Shown one piece after another: positions 1 through 64,000 of a stretch of 64,000 bases of DNA (its first letter is position 1; every line of letters begins with the position of its first letter). A program made the position numbers and the translations under genes. The notes under the pieces were generated by a model. The model was not told where the DNA came from and did not search any database. It saw nothing but the letters and a program-made list of their open reading frames with translations. Source of the DNA: Gammaproteobacteria bacterium (GTDB lineage: Bacteria; Pseudomonadota; Gammaproteobacteria; Steroidobacterales; Woeseiaceae); contig JAUIDP010000009.1 in the NCBI GenBank assembly GCA_030429005.1, forward strand, positions 1-64,000, given 5' to 3'.

Positions 1-1203
1 CGCGGCGCCCCAGTGCTGGCGGCCGAATTTCTCGTAGTCGACCACGGCGACAGTCAGGTGTGCTTCGTCAGGGTTGGCATCCGGGCTGGATGCGATCGAG
101 TACGATCGCGGCAACAGCTTGCGCAACGCATCGACATATTCAGGCTGTTGCCAGTCGACGGGATAGTCGAGCGCGACATCTAGCAATTGCCGCGTTGCCA
201 GGAACTCGGCAAAGCGCGCTCGGTCGCCAATAATTTCCTGCAGGGCCGGGTGTTGCCGGGCAACAGCATCCAGTATCGGCCGGCTCAGTGCCGTAATTTC
301 CTTGTTGGCCAGGACCTCTGCCTCCAGTCCGGTTGCCTCGGCGACGGCCGCAACGACCTGCGGCGGATTCTGCGGCCAGACACCGAGCGAGTCGCCGGGC
401 AGATAGCTCAGCCCGGAACCCTCGATATCCAGTTCGATGTGCAGCACCTGCTTGCTCGAGCCGCGGCCGGTGATTGGCTGTTGCACTGCAACCTCGGCGG
501 CGAAAGGTCGTTGCCGGTCGAACGCCTGATTGCCCGGGACGGCGCTCAGCTGCGGCGTCGGTGCCGCTACTACCTGGCCGGAGTCAACCTGCGCCTTGTC
601 GACGACGTCTTCGACCCAGGCGTCGGCAAGCGGCTGGAAGTCGAGGTCGCAGTCCACACGCTCGGCAATCGCGGTGGCGCCGAGCGCTTCGAGCCGGGCG
701 TCGAACACGCGGCCCATCTCACAGAAATCCGCATAGCTGGAGTCGCCGAGTGCGAGGATGGAATACTGCAGGTGTTCCAGCGCTGGGGCTTTGTCACCCA
801 GCCAGTAGTCGAAAAATGCTTCGCTGCCTTCCGGCGCTTCGCCAATGCCATGAGTCGCAAGAACAAAAAGCGCGCGCCGGACTGATTTCAGCAGTTTCGG
901 CCGGGTGGCATTGAGGTCATGCAATTCCGCGGGGCAGCCTGCCGCCTTCGCCCGTTGTACGACCTGCTCGGCGACAGCGCGGCTGTTGCCGGTTTCCGTG
1001 GCGTAGAAAACGTGCCAGGTGTCCGTCGTCGGTGCTACGTTCGGCACGGCCGCGAGGGGCGCCGTGTTGCCGGCCAGCCCGGCGAGATAGCCGCTGCTCC
1101 AGATCAGCTGACTGCGATCGAACTTCTCAACGACTTGTCGCAGCGCCTGCAGATCGTCTGCACTGACTGTTGGTATCTGAATTTCCTGCGGTAGCGCCGC
1201 CAT
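1..1203 (-). CDS. cysJ: Sulfite reductase (NADPH) flavoprotein alpha subunit, partial (C-terminus beyond window edge)
   Basis: Minus-strand ORF open to the window edge, so absent from the ORF track. ATG at 1203 gives MAALPQEIQIPTVSADDLQALRQVVEKFDRSQLIWSSGYLAG...WHVFYATETGNSRAVAEQ...LATHGIGEAPEGSEAFFDYW...LALGDSSYADFCEMG (flavodoxin domain), followed by YLPGDSLGVWPQN and RSYSIASS (FAD-binding reductase). Confidence 0.9.
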   Translation of the reverse strand, partial: MAALPQEIQIPTVSADDLQALRQVVEKFDRSQLIWSSGYLAGLAGNTAPLAAVPNVAPTTDTWHVFYATETGNSRAVAEQVVQRAKAAGCPAELHDLNATRPKLLKSVRRALFVLATHGIGEAPEGSEAFFDYWLGDKAPALEHLQYSILALGDSSYADFCEMGRVFDARLEALGATAIAERVDCDLDFQPLADAWVEDVVDKAQVDSGQVVAAPTPQLSAVPGNQAFDRQRPFAAEVAVQQPITGRGSSKQVLHIELDIEGSGLSYLPGDSLGVWPQNPPQVVAAVAEATGLEAEVLANKEITALSRPILDAVARQHPALQEIIGDRARFAEFLATRQLLDVALDYPVDWQQPEYVDALRKLLPRSYSIASSPDANPDEAHLTVAVVDYEKFGRQHWGAA

Positions 1204-1304
1204 GCGAATCTCCGAATTTCCGAGGAGACGACGCTACTTGCGATTCGGGCCGGGCGGAACGACCGACTTCTTATCGGCCGATAACTTGCGGTCATATTAG
1301 GCGG

Positions 1305-1994
1305 TCAGACGACGACACCGACCAGGTGACCAACCCCGGCGGTGACCAGCATGGCCAGCGCACCCCAGAACGTCACACGCATCGCACCGGCGATGAGCGG
1401 CGCTCCGCCCGCCCATGCGGCGAGACCGCCGAGCGAGGCCAGGAACAGCAAGGACGCGATGGCGACCAGCACGATGAGATGCTGGCCATACAGGGCCCAG
1501 GTAACCACGAGTGGCAAGGCGGCGCCGATCGTAAAGGTCAGGCCGGAATAAACGGCCGCCTGCACCGGGCGCGGCTTGGCGGTCGGCGTTATGCCAATGT
1601 CGTCGCGCGCATGTGCGCCCAGCGCATCGTGCTGCATCAGCTGCTTCGCAACCTTGCGGGCGAGATCCGGGTCCAGTCCGCGCTGCTCGTAAATATCGGC
1701 GAGTTCCTGTTTCTCGAGCTCGAAATTCTGCTCGAGCGAACGTTTCTCGATTTCGAGATCGGCTTTCTCCGTTTCGGATTGCGACTTCACCGAAACGTAT
1801 TCGCCGGCCGCCATCGACATGGCCCCGGCGACGAGGCCCGCGACACCCGCGACCAGGATACTCTGCTGTGATGCGCCCGCGGCGGCGACACCGATGATCA
1901 GGCTCGCCGTTGATACGATACCGTCATTCGCGCCCAGGACGGCTGCCCGCAGCCAGCCGGCCCGGTGTGCGCGATGCGGTTCAGGATGCGGCAT
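1305..1994 (-). CDS. VIT1/CCC1 family transporter
   Basis: HRAGWLRAAVLGANDGIVSTASLIIGVAAAGAS...GAMSMAAGEYVSVKSQ is the VIT family signature. Confidence 0.9.
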   Translation of the reverse strand: MPHPEPHRAHRAGWLRAAVLGANDGIVSTASLIIGVAAAGASQQSILVAGVAGLVAGAMSMAAGEYVSVKSQSETEKADLEIEKRSLEQNFELEKQELADIYEQRGLDPDLARKVAKQLMQHDALGAHARDDIGITPTAKPRPVQAAVYSGLTFTIGAALPLVVTWALYGQHLIVLVAIASLLFLASLGGLAAWAGGAPLIAGAMRVTFWGALAMLVTAGVGHLVGVVV

Positions 1995-2021
1995 TGCGAG
2001 ATCCTGGCAAGCGGGACCTTG

Positions 2022-3206
2022 CTACGCTTCTGCCTGGTAGTGGTCCATCAGGATCTGTGCAACTTCCGGCCGCGAAAACTCCGGCGGTGGTGCTATACCG
2101 GCGCCCAGCATTTCCCGCACCTTGGTGCCTGACAGGAACACGTAGTCTTCCGGCTGGTGATCCGGCGCTTCCCGCATCATGACGACCTTGTCGAGCTTTT
2201 TCGACCAGGCCGTGTGATCGGCTCGGAATATTTCAATATCCATCGCACCGTCGGGAATGTCGTCAAAGATCGCCTGCGCATCGAACGGCCCGTAGTAGTC
2301 GCCGACGCCCGCATGGTCGCGACCGACGATCAGGTGGGTTGCGCCCATGTTCTGCCGGAATACGGCATGCAGTACTGCTTCGCGCGGTCCGGCGTACAGC
2401 ATATCGAAGCCGTATCCCGAGACCATGACGGAATTGGCAGGGAAGTACAGCTCGACCATCTTGCGGATGCAGGCGTCGCGCACATCCGCCGGGATGTCAC
2501 CGGCCTTCAGTTTGCCCAGCAGCATATGAATCACGCAGCCATCCGCGTTCAGCCGTTCCATCGCCATCCGGCACAGTTCTTCGTGTGCGAGATGCATGGG
2601 ATTGCGGGTCTGGAATGCAACGACTGTTTCCCAACCGCGCGCCGCGATGTCTTCGCGGATTTCGACTGCAGTCATGAACGTGCCGTCGAACTCCTCGGCA
2701 AAGTAACTCAGGTTCAGCACCTGGATGGCGCCCGAAACGACCTTGTTGCCCTGCGCCTGGAATACCGCAACACCCGGGTGGGCTGCGTCGAGCGTCCCGT
2801 AGACCTTCTCGGTGATCAGGTCTTTCTGTTCGGCCGACATCTCCTCGATCGCTTCGACATCCATGATCGCGATAACCGGGTGGCCGTCAACGTTCGGGTC
2901 GCGCAGCGCGATGCGCCCGGCACCTTCGATCGCGGTCGTGTCGTCGGCCAGGTTCAGGACCGGCACCGGCCAGAACAAGCCATCGACGGTGTGCATTTTC
3001 TCGGCGACGCTGAGCGCGTCCGCGAGATTCATGTAGCCGGTCAGCGGCGTGAAGTAGCCGCCGCCGAGCATCACCGCATTGGCGGCCGCGGCTGACGTCA
3101 GCAGCATCGAAGGCAGGGATGCCGCCTCGGCCTGCAGTTTCTCGAGTTGGTCCTGGTCGGTGACCAGTAACGGGTTCAGGGCATCCGCCCCATGTGGCTT
3201 AATCAC
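2022..3206 (-). CDS. sat: Sulfate adenylyltransferase (homo-oligomeric Sat type)
   Basis: GTG start; VVAFQTRNPMHLAHEEL, MLLGKLKAGDIPADVR and HLIVGRDHAGVGDYYGPFDAQ motifs of ATP sulfurylase. Confidence 0.95.
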   Translation of the reverse strand: MIKPHGADALNPLLVTDQDQLEKLQAEAASLPSMLLTSAAAANAVMLGGGYFTPLTGYMNLADALSVAEKMHTVDGLFWPVPVLNLADDTTAIEGAGRIALRDPNVDGHPVIAIMDVEAIEEMSAEQKDLITEKVYGTLDAAHPGVAVFQAQGNKVVSGAIQVLNLSYFAEEFDGTFMTAVEIREDIAARGWETVVAFQTRNPMHLAHEELCRMAMERLNADGCVIHMLLGKLKAGDIPADVRDACIRKMVELYFPANSVMVSGYGFDMLYAGPREAVLHAVFRQNMGATHLIVGRDHAGVGDYYGPFDAQAIFDDIPDGAMDIEIFRADHTAWSKKLDKVVMMREAPDHQPEDYVFLSGTKVREMLGAGIAPPPEFSRPEVAQILMDHYQAEA

Positions 3207-3216
3207 GTCTTGTCTC

Positions 3217-3888
3217 CTACGCTATTTCGGCGTTGATGGTCTGCTCGCCGTCTTCAGCGCGCGATCGATGGTTTTGTACGACATACCCTTTCTCAATCAG
3301 GTAGTCGAGAATGATCTGCACCTCGTCTTCGAGTGACATCTGGTCAGTGTGCAGGTGGATCTCCGGCTGGTCGGGCGCCTCATACGGATCGTCGATACCC
3401 GTGAAGTTCTTGATCTCGCCGGCACGTGCTTTCTTGTACAGTCCCTTGGGATCACGGCGCTCCGCTTCAGCCAGTGAGCAGTCGACGTGTACTTCGATAA
3501 AGCCGAGACTGGTTGCATCGTGTAACGCACGCACTTCATCCCGGTCTGCCTTGTACGGGCTGATAAAGCTCGACAGCGAAATGACACCGGCGTCACCGAA
3601 CAGCTTGGCAACCTCGCCGATGCGGCGAATGTTTTCCTTGCGGTCTTCTTCGGAGAATCCGAGATTCTTGTTAATGCCGAGGCGAACATTGTCGCCGTCC
3701 AGCCGGTACGAGAGTTTGCCCAGCTTGAACAGCGCCTGCTCGAGGGCGACGGCGATCGTGCTTTTGCCGCTGCCGGACAGTCCGGTAAACCAGATGGTGG
3801 CACCGCGTTGACGCAGAATCCTTTGCCGGTCTTCGCGGGAAATTTCACCCTCGTGCCAGGTTACATTGGTTGCTTTTTGAGTAGTCAC
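3217..3888 (-). CDS. cysC: Adenylylsulfate kinase
   Basis: GTG start; [16 protein letters not shown] Walker [38 protein letters not shown]. Confidence 0.95.
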
Positions 3889-3915
3889 AATTCCTCTTCC
3901 TTCAGGTTTGTATTG

Positions 3916-4539
3916 CTAGTTATTTTCGGTTTGTTTGAAGCCGTTGATCAGCAGGTCGACACAATTCTCGATCAGCTGAAAAAGATCCATATCGGGGTGA
4001 CGGTCGATAAATTCGCCCCAGGCATTGCACATGCCGATTACCGCGTGTGCCGCAAACTGGCAATCGATCGAGCTGCGAACTTCACCCTTTTCGATACCTT
4101 CGGCAAAAATCTGCTCCAGTTGCTGCCGGTAACCCGTGCCAAGTTCTTTTAGCCGGGTGCGTTTCGACTCCGGCAGGTACAGGCGCTCGGCGTTGTAAAC
4201 GCGCAGTGCCTCGTTCTTTTCGCGGTACTTCGTGATGTGCGAGGTAATCGTCGCAACCAGTTTCTCGCGGAATGTCTGGTCGCTCGACGAGATGCTGTTC
4301 ATGCGCTCGACGTAGTCCTGCATGCCATACAGGCAAACTTCGGTCAGGGCGTCTTCTTTCGACTTGAAGTAGTAGTACAGGCTGCCCTGCTTGATGCCCA
4401 TGTACTCCGCGATGTCGCGTGTACTGGAGCCGTGATAGCCCTTTTCCGCAAACACGGCCGCCGCGGAACGAATTGCTTCGCGCCGTTGCTGTTCGTATTT
4501 TTCGGTGTGCGTGCCGCTCACAGGGGCGCTCCTCGTCAT
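3916..4539 (-). CDS. TetR family transcriptional regulator
   Basis: AAAVFAEKGYHGSSTRDIAEYMGIKQGSLYYYFKSKEDAL HTH; ATG at 4539 preferred over upstream TTG at 4551. Confidence 0.9.
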   Translation of the reverse strand: MTRSAPVSGTHTEKYEQQRREAIRSAAAVFAEKGYHGSSTRDIAEYMGIKQGSLYYYFKSKEDALTEVCLYGMQDYVERMNSISSSDQTFREKLVATITSHITKYREKNEALRVYNAERLYLPESKRTRLKELGTGYRQQLEQIFAEGIEKGEVRSSIDCQFAAHAVIGMCNAWGEFIDRHPDMDLFQLIENCVDLLINGFKQTENN

Positions 4540-4552
4540 CGAGGTGCGCAAT

Positions 4553-4566
4553 CTATAGAACTATAG
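4553..4566. promoter_or_regulatory. CTATAG-AA-CTATAG inverted repeat upstream of tetR, candidate autoregulatory operator
   Basis: Two self-complementary CTATAG hexamers 2 bp apart, 14 bp upstream of the tetR ATG in an AT-rich spacer. Confidence 0.45.
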
Positions 4567-4650
4567 AAAACTAGTCAAGAAAAAAATAAGCAATTGATTT
4601 TAAGTTAAAAATACTTAAAAACAATCAATACTGTAATAGAAATCGACAGT

Positions 4651-5712
4651 TTAGGCGCCCTGTTCAGACATAATGCGGACGCCGCTGGCGGCGAACAGCG
4701 CATAGCTGCGGCCGCGCTCCACGGCACCGGGATCCGATGCATTGCCGTCGAGGCCGCGGCGCAGCACACCGGCCAGAATGGCGGCGAGTCGGAACAGCGA
4801 GAAGGCAATGTAATAGTGGATATCCTCAACCGGCGCCCCGTTGGCGCGATAGGCGGTGAGCAACTGCTGTTCGCCGGGAATGCCGAGCGCTGCGAGGTCC
4901 TGGCCGCGCAGGCTGAACCCGGCGACGCGCGCATCGAGGTGAAACGGCAGCAGGAAATAGCCGAGGTCGGCCAACGGATGGCCGATCGTCGATAATTCCC
5001 AATCGAGTACCGCGGCTACAGACATGTCAGCCTGGCTGAAAATCAGGTTGCCGGGCCGATAGTCGCCGTGCACGATCGCCGCATGCTGGTCGCCCGGGTT
5101 ATTGGCAAGCAGCCAGGCTGTGAGCTGATCCATTGCCGGGCATTCTTCGGTTTTCGATAGCTCGTACTGGCGTGACCAGCGTGACAATTGCCGGGCGACG
5201 TAGTCTTCCGGCTTGCCAAACGTATCCAGCCCGACGGCCCGGTAGTCGACGGCGTGCAGCTTGCTGAGAATCGCGGCTGCCGACAGGTATGCCGTTGATC
5301 GCTCTGCCGGGCTGCAGTCCGGCAGCGTGATGTCGGCATAAACGCGACCGCCGACGTAGCGCATGACGTAGAACATCTGGCCAATGACCGATGTATCGTC
5401 GCACAGTATTAAAGTCTTCGGCACAGGCACGCCGCTGCCCGCCAGCGCCAGCATGACCTGGTACTCACGATCGACCGCATGCGCAGACGGCAACAGTTTG
5501 CCCGGCGGTTGCTTGCGCAGCACGTAGCGATCGTCGCCGATTTCCAGCAGGTAGGTCGGGTTCGACTGCCCGCCGCGGAACTGCTGAATCGAAAAGCGGG
5601 TACCGGCATCCTCCAGTTCCGGTATGTGGCTGGCCAGGTAGGCCTTCAGCGCAGCTTCGTCGAGCCGGTGCGCCGGCAGCGGCTGGCCGAGGTCACGATC
5701 ATCGCCGGCCAT
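4651..5712 (-). CDS. Phosphotransferase (APH) family protein, acyl-CoA-dehydrogenase-associated
   Basis: RFSIQQFRGGQSNPTYLLEIGDDRYVLRKQPPG...IVHGDYRPGNLIF...AVLDWELSTIGHPLADLGYF. ATG at 5712 preferred; the longer track ORF overlaps the ACAD gene. Confidence 0.88.
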   Translation of the reverse strand: MAGDDRDLGQPLPAHRLDEAALKAYLASHIPELEDAGTRFSIQQFRGGQSNPTYLLEIGDDRYVLRKQPPGKLLPSAHAVDREYQVMLALAGSGVPVPKTLILCDDTSVIGQMFYVMRYVGGRVYADITLPDCSPAERSTAYLSAAAILSKLHAVDYRAVGLDTFGKPEDYVARQLSRWSRQYELSKTEECPAMDQLTAWLLANNPGDQHAAIVHGDYRPGNLIFSQADMSVAAVLDWELSTIGHPLADLGYFLLPFHLDARVAGFSLRGQDLAALGIPGEQQLLTAYRANGAPVEDIHYYIAFSLFRLAAILAGVLRRGLDGNASDPGAVERGRSYALFAASGVRIMSEQGA

Positions 5713-5717
5713 GGACA

Positions 5718-6926
5718 CTAGCGGTATCGCTTCAGTTCGAGGCGGGCGACCTGGTCGCGATGGACTTCGTCGGGGCCGTCCGCCAGCCGCAGCGTTCGCG
5801 CCTGCGCATACGCGTAAGCCAGGCCGAAGTCGTCGGCAACGCCGCCGCCGCCATGGGCCTGTATGGCCCAGTCGATCACTCGGCATGCCATGTTCGGCGC
5901 GGCGACCTTGATCATGCCGATTTCCTTTCTTGCCTCGCGATTGCCGACCCTGTCCATCTTGTCAGCCGCAGCGAGCACCAGCAGCCGGGCCTGGTCAATG
6001 AGTATCCTCGATTCGGCGATGCGTTCGCGGGTCACGCCCTGGTCGGCCAGGGGTTTGCCGAAAGGCTGGCGCTGCAGGGCGCGCCGGCACATCTTTTCCA
6101 GTGCGACTTCCGCGAGTCCAATCAGACGCATGCAGTGGTGAATCCTTCCCGGGCCCAGGCGACCCTGTGCGATTTCGAAACCGCGGCCCTCACCCAGCAG
6201 TATGTTGTCGGCCGGGACGCGCACGTTGTCAAACACGATCTCGCCGTGTCCGTGCGGGGCGTCGTCGTAGCCGAATACCGGCAATGAGCGCTTGATCGTG
6301 ATGCCCGGTGTACTGCGCGGCACCAGGATCATCGACTGCTGGCGATACGGGTCGGCGCCGTCCGGGTCCGTCTTGCCCATGAAGATGAACAGCTCGCAGC
6401 GCGGATCGCCGCTGCCCGATGACCACCACTTGTGGCCGTTGATGACGTAGTCATCGCCGTCCCGGACGATCGTCGAGCCGATGTTGCGTGCATCCGACGA
6501 CGCGACGCCGGGCTCTGTCATCGCGAAGCAGGAGCGTATTGCGCCGTCCAGCAGCGGGACGAGCCAGCGCTTTTTCTGCGCTTCGCTGCCGTAACGCTCG
6601 AGGGTCTCCATGTTGCCGGTGTCCGGAGCCGAGCAGTTGAAGACTTCGGCGGACCACGTGACCCGGCCCATGATTTCGCACAGCGGTGCGTACTCGAGGT
6701 TGGTCAGTCCTGCCCCCAGTGTCGAGTCGGGCAGGAACAGGTTCCACAGTCCGGCTTCGCGCGCGAGCGGTTTCAGCGTTTCGATGATCGGCACTGGTTG
6801 CCAGTTATCCCCCATTTGCCCGACCTGCCCACGATAGGTCGACTCGTTCGGGTAGACGTGCTCTGCCATGAACGCGGCAAGGCGCGCCGCCAGCTCGGCG
6901 GTTTTCGGGTTGGGCTCAAAGTTCAT
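5718..6926 (-). CDS. Acyl-CoA dehydrogenase family protein
   Basis: [33 protein letters not shown] signatures. Confidence 0.92.
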
Positions 6927-6944
6927 GCAGGCTCCTTCCCCGGC

Positions 6945-7691
6945 CTAGCGGGACGGCAGGTGTCGTTTGCGCGGCTGCACCGGAAAGCGTTCGATCCAGC
7001 TGCCGAAAGTCGTGTCACTGAGTGTCATCAATGGTCGGATCGATGTCGGGATTCTATCCCGGATATCCCCGGCATCGAGCTTACCGTCGGCAAAGACGTC
7101 CTGGTGTTGCGGCACTGATAACCAGCGCTCGATCAGGGCCGCGTCGGCCTCGAGGTGAAACTGGAAACCGTAAGCATGCTCGCCGTAACGAAACGCCTGC
7201 ACCGGGCAGCGATCCGAGGCGGCCAGGTGTACCGCGCTGCCCGGCAGTTCGATCACATCGTCGTGCCACTGGAAGACTTCGCTGGCTTGGCCGAAGCCGG
7301 CGAGTACCGGGTCCTTGCGTCCGGCGTCGGTTACCCGGACATCGTGCCAGCCGATCTCGCGGCCGGCTCCCCTGGCGACACTGCCACCCAACACCTTGGC
7401 CAGCAGCTGGGCGCCCAGGCAGATGCCCAGCACGGAGATGTCGCGTTGCAGTGCCTCGCCAATCAGATCGAGTTCCGTTTCGAGGTGCGGAAATTCCCTG
7501 ACCTGGTCCGCGTTCATCGGCCCGCCGAGGACGATCAGGCCGGCGTAGCCGTCCAGCGACGGGCGCTCGCCCGGATTGCGGCCAAAATTGACGTAGCGTA
7601 TGCGAAAGCCGGCGCGTTTGAGCAGCGGATCGAGCGTGCCAAGGGGCTCATAGGGAACATGCTGGAAGACCAGTATCTTGGGTCGTGCCAT
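6945..7691 (-). CDS. Class I glutamine amidotransferase-like protein
   Basis: LIVLGGPMNADQ, LGICLGAQLLAKVLGG nucleophile elbow, FQFHLEAD. Confidence 0.85.
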   Translation of the reverse strand: MARPKILVFQHVPYEPLGTLDPLLKRAGFRIRYVNFGRNPGERPSLDGYAGLIVLGGPMNADQVREFPHLETELDLIGEALQRDISVLGICLGAQLLAKVLGGSVARGAGREIGWHDVRVTDAGRKDPVLAGFGQASEVFQWHDDVIELPGSAVHLAASDRCPVQAFRYGEHAYGFQFHLEADAALIERWLSVPQHQDVFADGKLDAGDIRDRIPTSIRPLMTLSDTTFGSWIERFPVQPRKRHLPSR

Positions 7692-7706
7692 AGTGTCGAC
7701 GTTGTC

Positions 7707-9758
7707 TTATTGTACGGATTGCCAGTGCGCGTCAGTCGCGACCATTGTCAGCACATCATACTGTGCGACGATCTCGTCGTCCTGATTGGTCACCTCGGCG
7801 TCCCAGCGGACTTCGCCATAGCCGCTGTCGCCACGCAGGGTTTTTTGCTTGCACGCCAGCCGGACCTGGAGCGAATCGCCATAGTTCACAGGCTGCAGGA
7901 ACCGCAGACTGTCAACGCCGTAGTTGGCGAGTACCGGCCCGAAGTCCGGGTCGACGAACAAGCCGGCAGCAAAGGATACGATCAGGTAGCCATGCGCAAC
8001 CCGGCCGTCGAAGAACGGGTTCCTGGCCGCTTCTTCCTCGTTCATGTGCGCGTAGAAATTGTCGCCGGTAAATTCCGCGAAATGATTGATGTCATCCAGC
8101 GAAACCTTGCGCAGGCCACTCTTGAACGTGTCACCCAGCTGCAATTGCTCGAATGTCTTGCGGAACGGGTGTACACCCGGATCGATCTCGTCGGCACCCT
8201 TGATCCAGCGGTGCCCGATCGTCGACAGGGTTTGCGGCGATCCCTGAATCGCCGTGCGCTGCATGTAATGCAGGACGCCACGCACGCCACCCATTTCTTC
8301 CCCACCGCCCGCGCGACCGGGACCGCCATGAACAAGATGAGCCAGTGGCGACCCATGCCCGGTTGATTCGGCTGCGGAGTCGCGGTTTATGACAACCATG
8401 CGACCGTGGTAGGCGGCCGTGCCCAGGACGAGTTCGCGCGCGATAAGGTTGTCGTTGGTAATAACAGATCCGGCAAGGCTGCCTTCGCCCATGCGTGCGA
8501 GCTGAATCGCCTCATCGATGGAATCGTAGGGCAGAACGGTACTGACCGGACCAAAGGCTTCGACCGAATGCACGGCGCGGGCGTGCAGCGGTCTGTCGCA
8601 ATGCAACAGCGTCGGCATGAAAAAAGCGCCTTTGCGGCCGTCGGCCTCGTGCACGTCAAAGTCGTCATGGCCGCCGAAAACGACGTCGGCCTCGGCAGCC
8701 AGGTCCCTGACGCGATCCCGAACCTCGTCGCGCTGCCCCTGGCTGGCGAGCGCACCCATTTGCGTGTCTTTGAGCGCCGGGTCGCCGATGCGGATCTTGC
8801 CGAGCGCCGTCGACAATGCCTCGACAACGTCGCCGGCAATTGTCGACGGCGCAATGATGCGTCGAATGGCGGTGCATTTCTGGCCGGCCTTGGCCGTCAT
8901 TTCGCGGGTCACTTCCTGTATGTAAAGGTCAAACTCCGGCGTACCCGGCACCGCATCGGGGCCGAGAATCGACATGTTCAGCGAGTCTGTCTCCGCGGTA
9001 AACGCAACCGACTCGCTGACGACGCGCGGATGTGCCTGCAGCATTTCGGCAGTGGCCTTGGAGCCGGTGAAGGCAATCGTGTCCTGGCAATCGAGATGGT
9101 CGAACAGGTCGCCGACACTGCCACAGATTAATTGCAGGCTGCCCGGCGGCAGAATGCCTGACTCGATGATGTGACGAACCATGAGTTCCGCCAGGTAGGC
9201 AGTACTGGACGCCGGTTTCACGATTGCCGGAACGCCTGCGAGCAGCGTCGGTGCGAGTTTCTCCAGCATGCCCCAGCAGGGAAAGTTGAACGCGTTGATG
9301 TGAATGGCGACGCCGAGCTTCGGCGTGCAGATATGCTGCCCGACGAATGTGCCATTGCGCGACAGTTGCTCGACATTGCCGTCCAGGTAGACATGGTCAT
9401 TGGGCATTTCGCGCCGGCCTTTGCTCGAAAAAACAAACATCGTCGAGATGCCGCCGTCGATGTCCGGCCAACTGTCATTGCGCGTCGCGCCCGTCTGGCT
9501 GGATAGCTGGTAGAACTCCTGCTTTACGCCATCGAGGTGTTTGGCCAGCGCTTTGAGCATGTCGCCACGTTCATGGAAAGTCAGCTTGCGCAAATTCGGG
9601 CCGCCGACGGAGCGCGCGTAGGTATGCATCGATTTGAAATCCAGCCCGTGGCTGGAGATCGCGGCGACCGGTTCGCCGGTGACAGCTGAAAGCAGCGTAT
9701 TGCCGTCGCCGTCACCCTCTACCCACTGGTCGGCAACCAGGTTTCCGAGTTTATTCAT
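7707..9758 (-). CDS. paaZ: Bifunctional oxepin-CoA hydrolase / 3-oxo-5,6-dehydrosuberyl-CoA semialdehyde dehydrogenase
   Basis: ALDH domain (INAFNFPCWGMLEKLAPTLLAGVPAIVKPA; AGQKCTAIRRI) fused to C-terminal MaoC-like hydratase (FAEFTGDNFYAHMNEEEAARNPFFDGRVAHGYLIVSFAAGLFV); next to paaX-I-ABCDE. Confidence 0.93.
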   Translation of the reverse strand: MNKLGNLVADQWVEGDGDGNTLLSAVTGEPVAAISSHGLDFKSMHTYARSVGGPNLRKLTFHERGDMLKALAKHLDGVKQEFYQLSSQTGATRNDSWPDIDGGISTMFVFSSKGRREMPNDHVYLDGNVEQLSRNGTFVGQHICTPKLGVAIHINAFNFPCWGMLEKLAPTLLAGVPAIVKPASSTAYLAELMVRHIIESGILPPGSLQLICGSVGDLFDHLDCQDTIAFTGSKATAEMLQAHPRVVSESVAFTAETDSLNMSILGPDAVPGTPEFDLYIQEVTREMTAKAGQKCTAIRRIIAPSTIAGDVVEALSTALGKIRIGDPALKDTQMGALASQGQRDEVRDRVRDLAAEADVVFGGHDDFDVHEADGRKGAFFMPTLLHCDRPLHARAVHSVEAFGPVSTVLPYDSIDEAIQLARMGEGSLAGSVITNDNLIARELVLGTAAYHGRMVVINRDSAAESTGHGSPLAHLVHGGPGRAGGGEEMGGVRGVLHYMQRTAIQGSPQTLSTIGHRWIKGADEIDPGVHPFRKTFEQLQLGDTFKSGLRKVSLDDINHFAEFTGDNFYAHMNEEEAARNPFFDGRVAHGYLIVSFAAGLFVDPDFGPVLANYGVDSLRFLQPVNYGDSLQVRLACKQKTLRGDSGYGEVRWDAEVTNQDDEIVAQYDVLTMVATDAHWQSVQ

Positions 9759-9760
9759 TG

Positions 9761-9788
9761 TTCATTCGATGGCCGGGTTCATTCGATG
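9761..9788. repeat. Direct repeat TTCATTCGATG x2 upstream of paaZ
   Basis: TTCATTCGATG at 9761-9771 and 9778-9788 (17-bp period) in the paaZ/paaX divergent region. Confidence 0.85.
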
Positions 9789-9888
9789 CCCTGTCGATCA
9801 CCGCTTTGAAAGATACAGAAGCAAACAGGAATTGAAATATTCGGTATCACAATATACGGTCGGATGCTTCTTGTGCAAGTGAACCGAA

Positions 9889-10812
9889 ATGACTATCGAA
9901 GCGGCCAGCCGGAAACTCGTAGCGGAATTCAGCGCCAGGAGAACCCTGCGCACCGGGTCCCTGATCACAACAGTATTCGGCGACGCCATTGCGCCTCGCG
10001 GTGGTACTGTCTGGCTCGGCAGCCTCATCGAAGCCATGCGGCACTTCGGTATCAGCGAACGACTCGTGCGCACATCGGTTTTTCGCCTGTCCCAGGATGG
10101 CTGGTTGCAGTCGAATCAAGTCGGTCGTCGCAGCTATTACATGCTGACCGAAGAGGGCAGCATTCGCTTCGCCCGGGCGACGCACAAAATTTACGGCGAA
10201 CCGGAACAGGCCTGGGATGGAACCTGGAACCTGGTGCTGCTCGGAGGCATCGATACCGAAAGTCGCGAACTCGTTCGCAAGGAGCTTGGCTGGCTCGGTT
10301 ACGGCGCATTGGCGACCGGCGTATTGGCGCATCCGCTACCGGACATGCGCGACGTCGAAGCGACATTGGGCCGGCTCGGTGTTGCCGACGACCTGGTCAT
10401 CATGACGGGGCAAACAATCCGGAACGAGCAGGGCATGAAAGTGCTTTCCAGGAACAGCTGGAATCTCGAGGATATCGATAACCGCTATGCCAGTTTCGTG
10501 CGCCGGTTCCGGCCGCTGATGTCGGCCCGGGGGGACAGCGCTGTCAATCTCGAGCCACTGTCCGCATTTCTCGTGCGTACCTTGCTGATCCAGGAATATC
10601 GCAAGGTGCTGTTGCGCGACCCACAGTTGCCAGCCGAACTCCTGCCGGCGAACTGGCACGGGAATGCGGCCTATCAACTGTGCCGGAACCTGTACCGGGC
10701 AGTCTGTGAGCAGGCGGAGGTTTACCTCGATGCAACGATGCAAACGGCGGACGGACCGTTGCCGCCACCGGGCCGGGCTTTTTTCGATCGTTTCGGCGGG
10801 CTGCAACCATGA
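9889..10812 (+). CDS. paaX: Phenylacetic acid catabolism transcriptional repressor
   Basis: SLITTVFGDAIAPRGGTVWLGSLIEAMRHFGISERLVRTSVFRLSQDGWL; divergent from paaZ. Confidence 0.92.
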   Translation: MTIEAASRKLVAEFSARRTLRTGSLITTVFGDAIAPRGGTVWLGSLIEAMRHFGISERLVRTSVFRLSQDGWLQSNQVGRRSYYMLTEEGSIRFARATHKIYGEPEQAWDGTWNLVLLGGIDTESRELVRKELGWLGYGALATGVLAHPLPDMRDVEATLGRLGVADDLVIMTGQTIRNEQGMKVLSRNSWNLEDIDNRYASFVRRFRPLMSARGDSAVNLEPLSAFLVRTLLIQEYRKVLLRDPQLPAELLPANWHGNAAYQLCRNLYRAVCEQAEVYLDATMQTADGPLPPPGRAFFDRFGGLQP

Positions 10813-11237
10813 ATGCGCTCGAGCGGGCCAGGGCGTGTGCGGCGCGGATGTTCGAAAAAGACGCTGCATCACAGGCGATGGGAATAAAAATCGAGATTCC
10901 CGCAGCAGGCCGTGCGACGGCGAGCATGCGGGTGCGCGATGACATGGTCAATGGCTTTGATATCTGCCATGGCGGGCTCGTATTTGCGCTGGCCGATACG
11001 GCGTTTGCTTTCGCCTGCAATGCCTACGACAACCTGACCGTTGCGGGAGGCGGCGATATCGAATTCCTGCGCCCGGCGCGCCGCGGAGACCGGCTTTTTG
11101 CTGAAGCGCGGGAGGTACACCGTGGCCGTCGGCGCGGCAACTACGCGGTCTCGGTCTATAACCAGGATCGGCAGCTGATCGCCCTGTTTAACGGCCGTTC
11201 GGTCAGTCGCGACGAGTCCATGCTCGATAACGGGTAA
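10809..11237 (+). CDS. paaI: Hydroxyphenylacetyl-CoA thioesterase (hotdog fold)
   Basis: MVNGFDICHGGLVFALADTAFAFACNAY; overlaps paaX stop. Confidence 0.92.
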   Translation: MNALERARACAARMFEKDAASQAMGIKIEIPAAGRATASMRVRDDMVNGFDICHGGLVFALADTAFAFACNAYDNLTVAGGGDIEFLRPARRGDRLFAEAREVHRGRRRGNYAVSVYNQDRQLIALFNGRSVSRDESMLDNG

Positions 11238-11309
11238 AGTGATACAAAAATCCTTGAAAAGCCGACAATAACGTGACACATTGACGCGGCACGCAATGGA
11301 AAACCAGCT

Positions 11310-12302
11310 ATGTATACACAAGGCCTGGACCAGAAAGGGCAGACAGCAAACAACCGCGGGACGACCGAGTCGCAGGAACAGCTTGCGGCGTTTCAGCGGC
11401 GTATCGATGCGGAAGAAAAAATCGAGGCCAAGGACTGGATGCCCGAAGGCTACCGGCGCACGCTGGTGCGACAGATTTCCCAGCATGCTCATTCCGAGAT
11501 TATCGGTATGCAGCCGGAAGGTAACTGGCTGACGCGTGCGCCGACACTGAAGCGCAAGGCGATCCTGCTGGCGAAGGTGCAGGACGAGGCGGGACACGGG
11601 CTGTACCTGTACAGCGCCGGTGAGACACTCGGCACATCCCGTGACCAGATGGTGGGTGACCTCCTGAGCGGCAAGGCCAAGTACAGCAGCATCTTCAATT
11701 ACCCGACACTGACCTGGGCGGACATTGGCGCGATAGGCTGGCTTGTCGACGGCGCCGCGATCATGAACCAGATTCCGTTGTGCCGCTGTTCTTACGGGCC
11801 GTATGCGCGGGCGATGGTGCGCGTCTGCAAGGAAGAAAGTTTTCACCAGCGGCAGGGCTTCGACATCATGCTGGCACTGTCTCGCGGTACCGCGGCGCAG
11901 CAGGCCATGGCGCAGGACGCACTGAATCGCTGGTGGTGGCCTTCGATCATGATGTTTGGCCCGAACGATTCGAATTCCCGGCATTCGGCGCAGTCGATGG
12001 CGTGGAAAATCAAGCGCTTTTCCAACGACGAACTGCGGCAGAAATTTATTGATGTCACGGTACCGCAAGCCGAATTTCTGGGACTCAAAGTGCCCGATGA
12101 CGATCTCGAGTTTGACAAGTTGACCGGGCACTACCGATTTGGGGAAATCGACTGGCAGGAATTGAGCGACGTCATCGCCGGCAACGGACCGTGCAACCGG
12201 CAACGCATGGCGCGACGCCGCCAGGCACATGACGATGGCGCCTGGGTACGAAAAGCGGCGCAGGCGTATGCAGACAAGCAGGCGGCGAAGAAAGCAGCCT
12301 GA
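11310..12302 (+). CDS. paaA: 1,2-phenylacetyl-CoA epoxidase catalytic subunit
   Basis: [30 protein letters not shown]...[16 protein letters not shown]. Confidence 0.95.
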
Positions 12303-12316
12303 CCACGAGGTAGATC

Positions 12317-12604
12317 ATGTCTAAAAGGGAATGGCCGCTGTACGAGGTCTTCATTCGCAGCAAGGCAGGCTTGAGCCACCGGCACGCCGGCAGCATTCAC
12401 GCAGCCGACGACCAGATGGCGCTCGACCACGCGCGCGACACCTATACCCGGCGCTCCGAGGGCGTCAGCCTGTGGGTCGTGCGCTCCAGCGCAATCGTCG
12501 CGTCGGACCCGGCCGAGTCGGCAGCGTTTTTCGAACCGGCGAAGGACAAGATCTACCGGCACCCGACGTTTTACGAAATACCTGACGGCGTGGACAACCT
12601 GTGA
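12317..12604 (+). CDS. paaB: 1,2-phenylacetyl-CoA epoxidase subunit B
   Basis: WPLYEVFIRSKAGLSHRHAGSIHAADDQMALDHARDTYTRRSEGVSLWVV. Confidence 0.95.
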   Translation: MSKREWPLYEVFIRSKAGLSHRHAGSIHAADDQMALDHARDTYTRRSEGVSLWVVRSSAIVASDPAESAAFFEPAKDKIYRHPTFYEIPDGVDNL

Positions 12605-13359
12605 AAAGCGACGACCTGCTGCTGGCCTACGTGACGCGCCTCGGGGACAATGCACTGGTTCTCGCGCAGCGCAAGATCGAGACCGTCACGCTCGGTCCGG
12701 AGCTCGAGGAAGAACTGGCCAATGCCAACTTTGCACTCGACTATCTCGGCCAGGCGCGGCTGTTCTACACCCTGGCTGGCGAGTTGGAAAACGCCGGTCG
12801 CGACGAAGACGATTTCGCGTTCCTGCGCAGTGACCACGAGTTTCGCAACCTGCTTTTGCTCGAGCAGCCCAATGGTCATTTCGGTGACATGATCGCACGC
12901 GACTTCCTGTTCGAATCGTTCTACGTGCTGCAACTCGAAGCGCTGGAACGCTGTCGGCATGCCGGCGTCGCGGCGATCGCGGCGCGCGCTGTCAAGGAAG
13001 TGCGATATCACCTGCGCCATGTTGGCAGGTGGCTCGTCCGGCTGGGCGACGGCACTGCGCAGAGCCACGAACGCGCGCAGCGCTCGATCGATGACCTGTG
13101 GCGCTTCACCGGCGAGCTGTTTGCAGCCGACGAGATCGACCGGGCGTTCGCCAAGGGCTTCGACGGCCCGGATCTCGAGGCATTGCGCGTGCAGTGGCAA
13201 CAGGCTGTCGCGGCGGTGCTCGCCGAAGCGACTCTCAAGCAACCGGAAGATGGCTGGATGGCCTCTGGCGGCAAGCAAGGCCGGCACAGCGAGCATTTCG
13301 GATACCTGCTGGCGGAAATGCAGCATTTGCATCGCAGCCACCCGGGTGCAACTTGGTAG
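12601..13359 (+). CDS. paaC: 1,2-phenylacetyl-CoA epoxidase subunit C
   Basis: YVTRLGDNALVLAQR...NFALDYLGQARLFYTLAGE...VKEVRYHLRHVGRWLVRLGDGT. Confidence 0.95.
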   Translation: MKSDDLLLAYVTRLGDNALVLAQRKIETVTLGPELEEELANANFALDYLGQARLFYTLAGELENAGRDEDDFAFLRSDHEFRNLLLLEQPNGHFGDMIARDFLFESFYVLQLEALERCRHAGVAAIAARAVKEVRYHLRHVGRWLVRLGDGTAQSHERAQRSIDDLWRFTGELFAADEIDRAFAKGFDGPDLEALRVQWQQAVAAVLAEATLKQPEDGWMASGGKQGRHSEHFGYLLAEMQHLHRSHPGATW

Positions 13360-13844
13360 CGAACAGCCCGACTCGTGAGCAGGTCTGGCAATGGCTGAGC
13401 GATGTGCCCGACCCCGAAATCCCGGTGTTGACGATTACTGATCTCGGCATCGTGCGCGGCGTTGCGATCAACGATGATGTGACCGTCGAACTGGCGCCGA
13501 CTTACACCGGCTGCCCTGCGACCGAGGTGATCGAGCAGAGCGTCATCGACGCCCTGCAGAAGCGCGGCGTTGAACGGGTGTCGATCAGCCGCGTCCTGTC
13601 GCCGCCGTGGACGACCGACTGGATTTCTGCAGAAGGCCGCGAGAAGTTGCGTGCTTACGGGATTGCTCCGCCCGAACAGGGCAGTAGCAAGCGGGCATTG
13701 CTGCCCGGCGATCACGCTGTGGCGTGCCCGCGCTGTGCATCGACCGATACCCGGCTGGTCAGCGAGTTCGGTTCAACCGCCTGCAAGGCGTCTTACCGGT
13801 GTTCGGCTTGTCTCGAGCCGTTCGAATATTTCAAGTGTATCTAG
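13353..13844 (+). CDS. paaD: Phenylacetate-CoA oxygenase assembly protein (DUF59 family)
   Basis: VWQWLSDVPDPEIPVLTITDLGIVRGV...PTYTGCPATEVI...CPRCASTDTRLVSEFGSTACKASYRCSACLEPFEYFKCI. Likely TTG start at 13353 overlapping paaC by 7 nt. Confidence 0.88.
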   Translation: MVANSPTREQVWQWLSDVPDPEIPVLTITDLGIVRGVAINDDVTVELAPTYTGCPATEVIEQSVIDALQKRGVERVSISRVLSPPWTTDWISAEGREKLRAYGIAPPEQGSSKRALLPGDHAVACPRCASTDTRLVSEFGSTACKASYRCSACLEPFEYFKCI

Positions 13845-14912
13845 ATGCGCCAGTTTCATCCGTTAACGATCAAGGAAGTCCGGCCCGAGACGCGTGACTC
13901 GATCCGGGTCTCGCTGGCTGTGCCGGATGAACTGCGTGATGAATATCGCTTCGACCCTGGTCAGCACCTGCCATTCGAGATCCAGCTGGAGGGCAGGAAG
14001 GTTCGCCGAACCTACAGCATTTGCTCGGCGCAGGGGGACGAACTCGAGATCGGTATCCGGGTACAACCGGGCGGGCAATTCTCGGAATATGCTGCGAGCA
14101 ATCTGAAAGCCGGCGACACGATCGCGGCTATGCCACCATCCGGCCAGTTCCGTGTGCAGCTCGACCCGGACCATGCCAGGGACTATGTGGGATTCGCAGC
14201 CGGCAGCGGCATCACGCCGATCCTGTCGATGATCAAATCGATACTGTCGATCGAGCCAAACAGCCGCTTCATCCTGTTCTACGGCAACCGCACCCAGGCC
14301 ACGACAATGTTCATCGAGGACCTGTATGCGCTGAAAAATCGCTACATGGAGCGGTTGCAGCTGAATTTTGTATTCAGCCGTGAGGAACAGGAGTTTGCGC
14401 CGATGGCCGGCCGGCTGGATGGCGACAAGGTCCGGGAACTGTACCGGCATTTTGGCGCCGGATTGCGCGCGACGGATTGTTTTGTTTGCGGGCCGGACAC
14501 GATGATCCACGATGTCACGGAGGCCCTGGTCGACCTGGGCATGCACCGGGATCATGTGCACTACGAGCGTTTCGGTGTGCCGCGCAGGTCGCAGGCAGCG
14601 AAACCGGCCATCCAGCCACGCACCGCGGACCACGCAGAAATCACCGTGATTATGGACGGCCACAAGAAAGTCTTCGCGATGGAGCGCGACGATGCGAATA
14701 TTGTCGACGCGGCTGCCGACCATGGCATCGAGTTGCCGTATTCCTGCAAGGGCGGTGTTTGCGCGACTTGCCGTTGTCACGTCCGTGACGGCGAGGTCAG
14801 CATGGATGCCAATTTTGGCCTTGAACCGTGGGAAGTGGAAAAGGGCTTCGTACTGGCCTGCCAGTCACGTCCGGTCAGTGAAAAAGTCACGCTGGACTAC
14901 GACAAGGTCTGA
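13845..14912 (+). CDS. paaE: 1,2-phenylacetyl-CoA epoxidase reductase subunit
   Basis: FAD/NAD reductase domain (RRTYSICSA, GFAAGSGITPILSMI) plus C-terminal 2Fe-2S ferredoxin (PYSCKGGVCATCRC). Confidence 0.93.
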   Translation: MRQFHPLTIKEVRPETRDSIRVSLAVPDELRDEYRFDPGQHLPFEIQLEGRKVRRTYSICSAQGDELEIGIRVQPGGQFSEYAASNLKAGDTIAAMPPSGQFRVQLDPDHARDYVGFAAGSGITPILSMIKSILSIEPNSRFILFYGNRTQATTMFIEDLYALKNRYMERLQLNFVFSREEQEFAPMAGRLDGDKVRELYRHFGAGLRATDCFVCGPDTMIHDVTEALVDLGMHRDHVHYERFGVPRRSQAAKPAIQPRTADHAEITVIMDGHKKVFAMERDDANIVDAAADHGIELPYSCKGGVCATCRCHVRDGEVSMDANFGLEPWEVEKGFVLACQSRPVSEKVTLDYDKV

Positions 14913-14993
14913 ATTCTGTCGGCATCGCGGCGCTCCGATTGGCGCGTATTCGAAAGCGTCCCGGCTTGCCAGCCGGTAGAATTATACGAATCT

Positions 14994-15557
14994 ATGAGTA
15001 CCCGAAACGCAAATGCGGAGCCCCTGAGTACCGAAATGAATGCTGAACGGCAGAATTCGTACGACTATGACGACCTGATGCGCTGTGCCATGGGCGAAAT
15101 GTTCGGCCCGACCAATGGCAAGTTGCCAAAACCGCCGATGTTGATGACGGACCGCATCCCGCTGATCACTGAAGAGGGTGGCAAGTATGGCAAGGGCGAG
15201 ATCCGGGCAGAGCTCGATATCCGCCCGGACCTGTGGTTCTTCGACTGCCATTTTGAAGGCGATCCGGTCATGCCGGGCTGCCTCGGCCTGGATGCCATGT
15301 GGCAACTGGTCGGTTTTTACCTGGTCTGGCTCGGTTTGCAGGGTCGCGGCCGTGCGCTCGGCGTCGGCAAGGTCAAGTTCTCCGGGCAGGTGCTGCCGAC
15401 AGCCAGGCTGGTCACCCTGCAACTTGATATCAAGCGCATTATTTCGCGTAAACTCAATATGGCGATCGCCGACGGCTCCATGTCGGTCGATGGTCGCGAG
15501 ATCTACACTGCAGAAGACCTGCGTGTGGGCCTGTTCACCTCAACTGACGATTTCTAG
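14994..15557 (+). CDS. fabA: 3-hydroxydecanoyl-ACP dehydratase/isomerase
   Basis: LMTDRIPLI...[29 protein letters not shown]. Confidence 0.95.
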
Positions 15558-15566
15558 GAATAAATC

Positions 15567-16778
15567 ATGCGGCGTGTGGTCGTTACTGGCCTGGGTGCTG
15601 TTTCCTGTATTGGCAACAACCAGGCGGAAATTCTGGACTCCCTGAAAAACGGGCGTTCCGGCATCGTTTTCAACGAGTCGTTTGCCGAGATGGGCTTGCG
15701 CAGCCAGGTATCCGGCAGCTGCGATATCGATCTTGCAGAGCACATCGACCGCAAGATCAAGCGGTTCATGGGCGATTCGGCGGCCTATGCCTATGTTTCG
15801 ATGCAGCAGGCAATTGATGATGCCGGCCTGGATGACGGCGACATTTCCAATGTACGCACCGGCCTGATCGCATCATCCGGTGGCGCGTCCAGCGCCGAGA
15901 TCGTACGCGCAGCGGACGTGCTACGCAGTCGCGGCGTGCGCAAGATTGGTCCGTACTCGGTGACCAAGACAATGAGCAGTTCGATTTCTGCCTGCCTGGC
16001 AACCCCGTTCAAGATCAAGGGCCTGAACTATTCGCTGACATCGGCATGCGCTACGAGCGCACACTGCATCGGCGTCGGCGCCGAGCAAATCCAGTTCGGC
16101 AAACAGGACATCGTTTTCGCCGGTGGCGGTGAAGAGCTCGACTGGTCGCTGGCCTGCCTCTTCGATGCCATGGGTGCATTGTCGTCCAAATACAACGACA
16201 CGCCGGCGACGGCATCACGGCCATACGACGTGACCCGGGACGGTTTCGTTATCGCCGGCGGCGGCGGCATGGTCGTACTGGAAGAGCTTGAGCATGCGAA
16301 AGCGCGCGGTGCGAAAATCTATGCCGAGATTGCCGGTTTCGGCTCGACGTCAGACGGCTTCGACATGGTTGCCCCATCGGGCGAGGGCGCGCAACGCTGC
16401 ATGGAAATGGCGAAAGCGACGGTGGACGCGCCAATAGACTACATCAATACGCACGGCACGAGTACGCCGGTCGGTGACGTCAAGGAACTGGAAGGCATGC
16501 GGGCGGTCTTTGGCGACGATGTACCACGATTTGGCTCATCCAAGTCGATGTGCGGTCATTCACTGGGTGCAACCGGCGTGCAGGAGGCAATCCACTGCCT
16601 GCTGATGCTCGAGCACGACTTCATCGCGCCATCGATCAACGTCGCGGAACTGGATCCGGAAGCAGAAGGCATGCCGCTGGTGACCGAATGTGTCGAGAAT
16701 GCCGGCATCCGGACAGCCATGACCAACAGTTTTGGTTTCGGCGGCACCAACGGTACGCTCGTATTTCAGAAACATTGA
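15567..16778 (+). CDS. fabB: Beta-ketoacyl-ACP synthase I
   Basis: [17 protein letters not shown]...[16 protein letters not shown]...[11 protein letters not shown]...[13 protein letters not shown]. Confidence 0.95.
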
Positions 16779-16790
16779 GCGGCGGGCATA

Positions 16791-17654
16791 ATGCCCGGTA
16801 TGAATATCGAAACTATCAGTGAAACCCGCTGCTTCGACGGCAGGATGGGTTTTTACCGACACCGCTCGGACGTCAACCATTGCGACATGCAGTTTGCCGT
16901 GTATGTGCCGCCGCAGGCCGCATCCGGCAAGGTTCCTGTCCTGACATTCCTGTCCGGCCTGACCTGCACCGAAGAAAATTTCGTCGTGAAGAGCGGCGCA
17001 CAACGTATCGCCGCGGAACTCGGCATCATGCTGGTGTCGCCGGATACCAGCCCGCGCGGTGAGGGCGTTCCGGATGACCAGGAGGGCGCCTACGATTTCG
17101 GCCAGGGTGCCGGCTTCTACGTCAACGCAACTGAAGAACCGTGGTCTGAGCACTACCAGATGTACGACTACATCACGACCGAGCTGCAGTCAGCCGTGTT
17201 CGAGAACTTTCCGGGCGATGCCAGTCGACACGGCCTGACCGGTCACTCGATGGGCGGCCACGGCGCATTGACGATCGGCCTCAGGAATCCACGACTGTTT
17301 CGTTCGTTGTCGGCGTTCGCACCGATTTGTACGACATTACACAGCCCATGGGGGCAGAAAGCGCTGTCCAACTACCTGGGCGAAGACCGTTCGACCTGGA
17401 TCAATCACGATGCAGCCGAGGTTGCGCGCAACGTCGGCGACCCGAGCCATTACGACACGATCCTCGTTGACCAGGGTCTTGACGATATCTGGCTGCACGA
17501 GCAACTGAAACCCGAGTTGCTGGATGCTGCTTGCGACGAAAGCGGCCTCAACCTGGAGTTGCGCCGCCACGCCGGCTACGACCACGGCTACTATTTCATA
17601 TCGACCTTCATGGAAGATCACCTGCGGTTTCACGCCGAACGGATTTGTTCCTGA
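16791..17654 (+). CDS. S-formylglutathione hydrolase
   Basis: LSGLTCTEENFVVKSGAQRIAAELGIMLVSPDTSPRG...LTGHSMGGHGALTIGLRNP (esterase D family). Internal ATG at 16800 is an alternative start. Confidence 0.92.
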   Translation: MPGMNIETISETRCFDGRMGFYRHRSDVNHCDMQFAVYVPPQAASGKVPVLTFLSGLTCTEENFVVKSGAQRIAAELGIMLVSPDTSPRGEGVPDDQEGAYDFGQGAGFYVNATEEPWSEHYQMYDYITTELQSAVFENFPGDASRHGLTGHSMGGHGALTIGLRNPRLFRSLSAFAPICTTLHSPWGQKALSNYLGEDRSTWINHDAAEVARNVGDPSHYDTILVDQGLDDIWLHEQLKPELLDAACDESGLNLELRRHAGYDHGYYFISTFMEDHLRFHAERICS

Positions 17655-18562
17655 AGTCCTGTCTGCGCACACTGGCCGGCATACTGCTGGTGATGCCGGC
17701 GATGGCGGACAATTCGTCGGGCGCGGCCGGTGCATTGCAACCGGATCCGTCGAACGAGTGCTACTCCTGCGAGGCCTGGAACGAGCTGCAGCAACCATTT
17801 CGGGTGTACGGCAACACTTATTATGTCGGCATGGCTGGCGTATCTGCCGTCCTGATTGACGGCGGGTCCGAGCTGGTGCTGATCGATGCCGGCTTGCCGC
17901 AGTCGGCAAAACACATCGAAGCAAATGTGCGTGCGCTGGGCTTCGACCCGGCAAACATCACGCTGATCCTGCTGTCGCATGCGCATTTTGATCATGCCGG
18001 CGGCATCAATGCCATGCAGCGGTACACCGGCGCAGAGGTCCTGGCGAGCCCGGCAGCGGCTGCGGCGTTGCGGCGTGGCGATTTGCTGCCGGACGATCCG
18101 CAGTACGACCAGCCTGTCGACGGCCGGTCGTTTCCCGCAGTCCGCAACGTCGTCGCCGTCGAAGACGGATCCGAATATGTCTTCGGTGACGGGGTGGTGC
18201 GAGCCATCTCAACACCCGGACATACGCCTGGCGGCATGAGCTGGACGTGGACTTCCTGCGAAGACGGCCGCTGCCTGGCTGTTGTCTACGCTGACAGCAT
18301 CGGCCCGGTGTCGGTCGACTCGTACCGGTTTTCTGACGGGCTCGGCGACGCAATCGCCCGCAGCGCGAGGATCGTAAGAAACCTCGACTGCGATATCTTT
18401 CTCAGTACGCATCCGTTCACCTTCGAAATGCGCAAAAAGTACGAACAGGGCCGGCACGCCTTCATCGACCCCGAAGCCTGCAAGGCCTATGGCGAGGCTA
18501 CGTTACACAAACTCGAGGAACGACTGGCCGAAGAAGAGGCAGCTTTTGAGTCCGGTGGCTAG
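17645..18562 (+). CDS. Metallo-beta-lactamase, B3-subclass-like, with signal peptide
   Basis: TTG start inside the previous gene gives FLKSCLRTLAGILLVMPAMADNSS signal peptide; PFRVYGNTYYVG, SHAHFDHAGG, TPGHTPGGMSWTW, LSTHPFTFEMRKK zinc-ligand motifs. Confidence 0.85.
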   Translation: MFLKSCLRTLAGILLVMPAMADNSSGAAGALQPDPSNECYSCEAWNELQQPFRVYGNTYYVGMAGVSAVLIDGGSELVLIDAGLPQSAKHIEANVRALGFDPANITLILLSHAHFDHAGGINAMQRYTGAEVLASPAAAAALRRGDLLPDDPQYDQPVDGRSFPAVRNVVAVEDGSEYVFGDGVVRAISTPGHTPGGMSWTWTSCEDGRCLAVVYADSIGPVSVDSYRFSDGLGDAIARSARIVRNLDCDIFLSTHPFTFEMRKKYEQGRHAFIDPEACKAYGEATLHKLEERLAEEEAAFESGG

Positions 18563-18675
18563 GCAGACAAACAAGCCTCACGTCCGGTGTTTCTCCTCGA
18601 GAACTTAAGCGCAGCGAAGCGAGCCATTCCGAGGAGGAATGCCGGACGTGAGGCTTGTTTGTCTGCCTAGCCACC
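18554..18675. repeat. Large inverted repeat / bidirectional terminator-like hairpin: 34-bp perfect arms 18554-18587 and 18642-18675
   Basis: Left arm GGTGGCTAGGCAGACAAACAAGCCTCACGTCCGG is the exact reverse complement of right arm CCGGACGTGAGGCTTGTTTGTCTGCCTAGCCACC. Pairing continues inward to 18599/18630 with three G-U wobbles. Confidence 0.97.
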
Positions 18676-19626
18676 AGGCAGCGCGTCGATAAACTGCTCC
18701 ATCTTCCTGCGTGTCGCAGTGTCCGGCAGTTCACCGTACGCGGCCCCGATGTTGTCGAGCATATTGCGGGCTTTGCTGGTGGCGGGTGTCACGCAGGTCA
18801 CGGCCGGGTGCGCAATGATGTACTTGAGGAAAAACTGCGCCCAGCTTTCGACGCCGATTTCGGTTGCCCAGCCCGGCAATTCGATGCCGCTGACCCTCGA
18901 GAACAGGCGGCTGCGGCCGAACGGAACGTAGATCAACGTGGCAATGCCGAGGTCTTTTGCGAGCGGTAACACCGAGTCAGCCGAGATCCGGTTGTCAATT
19001 GCGTAGTCCACGCCGATGAAGTCCAGCGGATAGTCGCGCATCGCTTTCTCCAGCTCCGGGTAGTTGCTGGTTCGTGTCGATGTGGTACCGATATAGCGAA
19101 TTCTTCCCTCGGCCTTCAGCTCTTCGATGATCGGCATCTGGGTTTCGAGGTCTGCGAGGTTGTGTACCTGGATCAGGTCGATCGGGTCCTTGCCAACGTG
19201 CCGGAACGATTGTTCCAGTTGTTCCCGGGCCAGCCGGGGATCGGCTTGGCCGCCGCCGCGACCGGCAACATTGACCTTGGTTGCCCAGAATACCGTTTCT
19301 GTCCTGGCCGAGTCCTGCACGATCTGGCCGGCGACGGCCTCGGACGCGCCGTAGCCTGGCGCCGTATCGAATACCGTGCCGCCGTTGTCGAACATGGCGG
19401 CAAGCACGCTGCGCAGTGCGCTGATATCTTCGCTCTGGGCGACCTGGCGAAACGTGGCCGAGCTGCCGAGGCCCACGACTGGCAGTGCCTCGCCGCTTGC
19501 CGGAATTTCGCGCGTGATGATTTCGCTGGTCTCGATTGCGCGCAGCACACCCGCAGGCAGCGCACATGCTGCACTCATGATTGCCATGTTTTTCAGGTAT
19601 TTGCGTCGGGTCAGCATATTCGTCAA
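18667..19626 (-). CDS. Aldo/keto reductase family protein
   Basis: VFDTAPGYGASEAVAGQIV, FWATKVNV, IDLIQVHNLADLETQ, RIRYIGTTST; N-terminal TRRKYLKNMAIMSAACALPAG export-like signal. Confidence 0.88.
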   Translation of the reverse strand: MTNMLTRRKYLKNMAIMSAACALPAGVLRAIETSEIITREIPASGEALPVVGLGSSATFRQVAQSEDISALRSVLAAMFDNGGTVFDTAPGYGASEAVAGQIVQDSARTETVFWATKVNVAGRGGGQADPRLAREQLEQSFRHVGKDPIDLIQVHNLADLETQMPIIEELKAEGRIRYIGTTSTRTSNYPELEKAMRDYPLDFIGVDYAIDNRISADSVLPLAKDLGIATLIYVPFGRSRLFSRVSGIELPGWATEIGVESWAQFFLKYIIAHPAVTCVTPATSKARNMLDNIGAAYGELPDTATRRKMEQFIDALPGG

Positions 19627-20354
19627 GCCTCCATGGTTGGCGGGAAAGCGGTTGCGGCGTGATGTTCGTGCGCACCTCGGTGGCTGCCGAAAGGCATCAT
19701 CGCTGCCAGCCCAATCAAGATTACAATGATTCCGGCTGCCTGGCGCAGGATTTTCCGCCGCCGCAGGCGGCCGAGGAGCCCGGCGGAAGTGCCGGCCAGC
19801 AGCAGCGCCGGCAGCGTCCCCGACCAGAAAGCCAGCATGATGACTGCACCGTGACTCGCGCTGCCGGATGTTGCTGCTATGGCGACGGCGCTATAGACGA
19901 GGCCACAGGGCAACGCACCCCAGACGAAACCGCCCGCCAACGCACGCATCGGTGTCGTTGCCGGCAGAATGTGCTTTGCAAGGCGCGAAACTTTCTGCCA
20001 GAGACCGGCGCCCGCAGACTCGAGAAACCGGGTCAGCTGCCAGTCAAACAGCAGGTTCAGGCCGATCGCAATGACGAGGATGGCTGCCAGGAAACGTAAC
20101 AGCATCAGCCCGGTCTCGATACCGGCAACCTTGGTCAGAACTGCGCCACCAACGCCGGCGATACCGCCGAGCACGGCGTAGAACAAGCCACGGCCAAGGT
20201 TGTAAAGAAAACGTCGCAGCCAGGCGCCGGGGACTGGCAGGCTCGTTGCAGGTCCTTCGAACAGGACTACGATGGCGCCGCACATGCCGAGGCAGTGACT
20301 GCTGCCGAAAAACCCCGCAAGGACTGCGGTCGCCATTGCCAGTTCCAGCGTCAC
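19623..20354 (-). CDS. SafE/TauE-type sulfite exporter family (cbb3-locus-associated) membrane protein
   Basis: AGFFGSSHCLGMCGAIVVLF...GFVWGALPCGLVYSAVAIAATSGSASHGAVIMLAFWSGTLPALL; GTGA overlap with ccoS stop. Confidence 0.85.
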   Translation of the reverse strand: MTLELAMATAVLAGFFGSSHCLGMCGAIVVLFEGPATSLPVPGAWLRRFLYNLGRGLFYAVLGGIAGVGGAVLTKVAGIETGLMLLRFLAAILVIAIGLNLLFDWQLTRFLESAGAGLWQKVSRLAKHILPATTPMRALAGGFVWGALPCGLVYSAVAIAATSGSASHGAVIMLAFWSGTLPALLLAGTSAGLLGRLRRRKILRQAAGIIVILIGLAAMMPFGSHRGAHEHHAATAFPPTMEA

Positions 20355-20539
20355 TGCTGGTGCCGGTCGGCTGGCGAATCGGTATCGTCCTGCGGCTTGC
20401 TGTCATCATCCATGATCACCGAGATGCCCGGGGAATCGAGGTCGTCGAACTGGCCTGAGCCTACCGCCCAGAAAAACGCCGCGACGGCCCCGCCCAGCAG
20501 CAGCAAGCCCAGTGGAATCAGAAGGTACAGGATGTCGAT
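20351..20539 (-). CDS. ccoS: cbb3-type cytochrome oxidase assembly protein CcoS (apparent ATC start)
   Basis: Minus strand reads (ATC)DILYLLIPLGLLLLGGAVAAFFWAVGSGQFDDLDSPGISVIMDDDSKPQDDTDSPADRHQQ*, with GGAGGG 6 nt upstream; directly after ccoI. Missing from the ORF track because its conserved 5' end has no ATG/GTG/TTG. Confidence 0.88.
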   Translation of the reverse strand: MDILYLLIPLGLLLLGGAVAAFFWAVGSGQFDDLDSPGISVIMDDDSKPQDDTDSPADRHQQ

Positions 20540-20559
20540 GCGAAGCCCTCCGACAGCAA

Positions 20560-22959
20560 CTACAGGCGCAATGCGTTAAAAACGACGAGTAGTGAACTCA
20601 ATGACATGCCGACCGCGGCCATCCACGGCTGCAGCAGGCCGCTGACGGCGAGCGGTATCGCCGTCGCATTGTAAAATATAGCCCAGGCGATGTTCTGTCG
20701 AATGATTCGCTGTGTTTTTGTCGCAACGTCGGCGGCACGCAGGATGCCGCCGAGATCGCGTCCCAATGAAACCGCATCGGCGCTGGCGCGCGCCAGCGCG
20801 GTGCCGCTATCGAGCGCAATTGAACTGTCGGCGGCGGCCAGCACCGGCGCGTCATTGATGCCGTCACCAACCATGATGACCGGCAGCCCCGCCTGCCGAA
20901 GCTGCGCCAGGATGTCGAGCTTGGCCGGCGGCGTAAGTTCCGCGTGCCAATGCTCAATGCCAAGCTGCCCGGCGACGCTGGCGACTGATGGACTGCGGTC
21001 GCCGCTGGCAATCACAAGCCGGTAGCCGCGGTCCCGCAATTGCGAAATTGCAGTCGTTGCATCGTGACGCAGCTCGTCGGCGATTGAAAAAGCAGCGAGT
21101 ACCGCCGTCGTGTTACCAAGGAAGACTTCAGTTTGTGTCGATTCAGGCGCTAGCCCGGCAACAGATGTGCCACTCGGCTCGGCAACGAAAGCTGCGCTGC
21201 CAATTCGATAGCGTTCGCCGGCAAGAGTGGCCTCGACGCCGAAGCCGGGGATAACCTCGATGTCCTCCGGCATGCCTTCGGCCGCATCGTAATGTGCCGC
21301 AAAAGCGCGGGCGAGCACGTGTTCCGACGCGGTTTCCAGCGCGGCGGCTATACGCAGCGCGGACGTTGCGTCGAGTCGGCCCGCCAGGACACGGGTATCG
21401 AGAACGACCGGCCGGCCAGCCGTCAGCGTACCGGTCTTGTCGAATACGATCGTGCAGGGTTGGCCCAGGACCGCAAGGATACGTGACCGCACCAGCAGGA
21501 AACCGTTTTTAGCGAGCCGCGACGCGGCGGCGGCGAGCGCCGCAGGCGTTGCCAGCGCCAGCGCACACGGACAGGTGACAACGAGCGTCGCCAGTACAAT
21601 CTCGAAGCTGCGCGACGGGTCCAGCAGGTACCAGGCGACGCCGGTCAGTGCGGCAACTGTCAAAACGGCCACCACGAAACGGGTTGCTATTCGATCAGCG
21701 AGCAGGGCGATTGGCGGGCGATCTGCGCGCGCCCTCTCGAGCATGCGGCCAATTTCTGCAAGACTGGTGCTGGCACCGACCCGCGTTACACGCACGGTCG
21801 CATTTCCCGCGCGGGTGACAGCACCGGCAAACACCGGGTCGCCCGGCTTGCGCAACACCGGGCGGGACTCGCCACTCAACAGGGATTCGTCTGTCTCGAG
21901 GCTGCCTGACAGGACCTCGCCGTCGACGGGTATGACGTCCCCCGGCACGATACTGACGAGATCGTCGACCCGCAGGCGATCGAGTGCGACCTTGACCGGC
22001 TCGCCTTGCTGCAGCCGGATCGCTGTGTCAGGCAACAACTGCGCCAACGCTGTTGCATGGTCGCCGGAACGGTGCCGTGCGCGCATCTCGAGAAAGCGGG
22101 TTGCGCTGAGAAAGAACACGAACATTGCGACGGAATCGAAATAAACTTCACCCTGGCGTGTCAGCGTCGCATAGGCCGACGCCATAAAGGCGGCGATGAT
22201 CGCGATGGAAACCGGCAGGTCCATTCCCGGTGTCCGTGCCCGCAGGCCGCGCCAGGCGCTCGCGAAGAAGGGCCGGGCGGAGTACAGGACGATCGGCACG
22301 GTGACGAGCAGGCTGATGAGGCGCAGGAAGTGCTGCATGCCCGCGTCGATTCCGAAATAGTCACCGGCGTACAGTGCGACCGCAAACATCATGACCTGCA
22401 TCCCGGCAGCGGCCGCGACAATCAGGCGTTTCAGGGCCTGCCGATGCTCCGCAATCTGCAAGTCGCTGCTGCTGCCGATGCTGACCGGTGCCGGCTTGAA
22501 TCCAATCCGGGCGATGGCGCCAAGCAGCCCGCTGAACGGCAACTCGGAATGCGCCCAGCGAATGACCGCACGTCGCACCGCGGGATTGATATCGACCGTC
22601 TCGATCGCCGGTACCTGCTGCAAGGCTTTTTGCAACAGCCAGACGCAGGCGGAGCAGTACATCCCCCCTATATCGACCGAAACTTCGGCTTGCGGGCCGT
22701 TCCGGCTGACATAGCGGTCGAGTAGGTCGACATCGTCGTAATGTGCCCACCCGGTTTCCTCCGGGGTGAGGTCGACATCCTCGCCGGGCGTTGTCCTGAA
22801 CCGGTAAAATGCGTTCAGGCCGCTGTTGTCGATAAACTCGGCTACCGCTTTGCAACCGAGGCAACACATGGGCTGTAAGCGGCCATCGAGCTCTGCTGTT
22901 ACGGGCTCTCCCGGCGGCAGTGGATCACCACAGTGGAAACAGGCGTTGCTTGCGCTCAC
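20560..22959 (-). CDS. ccoI: Copper-translocating P-type ATPase of cbb3 oxidase biogenesis
   Basis: CFHCGDPLPPG N-terminus, GGMYCSACVWLLQ HMA, TCPCALALATPAAL (CPC), VFDKTGTLTAG, MVGDGINDAPVLAAAD. Confidence 0.93.
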   Translation of the reverse strand: MSASNACFHCGDPLPPGEPVTAELDGRLQPMCCLGCKAVAEFIDNSGLNAFYRFRTTPGEDVDLTPEETGWAHYDDVDLLDRYVSRNGPQAEVSVDIGGMYCSACVWLLQKALQQVPAIETVDINPAVRRAVIRWAHSELPFSGLLGAIARIGFKPAPVSIGSSSDLQIAEHRQALKRLIVAAAAGMQVMMFAVALYAGDYFGIDAGMQHFLRLISLLVTVPIVLYSARPFFASAWRGLRARTPGMDLPVSIAIIAAFMASAYATLTRQGEVYFDSVAMFVFFLSATRFLEMRARHRSGDHATALAQLLPDTAIRLQQGEPVKVALDRLRVDDLVSIVPGDVIPVDGEVLSGSLETDESLLSGESRPVLRKPGDPVFAGAVTRAGNATVRVTRVGASTSLAEIGRMLERARADRPPIALLADRIATRFVVAVLTVAALTGVAWYLLDPSRSFEIVLATLVVTCPCALALATPAALAAAASRLAKNGFLLVRSRILAVLGQPCTIVFDKTGTLTAGRPVVLDTRVLAGRLDATSALRIAAALETASEHVLARAFAAHYDAAEGMPEDIEVIPGFGVEATLAGERYRIGSAAFVAEPSGTSVAGLAPESTQTEVFLGNTTAVLAAFSIADELRHDATTAISQLRDRGYRLVIASGDRSPSVASVAGQLGIEHWHAELTPPAKLDILAQLRQAGLPVIMVGDGINDAPVLAAADSSIALDSGTALARASADAVSLGRDLGGILRAADVATKTQRIIRQNIAWAIFYNATAIPLAVSGLLQPWMAAVGMSLSSLLVVFNALRL

Positions 22960-23141
22960 TAAACCGGACGTTGTGCGGCGCTTTCACAGGTAACGCTTTG
23001 GCTTGTTGTCGAGTCGCTTACCAGTATGTGCGGGCGGCTGATCGCCAGGTAGATAGTGACCAGGCAGCCGATGACGGTCGCGGCCGGGATCGCGATAAGC
23101 AACCAGACCCAGGGGTTGCGATGCCAGGCATTGTCTGCCAC
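22959..23141 (-). CDS. Short single-TM FixH/CcoH-like protein
   Basis: 60 aa MADNAWHRNPWVWLLIAIPAATVIGCLVTIYLAIS...; sits in the ccoH position between ccoG and ccoI. Confidence 0.65.
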   Translation of the reverse strand: MADNAWHRNPWVWLLIAIPAATVIGCLVTIYLAISRPHILVSDSTTSQSVTCESAAQRPV

Positions 23142-24533
23142 TTAATATTCCTCCGCAGGACCGCGAAAACGGCTTTCCTCAACCACCTTGATATTGCTGC
23201 CATCGGTGCTCGTCAATGTAAAGCGGATGATATTGCCACCTGCTGCATTTTCGTGCGGCACCGTGACCGCCACGGGCACCGTCACTACCGACTCGCCGGC
23301 TACGGCAAGCTCGGTGTCGGTACGCAGCTGGATACCGTCGAGACCGCTGACGTCAAGGTCGTACCTGTGGTCTTCATTGTGCTTGTTAATGATACGAATC
23401 GTAAAGCTGTTCTCGATCCCCTGGCGGCCGACATCGCGATACAACGCATTGCGGTCTCGAATCACGTCCATGATGGTCGGCTTGCGCAATGCCATCGAGG
23501 CAACCATGCTGGCCAGCAGCACGACGAGAATGCCCGAATAGACGACAGTTCGCGGACGGATCAGTCGATACGACTTGTGTTCCAGCGCACGTTCGGTGCT
23601 GTAGCGGATCAGGCCGCGCGGTGAGCCGACCTTGTCCATTACCGTGTCACAGGCATCGATACAGGCCGCACAGGCGATGCATTCGTATTGCAGCCCTTCG
23701 CGGATGTCGATGCCGGTCGGGCACACCTGAACACACATCGTACAGTCAATGCAGTCACCGAGGCCCTGGGCCTCTGCATCCGAGCCACGCCGGCGGCTGC
23801 CGCGCGGTTCACCGCGTTCCGTGTCATAGGAAATGATCAGCGTGTCCCGATCAAACATTGCGCCCTGGAAACGCGCATACGGGCACATGTACTTGCAGAC
23901 CTGTTCGCGCATGAAGCCGGCATTGCCATAGGTAGCGAAGGCGTAAAACAACAACCAGAACACCGTCCAGGCATTGGCCTCGAAGCTGGCAAGGTCGGCT
24001 GCGAGTTCGCGTACCGGCGTGAAGTAGCCGACGAAACTGAATCCCGTGAACAGTGCCAGCGTGACCCAGAGAAACTGTTTCAGGACCTTCTTCCGAATCT
24101 TTTCAGCAGTCCACGGCGCCCTGTCGAGCTTTATCCGCTTGCTGCGATCGCCTTCCACCGCCCTTTCGATCCAGGTGAACGCCTCGGTCCAGACTGTTTG
24201 CGGGCAGGCGAAGCCACACCACAGCCTGCCGGCGATCGCCGTGAAAAAGAACAGGCTGACTGCGAGGATTATCAGCAGCAGCGCAAGGTAAACGAAGTCC
24301 TGCGGCCAGAGTGTCATGCCAAAAATGTAGAACTTGCGCGCCGGCAGATCGAACAGCACAGCCTGGCGATCGTCCCACAGCAGCCAGGGCCCGCCGTAAA
24401 AAGCACCGAGCAATACGATCATTGCGATCCGCCGGAGCGTCGCGAAGCGGCCTTTCACCTCGCGCGGGTAGACCTTGTCCTCGCTGCGATAGAGCGCACC
24501 ATACTCGTAGTTGTTGCCCGGTTTGCCGGCCAT
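23142..24533 (-). CDS. ccoG: cbb3 oxidase accessory protein CcoG (FixG family)
   Basis: GRLWCGFACPQTVWTEAF...CIDCTMCVQVCPTGIDIREGLQYECIACAACIDACDTVMDK ferredoxin motifs; ATG at 24533. Confidence 0.93.
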   Translation of the reverse strand: MAGKPGNNYEYGALYRSEDKVYPREVKGRFATLRRIAMIVLLGAFYGGPWLLWDDRQAVLFDLPARKFYIFGMTLWPQDFVYLALLLIILAVSLFFFTAIAGRLWCGFACPQTVWTEAFTWIERAVEGDRSKRIKLDRAPWTAEKIRKKVLKQFLWVTLALFTGFSFVGYFTPVRELAADLASFEANAWTVFWLLFYAFATYGNAGFMREQVCKYMCPYARFQGAMFDRDTLIISYDTERGEPRGSRRRGSDAEAQGLGDCIDCTMCVQVCPTGIDIREGLQYECIACAACIDACDTVMDKVGSPRGLIRYSTERALEHKSYRLIRPRTVVYSGILVVLLASMVASMALRKPTIMDVIRDRNALYRDVGRQGIENSFTIRIINKHNEDHRYDLDVSGLDGIQLRTDTELAVAGESVVTVPVAVTVPHENAAGGNIIRFTLTSTDGSNIKVVEESRFRGPAEEY

Positions 24534-24535
24534 GA

Positions 24536-24811
24536 CTAGCGCCTTGCTGCCTGTGACCCCGGACCGGTGCGCTTTCGCCGCACGAGTCGCAGCGTCAGCC
24601 AGCCGGCCGCCCAGCCGTTGGCCCACAGGAAAAAGAACCCGATCGCATAACCGGCGTTGCGGCTTTCGATAAAGGCAACGTTGATCGAATCGACGATCAG
24701 CAGCGGGTCAACAAAGGCAAACAGCAGCATCGTGAATGCCGCCGCGACGAGGAACGAAATCCAGGTCAGGACGGCATATTTCTGGGTATCACGTGACCAT
24801 TCACCTTCCAT
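24536..24811 (-). CDS. Small two-TM hypothetical protein inserted between ccoP and ccoG
   Basis: MEGEWSRDTQKYAVLTWISFLVAAAFTMLLFAFVDPLLIVDSINVAFIESRNAGYAIGFFFLWANGWAAGWLTLRLVRRKR; tightly packed within the cco operon. Confidence 0.75.
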   Translation of the reverse strand: MEGEWSRDTQKYAVLTWISFLVAAAFTMLLFAFVDPLLIVDSINVAFIESRNAGYAIGFFFLWANGWAAGWLTLRLVRRKRTGPGSQAARR

Positions 24812-24825
24812 GCCGCAAGCACCGC

Positions 24826-25710
24826 CTACGGGTTGGATAGGCTGTATACATAGGCGGCGAGAATCCGGGCCCGGTCGGCACCGATCAGGTCGCCATGCGC
24901 CGGCATCACGCCGTTGCGCCCTTCCAGCAGCGTCTTGCGAATGGCCTGTGGAGAGCTGCCGTATAACCAGGTATCGTCGACGAGACTGGGTGCACCGAGC
25001 ACCTGGTTGCCGGTACCGGTCGGGCCGTGACAGGCAACACACAAGGTCATGTACCTGGCGTGCGCCGGGGAATCCTGGTCGAGGCCGTCCTGCATCGATT
25101 GCACGTAGCTGACCATCTCGTCGACACCCTGGTCACCGCCCAGCGCAGCGCCCAGCGCCGGCATCACGCCGCTGCGGCCATTCAGGATGCTCTGTTCGAT
25201 TTGCTGCGGTGATCCGCCATACAGCCAGTCATCGTCGGTCAGGTTCGGGAAGCCGCGGGCACCCATGGCGGTTGAACCGTGGCACTGCGAACAGTAGTTC
25301 GCATACAGGCTGGCGCCGACACCGAGCGCTGCCGGGTCCCTGGCAAGGTCCGCGAAGTCCTGTTCGGCAAACGCCGCGAACATCGGTCCGTATTCGGCTT
25401 CGGCTGCGGCCACTTCGGCTTCATATTGCTGTTCCTGGCTCCAGTCACCGACACCCTCAAAGTCCCCCATGCCCGGGTACCAGACGAGGTACAGGGCCGA
25501 CCAGATGACAGTGAGAATGAACAGCCAGAACCACCACATGGGCAACGGGTTGTTCAGCTCACGAATATCCTCATCCCAGACGTGTGCCTCGGACTCGGCG
25601 ATTTCCTCTTTCGACGCACGTTGTTTGTTGGCGTAGGTGACCACCCAGAAACAGGCCACCAGTGTGGCTACGGTGCCAATGATCACGTACCAGCTCCACG
25701 CGTTACTCAT
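24826..25710 (-). CDS. ccoP: cbb3-type cytochrome c oxidase diheme subunit III
   Basis: N-terminal TM, HVWDEDIRELNNPLPMWW, two CXXCH (YCSQCHG, LCVACHG). Confidence 0.95.
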   Translation of the reverse strand: MSNAWSWYVIIGTVATLVACFWVVTYANKQRASKEEIAESEAHVWDEDIRELNNPLPMWWFWLFILTVIWSALYLVWYPGMGDFEGVGDWSQEQQYEAEVAAAEAEYGPMFAAFAEQDFADLARDPAALGVGASLYANYCSQCHGSTAMGARGFPNLTDDDWLYGGSPQQIEQSILNGRSGVMPALGAALGGDQGVDEMVSYVQSMQDGLDQDSPAHARYMTLCVACHGPTGTGNQVLGAPSLVDDTWLYGSSPQAIRKTLLEGRNGVMPAHGDLIGADRARILAAYVYSLSNP

Positions 25711-25889
25711 GCGTTGTGCTCCTTTTCGATTTCTTCAGGCGGCAACCGACCATCGTCGTCTGCCAGTGGCAGCTGTGCTGCCGCGTCGTACTCCGTCTTG
25801 CGTTTGCGGCTCCAGCTCCATGCCCACAGGCCGAGGAACAGCAGCAGGATTGCCAGTGTAATCAAGCCTCTGACGGTTCCGATATCCAT
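25707..25889 (-). CDS. ccoQ: cbb3-type cytochrome c oxidase subunit CcoQ
   Basis: MDIGTVRGLITLAILLLFLGLWAWSWSRKRKTEYDAAAQLPL; between ccoO and ccoP. Confidence 0.92.
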   Translation of the reverse strand: MDIGTVRGLITLAILLLFLGLWAWSWSRKRKTEYDAAAQLPLADDDGRLPPEEIEKEHNA

Positions 25890-25898
25890 GTCACTCGC

Positions 25899-26504
25899 CT
25901 AACGCGCAGACCTGACGATGCCGAGGTTTTGCAAATAGGCAATCAGGGCATCCATCTCGGTCTTGCCGGCGACGCTTTCGGCGGCCGCCGCGATCTGCTC
26001 GTCGGTGTACGGGTCGCCGAGGAACTGCAGTGCGCGCATCCTGGCCGCGATGTCGTCGCCATCGAGCATGGCATCCTGCAGCCACGGGTAGGCGGGCATG
26101 TTTGACTCCGGTACGACGTCACGCGGATTGATCATGTGGATACGGTGCCAGTCGTCGCTGTAACGCCTGCCGACGCGGGCGAGGTCCGGGCCGGTTCGCT
26201 TGGATCCAAACTGGAATGGGCGGTCGTAGACGAATTCCCCGGCCACCGAGTACGGTCCATAGCGTTCTGTCTCACTGCGAAACGGCCGAATTTGCTGCGA
26301 ATGACAGCCATAGCAACCTTCGCGCACATAGATGTCCCGTCCCGCAAGTTGCAGGGCGGGGTACGGCTCAACGCCCTCGTAGGGCTCGGTTGCATCGGCG
26401 CTGACCATCAATGGCAGGATTTCGATCAGGCCGCCGATGCTGATCACGATCACGATCAGGACGGCCATCAGGTTGACGTTTTTTTCTATGACTTCATGTT
26501 TCAT
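25899..26504 (-). CDS. ccoO: cbb3-type cytochrome c oxidase subunit II
   Basis: [43 protein letters not shown]...WLQDAMLDG. Confidence 0.96.
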
Positions 26505-26514
26505 GCCGCTAACC

Positions 26515-27930
26515 TCACGCCGGCTGGATGACGGCGACAGGTTCGGGTTTGACCCGCCTGATCGTCATGTAAACGTTGTAAACCATCACCAGCATGCCGG
26601 TGAAGAAGATCAGTCCACCGAGCAGGCGAATGCCGTAGTACGGGTAGGTGAACTTGATGCTCTCGATGAACGAATAGGTCAGCGTGCCGTCGTCGTTCAG
26701 CGCCCGCCACATGAGGCCCTGGGTTATGCCGGAAATCCACATCGAAACGGCATACAACACGACGCCGATTGTCGATGTCCAGAAATGCACGTCGATGAGT
26801 CGGGTCGAGTACATGCCGGCCTTGTTGAACAGCCGTGGAATCAGGCAGTACATCGAGCCGATTGTCATCATGGCGACCCAGCCCAGGGCGCCCGAGTGCA
26901 CGTGGCCGATGGTCCAGTCCGTGTAGTGCGACAGAGCATTCACGGTCTTGATTGACATCATCGGACCCTCGAACGTCGACATGCCGTAGAACGACAGCGA
27001 CACGATCATGAATTTGAGGATCGGATCGGTGCGCAGCTTGTGCCAGGCGCCGGACAGCGTCATGATGCCGTTGATCATGCCGCCCCAGGACGGTGCCAGC
27101 AGGATGATGGAAAACACCATGCCCAGGGACTGGGCCCAGTTCGGCAACGAGGTGTAGTGCAGGTGATGCGGGCCGGCCCACATGTAGATCGCGATCAATG
27201 CCCAGAAATGCACCACCGACAGCCGGTAGGAATAGATCGGTCGTTGTGCCTGCTTTGGTACGAAGTAGTACATCATGCCGAGGAAGCCTGCCGTCAGGAA
27301 AAAGCCCACGGCATTGTGGCCATACCACCACTGCATCATGGCATCGACGACACCGCTGTAAATCGGGTACGACTTCCACAGCGAGACCGGCACGGCAAGG
27401 TTGTTGAAGATATGCAATACGGCGACCGTCAGGATATACGCGCCGTAGAACCAGTTGGCGACGTAGATGTGCTTGACCCGGCGGCGTCCGATTGTGACAA
27501 AGAAGACGATCGCGAAAGACACCCAGACGACAGCGATCAGCAGGTCGATAGGCCATTCGAGTTCTGCGTATTCCTTGCTCTGCGTGATTCCCAGCGGCAG
27601 CGTGATTGCCGCCAGCACGATAACGAGTTGCCAGCCCCAGAAGGTGAATGCGGCCAGCTTGTCAAATGCGAGCCGCACATGGCAGGTTCGCTGCACCACG
27701 TAGTAGGCCGTAGCAAACAGTGCCGAACCGCCAAACGCGAAAATCACAGCGTTGGTATGCAGCGGGCGCAGGCGGCTGTAGGTCAGCCAGGGCACATCCA
27801 TGCTCAGCTGTGGCCAGATCAGCTGTGCCGCAATGATAATGCCGACGAGCATGCCGACCACGCCCCAGACCACGGTCATGATCGCAAACTGGCGTACAAC
27901 CTTGTCGTTGTAACTCGATTGAAGGTCCAT
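26515..27930 (-). CDS. ccoN: cbb3-type cytochrome c oxidase subunit I
   Basis: [30 protein letters not shown]...[28 protein letters not shown]...[20 protein letters not shown]...[11 protein letters not shown]. Confidence 0.97.
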
Positions 27931-28031
27931 AATGTATTTGCCTTAGCTAAGTCGTTATTTTTCGGGCTTATCTTGCCAGACGCGACGATGTCAGAGACAT
28001 TCTGTCCTCGCCATAGGCACAAACCGCTATT

Positions 28032-28850
28032 TTATTTGTTGCGCGGTGTTGCTGTCACGCCTGCCTCGTGACGTGGGAAATCGCTGGCATCGATTGTTTC
28101 CAGGTATCCCTGCCAGGCACCGTAGCCGATGACCGGCAGAATAATCACCAGGCCGATGAACGCCGTCAGTGCACCGACCGTCAGTCCCAGAACGATCAGG
28201 GCGAGCCAGATCATCATCGCGAGCTTGTTGCGCAGTACCGCGTTGATCGACGTGACGATTGCCGTGACGCTGTCGACATCGCGATGCACGATCATTGGTA
28301 GCGCAAACGCGCTGGCGGAAAAAGTCACGATAGCGAAGAAAGCGCCGACGATGGTGCCGACAGTGAGATAGCCGGCGAGCTCGGAAAAATCCGGGTTGCC
28401 AGACGTCGGCAGGAACACGCTGACCATGGCGCCGGCCCTGGCCCAGACCATGAAAATGACCAGTAATGCCAGGGCGAAAACCATCTCATTGCCCAGGTAA
28501 CGCCTGAACGCTGCGCGCAAACTGCGCCGCAACAGGGGCTGTTGGCCACGTTCGAGCTGCGCACGGATGGCGTACAGGCCGATGCAGGTGAGTGGTGCCA
28601 GGAATGCGAAGCCGCCGATCATTGCCAGCATCAGCCACTGGCTGCCATAGGCCCAGGCGACATAGGACACCAGGCCCATCGTCGCTGCCATGAAAATGCC
28701 GTAGGCGGCGCTTTGCCGCGGCGCCTGCCTGAAATCCGCCCAGCCTTTCTGTAGCCAGCCAAGCGGTGCAAGCGGCGCAATTTTCCTGCAGGGTGCCGCG
28801 AACGGCATCGTCGATCGGTCGAACGTTGCGGGTTCTTCTTCAGTCGTCAT
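28032..28850 (-). CDS. DUF2189 family integral membrane protein
   Basis: PLGWLQKGWADFRQAPRQSAAYGIFMAATMGLVSYVAW...PMIVHRDVDSVTAIVTSINAVLRNKLAMMIWLALIV. Confidence 0.8.
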   Translation of the reverse strand: MTTEEEPATFDRSTMPFAAPCRKIAPLAPLGWLQKGWADFRQAPRQSAAYGIFMAATMGLVSYVAWAYGSQWLMLAMIGGFAFLAPLTCIGLYAIRAQLERGQQPLLRRSLRAAFRRYLGNEMVFALALLVIFMVWARAGAMVSVFLPTSGNPDFSELAGYLTVGTIVGAFFAIVTFSASAFALPMIVHRDVDSVTAIVTSINAVLRNKLAMMIWLALIVLGLTVGALTAFIGLVIILPVIGYGAWQGYLETIDASDFPRHEAGVTATPRNK

Positions 28851-28999
28851 ACTGATCGTATCCAGGCGGCTGCCCCGGGCCGGTTGCTACTCATTATAGG
28901 GGACGCCACGAATTCCGCAGCAGTCCGTCACGAATACGGCTGTCGCGCCGGTGTCTGCCGGTATAATTGCCGAATCCGCCGGGGCGATGGACAGGTTTT

Positions 29000-30550
29000 A
29001 TGGACGCGACCGAAAAAAGAGCAATCGAATCCGAAACCTGGTTTCAGACGCTGCTCGATTCTGCGCCGGATGCAATGGTCATCGTCAATGCAGACGGCGA
29101 AATCGCAACGGTTAACAACCAGGCACTGGCGATGTTCGGCTACGACCGGGCCGAACTGCAGGGCCACAAAATCGAGAAACTGATGCCGGCGGAGCTGCGG
29201 TCGCGCCATGAAGCACACCGGGCGAACTACGTGGCAGACCCCAAAGTCCGGCTCATGGGCGTGGGATTGGAGCTGCTGGCGCAACGCAAGAACGGTGACG
29301 TATTCCCGGTGGAGATCAGCTTGAGCCCGGTGCAACTGGAGTCAGCCTTTTTTGTCTCCAGCGTCATACGCGACGTTTCCGAGAGAAAGAAGATGGAGCG
29401 GGAAATCATCGCGGCACGCCGGGAAGCGGAGCGGGCAAACCGGGCCAATAGCGCATTCCTGGCGGCAGCCAGCCACGACCTGCGGCAGCCCGTACAGGCG
29501 CTGAGCCTGTTAAACGGTGCGCTACGACGCACGGTGACCGATTCGCGCGCACTTGAAATGATCGATCACCAGGAGCATTCGCTGACGGCGATGACAAATC
29601 TCCTGAATTCGCTGCTGGACATCAGCCGGCTCGATGGCGGTGCCATCCAGCCCGAACTGGAGGATTTCCCGATGCAGCAGCTGATCGACCGCCTGTCGGC
29701 GGAGTTCGCTCGCCAGGCGCACCAGAAAGGACTGGAATTTTCGGCGGAGTCCTGTGGAGCGCGGGTCAGGAGCGACCCGAACCTCCTGGGCGAAATCATC
29801 CAGAACCTGGTATCCAATGCGATCCGGTACACCGACAAAGGTAGCGTACGGCTACGCTGCGTCGAATCGGGCAATCGCTGCGAGATTCGCGTGGAGGATA
29901 CCGGCGTCGGGATCGAGGCTGACGAGATCGACCGGATATTCGAGGAATTTCACCAGGTCAAAATGCCCGGTGCGACCAAGGAAGGCTTCGGTCTCGGCCT
30001 GGCGATCGTCCGCAGGCTGACGGACTTGCTGGGCCACGAGGTTGCGGTCGAGTCGACGCCCGGTGAGGGTTCCTGTTTCACGCTGGCAGTTCCTGTTCTC
30101 GACGCTGCCGCGTCGCCGGAGCGGGTACCGGCTGCAGAAGACCAGGCGGTCGTGGGTCATGCCACCGGCGTCGTTGTGCTGATCGAAGACGACACCAATG
30201 TCGCCAATGCCTGGAGCTTGTTGCTGCTGGCCGAAGGGTTCGAGGTCGAAGTCTGTGCATCCGTTGCCGATGTCAGGACGCTGATCGGGCAGCTGGGCGA
30301 ACAGCCGGTCCTGCTGGTATCGGACTTCTACCTGCTCGACGGTTCAACCGGTGTTGAAGCTGTGTCCATGGTCCGGCGGCATTACGACGCCGAGATACCA
30401 GCCTTTATTGTCACGGGCGATACGTCAAAGATAGTGACCGAAGCGCGCCTGCTGGATAACTGTGCCTTGCTGAGCAAGCCGGTCAACGCGGCGCAAATGC
30501 TCGCTGCGGCAAAATTTGCGGCCAGCAGCGGCCAGGTCCCGTCGAGCTAG
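29000..30550 (+). CDS. PAS-domain hybrid sensor histidine kinase with C-terminal receiver
   Basis: PAS (FQTLLDSAPDAMVIVNADGEI), H-box AFLAAASHDLRQPVQALSLL, N-box, RIFEEFHQVKMPGATKEGFGLGLAIVRRL, receiver VVLIEDDTNVANAW...LVSDFYLLDG; ATG at 29000. Confidence 0.92.
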   Translation: MDATEKRAIESETWFQTLLDSAPDAMVIVNADGEIATVNNQALAMFGYDRAELQGHKIEKLMPAELRSRHEAHRANYVADPKVRLMGVGLELLAQRKNGDVFPVEISLSPVQLESAFFVSSVIRDVSERKKMEREIIAARREAERANRANSAFLAAASHDLRQPVQALSLLNGALRRTVTDSRALEMIDHQEHSLTAMTNLLNSLLDISRLDGGAIQPELEDFPMQQLIDRLSAEFARQAHQKGLEFSAESCGARVRSDPNLLGEIIQNLVSNAIRYTDKGSVRLRCVESGNRCEIRVEDTGVGIEADEIDRIFEEFHQVKMPGATKEGFGLGLAIVRRLTDLLGHEVAVESTPGEGSCFTLAVPVLDAAASPERVPAAEDQAVVGHATGVVVLIEDDTNVANAWSLLLLAEGFEVEVCASVADVRTLIGQLGEQPVLLVSDFYLLDGSTGVEAVSMVRRHYDAEIPAFIVTGDTSKIVTEARLLDNCALLSKPVNAAQMLAAAKFAASSGQVPSS

Positions 30551-30557
30551 CTGTCCG

Positions 30558-30923
30558 TTATTGCCACGGAAGCGGCGATTTGCTGATGGCAACGCTGACC
30601 ACGTAGGTAAAGGTCACGACGGCGCCGACAAACGCGATCTGCCGAACGCGCGCGCTGCGACCGTGCCGCAGCGCGATTGCACCGAGGACGATATAAACGG
30701 CCAGGCCTGCAAACTTGGCGAGCAGCCAGTGATTTTGCAGCAGGTCGAGGTGCAGCCGCACAACCATTGCAATACCGGTCGCCAGAAACAGCGTATCGAT
30801 AACGTGCGGCAAGGTACGCGTAACGCGGTGGTGTATCCGTGGAGACGAGCGCGCCAACCAGGCGTAACGCAGCACAAAGCCCGAGATAGTCAGCAAGGCC
30901 AGGAACTGGTGCAGGTTCTTCAT
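30558..30923 (-). CDS. SirB2 family membrane protein
   Basis: KNLHQFLALLTISGFVLRYAWL...RVTRTLPHVIDTLFLATGIAMVVRLHLDLLQNHWLLAKFAGLAVYIVLGAIAL. Confidence 0.85.
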   Translation of the reverse strand: MKNLHQFLALLTISGFVLRYAWLARSSPRIHHRVTRTLPHVIDTLFLATGIAMVVRLHLDLLQNHWLLAKFAGLAVYIVLGAIALRHGRSARVRQIAFVGAVVTFTYVVSVAISKSPLPWQ

Positions 30924-31039
30924 ATTGCAGTTCTTCTACGCAACTTCCGCTATTCGATAAGGGTTCCTACCTATAGTTTTCCAAACAGCAGTTCGAAAGG
31001 ATCAGTGTAGCTTACGACGAGATTCCGTCGGTACCGCAT

Positions 31040-33226
31040 ATGCTGACTCGGACAATGAGATCTTGCCTGACCTCTGCACCATTGCTGACAGTGGGGTTCG
31101 TCGTGATCGGCCCGGTTTGCCCGCACGCTGCGGCAGCCGAGGATACCGCGATTGACCAGGTTGTCGTTGTTGCGCACAAGGACGAGCGACCCCTGCGCGA
31201 GATTGCGTCAAACGTGACAGTCGTAACGCGGGCCGACCTGAACGACCAGGTCGCTACATCAATCAACGACGTGCTGCGCTACGTGCCCGGAATTGACTAC
31301 GAGGCAGCAGGAACCCGCTTCGGCACCGAAGGCATCAATATACGAGGGATCGGCGGCAATCGGGTCGCCATTGTCGTCGATGGTGTGCCGCTATCGGACC
31401 ACTTCGATGTGGGCAGCTTTTCCAACGCAACCCGGGATTTCATCGACGCCGGCCTGATACAGAACGTTGAAATACTGCATGGTCCGGCCTCGGCACTGTA
31501 CGGCAGCTCGGCCATCGGTGGTGTCGTGGCCGTGCAAACCCCCGATCCGTTCGATCTCGCGGGCCAGGACGGTCTCGGCGGGGAGGTGCTTGCGACCTGG
31601 CAAGCTTATGACAGCAGCGCCCATTTACAGGGCATGGTCGGAATGGGCAGCCGCTCACTCGGGTTCATGGCCGGCGTCAGCCTGCACGACGGCCAACAGG
31701 TCGAGTCGGCCGCAGCAGCGGACTCGCTGGATCGCAGGGACACTGAGCGGCAGACCGTTTTGCTGAAACTTCTCGGCGATGATCGTCACGGCAACACCTG
31801 GCGCGGCGAATACATTCACCAGCGATCCGATACCAGGTCCGACCTGAATTCCCTGCTCGGCCAGGGACGCTATCGCACGACGACTGCGCTGGAGGGCGAC
31901 GATCTCTACGACATCGACCTCGTCATTGTGGCCTATGAATTCGGTGCGGCGGATAGCTGGATTGACGACGGAGTTGTGCGCGGTTTCTTCGAGATCGCGA
32001 CGGTAGAGCAGGACACGCTGGATGAGCGCGCGGCAGCCGCAAGCCCGGTGTCGATCGATCGCTTCTTTTCCTTCGAGCAGGAAATCTCGGGTCTTGAGGT
32101 CAATCTCTGGAAGGAGCTTGAGACAGCAGCAGTCCATCATCGCCTCGGTTTCGGGGTCGAATATCGGCAACGCGAGACGGAAGAATATCGCGATGGATTG
32201 TCGACCGACCTCACGACCGGGGAGCAGACCAGCAACCTCCTCGGCGAGCAGTTTCCTTTGCGTGATTTTCCGCTGTCCACAACCCGCGAGACGGCAGCCT
32301 ATATCGAAGACACGATGTCTGTCGGCAAGTGGACACTGATTGCGGCACTGCGAGCGGATCGCTTCGAGCTGTCCCCGAGCCAGGATCCGATGTACCTGGA
32401 GGACTACCCGTTTGCCGAGCTGGTATCGATTGACGAGTCCGAACTGTCGCCCAAAGCGGGCGTGATATACCACGCCAGTGGTGCACTCGATATCTATTTG
32501 CAGTATTCGCACGGCTTCCGCGCACCACCTTATGCGGATGCCAACATTGGCCTCGAAGTCCCCTTTTTCAACTATCGCGCGATCCCGAATCCGGACCTCA
32601 GGTCGGAAACATCAGATGGCTTCGATCTCGGGCTGCGCTGGAACGGTGCGCGATCGACCGCGCGCCTCTCGGTGTTCGATACGCGCTACGAAAACTTCAT
32701 CGAATCCAAGGTACGACTGGGCGAGGACCCGGTCAGCAGCCGGGTCCTGTTCCAGTCACAGAACCTGCGCGAAGCCCGGATTCGCGGGCTGGAGGCGGGT
32801 TTTTCGACAGGGCTGGGCGGGGCATGGTCGCTCGATGGCTCAGCCTACTACGCGCACGGCGAAAACCGTGAAACGGGCGAGCCACTGAACTCGGTTGGTC
32901 CGGCACAGGCGGTAGTCGGGTTGGCATGGAGCTCGGCAGACGCCAATCGCGAGCTGCGGCTCAAGACTACGCTGACGGATAGCTGGTCCGAACGCAACGA
33001 ATCCGGTGGCGAACTGTTCAAACCGGACGGCTATGTCGTTCTTGACCTGTTTTTTTCCCAGCGTCTCGGAACGCGCACGATGTTGCGGGCCGGCATTCAC
33101 AACTTGACGGACAGAATCTACTGGAACTGGGCTGACGTGCGTGGCCTCGGCCCGGACGATCCGCTGCTGCCATACCTGGCGCAGGCGGGAACAAGCGCTT
33201 CTGTCAGCATCAACATCAACTGGTAA
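31040..33226 (+). CDS. TonB-dependent receptor (hemoglobin/heme-receptor-like)
   Basis: Signal peptide, plug RGIGGNRVAIVVDGVPLSDHF...VEILHGPASALYGSSAIGGVVAVQT, C-terminal barrel. Confidence 0.9.
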   Translation: MLTRTMRSCLTSAPLLTVGFVVIGPVCPHAAAAEDTAIDQVVVVAHKDERPLREIASNVTVVTRADLNDQVATSINDVLRYVPGIDYEAAGTRFGTEGINIRGIGGNRVAIVVDGVPLSDHFDVGSFSNATRDFIDAGLIQNVEILHGPASALYGSSAIGGVVAVQTPDPFDLAGQDGLGGEVLATWQAYDSSAHLQGMVGMGSRSLGFMAGVSLHDGQQVESAAAADSLDRRDTERQTVLLKLLGDDRHGNTWRGEYIHQRSDTRSDLNSLLGQGRYRTTTALEGDDLYDIDLVIVAYEFGAADSWIDDGVVRGFFEIATVEQDTLDERAAAASPVSIDRFFSFEQEISGLEVNLWKELETAAVHHRLGFGVEYRQRETEEYRDGLSTDLTTGEQTSNLLGEQFPLRDFPLSTTRETAAYIEDTMSVGKWTLIAALRADRFELSPSQDPMYLEDYPFAELVSIDESELSPKAGVIYHASGALDIYLQYSHGFRAPPYADANIGLEVPFFNYRAIPNPDLRSETSDGFDLGLRWNGARSTARLSVFDTRYENFIESKVRLGEDPVSSRVLFQSQNLREARIRGLEAGFSTGLGGAWSLDGSAYYAHGENRETGEPLNSVGPAQAVVGLAWSSADANRELRLKTTLTDSWSERNESGGELFKPDGYVVLDLFFSQRLGTRTMLRAGIHNLTDRIYWNWADVRGLGPDDPLLPYLAQAGTSASVSININW

Positions 33227-33230
33227 TTAA

Positions 33231-35392
<2,162 letters not shown>

Positions 35393-35393
<1 letters not shown>

Positions 35394-36634
35394 TGCGCAG
35401 GCTGTCGGTAGTTCTGCTCCTGGTCACCGCGGTTTCAGTCGCGGCCCAGGAGCAGGCGCAACCGGAGGATCCGGCGGCAGACGATGACATCGTGACGGCG
35501 TTGATGTCGGGCGACCTGTTCCTTGGTCTTCGCGGCCGCTACGAGTTCGTCGATGACGACGGATTCGAAAAGGACGCCAATGCGACAACAACGCGCCTGC
35601 GGTTGAACTACAGGACCGGTAGCTGGAAGAACCTGACCGGGTTCGTTGAATTCGACCATGTCTTCAATGTGCTGCTGACGGACTACAATTCGGGTGCCGG
35701 CACCAGTCCGGGAAAGACAGAGTACCCGGTGATCGCCGACCCCGATGGTTCGGACCTGAACCAGTTGTACCTGGACTATGCATTCGACCCAAAGTGGAAC
35801 TTGCGAGTCGGCCGACAGCGAATCCTGCTGGACAACCAGCGCTTTGTCGGCGGTGTGGGCTGGCGCCAGAATGAGCAGACCTTTGATGCTGTCACCGCGA
35901 CAACCACAGCATTGGAAAATACAACGATTTTCTACAGCTATGTCGGCCAGGTACGGCGCGTATTCGGCCAGGCTGTGAGTGCCGGGCAGGCCAATGTTGA
36001 TACGCATCTGCTGAATGCAAGGTTCGATCTTGCTGACGACTGGTCCGTGACGCCGTACGTTTACCGGATTGATGACGATGACACGCCGGCTTTCTCGACA
36101 TTGACGATCGGCGCCCGGGCCAAAGGCAGTCTTTCGATCGGCGCCAGCAAGCTGGACTTGCTGGCCGAGTATGCGGCGCAATCGGACTCGGGCAATGCAC
36201 CGGTCAGCTACAGCGCCGACTACTACCACCTGACGGCAACCTGGGCGGTTGCCAGCGGCTTGTCCTTCGGCCTCGGCTTCGAGTCGCTGGGCGGGCACTC
36301 GAACCCGGGTAAGGCCTTTCGCACGCCGCTGGCGACACTGCACGCATTCAACGGTTGGGCAGACAAGTTTCTTGCGACCCCGGACAGCGGGCTGAATGAC
36401 TTGTACCTGAGTGCGAAACTGCCTGTTGGCAAGTGGAGCCTGGTGGCCGTGTATCATGACTTCGCCGCTGATATCGGCGGCGATGGCTACGGCGATGAGT
36501 TCGATGTGTCGGCATCACGCAAGTTCACCGATCGCTACGGCCTGCTGCTAAAAGGTGCTTTTTTCTCTGCCGATTCGGGCTCGGCTTTTACCGATACCAC
36601 CAAGCTCTGGGTAATGCTGACGGCGGAGTACTGA
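35393..36634 (+). CDS. Alginate-export-family outer membrane beta-barrel protein
   Basis: GLRGRYEFVDDDGF...ATTTRLRLNYRTGSWKNLTGFVEFD...LDYAFDPKWNLRVGRQRILLDNQRFVGGVGWRQNEQTFDA; TGATG overlap with nirS. Confidence 0.82.
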
Positions 36635-36640
36635 AGGCGC

Positions 36641-37603
36641 TCAGGCCGCCGCGTGCGCTGCCGACTCGACCGGTGTCCGAAACCAGTCCGGCTTGACGAT
36701 CAGCAGGTCGCAGGGCAGGTGTTCCAGCGTGCGCTCTGCCGTGGCGCCGATAAACAGGCGTTTCCAGCGATTGCGCGCGACGGCGCCCATGACGACGACA
36801 TCGGCAGCCAGTTCATCAGCGAGCGCCGGCAGTTCTTCATGCGTCAGTCCGGATTTCAGGTGTGCCCGGTCAGCGGCAATTTCGTGAAACGATGTAATTT
36901 CGTCGAAGCGTTTCTTGTGATCTTCGTGCATTTGCTTCTCGATCTCATCGAGAGGCAGCGAGACCGGGATATAGGCGTTGGCCGTTGCGGTTGCAACTGC
37001 GATGCGTGGATCGTACGAGTGAAAGGCGTGCACCTTGCCGGCAACACTGCCTGCGAGTTGCTTGCTGAGTTGCAGAATCTCGTCGTCCAGGGCCGCCGGT
37101 TTGTCATGTTCATTCATCGGGTCAATCGCTGCCAGGAACGCCGGCGTTTCGCCGATTTTGCCAGGTTTGACCAGCCACAGCGGGACCGGGCAGGTTCGAA
37201 TCAGGCTCCAGTCCGTATTCGTCAGGACGGCACGCGAAACCGCCGAATGGTGATGCGTGTCTTTGAAAACAATGTCCGCCTTGCATTGCAGCGCCTGCCG
37301 AACAATGCCCTCGTACAGGGGGTGATCCCAGACCGCGGTCGTCTTTACGTCGACGCCACTTTCGACGACTGGCCGGGCAAGCGAGTCGAGGCGTTCTTTC
37401 TCGCGTTGCATGACTTCGTCCCGCGCCCTGGCGAGGGAAGGGGAGTCGAACAGGCGCTCGCCACTGAGGTATTCGTTGTAATAGCACACCAGCAGTTCGA
37501 GGCTGGCACCAGTGTGTCCGGCCAGCCAGGCCGCACGGTCCAGCGCATGCTGGTCGTCAACAGTAGGATCAACGACAACAAGGATATGATTGATTTCTCG
37601 CAT
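36641..37603 (-). CDS. Tandem universal stress protein
   Basis: HILVVVDPTVDDQHALDRAAWLA...DIVFKDTHHHSAVSRAVLTNTDWSLIRTCPVPLWLVKP; second domain VVMGAVARNRWKRLFIGATAERTLEHLPCDLLIVKP (UspE-like). Confidence 0.92.
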   Translation of the reverse strand: MREINHILVVVDPTVDDQHALDRAAWLAGHTGASLELLVCYYNEYLSGERLFDSPSLARARDEVMQREKERLDSLARPVVESGVDVKTTAVWDHPLYEGIVRQALQCKADIVFKDTHHHSAVSRAVLTNTDWSLIRTCPVPLWLVKPGKIGETPAFLAAIDPMNEHDKPAALDDEILQLSKQLAGSVAGKVHAFHSYDPRIAVATATANAYIPVSLPLDEIEKQMHEDHKKRFDEITSFHEIAADRAHLKSGLTHEELPALADELAADVVVMGAVARNRWKRLFIGATAERTLEHLPCDLLIVKPDWFRTPVESAAHAAA

Positions 37604-37870
37604 AACTGATTCCTGATTAGCTCGATAAACAATACCAGGACACTGCTTATCTATCCTACATCCGGGGAGAGGCTTAGCGGATGTCGGAATCTACCTATTT
37701 TTCGATAAGGGGATGTACTGATTCCTGATCCGGCACGACTACGCTTAGATAAGGTGACACGGGGTTGCCGGCTTTTCGAATGACCGAACACGCTGAAATA
37801 CGGGCGCAGCCGGAGGCGAAGAAAGCGGAGCTGACGGCCCGCAGCGCCGTTCACGTTCCTGGCAGCGAGT

Positions 37871-38485
37871 TCAGAGCGCCAGGTGCATGCGCACCAGATC
37901 AGCCAGGGAACGGGCTTCCATTTTTTCCATGACGCGTGCGCGGTGAATTTCGATGGTCCGCTGGCTGACGTCGAGCTCATACGCAATGACCTTGTTGGGC
38001 TTGCCCTTGACTACCAGGTCAAAGACCTCGCGCTCGCGCCGGGTCAAACGGTCCAGCCGGTCGGCGACTTCATCATGTTGTTGCCGCAGCTTGCGCTGTT
38101 CCTGTTCGGCCAACAGTGCGTCACGGATGCAGTCCAGGAGTTCCTGGTCGCGAAACGGCTTCTGGATAAAATCGAAGGCACCTTTTTGCATAGCCTCGAC
38201 AGCCATCGGCACATCGGCATGTCCGGTAATGAAGATGATCGGCAACGCGCCACCTCTCGCGACCAGCTCGTCCTGCAATTCCAGGCCGCCCAGCCCCGGC
38301 ATCCGGATATCGAGCACAAGGCAGCCGGGACGGTACCGGTCGGCATACTGGAGATACTCGTCGGCCGAGGCGAAAGTCGCGTGCCTGAGGCCGACCGATT
38401 CGAGCAGGGCCTGCATGGCGATGCGAATCGCGGGATCGTCATCGACGATATAAACGGTCTGTGCAGTGTCGTCGTGGTCGGCCAT
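37871..38485 (-). CDS. FixJ-type response regulator (REC + LuxR HTH)
   Basis: VYIVDDDPAIRIAMQALLESVGL...CLVLDIRMPGLGGLELQ...FITGHADVPMAVEAMQKGAFDFIQKPF...LTRREREVFDLVVKGKPNKVIAYELDVSQRTIEIHRARVMEKM. Confidence 0.93.
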   Translation of the reverse strand: MADHDDTAQTVYIVDDDPAIRIAMQALLESVGLRHATFASADEYLQYADRYRPGCLVLDIRMPGLGGLELQDELVARGGALPIIFITGHADVPMAVEAMQKGAFDFIQKPFRDQELLDCIRDALLAEQEQRKLRQQHDEVADRLDRLTRREREVFDLVVKGKPNKVIAYELDVSQRTIEIHRARVMEKMEARSLADLVRMHLAL

Positions 38486-38549
38486 TGGAAATCGATTTGA
38501 TCAGAGTACCATCGAATATGCGAGTGCCTGTTGTGCGGGAGAGAAGTGC

Positions 38550-39836
38550 ATGGATCCACTAGCCCACCTGGCCGTCATCTGGGCCGGCGTGTTTGTTGCT
38601 GTTGTGCTGGCCAAGCTGACACGACTGACGCCGGTCCTGTTTTTCCTGTTCATCGGCAGTGTCCTCGTCAATATCGGCGTCGTACCGGCCGAGAGCGGGG
38701 CCTTCATTCGAACCTTCGCCGAGCTGGGCATTATTATTATCATGTTTGCGCTCGGTTTCGAGGAATCGACCGACAATTTCGTCGCCAGTGTCAAGCGCAG
38801 CTGGGGCATCGCGCTGTTCGGCGCGCTGGCGCCATTCGCGGTTGCCTATGTCATCGCAGATTACGTCTGGCAGGATGCCAATATTGCACTGATGTGCGGC
38901 CTGGCGATGACGGCGACGGCCGTATCGCTGACGATGGTGTCGCTCAAGAGCCTGGGCCTGCAGCAGTCGGTCGTTGCGACTCGCATCATGACCTCGGCGG
39001 TGCTGGACGACATCGGTTCGCTCGTCATGGTGGCTATCGTCGTGCCGCTGGCAACCGGCCAGGACACATTTACGCTGGGCTCGACGCTGCTGATCGCGGG
39101 CAAGGCGGTGCTGTTCTTCGTCATCGTGACCATCATCGGCATCTGGATTTTCCCGCGCGGTCACGTGACCTGGGTACAGAAAATCCCGGTGCTGCGTGCC
39201 TTGAGCCTCGAGAATTACCTGACCTTTGACGAAGGCAGGTACGCGACCCTCGCGATCCTGCTGTTTGCGCTTGTCGTGGGTCTGCTGGCGCACGCTTTCG
39301 GCTTTCATCCGGCCGTTGGTGCGTACATGGCGGGGCTGATCGTCAGGGAAGATCATTTCCAGTTCAAAAAGAAAGGTAGCGCCAGCAAAGAAGAAACGGT
39401 CATTGCAAACGCCTACGAGGAAACCAAGCACATTGTCGACAATGCTGCGTTTTCCTGGATCGGACCGGTCTTTTTCGTCGATCTCGGTGCCAAGATCCTG
39501 TTCGACTGGGACCTCGTAGCGGACATCCTCCCGTATGCGATGGCCATGACGGTGGGCATCTTCGTTTTCCAGGTTACGTCAGCTGCCCTGGCGGCGCGTT
39601 ATACGAGTGGCATGAATCGCGCGGAGAGCATCATGATCGGTTTCGGCATGCTCGGGCGGGCCGAACTGGCCTTCGTTGTCATCGATATAGCTTACGTGCA
39701 GCACAGTATTCTCAACACCGAGGCATTCTTCACGCTGATGGTCACCGCCTTTTGCCTGAACATCCTGGTGCCGGTTTCCATCGGGCTGTGGCGGCCGGTT
39801 TACCTGCGGGAAACCAGCGACCTGCCGGATCGCTAG
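38550..39836 (+). CDS. Cation:proton antiporter (CPA2/Kef-like)
   Basis: 12-TM-like; FAELGIIIIMFALGFEES...DDIGSLVMVAIVVPLATGQD...HPAVGAYMAGLIVREDHFQF; ATG at 38550. Confidence 0.85.
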   Translation: MDPLAHLAVIWAGVFVAVVLAKLTRLTPVLFFLFIGSVLVNIGVVPAESGAFIRTFAELGIIIIMFALGFEESTDNFVASVKRSWGIALFGALAPFAVAYVIADYVWQDANIALMCGLAMTATAVSLTMVSLKSLGLQQSVVATRIMTSAVLDDIGSLVMVAIVVPLATGQDTFTLGSTLLIAGKAVLFFVIVTIIGIWIFPRGHVTWVQKIPVLRALSLENYLTFDEGRYATLAILLFALVVGLLAHAFGFHPAVGAYMAGLIVREDHFQFKKKGSASKEETVIANAYEETKHIVDNAAFSWIGPVFFVDLGAKILFDWDLVADILPYAMAMTVGIFVFQVTSAALAARYTSGMNRAESIMIGFGMLGRAELAFVVIDIAYVQHSILNTEAFFTLMVTAFCLNILVPVSIGLWRPVYLRETSDLPDR

Positions 39837-40930
39837 TCCAGTCGCTTGGAGAAACGCAGTGATGCGGCGGTAACGGTGACGAGCGTAAATACCCCGAGGT
39901 AGACGAGGGCACCGGTCATGGCCGTGAGGTCAGCCTCGCGCAGCATGATGCCGCGAGCCAGCCGCACGAAATGGGTGATCGGCAGGATTTCGCCGAGGTA
40001 CTGTGCGAATTTCGGCATGCCGTCGAACGGAAAGATGAACCCTGACAGCAGGATAGACGGCAGCAACAGGAAAAACGTCATCTGCATGGCCTGGAACTGG
40101 GTGCTCACGGCGGTTGAAACAAACAGTCCAAGTGACAGGTTGGCCACGATGAACAGCGATGCGGCAACGTAGAGTTCCACGATGCTGCCGCGCACCGGTA
40201 CGTCGAACAGCAGGTAGCCAACCAGCAGCGCCACGGCGAGTTGCAGCAGGCCAATTACGACATAGGGAATGACTTTGCCGATCATCAGTTCGGCGCTGGT
40301 GACCGGCGTATTGATCAGTAACTCGAGATTGCCGCGTTCGCGCTCGCGAACAACGGCAACGGCGGTGAAGAGCAGCATCGTCATCGTCAGGATGACGCCG
40401 ATCAGGCCGGGAATGACGTTGACCGGTGTGCGCGCTTCCGGGTTGTAGTAGGTCCGCACTTCGATTGCCGGCATGCGATCGGGTTGCGCCGTCGTATCGA
40501 ACGACACCGGCATGTTCTTCAAGGCGTTGACGATCCCGATAATCGTGGGGTCACTGCCGTCAATCAGCAGGTGCGCTGCCGCCCGCTGAGCGTCGATCAC
40601 GCGGCGGTCAAAGTCCGGCGGTATGTGGATGCCGACGGAAATACGCCCGGCCCGCAGCAGTTCTTCCAGCTGCCCGGCGGTTTCGACGCGCTGGGCAATC
40701 CGGACTACCTGCGTTTCTCGCAGCTCCGCCACGAACTGGCGGGAGCGATGGGTACCGGCTTCGTCAGCCACGGCGGCCGTCAGGTTGCGAACATCCGTAT
40801 TGATGGCATAGCCAAACAGCAGGATCTGCATCAGCGGAATGCCGAGGATCATGCCGAACGTCAGGCGGTCGCGACGCATCTGGCGAACCTCCTTGCGCGT
40901 TACCGCAGCGAGTCTCGACCAGCCTTTCAC
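39833..40930 (-). CDS. ABC-2 type transporter permease
   Basis: TRKEVRQMRRDRLTFGMILGIPLMQILLFGYAINTDVRNLTAAVADEA...VRERERGNLELLINTPVTSAELMIGKVIPYV. Confidence 0.93.
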   Translation of the reverse strand: MKGWSRLAAVTRKEVRQMRRDRLTFGMILGIPLMQILLFGYAINTDVRNLTAAVADEAGTHRSRQFVAELRETQVVRIAQRVETAGQLEELLRAGRISVGIHIPPDFDRRVIDAQRAAAHLLIDGSDPTIIGIVNALKNMPVSFDTTAQPDRMPAIEVRTYYNPEARTPVNVIPGLIGVILTMTMLLFTAVAVVRERERGNLELLINTPVTSAELMIGKVIPYVVIGLLQLAVALLVGYLLFDVPVRGSIVELYVAASLFIVANLSLGLFVSTAVSTQFQAMQMTFFLLLPSILLSGFIFPFDGMPKFAQYLGEILPITHFVRLARGIMLREADLTAMTGALVYLGVFTLVTVTAASLRFSKRLD

Positions 40931-41865
40931 GCGGCACGCGCCCCGGGCTTCATCGTGACAGCGACGAAAACATCTTCGAGGGACGGGCGACTGAGTTGCG
41001 CTGTCGCAGCGATATTCTTTGCGTCGAGGTACTTGCTGACGAGCAGCAGCGGCTCGTCCACACTGGCAGGAATCAGAACGCGTAGACGAACGCCGAGCTG
41101 GGTCACGCTGGCCACCTCGGCAATTGACTGGATTACAGCCTGGGCTGCATAGGGATCGTCGGCCAGCACTTCGACAACTGACATGCCGGTGCCGTCCTGC
41201 AGTTCCTGCGGCGTGCCGTCGGCGACCTTGACGCCATGGTCCAGTATCGCCAGCCGGTGGCAGCGCTCGGCCTCGTCCATGTAGTGGGTCGAAACCAGGA
41301 TCGCGGTGCCGCTCTCTGCCAGCCTGAACAGGTTGGCCCAGAAGTCACGCCGGCTTTGCGGGTCAACCGCGCTGGTCGGTTCGTCGAGCAGCAACAGGTC
41401 GGGTTTGTGCAGCACCGCGCAGGCGAGAGCAAGGCGCTGTTTCTGGCCGCCGCTCATCGTGCCGGCGAATTGCGCTCGTTGTTGTGTCAGGTTGTAGTTC
41501 TCGAGCAGTTCGTCAATGCGGGGCGCACGCCGTGACTTTGGTATCGAGTAAATAGCGGCAATAAACTGCAGGTTTTCCAGCACGGTCATATCGCCGAACA
41601 GCGAAAACTTCTGGGTCATGTAGCCGATGCGCGGTTTGAGCTGGTTCGCGTTGTCCGACACTTTCAAGCCGAGCACGTCGGCCGAACCTTCGGTCGGCGT
41701 CAGCAGTCCGCACAACATGCGGATGACGGTCGACTTGCCGGAACCGTTAGGCCCGAGAAAGCCGTAGATCGCTGCGCGGGGCACGTCCAGGTCGAGATTG
41801 TTGACCGCAACCAGGTCGCCAAAGCGCTTGGTCAGGCCACGTGCGCGGATGGCCAGGTCTGCCAC
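40927..41865 (-). CDS. ABC transporter ATP-binding protein
   Basis: GFLGPNGSGKSTVIRMLCGLL Walker A; MSGGQKQRLALACAVLHKPDLLLLDEPTSAVD. Confidence 0.95.
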   Translation of the reverse strand: MADLAIRARGLTKRFGDLVAVNNLDLDVPRAAIYGFLGPNGSGKSTVIRMLCGLLTPTEGSADVLGLKVSDNANQLKPRIGYMTQKFSLFGDMTVLENLQFIAAIYSIPKSRRAPRIDELLENYNLTQQRAQFAGTMSGGQKQRLALACAVLHKPDLLLLDEPTSAVDPQSRRDFWANLFRLAESGTAILVSTHYMDEAERCHRLAILDHGVKVADGTPQELQDGTGMSVVEVLADDPYAAQAVIQSIAEVASVTQLGVRLRVLIPASVDEPLLLVSKYLDAKNIAATAQLSRPSLEDVFVAVTMKPGARAA

Positions 41866-42815
41866 TAGCGTACAACCGTCACCGGTATGCCATCCGGCAA
41901 GCGCTCGCCTTCGAATTGCAGGTCGATCTTCGTAGCAAATGTCAGGTGACCGCGGTCTCGTTCCGTCAGCGCAAAATACGGCGTAAACATTGCTTCGCTG
42001 GCTACCCAGCGCACGCGGCCGGCAACGGCTGAATCCAGGCCATCGACGTGCACGCTGACTTCGTCACCGACCTGGATTTCAACGCGTTGTTCTTCCGGCA
42101 GATACACGCGTGCATGCGGTTGCTTGCCGGGCAGCAGGATCAGAACGGGCAGGCCGGGACCAGGGCGTTCGCCGACCTCGAACAGGCGGCTGTCCACAAT
42201 GCCGTCGCGCGGCGCCACAATAGTCAGCCGCTGCAGGTCTACGGCCAGCAGGTCGCGGCGTGCCACCGCCTGGGCGAGGGCAAACTCGGCCTGGTCCAGT
42301 TCCTCGATCGTCGTACCGGTGAGCAGTTCCTGCAGGCGAGCTCTCTGAACCTTGTCGTTCGCGCGGGCAGAATCGAGCGCGGCCCTGGCGCTGTCGAAAG
42401 CTTCGTCTGAGGTGAGATCGCGTGCATGCAGTTCCTGCACCCGCGTGTACCGGGTATCCCGAAACTCCAGTTCTTTCGCCGCGCCGGCTACTTCGGCCCT
42501 GGCAGCCGCAATCTGTTCGCTGCGCGGTCCCCGGACAAGCTCGTCGAGGCGCGCCCGGGCCTGTTGCATGGCGGCGTCGGCCTCGGCCATGCGCGCGGTG
42601 GCGCGACTGCTGTCCTGTCGCAAAAGTACCTGCCCGGCGACAACGGTTGCACCTTCAGCGACCAGGATTTCGACGATCGGTTCGTCGGATTCAGCGGTCA
42701 ACTCCACTCGGTCCGAGGCCAGCTCGCCAACAACCTGGTTATCTTCCCCATCCATGCTGCATGCAGTGAGAATCGCGAATAAGAGCGCCAACAGACAAAC
42801 GCTGGTTCGAGTCAT
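41865..42815 (-). CDS. HlyD/EmrA-type periplasmic adaptor (lipoprotein-like signal)
   Basis: MTRTSVCLLALLFAILTACSMDG, SDEPIVEILVAEGATVVAGQVLLRQDSSRATARMAEADAAMQQARARLDELVRGPR. Confidence 0.9.
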   Translation of the reverse strand: MTRTSVCLLALLFAILTACSMDGEDNQVVGELASDRVELTAESDEPIVEILVAEGATVVAGQVLLRQDSSRATARMAEADAAMQQARARLDELVRGPRSEQIAAARAEVAGAAKELEFRDTRYTRVQELHARDLTSDEAFDSARAALDSARANDKVQRARLQELLTGTTIEELDQAEFALAQAVARRDLLAVDLQRLTIVAPRDGIVDSRLFEVGERPGPGLPVLILLPGKQPHARVYLPEEQRVEIQVGDEVSVHVDGLDSAVAGRVRWVASEAMFTPYFALTERDRGHLTFATKIDLQFEGERLPDGIPVTVVR

Positions 42816-43429
42816 TTCGTTGATCCTTTCAATTGCGTAATCAGCAAATCGATCTGCGTGTCGATCAGCCGATCGGTATCGACATCCTGTTTGCCAAACA
42901 GCAACCTGAAGATGACTGAGAACACGACCGGCATGATGAACAACAACGGTTGCTCGGTCACCGGCGAGCGCCGGAATTCGCCTGCAGCAACGCCTTTTTC
43001 CAGCAGTGCGCCAATCATTTTGATGCCGCGCGACACCACGTTGTCCCAATAGAATTGCAACAAGTCGGGATGTTTCGGGCCCTCGGCAACGAGCAGTCGT
43101 ACGATCTTGCCCACCGGCGAACGAGTAATCGTGTGCGCAAAGTCGACGAAGGGGCCGCGCAGGAATGCCTCGGCACCGAGGTCAGTCGATGCGATCGTCG
43201 TCTCGAGTTCATGCAGTCTTGGCACGACAAAATTCTTGACGACTGACTTGAACAGTTCTTCTTTCGTCTTGAAGTACAGGTACAGCAAACCCTTGCTGAC
43301 GCCCGCTCGCCGGGCCACTTCTTCAAGCCGAGTGCCTGCATAGCCCTTCTCGACAAAGGTACTGAAAGCGGCTTGGGTGATTTCGGCCGGGCGATCGTCC
43401 TTGCGACGCTGGTAGCGCGGTTCGTTCAT
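42812..43429 (-). CDS. TetR family transcriptional regulator of the efflux operon
   Basis: AFSTFVEKGYAGTRLEEVARRAGVSKGLLYLYFKTKEELFKSVV; ATG at 43429. Confidence 0.92.
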   Translation of the reverse strand: MNEPRYQRRKDDRPAEITQAAFSTFVEKGYAGTRLEEVARRAGVSKGLLYLYFKTKEELFKSVVKNFVVPRLHELETTIASTDLGAEAFLRGPFVDFAHTITRSPVGKIVRLLVAEGPKHPDLLQFYWDNVVSRGIKMIGALLEKGVAAGEFRRSPVTEQPLLFIMPVVFSVIFRLLFGKQDVDTDRLIDTQIDLLITQLKGSTK

Positions 43430-43444
43430 TGCCAGGTTCGTTAC

Positions 43445-43486
43445 TGACTCATTGGTCAGCAAGAATACTTAATGACCGTGGAGTCA
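43445..43486. promoter_or_regulatory. Two TGAC-N6-GTCA palindromes (43445-43458, 43473-43486), candidate TetR operators
   Basis: TGACTCATTGGTCA and TGACCGTGGAGTCA, 28 bp centre to centre, in the divergent tetR/ribA-like intergenic region. Confidence 0.6.
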
Positions 43487-43526
43487 GCAAGCGATTTTCG
43501 GTGGTTTTGCTGCATAATGCCGCCCC

Positions 43527-44336
43527 ATGTTTACCTATCTCGATCCGGGTGTCCGGGAGCGCCTGCTGGCCGGCGGCAAGCTGCTACGTATAGACCGGCA
43601 GGGTGTGCCCGTGGATGTCGATGCAGTCACCGGTGCCGGCACGATCAGCATCCTCGGGCCGATCCCGTTGCCACTGGCATTCGGCGATGAGCGATACCTC
43701 GGCCAGTGGTACGCCTGTGTGCGCAATACCGAGTTGTCCCGAATCGAAGAAATCGCCGAGCAACTTCGGGCAGCGAACGCGCAGGCCAGTTTTGCGAGCC
43801 TCGCATCGTCGATGGCGGTGAACAGCGTGCTGGTCTTCGGTGACCCGGCTGCTTGGAGCGACCCGCTGGTCCGCGTGCACTCGAGCTGCCTGACCGGGGA
43901 CGTATTTGGTTCGGAACGCTGTGAGTGCGGACCGCAACTGCATTCGGCAGTGCGGCTCATCGATGCAGACGAGCAAGGCGGTATCGTCATCTACATGTCC
44001 GGGCACGAAGGCCGCGGCATTGGTCTGTGGGCAAAGGCCGCAACCTACCTGTTGCAGGATGGCGGCGAAAACACCTATGAAGCCAATCGTTCGCTGGGCT
44101 TGCCGGACGACTCCCGCGATTTCAGCGACGCCGCGACACTGTTGAAGTATTTTCGCGGACCCGGTCCGTTCCGTTTGCTGACCAACAATCCGAAAAAAAT
44201 TACAGACCTCGAAGCGGCGGGTCTCAGGGACATAACACCGGTCAAGCATGTCTTTGGTGTCACTGCCGCGAACAGGCGCTACCTGTCGGCGAAAAAGGAC
44301 TGGGGCCACCAGTTGGCGGACGACGATTTCGATTAA
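43527..44336 (+). CDS. GTP cyclohydrolase II-like protein (RibA family) with N-terminal extension
   Basis: VRVHSSCLTGDVFGSERCECGPQLHSA, IVIYMSGHEGRGIGLWAKAATYLLQD, FRLLTNNPKKITDLEAAG, RRYLSAKKDWGHQL. Confidence 0.88.
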   Translation: MFTYLDPGVRERLLAGGKLLRIDRQGVPVDVDAVTGAGTISILGPIPLPLAFGDERYLGQWYACVRNTELSRIEEIAEQLRAANAQASFASLASSMAVNSVLVFGDPAAWSDPLVRVHSSCLTGDVFGSERCECGPQLHSAVRLIDADEQGGIVIYMSGHEGRGIGLWAKAATYLLQDGGENTYEANRSLGLPDDSRDFSDAATLLKYFRGPGPFRLLTNNPKKITDLEAAGLRDITPVKHVFGVTAANRRYLSAKKDWGHQLADDDFD

Positions 44337-44439
44337 GCGCCGCTGCGCCATCCGCGATTCGCTGGCCATGGGCAGCGATTACGATCTTCCTCAGGTACAA
44401 TACCGGCCTTTTTGATCTCCGGCGCCGGCCGGCCAGAAC

Positions 44440-45261
44440 ATGTGCCCAGCAGATAAAATCAAGAATACGAAGCGCGGCTATATCATCCCGATCGGTGGCG
44501 CAGAAGAAAAACTCGATAATCCGGAAATCCTCGATCGCTTTGTCGAAATATGCGGCGGCAAATCAGCGCGGATCGGAATTATCCCGACAGCCTCGGAACT
44601 GGAGGATACCGGACGCAACTACGAGAAGCTGTTTCGCAAGCTCGGCATCAAGCACGCGATGGTCCTGCCGTTCGAGACACGGGATGACTGCGAACACAGT
44701 GAATACCTGGACTATATCGACAAGTCGGACGGTGTTTTCCTGACCGGCGGCAACCAGCTGCGTCTTTCGACGACCCTCGGTGGAACAGCGGTTGCACAAC
44801 TGATAAGGCGGCGCAACGCGGCAGGAATGCATGTTGCCGGAACGTCGGCCGGAGCGGCTTTCATGCCGGAGCACATGATCGCAGGTGGCTACGAAGGCGC
44901 AACACCGAGCCCGGACCTGGTCACAATGGCGCCCGGGCTCGGCCTGACCAACAAGTTCATCATCGACCAGCACTTCCGCCAGCGAGACCGCCTCGGCAGG
45001 CTGCTCACCGCGTTGGCCTATAATCCGTTTGCTGTCGGTATTGGCCTGGACGAGGACACGGCGGCTTTCATCGACCCCTCGGATGAGCTGGAGGTTGTCG
45101 GCAGCGGCGGGATTACCGTGATAGACCCGACCGATCTGAGCTATTCTTCCATGGACCAGGCGCGCCGCGGCGATCCGGTCAGCTTGATAGGGGTCAAGCT
45201 ACACATCCTGGTGGCCGGGGGACGATTCGACGTCGAATCACGAGAGGCCGCTGCAGAATAA
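44440..45261 (+). CDS. cphB: Cyanophycinase
   Basis: GYIIPIGGAEEKLDNPEILDRFVEICGGKSARIGIIPTAS...VFLTGGNQLRLSTTLGGT...MHVAGTSAGAAFMPEHMIAGG. Confidence 0.95.
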   Translation: MCPADKIKNTKRGYIIPIGGAEEKLDNPEILDRFVEICGGKSARIGIIPTASELEDTGRNYEKLFRKLGIKHAMVLPFETRDDCEHSEYLDYIDKSDGVFLTGGNQLRLSTTLGGTAVAQLIRRRNAAGMHVAGTSAGAAFMPEHMIAGGYEGATPSPDLVTMAPGLGLTNKFIIDQHFRQRDRLGRLLTALAYNPFAVGIGLDEDTAAFIDPSDELEVVGSGGITVIDPTDLSYSSMDQARRGDPVSLIGVKLHILVAGGRFDVESREAAAE

Positions 45262-45284
45262 TTAGAACAGGGCAGGGACAGGAC

Positions 45285-48071
45285 ATGAAGATCGTCAGCA
45301 CCAACGTCTACGTTGGGCCCAATGTGTTTGCGCATTTTCCGGTTATCCGGCACGTCATCGACCTCGGCGAACTGGAAGACTGGCCGACCGGCAAGCTGGG
45401 CGAGGCCTTCATCGAACCGCTGCTCGCAGCGCTGCCCGGTTTGCACGAGCACGGCTGCTCCTACAAGGAGCCCGGCGGGTTCGTCAGGCGTCTGCGCGAA
45501 GACGAGGGCACATGGCTGGGACATGTCATGGAACATGTGGCCATCGAATTGCAAAACGTTGCCGGTTCAGCTGTCACCTACGGACGCACCCGCTCGATCG
45601 ACGGCCAGCCCGGCCACTACAACATGGTCTTCCAGTACAAGGACGTCGCCGTGGGCCGCGAGTCCAGCACTCTGGCGATGAAGTTGCTGCAGAGCCTGCT
45701 GCCAGGAGACCTGCAGTCCGACAGCGCGCCGGCAGCGGACTGGGATTTTGCTTCCGAGCGCGACGACTTTATCCGCTATGCGCAGCGGCGGGCATTCGGG
45801 CCGAGCACGCAGTCACTGATCGATGCAGCCGAGGCGCGCGATATTCCCTGGCTGCGGCTGAACGACTACAGCCTGGTGCAATTCGGCCACGGCCGCTACC
45901 AGCACCGTATCCAGGCAACGACGACCGGGCGGACCAGCAACATCGCCGTTGAACTGGCTGCGGACAAGGAGGAGACCAACGGAATTCTGCGCGATCTCGG
46001 CCTGCCGGTGCCGAACCAGCGGCTCGTGCGGCGGGTACGCGATGCCGTGCGTGCGGCCGAGCGCATCGGCTACCCGGTGGTCCTGAAACCATTATCCGGC
46101 AACCACGGCCGCGGCGTTTCGATCAACCTGAAAACGCAGTCGGAGGTCGAGGTCGCCTTCGAAAAGGCGGCTGAGCACGGCCGCACGGTCATCGTAGAGA
46201 CCTATCTGGAAGGCTACGACCACCGTTTGCTGGTTGTGAATGGCGAGTTGGTAGCGGCGGCAAAACGCGTGCCGGGGCATGTTGTCGGCGATGGCAAGCA
46301 CACGATCGAGCAGCTGGTGGCGATCGTCAACAAGGATCCGCGCCGCGGTGTCGGCCACGAGAAAGTCCTGACCCGGCTGGAATTCGATCACCAGGCCGAG
46401 CGCTTGCTGGCGAAACTGGGTTATGACAGGAACACGGTGCCCGTCGACGGCGAAGAGGTTTTCCTGCGCACGACGGCGAACCTGTCGACCGGTGGCACGG
46501 CTATCGATGTCACCGACACCATCCACCCGGACAACCGCGAGATGGCTATCCGCGCAATCAAGGCGATCGGGCTCGACATCGGCGGCGTCGACTTCCTGAC
46601 ATTCGATATCACGGAGTCCTATCGTGATACCGGCGGCGGAATTTGCGAGGTCAATGCGGGTCCGGGTTTTCGCATGCATGTAGCACCCAGTGAGGGCACG
46701 CCACGCGATGTCGCCGGACCCGTCATCAATATGCTGTTTCCGCCGGATTCGCCGAGCCGGATCCCGATCGCCGCGGTCACCGGTACCAATGGCAAGACGA
46801 CGACATCGCGCATGCTGGCGCATATCCTGAAATTGTCAGGACATACGGTCGGCCAGACTTCGACGGACGGCGTTTATATCGACGGCAAGCTGAGCGTTTC
46901 CGGCGATATGACCGGCCCTGTCTCGGCGCAAATGATCCTGCGCGATCCGTCGGTCGATGCGGCGGTCATGGAGGTCGCGCGTGGTGGCATGCTCCGCAGC
47001 GGCCTCGGTTTCCAGAAGTGCGATGTTGCGTGCTGCATCAACGTCTCGGCCGATCACCTGGGTTTGCGCGGTATTGATACGCTGGAGCAGCTGGCGGAGA
47101 TCAAGCGGGTGCCGGTGGAAATCGCCCAAAATGCTGCAGTCCTGAATGCCGATGACCAGCATTGCCTGCAGATGGCCGACTACACTGACGCAGCGCGGCT
47201 TTGCTACGTGACGATGAACCCGGGGCATCCGCTGGTGAAACAACATATCCAGGCGGGTGGCCAGGCGTTCGTGCTGGAGCAGGGCATGAACGGCCACATG
47301 ATCACGATCTATGACAATGACGGCCACACACCGTTGCTGTGGACGCACCTGATTCCGGCGACTATCGAGGGTCGCGCAATGCACAATGTGCAAAACGCCA
47401 TGTTTGCTGCGGCGCTCGCTTACAACATGCATATCAAGCTGGAAGATATCCGGCATGGCTTGCGCACCTTCGACTCGTCTTTCTTCCAGGCGCCCGGGCG
47501 CACCAACATTTATAACGAGCATCCGTTTCGGGTCATTCTCGACTACGCGCACAACCCGGCTGCCGTCAGGGCAATGTGCAGCCTCGTTGATCGCTTCGAG
47601 CCAGAGGGCAAACGGATCGTTGTGCTGGCAGCGCCCGGGGACCGGCGTGACCAGGACATTCGCGACATCGCGGCAATCGCCGCGGGGCACTTCGACTATT
47701 TCGTTTGTCGCCGGGATGACAACCTGCGCGGTCGCGGCGACGACGAAGTGGCCGTCATGCTCAAGAACAAGCTGCTCGAAGAAGGTATTTCAGCCGAGCG
47801 GATCGAAGTTGTGCCGGACGAACAGGAGGCGACGGCACGCGCGCTGGAGATGGCCGAGCCGGGCGACCTGCTGCTGGTTCTCGCGGACAACGTCAAGCGC
47901 ACCTGGAAACAGATCATTTACTTCAATTCCGGCGCCAGGATCGACGAGGCCACACGCAAGGCACCGGCGGCAGTCGATCTGCCGGATCTCGAAGGTTTCG
48001 AGCTCGATGAGCACCTGGAGATCATCAGCGACGAGAGAGGTGTGCGCATCGCCCGTGAAGAAGGTGACTAG
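45285..48071 (+). CDS. cphA: Cyanophycin synthetase
   Basis: N domain VYVGPNVFAHFPVIRHVIDLG; ATP-grasp VLKPLSGNHGRGVSINLKT...ICEVNAGPGFRMHVAPSEG; Mur ligase AAVTGTNGKTTTSRMLAHIL...EVARGGMLRSGLGFQKCDV. Confidence 0.96.
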   Translation: MKIVSTNVYVGPNVFAHFPVIRHVIDLGELEDWPTGKLGEAFIEPLLAALPGLHEHGCSYKEPGGFVRRLREDEGTWLGHVMEHVAIELQNVAGSAVTYGRTRSIDGQPGHYNMVFQYKDVAVGRESSTLAMKLLQSLLPGDLQSDSAPAADWDFASERDDFIRYAQRRAFGPSTQSLIDAAEARDIPWLRLNDYSLVQFGHGRYQHRIQATTTGRTSNIAVELAADKEETNGILRDLGLPVPNQRLVRRVRDAVRAAERIGYPVVLKPLSGNHGRGVSINLKTQSEVEVAFEKAAEHGRTVIVETYLEGYDHRLLVVNGELVAAAKRVPGHVVGDGKHTIEQLVAIVNKDPRRGVGHEKVLTRLEFDHQAERLLAKLGYDRNTVPVDGEEVFLRTTANLSTGGTAIDVTDTIHPDNREMAIRAIKAIGLDIGGVDFLTFDITESYRDTGGGICEVNAGPGFRMHVAPSEGTPRDVAGPVINMLFPPDSPSRIPIAAVTGTNGKTTTSRMLAHILKLSGHTVGQTSTDGVYIDGKLSVSGDMTGPVSAQMILRDPSVDAAVMEVARGGMLRSGLGFQKCDVACCINVSADHLGLRGIDTLEQLAEIKRVPVEIAQNAAVLNADDQHCLQMADYTDAARLCYVTMNPGHPLVKQHIQAGGQAFVLEQGMNGHMITIYDNDGHTPLLWTHLIPATIEGRAMHNVQNAMFAAALAYNMHIKLEDIRHGLRTFDSSFFQAPGRTNIYNEHPFRVILDYAHNPAAVRAMCSLVDRFEPEGKRIVVLAAPGDRRDQDIRDIAAIAAGHFDYFVCRRDDNLRGRGDDEVAVMLKNKLLEEGISAERIEVVPDEQEATARALEMAEPGDLLLVLADNVKRTWKQIIYFNSGARIDEATRKAPAAVDLPDLEGFELDEHLEIISDERGVRIAREEGD

Positions 48072-49744
48072 TGGAGTTCCTTGACGCGCGCCGGCTGACC
48101 GGGCCGAGCCTGCTTGCGGACTCGCCCGGGTCTATTCTCGACGTTGCGTGCACACGCAAGGAAGCGGATCGACTGGTCCCGGTCTGGACCCGCCATGTCG
48201 AAAGGATGCTTGGCGATCTCGGCTGGGAGGACAGTACACTCAGCCTGTCGCACCTGTCCGGCGGCATCAGCCTGTTTTTTACCGCGGCCATAGACGCGCT
48301 GTATGCCGCGACGGAAGTCAACGAATGGGCATGGGCCGCCAGTGCAGCCGAGTTGAGCGACAGCGAGCCTCCCGACTACGCGGATGCGCTGGCTGCGGTG
48401 AATGCAGCAATTGCCGAGGAAGCGAATCCCGACTTGTTGGCGCTGCAACGCGAAGCGGCTGCAACCGAGCGGTCGTTTCTCTGGGACGACGACGACGCGT
48501 CCGTCGGGCTTGGCAGGTTTTCGAGCACCTGGCCGGTACGCGAGTTGCCCGCACCTGGCGAAGTGGACTGGCCGGCGCATGACGATATTCCCGTCGGTCT
48601 CGTGACCGGCACCAACGGCAAGACCACGACAGTGCGGCTGGCCAAACACATCTTGCGCACGGCGAACAGGAATGTCGGCCTCAGCTCGACCGACTGGATC
48701 GCGGTCAACGAACGGATCCTCGACCGGGGCGACTGGTCCGGGCCGGGCGGCGCCCGGGCGGTGCTCCGGGAGCAGGAGGTCGAGGTCGCAATCCTCGAAT
48801 CGGCCCGCGGTGGTCTGCTGCGGCGCGGACTCGGTGTCAATGCAGCCGCTGCAGCGCTGATCACCAATATTGCAGAAGATCATCTCGGCGACTTCGGTTC
48901 GCGGAACCTTGCCGAATTGCTGGACATCAAGTGGATTGTCAGCCGCGCAGTCGTCGGCCTGGGCCGGCTGATCCTGAATGCCGACGACCCGTCGCTGGTG
49001 TCGAAGGCGGATCGTTACCCGGGCGAGCTGGTCTGGTTTTCATTGCAGCCGGACAGTGTCGTTGTCAGCAAGCACGTCGCGGCCGGAGGCAGTGCCTTCG
49101 TGTTGCATGGCGAGGAACTGGTCAGTCTGCAAGGTGACGCCAGCCGGGCGATTTGCCGTGTCGAGGAAATTGCGATTACGCTGCAAGGTGCCGCACGCCA
49201 CAATATCGCCAATGCCCTGGCTGCAGCGGCGCTGACTTCCTGCCTGGGCGCCTCACTGGCGGACATACGCGCAGGTCTGACTACCGTTTCGCAGGACGAC
49301 AATCCGGGTCGCTGCAATGTGTTCGAAATCGACGGCCGCAAGGTACTGGTTGATTTTGCGCACAATCCGCATGCCATGCAGGCGCTGTTTGACATGGCAC
49401 AGTTGCTGCCGGCGAAACGCAGGGTCTTGTGTTTCGGCCAGGCAGGCGACCGGCCGGATGACGCGATTCGCGAGCTGGCCCGCAGAGCCTGGTCGATCGG
49501 CCTGGATCGTGTCGTCGTTTCCGAACTGGCCAATTACCACCGTGGACGGGAACCAAACGAGGTATACGGCATCATCCGGGACGAGTTGTTGCAGCAGGGT
49601 GCCGGCCAGCAGCAAATTGCTCACTTCGCCGAGGAAACAGAATCACTCCAGTCGGCCATGGAGTGGTCCCAACCCGGCGACCTTGTCATCATGCTGGCGC
49701 TTGGCAGCTCGGCCAGGATCCAGGAACTGCTGAAGAGCTGGTAG
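48071..49744 (+). CDS. Mur ligase family protein, CphA-like C-terminal domain without ATP-grasp
   Basis: GTG start overlapping cphA stop by 1 nt; VGLVTGTNGKTTTVRLAKHILRTANRNVGLSSTDWIAVN, ILESARGGLLRRGLGVNAAAAALITNIAEDHLG, VLVDFAHNPHAMQALFDM; N-terminus RRLTGPSLLADSPGSILDV. Confidence 0.88.
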   Translation: MEFLDARRLTGPSLLADSPGSILDVACTRKEADRLVPVWTRHVERMLGDLGWEDSTLSLSHLSGGISLFFTAAIDALYAATEVNEWAWAASAAELSDSEPPDYADALAAVNAAIAEEANPDLLALQREAAATERSFLWDDDDASVGLGRFSSTWPVRELPAPGEVDWPAHDDIPVGLVTGTNGKTTTVRLAKHILRTANRNVGLSSTDWIAVNERILDRGDWSGPGGARAVLREQEVEVAILESARGGLLRRGLGVNAAAAALITNIAEDHLGDFGSRNLAELLDIKWIVSRAVVGLGRLILNADDPSLVSKADRYPGELVWFSLQPDSVVVSKHVAAGGSAFVLHGEELVSLQGDASRAICRVEEIAITLQGAARHNIANALAAAALTSCLGASLADIRAGLTTVSQDDNPGRCNVFEIDGRKVLVDFAHNPHAMQALFDMAQLLPAKRRVLCFGQAGDRPDDAIRELARRAWSIGLDRVVVSELANYHRGREPNEVYGIIRDELLQQGAGQQQIAHFAEETESLQSAMEWSQPGDLVIMLALGSSARIQELLKSW

Positions 49745-49747
49745 GGA

Positions 49748-50200
49748 TCAGAGCAGCCCGAGGATGAAGTCCCAATGCTGTTTGTCGACCGGCATGATTG
49801 ACAGGCGATTGCCCCGCCGTGTCAGAATCATGTCTTCCAGTTCAGGGTGCGACTTGATTTCCTGCAACGTAACAATGCGCTCGAACTTGCGCACGAACTC
49901 GACGTCAACCAGTATCCAGCGTGGCTGGTCCGGTGTGCTCTTCGGGTCGAAGTACCGGGACTTCTCGTCGAACTGGGTAGGGTCGGAATAGGGCTCGCTG
50001 CATACCCGGGCAATTCCCGCAATACCGGGCTCCTTGCAGTTCGAGTAGTAGAAGAAGACTTCGTCGCCGACGCGCATGTCGTCACGCATCATGTTGCGCG
50101 CCTGGTAATTGCGGATGCTGTCCCACATCTCGCGGCCGTCTCGCTCGAGATCGTCTATATTGTAGACATCCGGTTCGGATTTCATGAGCCAGTAATTCAT
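49748..50200 (-). CDS. EVE domain-containing protein
   Basis: MNYWLMKSEPDVYNIDDLERDGREMWDSIRNYQARNMMRDDMRVGDEVFFYYSNCKEPGIAGIARV. Confidence 0.93.
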   Translation of the reverse strand: MNYWLMKSEPDVYNIDDLERDGREMWDSIRNYQARNMMRDDMRVGDEVFFYYSNCKEPGIAGIARVCSEPYSDPTQFDEKSRYFDPKSTPDQPRWILVDVEFVRKFERIVTLQEIKSHPELEDMILTRRGNRLSIMPVDKQHWDFILGLL

Positions 50201-50355
50201 CGTAGCAAATACCCTGGTTTGATGGTTTTAAAGTGTAACAAGACGTTAACAGACGCGCGGCACAATGGGTGCCTGACTGACCGGCAAATACTTCCTGGCT
50301 GCGCGAATTGCTATGTTAGGATGTCGCCGGATTTTTCCTCGGGAGTTACAGGCTG

Positions 50356-51030
50356 ATGTCCAATTTGCTGGCTAATATTTTCGGCGCATCACCCGTACAG
50401 CCGCTCGAGAAGCACATCGGACTTGCGTACAGCTGCGCCAAGCAACTCATCGGCTTCTTTACCGCAGTGTTCAACGGCGAATGGGAAAAGGCAAGCGAGA
50501 TTCGTGATGAAATCGAGCGCCTCGAAAATGAAGCAGACGATCTCAAGAAGGAAATCCGGATGCGGTTGCCCAAGAGCCTGTTCATGCCGGTGCCGAGGGA
50601 GGACCTGCTGGAGCTTCTGCTTGTGCAGGATAAAATCGCCAATCGGACCCGGGACGTCTCGGGTATTGTGCTGGGCCGCAAAATGCAACTGCCAAAGTCG
50701 ATCCGGCCGCAGTTTCTCGAGTTTGTCGAGCGCAATGTGGACGCCGCGAAGCAGGCCCGCAAGAGCGTTCGTGAACTCGACGAGTTGTTTACCGCCGGCT
50801 TTCGCGGCGCAGAAGTTGACCTGGTCGCAAGCTTGCTCGAAGAGCTGGACAGCATCGAAACCGATACCGATGCCAAACAGGCTGCGCTGCGGGCCGCGCT
50901 GTACGAAATCGAATCGACGCTGAATCCGATCGACGCGATGTTTATCTACCAGATTATCGAAACCACCGGCGAAATCGCTGACATGGCGGAACGGGTAGGT
51001 CGCCGCCTGGAATTATTGTTGTCTCACTAG
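50356..51030 (+). CDS. PhoU-like DUF47 family protein (TIGR00153-like)
   Basis: NIFGASPVQPLEKHIGLAYSCAKQLIGFFTAVFNGEWEKASEIRDEIERLENEADDLKKEIRMRLPKSLFMPVPREDLLELL. Confidence 0.92.
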   Translation: MSNLLANIFGASPVQPLEKHIGLAYSCAKQLIGFFTAVFNGEWEKASEIRDEIERLENEADDLKKEIRMRLPKSLFMPVPREDLLELLLVQDKIANRTRDVSGIVLGRKMQLPKSIRPQFLEFVERNVDAAKQARKSVRELDELFTAGFRGAEVDLVASLLEELDSIETDTDAKQAALRAALYEIESTLNPIDAMFIYQIIETTGEIADMAERVGRRLELLLSH

Positions 51031-51091
51031 GAAGAAGAACTCAAATAACAGACCGGTGCCCGCGGGCACCACGGTACGCCGGGGACTACAG

Positions 51092-52342
51092 ATGGAAGCA
51101 GGGATCGTCTACATAACGCTGGCCGCACTGTTCGGCATATTCATGGCGTGGGGCATTGGCGCCAATGATGTTGCGAACGCGATGGCGACGTCAGTCGGCT
51201 CCAAGGCGCTGACGATCCGGCAGGCCATTGTCGTGGCAGCGGTTTTCGAATTCCTCGGCGCCGTGCTTGCCGGTGGTGCCGTGACGTCGACGATTCGCAG
51301 GGGTATTGTCGATAGTGACCTGCTGGGAGACTCGCCGGAGTTGCTGGTATACGGCATGTTGGCCGCATTGCTGGCGGCCGGCACCTGGTTGCTGGTGGCG
51401 TCGCGAAAAGGCTGGCCGGTATCGACGACACACTCCATCGTCGGCGCGATCGTCGGCTTTGCCGCGGTAGGCATCGGCATCGATGCGGTGCAATGGGGCA
51501 AGGTTGGCACCATCGTCATGAGCTGGGTGATCTCGCCGGCAATGTCCGGGTTCATTGCATTCCTGATCTACATGACGGTGCAGCGCCTGATCCTGAGCCA
51601 CGACGACCCGTTAGGCAGGGCGAAGCGCTACGTACCCGTGTACATGTTTTTTGCCGCTTTTACGATCACGCTCGTGACGATCATGAAAGGTCTCAAGCAC
51701 GTCGGTCTCGATATCGGTCTCGCTGACAGCTATTTGCTGGCTATCGTCATCGCCGTGGTCATCGCACTGATCGGGGCGTTCGTCATTCGTCGAATCAAGC
51801 CGGACCCGAAGGCAGAAAAACACCAGCATTTCTACACGGTCGAACGTGTATTCGGCATCCTGATGATAGTGACGGCCTGTGGCATGGCCTTTGCGCACGG
51901 CTCGAACGATGTCGCCAATGCGATCGGACCACTGGCTGCGGTCATCACGGTGGCACAGACCGGCGCAATATCGGCCAAGTCCGCCGTCCCGCTGTGGGTC
52001 CTGATCATCGGCGGTGGCGGCATCGTCATCGGCCTGGCAACTTTCGGTCGTCATGTCATTGCAACCGTCGGCGAAGGCATTACCCAGCTTACGCCCAGCC
52101 GCGGCTTCGCCGCCGAACTGGCAGCCGCGACAACCATCGTAATTGCTTCGGGTACCGGTATTCCCGTTTCGACAACGCACACGCTCGTCGGCGCCGTGCT
52201 CGGGGTCGGGCTGGCGCGCGGTATCGAGGCCATCGACCTGCGGGTTGTCGGCAAGATCATGGTATCGTGGGTTGTAACGATTCCCGCCGGCGCCTTCCTT
52301 GCGATCCTGTTCTTCTTTATATTCAAGACTGTGTTGCCTTAA
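51092..52342 (+). CDS. Inorganic phosphate transporter, PiT family
   Basis: GANDVANAMATSVGSKALTIRQAI...GWPVSTTHSIVGAIVGF...FAHGSNDVANAIGPLAAV...TGIPVSTTHTLVGAVLGVG. Confidence 0.95.
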   Translation: MEAGIVYITLAALFGIFMAWGIGANDVANAMATSVGSKALTIRQAIVVAAVFEFLGAVLAGGAVTSTIRRGIVDSDLLGDSPELLVYGMLAALLAAGTWLLVASRKGWPVSTTHSIVGAIVGFAAVGIGIDAVQWGKVGTIVMSWVISPAMSGFIAFLIYMTVQRLILSHDDPLGRAKRYVPVYMFFAAFTITLVTIMKGLKHVGLDIGLADSYLLAIVIAVVIALIGAFVIRRIKPDPKAEKHQHFYTVERVFGILMIVTACGMAFAHGSNDVANAIGPLAAVITVAQTGAISAKSAVPLWVLIIGGGGIVIGLATFGRHVIATVGEGITQLTPSRGFAAELAAATTIVIASGTGIPVSTTHTLVGAVLGVGLARGIEAIDLRVVGKIMVSWVVTIPAGAFLAILFFFIFKTVLP

Positions 52343-52357
52343 ACAAACCGGGAAGTC

Positions 52358-54103
52358 TTGACGAAACGCATCATCTTGATGGTTGCCTGCCTGCAACTCA
52401 CCGTTGCAGGGGGTGGCGTACGTGCGCAGGCGATTGCCGGCTACGGCGCAACCTACCATCCGCAGTTCAGCAAGACCGGCATGGTCGCAGTGCAGAATCG
52501 TCTGCCGGCGGAGATCGGCGCCGAGGTCCTTGCCGATGGCGGCAACGCGGTTGACGCTGCTGTCGCCGTTGGTTTCGCGCTCGCAGTGACATTGCCGCGG
52601 GCCGGCAATATAGGCGGCGGTGGTTTCATGCTGGTTTACGATGCGGCCAGCGGCGAAACGGCGGCGATAGACTACCGCGAGATTGCGCCGCTCGGCGCCA
52701 GCCGCGACATGTTCCTGGATGCGGACGGCAATGCCGACCCGCAGCTGTCGCGAGACTCGCACCGCGCGGCAGGCGTTCCGGGCACTGTCGCGGGCCTGTA
52801 CCTTGCGCACCAGGAGTTTGGCAAGTTGCCCTGGCGAAGATTGCTGCAGCCTGCAATCGAACTGGCCCGCGATGGCATCGTAGTCACCCATGATCTTGCC
52901 ACTCAGCTCGCCAGGCGCCAGCAGTCACTTTGCCTGAATGCGGCGACTTGCCGGTATTTCTTCAAGCCTGGCGGCGTGCCATACCAGATGGGTGAGCGAC
53001 TGGTGCAGTCCGACCTGGCGTGGTCGTTGCAACTCATTGCCGACAAGGGACCAGAGGCTTTCTACAAAGGCGAAATCGCGCAAAAAATCGTCGCCGAGAT
53101 GGAGCGCGGCGATGGACTGATCGACATGGCGTCGCTGGCCGCCTACGAGCCGACGATTCGCGAGCCGGTTCGCGGGGACTACCGCGGTTACGAAATCGTT
53201 GCCATGTCGCCGCCCAGTTCGGGCGGTGTGCACATTCTGCAGATGTTGAACGTACTCGAGCATTTCCCGATTCGCGAGTTCGGGGCAGGTAGCGCAGATG
53301 AAGTTCATGTCCTGACAGAAGTCATGCGGCTGGCCTACGCGGATCGCAGCAAGCACCTGGGTGATCCGGAATTCTACGACGTGCCAATGGACTGGCTAAC
53401 CAGCGAAGAATACGCTGCGCAGCTGGCCAAAACGATTCGCATGGACAAGGCTCGTCCGTCGAGCGACGTACACCCCGGCGTGCCGCCGGCCGCCGAGAGT
53501 GAGGACACGACCCACTATTCGATCGTCGATGCCGACGGCAACATGGTCGCCAACACGTATACGCTGAATACGTCGTATGGCTCCGGTATCGCGGTCGACG
53601 GTGCCGGCTTTATCCTGAACAACGAAATGGACGACTTCTCGGCCAAGCCTGGCGCACCAAACGCCTATGGGTTGCTGGGTGATGACGCCAACGCCGTAGC
53701 GCCGCGCAAGCGCCCTTTAAGCTCGATGACGCCGTTTATCGTTTTCCGGGATGGCGAGCCGTGGTTCGCCGCAGGCAGCCCCGGCGGATCGCGCATCATC
53801 TCTGCGTGCCTGCAAATGATCGTCAATGTCATCGATCATGGACGCAATATTGCCGATGCCGTCAGCATGCCGCGCATGCATCACCAGTGGTACCCTGACA
53901 AGCTGGTAGTTGAGGCAGGGCACAGCCCGGACACGGTGAAAATACTGCAGGCGCGCGGCCACGAGGTTGTCCGGGTTGGCTCGACGTATACCAGCGTGCA
54001 GGCGGTCGCCTTTGCCGAGGATTTCTTCCAGGGCGCCGCCGATCCGAGAAGGCCGGATGCTGCCGCAGTCGCACCTGCCGAGATCATGACCGATACCGAC
54101 TAG
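52358..54103 (+). CDS. Gamma-glutamyltranspeptidase
   Basis: TTG start; VAVQNRLPAEIGAEVLADGGNAVDAAVAVGFALAVTLPRAGNIGGGGFMLVYDA; EDTTHYSIVDADGNMVANTYTLNTSYGSGIAVDGAGFILNNEMDDFS (catalytic Thr region); GSPGGSRI. Confidence 0.95.
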   Translation: MTKRIILMVACLQLTVAGGGVRAQAIAGYGATYHPQFSKTGMVAVQNRLPAEIGAEVLADGGNAVDAAVAVGFALAVTLPRAGNIGGGGFMLVYDAASGETAAIDYREIAPLGASRDMFLDADGNADPQLSRDSHRAAGVPGTVAGLYLAHQEFGKLPWRRLLQPAIELARDGIVVTHDLATQLARRQQSLCLNAATCRYFFKPGGVPYQMGERLVQSDLAWSLQLIADKGPEAFYKGEIAQKIVAEMERGDGLIDMASLAAYEPTIREPVRGDYRGYEIVAMSPPSSGGVHILQMLNVLEHFPIREFGAGSADEVHVLTEVMRLAYADRSKHLGDPEFYDVPMDWLTSEEYAAQLAKTIRMDKARPSSDVHPGVPPAAESEDTTHYSIVDADGNMVANTYTLNTSYGSGIAVDGAGFILNNEMDDFSAKPGAPNAYGLLGDDANAVAPRKRPLSSMTPFIVFRDGEPWFAAGSPGGSRIISACLQMIVNVIDHGRNIADAVSMPRMHHQWYPDKLVVEAGHSPDTVKILQARGHEVVRVGSTYTSVQAVAFAEDFFQGAADPRRPDAAAVAPAEIMTDTD

Positions 54104-54123
54104 CGCCGCTGCCTGGCGGCCAC

Positions 54124-55509
54124 TCAAACGGAACGCAGGTACCAGTCGAAATCGAGCGCGTGGATCGTATCGTGAAAGCGCTTTTCCTCCGAGCGACGAT
54201 TGATCGCATAGGCTTTGCAAAACGCTTCACCCAGGTACGCCGGCAGGATCTTGCCGCGCGAAAACTTTGTCAACGCCGCGTCCCAGCGATCGGGAATTCG
54301 AATCTTCGGGTTAATGACTTCGCCTTCGCCGATCATCCGGCCCGGGTCACACTTGTTCTTCAGGCCGAAGTGCACACCGGCCATGATTGCTGCGGTCACC
54401 AGGTACGGGTTGGCGTCGGCGCCAGCGACCCGGTGCTCGAAGCGCAGGTTCTTCTTGTCGGACTGCGGGATACGGACCGACACAACCCGGTGGTTGACGC
54501 CCCAGTTGGTGTCGACCGGCGCGAAATTCTCCGGCAGCAGGCGCCGGTAGGAATTCGCATTCGGCGAAAAGATCGCGGTAGCCTCGGGCATCGTCTTCAG
54601 TAGCCCGCCGACGGCGTAGCGCAATCTCGCCGAGAAAGGGGGCGTCGCCAGGCTGTCGCGGTCCTGCGAGAAGTAGTTCCTGCCGTTCCTGTCCAAAAGG
54701 CTCATATGCACATGCAGGCCGTTGCCCGCATCTTCGGCAAACGGCTTGGCCATGAAACAGGCCACGAAACCGTGCTTGAGCGCGGCGGCCTTGACGGCCC
54801 GTTTCAGCAGGACGGCGTGGTCGCAGGCCAGCACCGGATCGCTGACATGCATCAGGTTGATCTCGAACTGGCCGGCTGAATACTCGGAAATGACCGTGTC
54901 GGCCGGGATATTCTGCGCATCACAATAGTCGTACACGTCATCGAGAAACGGCTGCACCGCGTTGAGATCATCCGGGTGGTAGACCTGCACACCCGGCTGG
55001 CGGCGCCCGAGTCCCGGGATCCGCGGCGCCCGCTTGGTCGGTTTGTCTGTCTTGCCCGAAAGCAGGTAGAACTCCAGCTCGGTTGCCATGACCATCGTCA
55101 GGCCCATTTTCTGCAATGGCTGCATGGCTCTCTCGAGCACGGCGCGCGGGTCGGCAAAATACGGCGTACCGTCTTCGTTGAACGAACGAAACAGCGCCTG
55201 CGCCATCGGTCGCTTTGACCAGGGCACCGGCGCGAGGCTGCCAGGCACGACGCTGCAGGGCACATCGGGATCGCCGTCGTCGTAGCCGGGCAGTCCCTCG
55301 ACGACTTCGCCAAGCACGTCCAGCAGCACAGTGCCGCCACAAAAATAGAACGGCTCGGTGCAGGTTTTTTCGAAGTCCTTGGGGCGCACACGTTTGCCCT
55401 TGAGGATGCCGTGTACGTCGGGAATCAATACCTCGAGGAATGCCGTGTCCGGGTATTTCTTCAGTAGCCGCTTCAGCTCGGTGAGCTGCGGATTCGTCTT
55501 GTTGACCAT
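54124..55509 (-). CDS. Glutamine synthetase family protein (glutamate-putrescine ligase-like)
   Basis: NLMHVSDPVLACDHAVLLKRAVKAAALKHGFVACFMAKPFAEDAGNGLHVHMSLLDRNGRNYF; EHRVAGADANPYL. Confidence 0.9.
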   Translation of the reverse strand: MVNKTNPQLTELKRLLKKYPDTAFLEVLIPDVHGILKGKRVRPKDFEKTCTEPFYFCGGTVLLDVLGEVVEGLPGYDDGDPDVPCSVVPGSLAPVPWSKRPMAQALFRSFNEDGTPYFADPRAVLERAMQPLQKMGLTMVMATELEFYLLSGKTDKPTKRAPRIPGLGRRQPGVQVYHPDDLNAVQPFLDDVYDYCDAQNIPADTVISEYSAGQFEINLMHVSDPVLACDHAVLLKRAVKAAALKHGFVACFMAKPFAEDAGNGLHVHMSLLDRNGRNYFSQDRDSLATPPFSARLRYAVGGLLKTMPEATAIFSPNANSYRRLLPENFAPVDTNWGVNHRVVSVRIPQSDKKNLRFEHRVAGADANPYLVTAAIMAGVHFGLKNKCDPGRMIGEGEVINPKIRIPDRWDAALTKFSRGKILPAYLGEAFCKAYAINRRSEEKRFHDTIHALDFDWYLRSV

Positions 55510-55592
55510 ATGAGTTGCGAGCTTCCCTGATCTTTATGTTGCCTGCAAGCCGGGCAGAACGTGACGCCCCGGCCCGTCATGGGATATCATAA

Positions 55593-55610
55593 TATGAACC
55601 GTAATTCATA
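55593..55610. promoter_or_regulatory. Palindrome TATGAA-N6-TTCATA, candidate IclR operator
   Basis: TATGAACCGTAATTCATA immediately upstream of the iclR-like start and in the divergent region with the GS-like gene. Confidence 0.5.
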
Positions 55611-55612
55611 AT

Positions 55613-56377
55613 GTGAGAAATGTCATGCCCCCAGCCAGCCCGCCCCAGGGCGCCCAGGCGGCGCTGCGAGCGATCCGCCTGCTGAAGCTCTTCACGGCCT
55701 CTGCACCGGAGATGAACCTTGTCGAAATCAGCCGGCGCGCCAGCCTGAACAAGACGACGGCGCATCGTTTGTTGCAGGCGTTGTCGAGCGAGGGCATGGT
55801 CGAGCGCGACGAGGCGACCTCGCGCTATCGGCTGGGCGCCGGGTTGATGGCGCTGGGCGTGCAGGCGCTGTCGAGCAGTGACCTTCGGTTACGGGTCCGT
55901 CCCGTCCTGAAGCGCCTGGCGCAGGACACCGGCGAGACGGCAACGCTTGAAGTTCCGATCGACCAGGACATGCTGATCCTGGACGAGGTGGCAGGAAGCC
56001 ATTTCGTCGGGGCAGCGGGAAACGTCGGTACACGCTGGCCACTGCATGCGACGTCGACCGGCAAGGCATTGCTTGCGTTTGACGAGCAGGCCCTGTTTCG
56101 CCTCAGTGACGAACTGCCAGCCCTGACGGCCAGCACGATTGTCCGGCGCTCAGATCTCGAAAAGCAGCTGGGTGTCATTCGACGGCGAGGTTTTGCCGAG
56201 TCGGTCGATGAACTCGAGGAGGGTTTTTCAGCCGTCGGTACGATCATTCGTGGTGGCCTCGGCGAGGTACTCGGCACGCTGTCGATTTGTGGCCCGACCC
56301 AGCGCATGAGCGGATCGCGGCGGTCGCGGCTTGGCGAGATGTTGCGCTCGGCCGCGTCACAGCTACAGCCTGCCTAG
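55613..56377 (+). CDS. IclR family transcriptional regulator
   Basis: ALRAIRLLKLFTASAPEMNLVEISRRASLNKTTAHRLLQALSSEGMVERD; HATSTGKALLAF. GTG 55613 or ATG 55625 start. Confidence 0.92.
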   Translation: MRNVMPPASPPQGAQAALRAIRLLKLFTASAPEMNLVEISRRASLNKTTAHRLLQALSSEGMVERDEATSRYRLGAGLMALGVQALSSSDLRLRVRPVLKRLAQDTGETATLEVPIDQDMLILDEVAGSHFVGAAGNVGTRWPLHATSTGKALLAFDEQALFRLSDELPALTASTIVRRSDLEKQLGVIRRRGFAESVDELEEGFSAVGTIIRGGLGEVLGTLSICGPTQRMSGSRRSRLGEMLRSAASQLQPA

Positions 56378-56425
56378 CCCCCAGCGTGCTAACATATCGC
56401 CAGCCGAAGCGTCAGGAACAAGAAT

Positions 56426-58336
56426 ATTAATACGCGCAAGTGTGCTGCCCTGATCCGGGGATTTTGTTTTGCGCTCGCCGTTGCCGCTACTGCGGTACTG
56501 CCCGGATTGGTGCAAGCGTTTGAAATCGAGACGCCACCGGTGGGTCTGCGCGATGTGCCGGTGGAAATAATTGTGTCAGGTGTACCAGCCGGCGAAGTAG
56601 TAACCGTCAGCATTGCCGGTGACGACTTCTGGGTACCCGCCGACAGTGACGGTCGTGTCGCGGTACCCCCCGTAGAGCTTGCCGGGACTGGCATAGCCGA
56701 GATCATCGCGACCTACGGCGCGCGTACGGTCACAGCGGAACTCCGTATCCTGCCGGGCTGGGTCTCATTGCTGCCGGCACTCTTGGCGATTGCCGTTGCC
56801 CTGGTATTGCGCAACGTATTGCCGGCCCTGCTGATCGGCCTGTGGCTCGGCGCTGCCGCGCTGAAGGGCTTCAGTATCACGGGTTTGTTCGAGGGCTTGC
56901 TGGACGTTTTCTCCGTCTTCATCATCAACGCACTGGCGAACCCGGATCACGCTGCGATTATCGGCTTCAGTATGATGATCGGCGGCATGGTCGGAATCAT
57001 CACCCGTAACGGCGGCATGACGAGTGTTGTACGCATGATTGTCAGTCGCGCGAAAACTGCCGTTGGTGGCCAGGTTTCGATCTGGTTCATGGGCCTCATG
57101 ATTTTTTTCGACGACTATGCAAATACGATGGTGGTCGGCAATACGGCCCGCCCGATCACCGACCAGCTGAAGATCTCGCGGGAGAAACTGGCGTACATCG
57201 TGGATTCGACAGCGGCGCCCGTCGTCTGCCTCGCACTGATCACGACGTGGATCGGCTATGAAGTCAGCCTGATCGACGATGCACTGCAAGGCATCAGCGA
57301 GTTGCAGCATCTGCCGGCCTATTCGGTTTTTCTGAGTTCGATACCTTTCAGTTTCTACCCGATACTCGCCGTGTTCTTCGTCATAGTCGTCGCATCGACC
57401 GGCCGCGACATGGGGCCGATGTACAAGGCAGAGGTCCGGGCCCGCAACGGCGTCGTCGAGCCGCTGAGCCCGGACGAATTGCCGTCGATGACCGGCGATA
57501 CACTGGAGCCGAAGAAAAACATCCCGTTGCGGGCGATAAATGCGTTCATCCCGATCATCGTAATGATCTTCGGACTGGGCCTGGGCCTGTACGTCACGGG
57601 TACGGCGAGCCTTGGGCCCGGTGAGCATTCGCTGCGCGATATCGTCGGCCAGTCGAATGCATACCAGGCCATGTTGTGGTCTTCATTTGCGGGTGCATTG
57701 ACGGCGGCAGGCTTGTCGGTCGGGCAGCGCATCCTGAATACGCACGAGGCCGTCGATGCCTGGTACGGTGGCGCGCGTGCGACGCTGTTTGGCATGATCG
57801 TACTGGTCCTGGCCTGGTCGATGTCCGATGTGACGGCTGCGCTCAACGCAAAAGGCTACCTGATCAGCATTCTTGGCGATTCGATGCCGGTCGCCCTGGT
57901 GCCGGCGATCATATTCGTGCTGGCCGCGGTCACGGCGTTTTCAACCGGTACCAGCTGGGGCACGATGGGCATCCTGATGCCATTGACGATACCGCTGGCC
58001 TGGGCCGTGATGACCGTCAACGGCATGGCGGATCCTGCAGGCATGCATATTCTGTACTCCGCAGTGTCCTGCGTGCTGGCCGGTGCAGTCTGGGGCGATC
58101 ACTGTTCACCAATATCGGATACAACCGTGCTGTCGTCGATTGCCAGTGGTTGCGACCACATTGAACACGTCCGTACGCAAATGCCGTACGCGTTGCTGGT
58201 TGGCACCGTCGCGGTTGCACTCGGCACGATACCCGCAGGTTATGGCGTGTCGCCGTGGATTTCGATCGTCATTGGCGGCACACTGCTGTTTTTCCTGTTG
58301 CGATTTTTTGGTCGCAAGGCTGACGAGGCAATATGA
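56426..58336 (+). CDS. NhaC-family Na+/H+ antiporter with signal peptide and N-terminal extracytoplasmic domain (apparent ATT start)
   Basis: From ATT 56426: NTRKCAALIRGFCFALAVAATAVLPGLVQA|FEIETPPVGLRDVPVEIIVSGVPAGEVVTVSIAGDDFW... then LPALLAIAVALVLRNVLPALLIGLWLGA...FFDDYANTMVVGNTARPITD...GTSWGTMGILMPLTIPLAW...VWGDHCSPISDTTVLSS. The track starts it at TTG 56507, mid signal peptide. Confidence 0.85.
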   Translation: MNTRKCAALIRGFCFALAVAATAVLPGLVQAFEIETPPVGLRDVPVEIIVSGVPAGEVVTVSIAGDDFWVPADSDGRVAVPPVELAGTGIAEIIATYGARTVTAELRILPGWVSLLPALLAIAVALVLRNVLPALLIGLWLGAAALKGFSITGLFEGLLDVFSVFIINALANPDHAAIIGFSMMIGGMVGIITRNGGMTSVVRMIVSRAKTAVGGQVSIWFMGLMIFFDDYANTMVVGNTARPITDQLKISREKLAYIVDSTAAPVVCLALITTWIGYEVSLIDDALQGISELQHLPAYSVFLSSIPFSFYPILAVFFVIVVASTGRDMGPMYKAEVRARNGVVEPLSPDELPSMTGDTLEPKKNIPLRAINAFIPIIVMIFGLGLGLYVTGTASLGPGEHSLRDIVGQSNAYQAMLWSSFAGALTAAGLSVGQRILNTHEAVDAWYGGARATLFGMIVLVLAWSMSDVTAALNAKGYLISILGDSMPVALVPAIIFVLAAVTAFSTGTSWGTMGILMPLTIPLAWAVMTVNGMADPAGMHILYSAVSCVLAGAVWGDHCSPISDTTVLSSIASGCDHIEHVRTQMPYALLVGTVAVALGTIPAGYGVSPWISIVIGGTLLFFLLRFFGRKADEAI

Positions 58337-59091
58337 GTACCAAGCCGGTCATCGGGGTGCCGGCTGATCGACGCATGGTCGATCCGCATCCTTTTCACAT
58401 GGCCGGCGAAAAATACGTGCAGGCGGTTGTTGACGGTTCCGGCGGGCTGCCGGTGATCATTCCGGCCCTCGGTGACCCACTGGATGTCGACGATATTATC
58501 GCCAACGTGGACGGCTTATTGCTCACAGGCAGTCCGTCGAACATCGAACCCTACCATTACGAGGGCCAGCCGAGTGACCCGGGCACGCTGCATGACCCGC
58601 ACCGCGATGCGCTGACGCTGCCACTGGCCCGGCGGGCGATGCAACAGGGCGTGCCGCTGCTGGCTGTTTGTCGTGGCTTCCAGGAACTGAATGTCGCCCT
58701 CGGCGGTACGCTGCACCAGAAAGTGCACGAGGTACCCGGCTACAACGTACACAAGGAAAACCCGGATGACCCGCTGGAGATCCAGTACGGGCCGTCCCAT
58801 GCGCTGAACCTGGTCGAGGGCGGTTTGTTGCATCGCCTGGCTGGCACAGACCGGGTAATGGTAAATTCGCTGCATTCGCAGGGCGTCGCCAGGCTGGCCG
58901 AAGGGGTTACAGTCGAGGCGGTCGCAGACGACGGCCTGATAGAAGCATTCGTCGTCGACAGCGCGCCGGGTTTCGCACTGGCTGTGCAATGGCACCCCGA
59001 ATGGCAGGTGCTCCTGAACGATTTTTCTACGGCAATTTTCAATACTTTCGGCGACGCATGCAGGACGTTTGCCGAACGACGGCAGGTGTAA
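58333..59091 (+). CDS. puuD: Gamma-glutamyl-gamma-aminobutyrate hydrolase (class I GATase)
   Basis: PVIGVPADRR...GLLLTGSPSNIEPYHYEG...VPLLAVCRGFQELNVALGGTLHQKVHEVPGYNVHKENP...LAVQWHPEWQ; ATGA overlap with upstream gene. Confidence 0.92.
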   Translation: MSTKPVIGVPADRRMVDPHPFHMAGEKYVQAVVDGSGGLPVIIPALGDPLDVDDIIANVDGLLLTGSPSNIEPYHYEGQPSDPGTLHDPHRDALTLPLARRAMQQGVPLLAVCRGFQELNVALGGTLHQKVHEVPGYNVHKENPDDPLEIQYGPSHALNLVEGGLLHRLAGTDRVMVNSLHSQGVARLAEGVTVEAVADDGLIEAFVVDSAPGFALAVQWHPEWQVLLNDFSTAIFNTFGDACRTFAERRQV

Positions 59092-59092
59092 G

Positions 59093-60424
59093 GTGAGTGA
59101 GGACGACGTATTTCAAAGCTGGTTCCGGGAACGCAGGATCGAAGATGTAGAGGTGTTCGTTCCGGACATGGCGGGTTCCGCGCGCGGCAAGGTATTGCCG
59201 CCGGAAAAAGTGGGCAAAGGCAATATGAAAATGCCGGAGGCTGTATTCGGCCAGACGATATCCGGCGATTACACGACCAACAAGCACAACGTCGAAGACC
59301 GGGACATGAACCTGGTGCCGGATCCGAGCACGTTACGGCTGGTCCCGTGGGCGTCAGACCCTGCTGCATCGGTGTTCGTCGACTGCTATCGCAGCGACGG
59401 CTCACTGGTCGGCGCGTCACCGCGCGGCGTTTTGCGCAGTGTTCTGGGCAAGTATGAAGCCAGCGGCTGGGTTCCGGTCGTCGCACCCGAGGTCGAGTTC
59501 TACCTGCTGAAACCGCACTCCGACCCGAACGAGGAAGCCGAAGCGCCGATCGGCCGGCTGGGCTGGACCGAAGGCGCGAGACAGCCGTACAGCGTTGATG
59601 CGATGAATGACTTCGAGCCGTTCATCAATGACCTGTATGCCAATTGCGAGGCACAGGAAATCAGCATCGACACACTGTCGCAGGAAATGGGGCCGGCGCA
59701 GTTCGAGATCAATTTCCAGCATGGCAATTCCGTCGACCTGGCAGACCAGGTTTTCCTGTTCAAACGCACGGTACGTGAAGTAGCTATCCAGCATGAGATG
59801 CACGCGACTTTCCTGGCCAAGCCGATGGCCGAGGAAGCCGGCAGCGCCTTGCACGTCCACCAGAGTATCGTGGACAAGAACGGTGCGAATATCTTCTCGG
59901 ATAAGAACGGCGAGCCCAGCGACTTCTTCTATGGTTTCCTCGGCGGCCTGCAAACCTACATGCCGGAGGCGCTGTTGATCTTCGCGCCCTATGTGAATTC
60001 CTATCGGCGCTTCATGAGCCCGTGGGCGTCCCCGGTCAACCTGGCCTGGGCGGTGGACAACCGCACCGTCGGCCTGCGCATACCGGATTCCTCACCGGAA
60101 AACCGGCGCATCGAGAACCGGCTGCCGGGTTCGGATGTCAATCCGTACCTGGCCATAGCTGCGACGCTTGCATGCGGCTACCTCGGTATGATCGAGGGCC
60201 TCAGGCCGACGGCGGAGACCAGGGGCAGCGCCTACAGCGACGTGTTTTCCCTGCATCGCAACATGTACGTGGCACTGGAAGCCTTTCGCAAGTCCGAGGC
60301 ATTGCGGAGTATTCTCGGCGAGGAATTTGTGGACCTCTACTCCTGCGTCAAGGAAGACGAGTATCGTGAATACCAGGAAATCATCACGCCGTGGGAACGC
60401 GAAATATTGATGTTCAACGTCTGA
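59093..60424 (+). CDS. puuA: Glutamine synthetase family protein (gamma-glutamylputrescine synthetase-like)
   Basis: FVPDMAGSARGKVLPPEKV...QFEINFQHGNSVDLADQVFLFKRTVREVAIQHEMHATFLAKPMAEEAGSALHVHQSIVDKNG; RIENRLPGSDVNPYLAIAA; GTG start 59093. Confidence 0.9.
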   Translation: MSEDDVFQSWFRERRIEDVEVFVPDMAGSARGKVLPPEKVGKGNMKMPEAVFGQTISGDYTTNKHNVEDRDMNLVPDPSTLRLVPWASDPAASVFVDCYRSDGSLVGASPRGVLRSVLGKYEASGWVPVVAPEVEFYLLKPHSDPNEEAEAPIGRLGWTEGARQPYSVDAMNDFEPFINDLYANCEAQEISIDTLSQEMGPAQFEINFQHGNSVDLADQVFLFKRTVREVAIQHEMHATFLAKPMAEEAGSALHVHQSIVDKNGANIFSDKNGEPSDFFYGFLGGLQTYMPEALLIFAPYVNSYRRFMSPWASPVNLAWAVDNRTVGLRIPDSSPENRRIENRLPGSDVNPYLAIAATLACGYLGMIEGLRPTAETRGSAYSDVFSLHRNMYVALEAFRKSEALRSILGEEFVDLYSCVKEDEYREYQEIITPWEREILMFNV

Positions 60425-60430
60425 TGCCCC

Positions 60431-60446
60431 GCGGCCTGCCGGCCGC
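60431..60446 (+). terminator. Intercistronic hairpin GCGGCC-TGCC-GGCCGC after puuA
   Basis: Perfect 6-bp GC stem with 4-nt loop, 7 nt after the puuA stop; no U-tract. Confidence 0.3.
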
Positions 60447-60526
60447 AGTTTCAGCATGTGATCCGGGCGCGACGGCGCAGTGGCCGTTGGCTATTATTGG
60501 GTGAAACGGCACGACGGAGGTGAGTT

Positions 60527-61897
60527 ATGGCAGCGCTCGAGGAACGCTCCGGTCCGGACTGGCAGGAACTCGACAAAGAGCACTACCTGCATCCATTCAC
60601 GGACCACAAGGACCTGCACAAGAAGAAATCGCGCATCATTACGCATGCCGAGGGGTCGTATATCTACGATGCCGACGGCAACAGGATACTGGATGCGATG
60701 TCCGGGCTGTGGTGTGTCAATGCCGGCTATGGCCGCGACGAACTGATCGAGGCAGCCGCGGCGCAGATGCGCGAGCTGCCGTACTACAACAGTTTCTTCC
60801 AGTGTGCGCATCCGCCGTCGATCGCGCTGGCCAAGTTGCTGCAGGAAGTTTCTCCGCCGCAGATGAACCGCGTGTTTTTTACCGGTTCGGGGTCCGAGTC
60901 GAACGACACGATTGTTCGCATGGTGCGCCGCTACTGGGACCTGATGGGGCAACCGGAACGACAGACGATCATCAGCCGTCACAATGCCTACCACGGTTCT
61001 ACCGTTGCCGCTGCCAGCCTCGGCGGCATGAAGCCGATGCACAGGCAGGGCGGCCTGCCGATTCCCGGTATCGTGCATGTCGACCAGCCGTACTGGTTCG
61101 GCAGTGATCACAGCCAGACGCCCGACGAATTCGGCCTGCAGGCAGCGCGGGCAATCGAAACCGCGATTAATGAGATCGGTGCCGACAAGATCGCCGCTTT
61201 TATCGGTGAACCGATACAGGGTGCGGGCGGTGTCATCGTGCCGCCGGACACTTACTGGCCCGAGGTGCAGCGTATTTGCGACGAGTACGGAGTGCTGCTG
61301 ATTTCCGACGAGGTGATCACCGGGTTCGGGCGCCTGGGCGAATGGTTTGGTGCCGACTTCTACGGAACCCGGCCGGATTTCATGCCATTCGCCAAGGGCG
61401 TGACGTCGGGTTACCTGCCGCTGGGCGGCGTCCTTGTGAGTGATCGTGTAGCGGAGACGCTTATCGACAAGGGTGGCGAGTTCTACCATGGCTACACCTA
61501 TTCGGGGCATCCGGCGGCCTGCGCCGTTGCGATTGCGAATATCAACATTCTGCGTAATGAAGGACTCGTCGAACGAGTGAAGAACGACATCGGACCCTAC
61601 CTGCAAAAGAAATGGCATTCGCTCGGCGAGCATCCGCTGGTTGGCGAAACCCGTATGGTTGGACTGATGGGTGCCTTCGAAATCGTGCAGGACAAGGACT
61701 CATTAGGGCGCTTCGACGAGGATCTTGGCGTTGGTACGATCTGTCGGGACTTCCTGGTCAACAACGGCCTCGTCATGCGGGCGGTCGGCGACACGATCGT
61801 CGCTGCACCACCTTTTATTCTCAGCCATGCGGAAGCCGATGAGATGGTCGAAATTGCCTGGAAATGCCTGGACCTGACACAGAAGGCGATCGAATGA
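60527..61897 (+). CDS. Class III aminotransferase (putrescine/polyamine aminotransferase-like)
   Basis: GSYIYDADGNRILDAMSGLWCVNAGYGRDEL...AFIGEPIQGAGGVIVPPDTYWPEVQRICDEYGVLLISDEVITGFGR...FMPFAKGVTSGYLPLGGVL. Confidence 0.93.
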   Translation: MAALEERSGPDWQELDKEHYLHPFTDHKDLHKKKSRIITHAEGSYIYDADGNRILDAMSGLWCVNAGYGRDELIEAAAAQMRELPYYNSFFQCAHPPSIALAKLLQEVSPPQMNRVFFTGSGSESNDTIVRMVRRYWDLMGQPERQTIISRHNAYHGSTVAAASLGGMKPMHRQGGLPIPGIVHVDQPYWFGSDHSQTPDEFGLQAARAIETAINEIGADKIAAFIGEPIQGAGGVIVPPDTYWPEVQRICDEYGVLLISDEVITGFGRLGEWFGADFYGTRPDFMPFAKGVTSGYLPLGGVLVSDRVAETLIDKGGEFYHGYTYSGHPAACAVAIANINILRNEGLVERVKNDIGPYLQKKWHSLGEHPLVGETRMVGLMGAFEIVQDKDSLGRFDEDLGVGTICRDFLVNNGLVMRAVGDTIVAAPPFILSHAEADEMVEIAWKCLDLTQKAIE

Positions 61898-62862
61898 GCC
61901 GCAAGCAAAGCAACGATAATGCGATAACGCGTGACAGCCTGTACGGAACGACTGCAGAGCCGACCTACTCGGGCATCGTGTCGTTCATGCGCCGCAAGTA
62001 CACCAAGGATCTTGCCGGCGCCGATGTCGCGGTGCTTGGCGTGCCATTCGACACGGCGACGACCAACCGTCCGGGCGCGCGCCTGGGCCCACGGGCAATT
62101 CGCGCTGCATCGGCGATCATGGCCTGGGAAAAAATGTACGGAATGGAATTCGACCCTTTCGACAAGCTGGCCGTGATCGACTGGGGTGACTGCTATTTCG
62201 ACCATGGACGGCCGCAGGGTGTGCCGGACGAAATCATGGAGTGTGCCTACGAGATCATCCGGCAGGGCCCGGCGCTGCTGACGCTGGGTGGTGATCATTT
62301 CATTTCCTACCCGCTCATCAAGGCGCACGTTCGCAAGCACGGCGGCCCGGTGTCGATCCTGCACTTCGACGCACACAGCGATACCTGGGCGGACGAAGAA
62401 GGGCGGATCGATCATGGCACGATGTTCTATTTTGCGGCGAAAGAAGGACTGGTCGACCCTTCGACATCGGTGCAGATCGGATTGCGTACCAGCAACCCGG
62501 ATACGCTGGGGTTCAATGTGCTGGACGCGCCCTGGGTTCACAAGCACGGGATTGAAGCGACAATCGCCGAAGCACGCAAACTGGTGGGCGATACGCCGGT
62601 GTACCTGACCTTTGATATCGATTGCCTGGATCCGAGCTATGCGCCGGGGACCGGGACGCCGGTATGCGGCGGACTGACCTCGCACCAGGGATTGCAGATC
62701 CTGCGCGGATTGCAGGGCATCAACGTTATCGGAATGGACATCGTTGAAGTCGCGCCGGCCTACGATGTCGGCGAAATTACTGCGCTTGCTGCGGCGCAAC
62801 TTGCCATGGAAATGCTGTACCTGTACGCCAGTCGACCGGGCGGGCAGGCATGCACGGTATAG
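61894..62862 (+). CDS. speB: Agmatinase / ureohydrolase family
   Basis: GVPFDTATTNRPGARLGPRAIR, LGGDHFISYPLI, ILHFDAHSDTW, YLTFDIDCLDPSYAPGTGTPVCGGLTSHQ; ATG 61894 in ATGA overlap. Confidence 0.92.
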   Translation: MSRKQSNDNAITRDSLYGTTAEPTYSGIVSFMRRKYTKDLAGADVAVLGVPFDTATTNRPGARLGPRAIRAASAIMAWEKMYGMEFDPFDKLAVIDWGDCYFDHGRPQGVPDEIMECAYEIIRQGPALLTLGGDHFISYPLIKAHVRKHGGPVSILHFDAHSDTWADEEGRIDHGTMFYFAAKEGLVDPSTSVQIGLRTSNPDTLGFNVLDAPWVHKHGIEATIAEARKLVGDTPVYLTFDIDCLDPSYAPGTGTPVCGGLTSHQGLQILRGLQGINVIGMDIVEVAPAYDVGEITALAAAQLAMEMLYLYASRPGGQACTV

Positions 62863-64000
62863 ACAGCGGCCGGGAACATACCGGGTCGTACTACGCCGCG
62901 TCGCGCAAGCTGCAATCAGACTACCCGCAGCTCGATGGCAATCTTGACTGCGATGTCGTTGTCGTCGGCGGCGGGTTCACCGGTGTCTCGACGACATTGT
63001 TCCTGGCCGAGCGCGGCTACGATGTCGTGCTGCTCGAAGCCAGCCGCATTGGCTGGGGTGCTTCCGGGCGCAATGGCGGCCAGCTGATCGATGGATTTAC
63101 CGACACTGACAAATTTCGCCGGAAATTCGGTGAGTCGGCCGCGGAAATGGTTTGGCAGATGGGGGTCGAGTGTCGCGACATCGTCGTACAGCGTATCGAG
63201 AAATACGCAATCGACTGTGACCTCAAGTTCGGCTATCTCGACGTCGCCGCCCGTGGCCGGCCGGCCGAGCTGCGCGGTCTGCAGGCGCACCTCGAGGAAC
63301 GAACGCGGCGTGACTTCCCTTACGAAATGGGGCTGGTCGGCGAGGATGAGTTGCGCGAGTGGATCAGGACTGACGCCTATGTCGCCGGGCTGAGCAATGC
63401 CGGCAATGGTCACCTGCATCCGCTGAACCTCTGCGCCGGCGAGGCACGGGCGGCGGCCGATCTGGGTGCCAGGGTCTTCGAGCAGACGCGCGTAAACAGG
63501 ATTTGCCACGGCGCGCAGCCTGTCGTCGAGACCGGGCATGGCAACGTTTCTGCAAAGAAAGTCGTACTGGCAGGGAATGCCTACCTGCGCGACGCCGAAC
63601 CCCGAATCCGGGATACGATCTTCCCGGCCGGCAGCTATATCATCGCGACGGAGCCGCTGGGCGAGGAACGTGCGCACGAGTTGCTGCCGGCCGATGTCGC
63701 GTTTTGTGAACAGTGTGTTGCCCTGAACTACTTCCGGCTGTCCGCCGACAAGCGGCTGCTGTTCGGCGGCATGTGCAACTATTCCGGCCGTCACCCGCGT
63801 AGCATCAGGGCGGCAATGCTGCCGCGCCTGCTGAAAGTGTTTCCCGCGCTGGCCGACGTCGCGATCGACTACGAATGGGGCGGCAATATCGCGATCAGTA
63901 TCAATCGTTGCCCGCAATTTGGTCGCATCGAGGGCAACACGTATTACGCACAGGGTTTTTCCGGCCACGGCCTCGCACCATCGCACCTGGCCGGAAAGAT
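62850..64000 (+). CDS. puuB: FAD-dependent oxidoreductase (gamma-glutamylputrescine oxidase-like), partial at window edge
   Basis: Open to the window end so absent from the track: ATG 62850 gives MHGIDSGREHTGSYYAASRK...CDVVVVGGGFTGVSTTLFLAERGYDVVLLEASRIGWGASGRNGGQLIDGF...AISINRCPQFGRIEGNTYYAQGFSGHGLAPSHLAGK. Confidence 0.9.
   Translation, partial: MHGIDSGREHTGSYYAASRKLQSDYPQLDGNLDCDVVVVGGGFTGVSTTLFLAERGYDVVLLEASRIGWGASGRNGGQLIDGFTDTDKFRRKFGESAAEMVWQMGVECRDIVVQRIEKYAIDCDLKFGYLDVAARGRPAELRGLQAHLEERTRRDFPYEMGLVGEDELREWIRTDAYVAGLSNAGNGHLHPLNLCAGEARAAADLGARVFEQTRVNRICHGAQPVVETGHGNVSAKKVVLAGNAYLRDAEPRIRDTIFPAGSYIIATEPLGEERAHELLPADVAFCEQCVALNYFRLSADKRLLFGGMCNYSGRHPRSIRAAMLPRLLKVFPALADVAIDYEWGGNIAISINRCPQFGRIEGNTYYAQGFSGHGLAPSHLAGK

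Follow-up and report, generated by a model that had tools for sequence, protein, structure and literature searches.

Organisation of the cyanophycin locus

The window, a stretch of 64,000 nucleotides, carries three consecutive open reading frames on the forward strand. The first, cphB (44440..45261), encodes a cyanophycinase with the canonical substrate-site motif DQHFRQRDRLGR. The second, cphA (45285..48071), encodes a cyanophycin synthetase of 928 aa in which all three domains (N domain, ATP-grasp and Mur) were recognised using Pfam and NCBIfam. The third (48071..49744) encodes a stand-alone paralogue of the CphA M domain, 557 aa long with a GTG start, which is referred to here as the partner. 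The TAG of cphA (48069-48071) and the GTG of the partner have one base, the G, in common. Order, length and overlap agree with the original prediction, and the motifs cited there (GTNGKTTT, ESARGGLLRRGLG and DFAHNPHAMQ) are all present in the partner; the spacing among orthologous loci ranges from -1 to +88 nt, and the one-base overlap is not general.

The N-terminal part of the partner, approximately 171 residues (48071..48583), corresponds to a shrunken CphA-type N domain and the segment that precedes the ATP-grasp domain in CphA. The Mur core and lid follow at residues 171-545 (48581..49705), including the P-loop GTNGKTTT (48608..48631) and the lid loop YHRGRE (49535..49552), which is diagnostic of the stand-alone clade and is aligned with DNPR of MurE and DDxxRGR of CphA. 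At the end of cphA, the C-terminal tail motif DERGVRIAREEGD (48030..48068) closes with a terminal Asp. All these features lie on the forward strand.

Domain architecture and fold of the partner

Pfam assigned Mur_ligase_M (178-388) and Mur_ligase_C (413-542) to the partner and nothing else; no Pfam or NCBIfam family, PF18921 included, matched the first ~170 residues. The best NCBIfam model was cyanophycin synthetase (E 7e-108), aligned over profile positions 477-848, that is, the M domain only, whereas the MurE model reached E 4e-28 and 98.6 bits against a cut-off of 257. Profile comparison by hhalign aligned partner residues 99-153 with CphA residues 151-208, just before the ATP-grasp domain (E 3.4e-4, probability 38%), a match that is weak alone.

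The AlphaFold model of the partner, built on 42 orthologues, had a pLDDT of 93.4 and a pTM of 0.90. Foldseek matched this model to CphA structures over the full chain (TM-score by query 0.82-0.83, 870-888 columns), compared with 0.57 for MurE. The M domain makes up about 67% of the chain and could not yield a TM-score of 0.83, indicating that the CphA N-domain fold is present, as the original prediction had loosely proposed. The superposition contained ~310 gap columns at the place of the ATP-grasp domain, which fits its loss from the partner. No ATP-grasp domain was found by Pfam, hhalign, AlphaFold or Foldseek, thereby ruling out a cryptic copy in the N-terminus and bearing out the earlier reading that this domain is lacking. 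The primer-making HxxEH site occurred in none of the 42 partners in a sequence check and was kept in 94 of 94 CphAs of the partner-bearing clade. The partner is a CphA paralogue minus the ATP-grasp domain, with N-M architecture.

Distribution and linkage to cphA

Among 61 genomes sampled around the source genome, 38 contained both partner and CphA, one the partner alone (cut at a contig start), none CphA alone and 22 neither (Fisher p = 1e-15, relatedness ignored). The partner lay directly behind cphA in 38 of the 39 partner-bearing genomes, so the co-occurrence with cphA proposed for checking is far beyond chance. Orthologues are known from Pseudomonadota, Acidobacteriota and Myxococcota, practically always right behind cphA, and each genome with a full-length partner in the wider samples has CphA beside it; Lysobacter, two Acidobacteriota and Plesiocystis are further examples. 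The order cphB-cphA-partner recurs in Ruegeria (WP_117873666.1), in Shinella (WP_160788060.1) and on a 'Roseateles' plasmid, where members of the same family are annotated in RefSeq only as 'Mur ligase family protein', with no function given.

All 28 loci compared contained cphA and 26 contained cphB. An amidohydrolase resembling isoaspartyl dipeptidase was observed in 11 of the 28 loci, mostly directly upstream of cphB; isoaspartyl dipeptidases are promiscuous (PMC10206079) and are therefore uninformative on the side chain of the polymer. In a sample of 198 genomes of Actinomycetota, a related stand-alone protein was detected in 20, each of which also had CphA; its gene is usually close to cphA on the opposite strand (convergent), and cyanophycinase was present in 22 of 22 checked actinobacterial genomes. 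The pairing of partner and CphA is ancient and spans at least four bacterial phyla.

Phylogeny and co-divergence

All stand-alone copies formed one clade (support 97/100), which splits into the partner group of the source organism (100/95) and an actinobacterial group (100/100). This clade is placed inside the radiation of CphA M domains, far from MurE (100/100), and a separate tree gave a consistent result. The CphAs of partner-bearing loci also formed one clade of 28 rows (support 99), comprising 26 with a partner and two that end at a contig edge right behind cphA. Pairwise distances of partner and CphA were correlated (Mantel r 0.86), although shared descent alone also yields a correlation; the evolutionary rate of the partner was 2.15 times that of the CphA M domain. 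The stand-alone copies thus arose once, and the partner co-diverged with its CphA. There is hardly any doubt that the partner is a CphA paralogue tightly linked to cphA.

Active site of the partner and its operon neighbours

Twenty-seven partners were aligned using the residue numbering of TeCphA1/SuCphA1. K499, E558, D585, H586, K602, R731 and H748 were identical in all 27, and position 500 was T or S (T500 in the reference). The lysine of Mur ligases equivalent to an invariant lysine of the partner is carbamylated. Lys499, Glu558, Asp585, His586, Arg731 and His748 of CphA bind ATP/Mg or abolish activity when mutated (PMC9427784, PMC9262961).

Four features separate the partners from fused CphAs, namely, Gly542 (S542G, 27/27), loss of Arg778 (27/27), absence of Asp801 and a lid loop lengthened by one residue (mostly YxRGR versus DDxxRGR); Tyr occupied position 803 in 25 of 27. 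The same four changes were found in 3 + 19 actinobacterial stand-alone copies. The partner from the window has G542, no Arg778, the lengthened lid loop, the N-M length and an adjacent cphA, which place it in the proposed stand-alone CphA-M partner clade. By alignment, the changed positions fall in the MurE acceptor loop and the MurE DNPR loop, the latter of which contacts the incoming amino acid. Positions new to the partner (G227, R229, R252 and Y489) are invariant or nearly so. The complete ATP/Mg/catalytic set together with the altered loops suggests that the partner probably retains ligase activity but uses a different acceptor and/or amino acid; judged from these residues, catalytic activity as such appears likely.

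The partner-bearing CphAs keep the arginine-site residues R778 and D801 (26/26), and the operon cyanophycinases keep DQHFxxRxRxGR (26/26, one with Ala for Gly), in which His174 and Arg178 of CphB are substrate-binding (PMC12661447). Given this intact arginine site and canonical cyanophycinase, the bulk polymer of the operon is most likely normal cyanophycin. The earlier suggestion of a different side chain therefore holds in part: the amino-acid pocket of the partner would differ from that of CphA, but a different side chain on the bulk polymer is disfavoured. Substitution for a dead CphA M site was ruled out because that site is intact. Retention of HxxEH likewise implies that the N domain of CphA should be able to supply primers, and rules out that the partner replaces a lost primer site.

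The C-terminal tail of CphA

The C-terminus of partner-bearing CphAs consists of a variable linker followed by a conserved DERGVR[IL]AR..E[ED]x-Asp. The final residue was Asp in 113 of 113 distinct motif-bearing tails, preceded by Ala, Gly, Ser, Glu, Asn or Asp. Both GAC and GAT are used for this Asp and all three stop codons follow it, which indicates that the constraint acts on the protein. The conserved 'EEGD' was also considered as a by-product of the Shine-Dalgarno sequence of the partner and rejected, since synonymous codons vary and the residues persist in loci whose partner gene begins 60-90 nt further on.

The motif was absent from sister CphAs without a partner (L061, L284-L286). Twelve Myxococcota CphAs (L255, L295, L297, L301, L302, L303, L316, L318, L320, L322, L323 and L325) kept the tail and its terminal Asp with no adjacent partner at the cphA locus, which leaves room for a distant copy. 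Actinobacterial CphAs accompanied by a stand-alone copy carry another tail, QAG[AS]..DPD, that does not end in Asp. In an AlphaFold model of tail and partner joined by stop read-through, where the Asp carboxylate is not free, the tail was disordered (pLDDT below 50) and made no confident contact.

Discussion

Comparison with known systems defines the partner as a distinct ATP-grasp-less subfamily of the wider CphA family, and the name cyanophycin synthetase should not be applied to the partner. It shares with CphA1 (TIGR02068; PDB 7lg5, 7wae) the N-domain fold, the Mur core and lid and the full ATP/Mg/catalytic set. It differs in having changed acceptor and amino-acid loops and in lacking the ATP-grasp domain, without which it should be unable to add Asp, as well as the HxxEH endo-cyanophycinase motif that is complete in 83% of CphA1 at nr70 (PMC9262961). 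CphA2 is likewise a paralogue of CphA in which a single ligase activity persists, but it is the mirror image: its ATP-grasp domain was kept and the P-loop and lid of its Mur part were lost (PMC9427784), whereas the partner lost ATP-grasp and kept the Mur site. The Mur middle and C-terminal domains are common to MurE and the partner, but the N-terminal part of the partner is CphA-like, the DNPR loop is missing and the two are distant in the tree. Neither the partner enzyme nor the CphA tail was found described in the literature searched, which excluded subscription journals and preprints.

We regard it as evenly balanced whether the partner is a dedicated companion of one CphA clade, working within or at the CphA complex as a ligase whose acceptor is a chain ending in Asp. 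CphA itself would make ordinary beta-Asp-Arg cyanophycin. The partner would be an ATP-dependent ligase that activates the beta-carboxylate of an Asp end and couples an amino acid bound otherwise than CphA binds Arg; this end would most likely be one that starts a chain or is special in another way, not the bulk polymer. Recognition of the CphA tail by the partner has slightly less than an even chance; the disordered tail of the read-through model and the twelve Myxococcota tails without a nearby partner speak against it.

Several other roles could be considered for a Mur-fold protein encoded at this position. A non-catalytic or regulatory subunit, which would assemble with CphA, tune it and bind ATP while coupling nothing, fits the location of the gene directly behind cphA, the loss of residues expected to hold Arg and a rate of evolution above that of CphA, a rate that also counts against the ligase reading. 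This role nevertheless seems unlikely, because the P-loop Lys, Mg-ligand Glu, Asp-His pair, carbamylation lysine and lid Arg/His are invariant (27/27) across several phyla and the new positions are themselves almost fixed. That the partner is a second side-chain ligase, which would load the bulk polymer with another amino acid or with Arg at an altered rate, draws on the change in the loop aligned with the specificity loop DNPR of MurE; set against the arginine-type site of the operon CphA and the canonical cyanophycinase, it is quite improbable. An ordinary ligase of the MurE, MurT or folylpolyglutamate type, placed here by chance, would share the Mur fold, but this identity is ruled out for MurE/FPGS by the NCBIfam scores, which put the CphA M domain closest, and by the tree, and the source genome has its own separate Mur ligases on other contigs; we consider it next to impossible.

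The tail raises a related choice. Cyanophycin chains are extended at an Asp that forms their C-terminus and whose side chain is the one used in the M reaction (PMC9262961), which makes tail docking and protein-tethered priming the leading proposed mechanisms. A tail that serves only as a docking peptide, compatible with either a catalytic or a regulatory partner, is the plainer alternative and quite possible, if somewhat short of even odds. A disordered linker with a conserved end, as seen here, is typical of docking peptides, and the motif coincides with the partner in the clade while the sister CphAs have neither; the twelve partnerless tails and the lack of predicted docking in the read-through chain argue against it.

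A priming role of the partner is possible but doubtful. Its tethered form, suggested by a protein ending in Asp beside an M-only ligase and drawn by analogy with glycogenin, is decidedly unlikely. Here, the partner, as an M-type ligase adapted to act on the C-terminus of a protein, would aminoacylate the beta-carboxylate of the tail Asp as first acceptor, and CphA would afterwards extend cyanophycin on its own tail. Such priming would account for the invariant terminal Asp, the mostly small preceding residue, the flexible linker, the changed acceptor loop and the loss of ATP-grasp, which this step does not need. Against it stand the primer-making N site retained by CphA and the actinobacterial CphAs that do not end in Asp despite a related stand-alone copy.

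Cyanophycin synthesis has been described as a one-enzyme process, and the origin of the first primer is an open problem. The locus described here adds a second, ancient enzyme, found with CphA in at least four phyla, and a CphA tail whose last residue, Asp, is the one at which the polymer is extended. The partner could bear on whether CphA has a partner subunit, on acceptors or amino acids new to Mur-type ligases and on polymer production.

CphA tail, and tail-bearing CphAs with no partner nearby

The cyanophycin synthetase encoded in the window ends in the motif DERGVR..D (window 48030-48068), whose terminal Asp is invariant, and tails bearing this motif were found at the comparison loci L006-L051, L213-L219, L230-L236 and L254-L303. 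The tail with its invariant terminal Asp was restricted to the partner-bearing CphA clade. Twelve Myxococcota CphAs have the tail and terminal Asp but no partner gene in the neighbourhood of cphA (L255, L295, L297, L301, L302, L303, L316, L318, L320, L322, L323 and L325).

Other CphA-like and CphA-M proteins

The stand-alone CphA-M proteins of actinobacteria (L054, L057, L062 and L181-L199) are encoded convergently to cphA; Pfam recognised a C-terminal TPR region in two of them (L054 and L062), and the open frame is also longer in several of the rest. A 724-aa protein on plasmid 3 of Deinococcus deserti (L038:5023-7197) comprises a CphA N domain and a Mur domain with no ATP-grasp match; it belongs to a different CphA branch, has CphA-type loops itself, and apparently represents a separate, independent loss of ATP-grasp. 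A 701-aa CphA-like protein of Duganella (L100:9220-11322), convergent to cphA, also lacks a recognised ATP-grasp, and its loop is aberrant (RDRKH).

Genes flanking the cluster

A short GTP-cyclohydrolase-II-like gene (window 43527-44336), scoring below the TIGR00505 ribA cut-off and above that of PRK00393, lies just upstream of cphB. Window 52358-55509, near the cluster, holds a gamma-glutamyltransferase gene and a glutamine-synthetase-like gene, the latter scoring below every GlnA-type cut-off. No IadA-like amidohydrolase was found at the window's own locus; an IaaA-type gene is present elsewhere in the genome, away from the cyanophycin locus. In many other loci (L048:3017-4291, L161, L166, L171-L173 and others), an IadA-like amidohydrolase gene lies directly upstream of cphB, thereby giving a complete synthesis-degradation operon.
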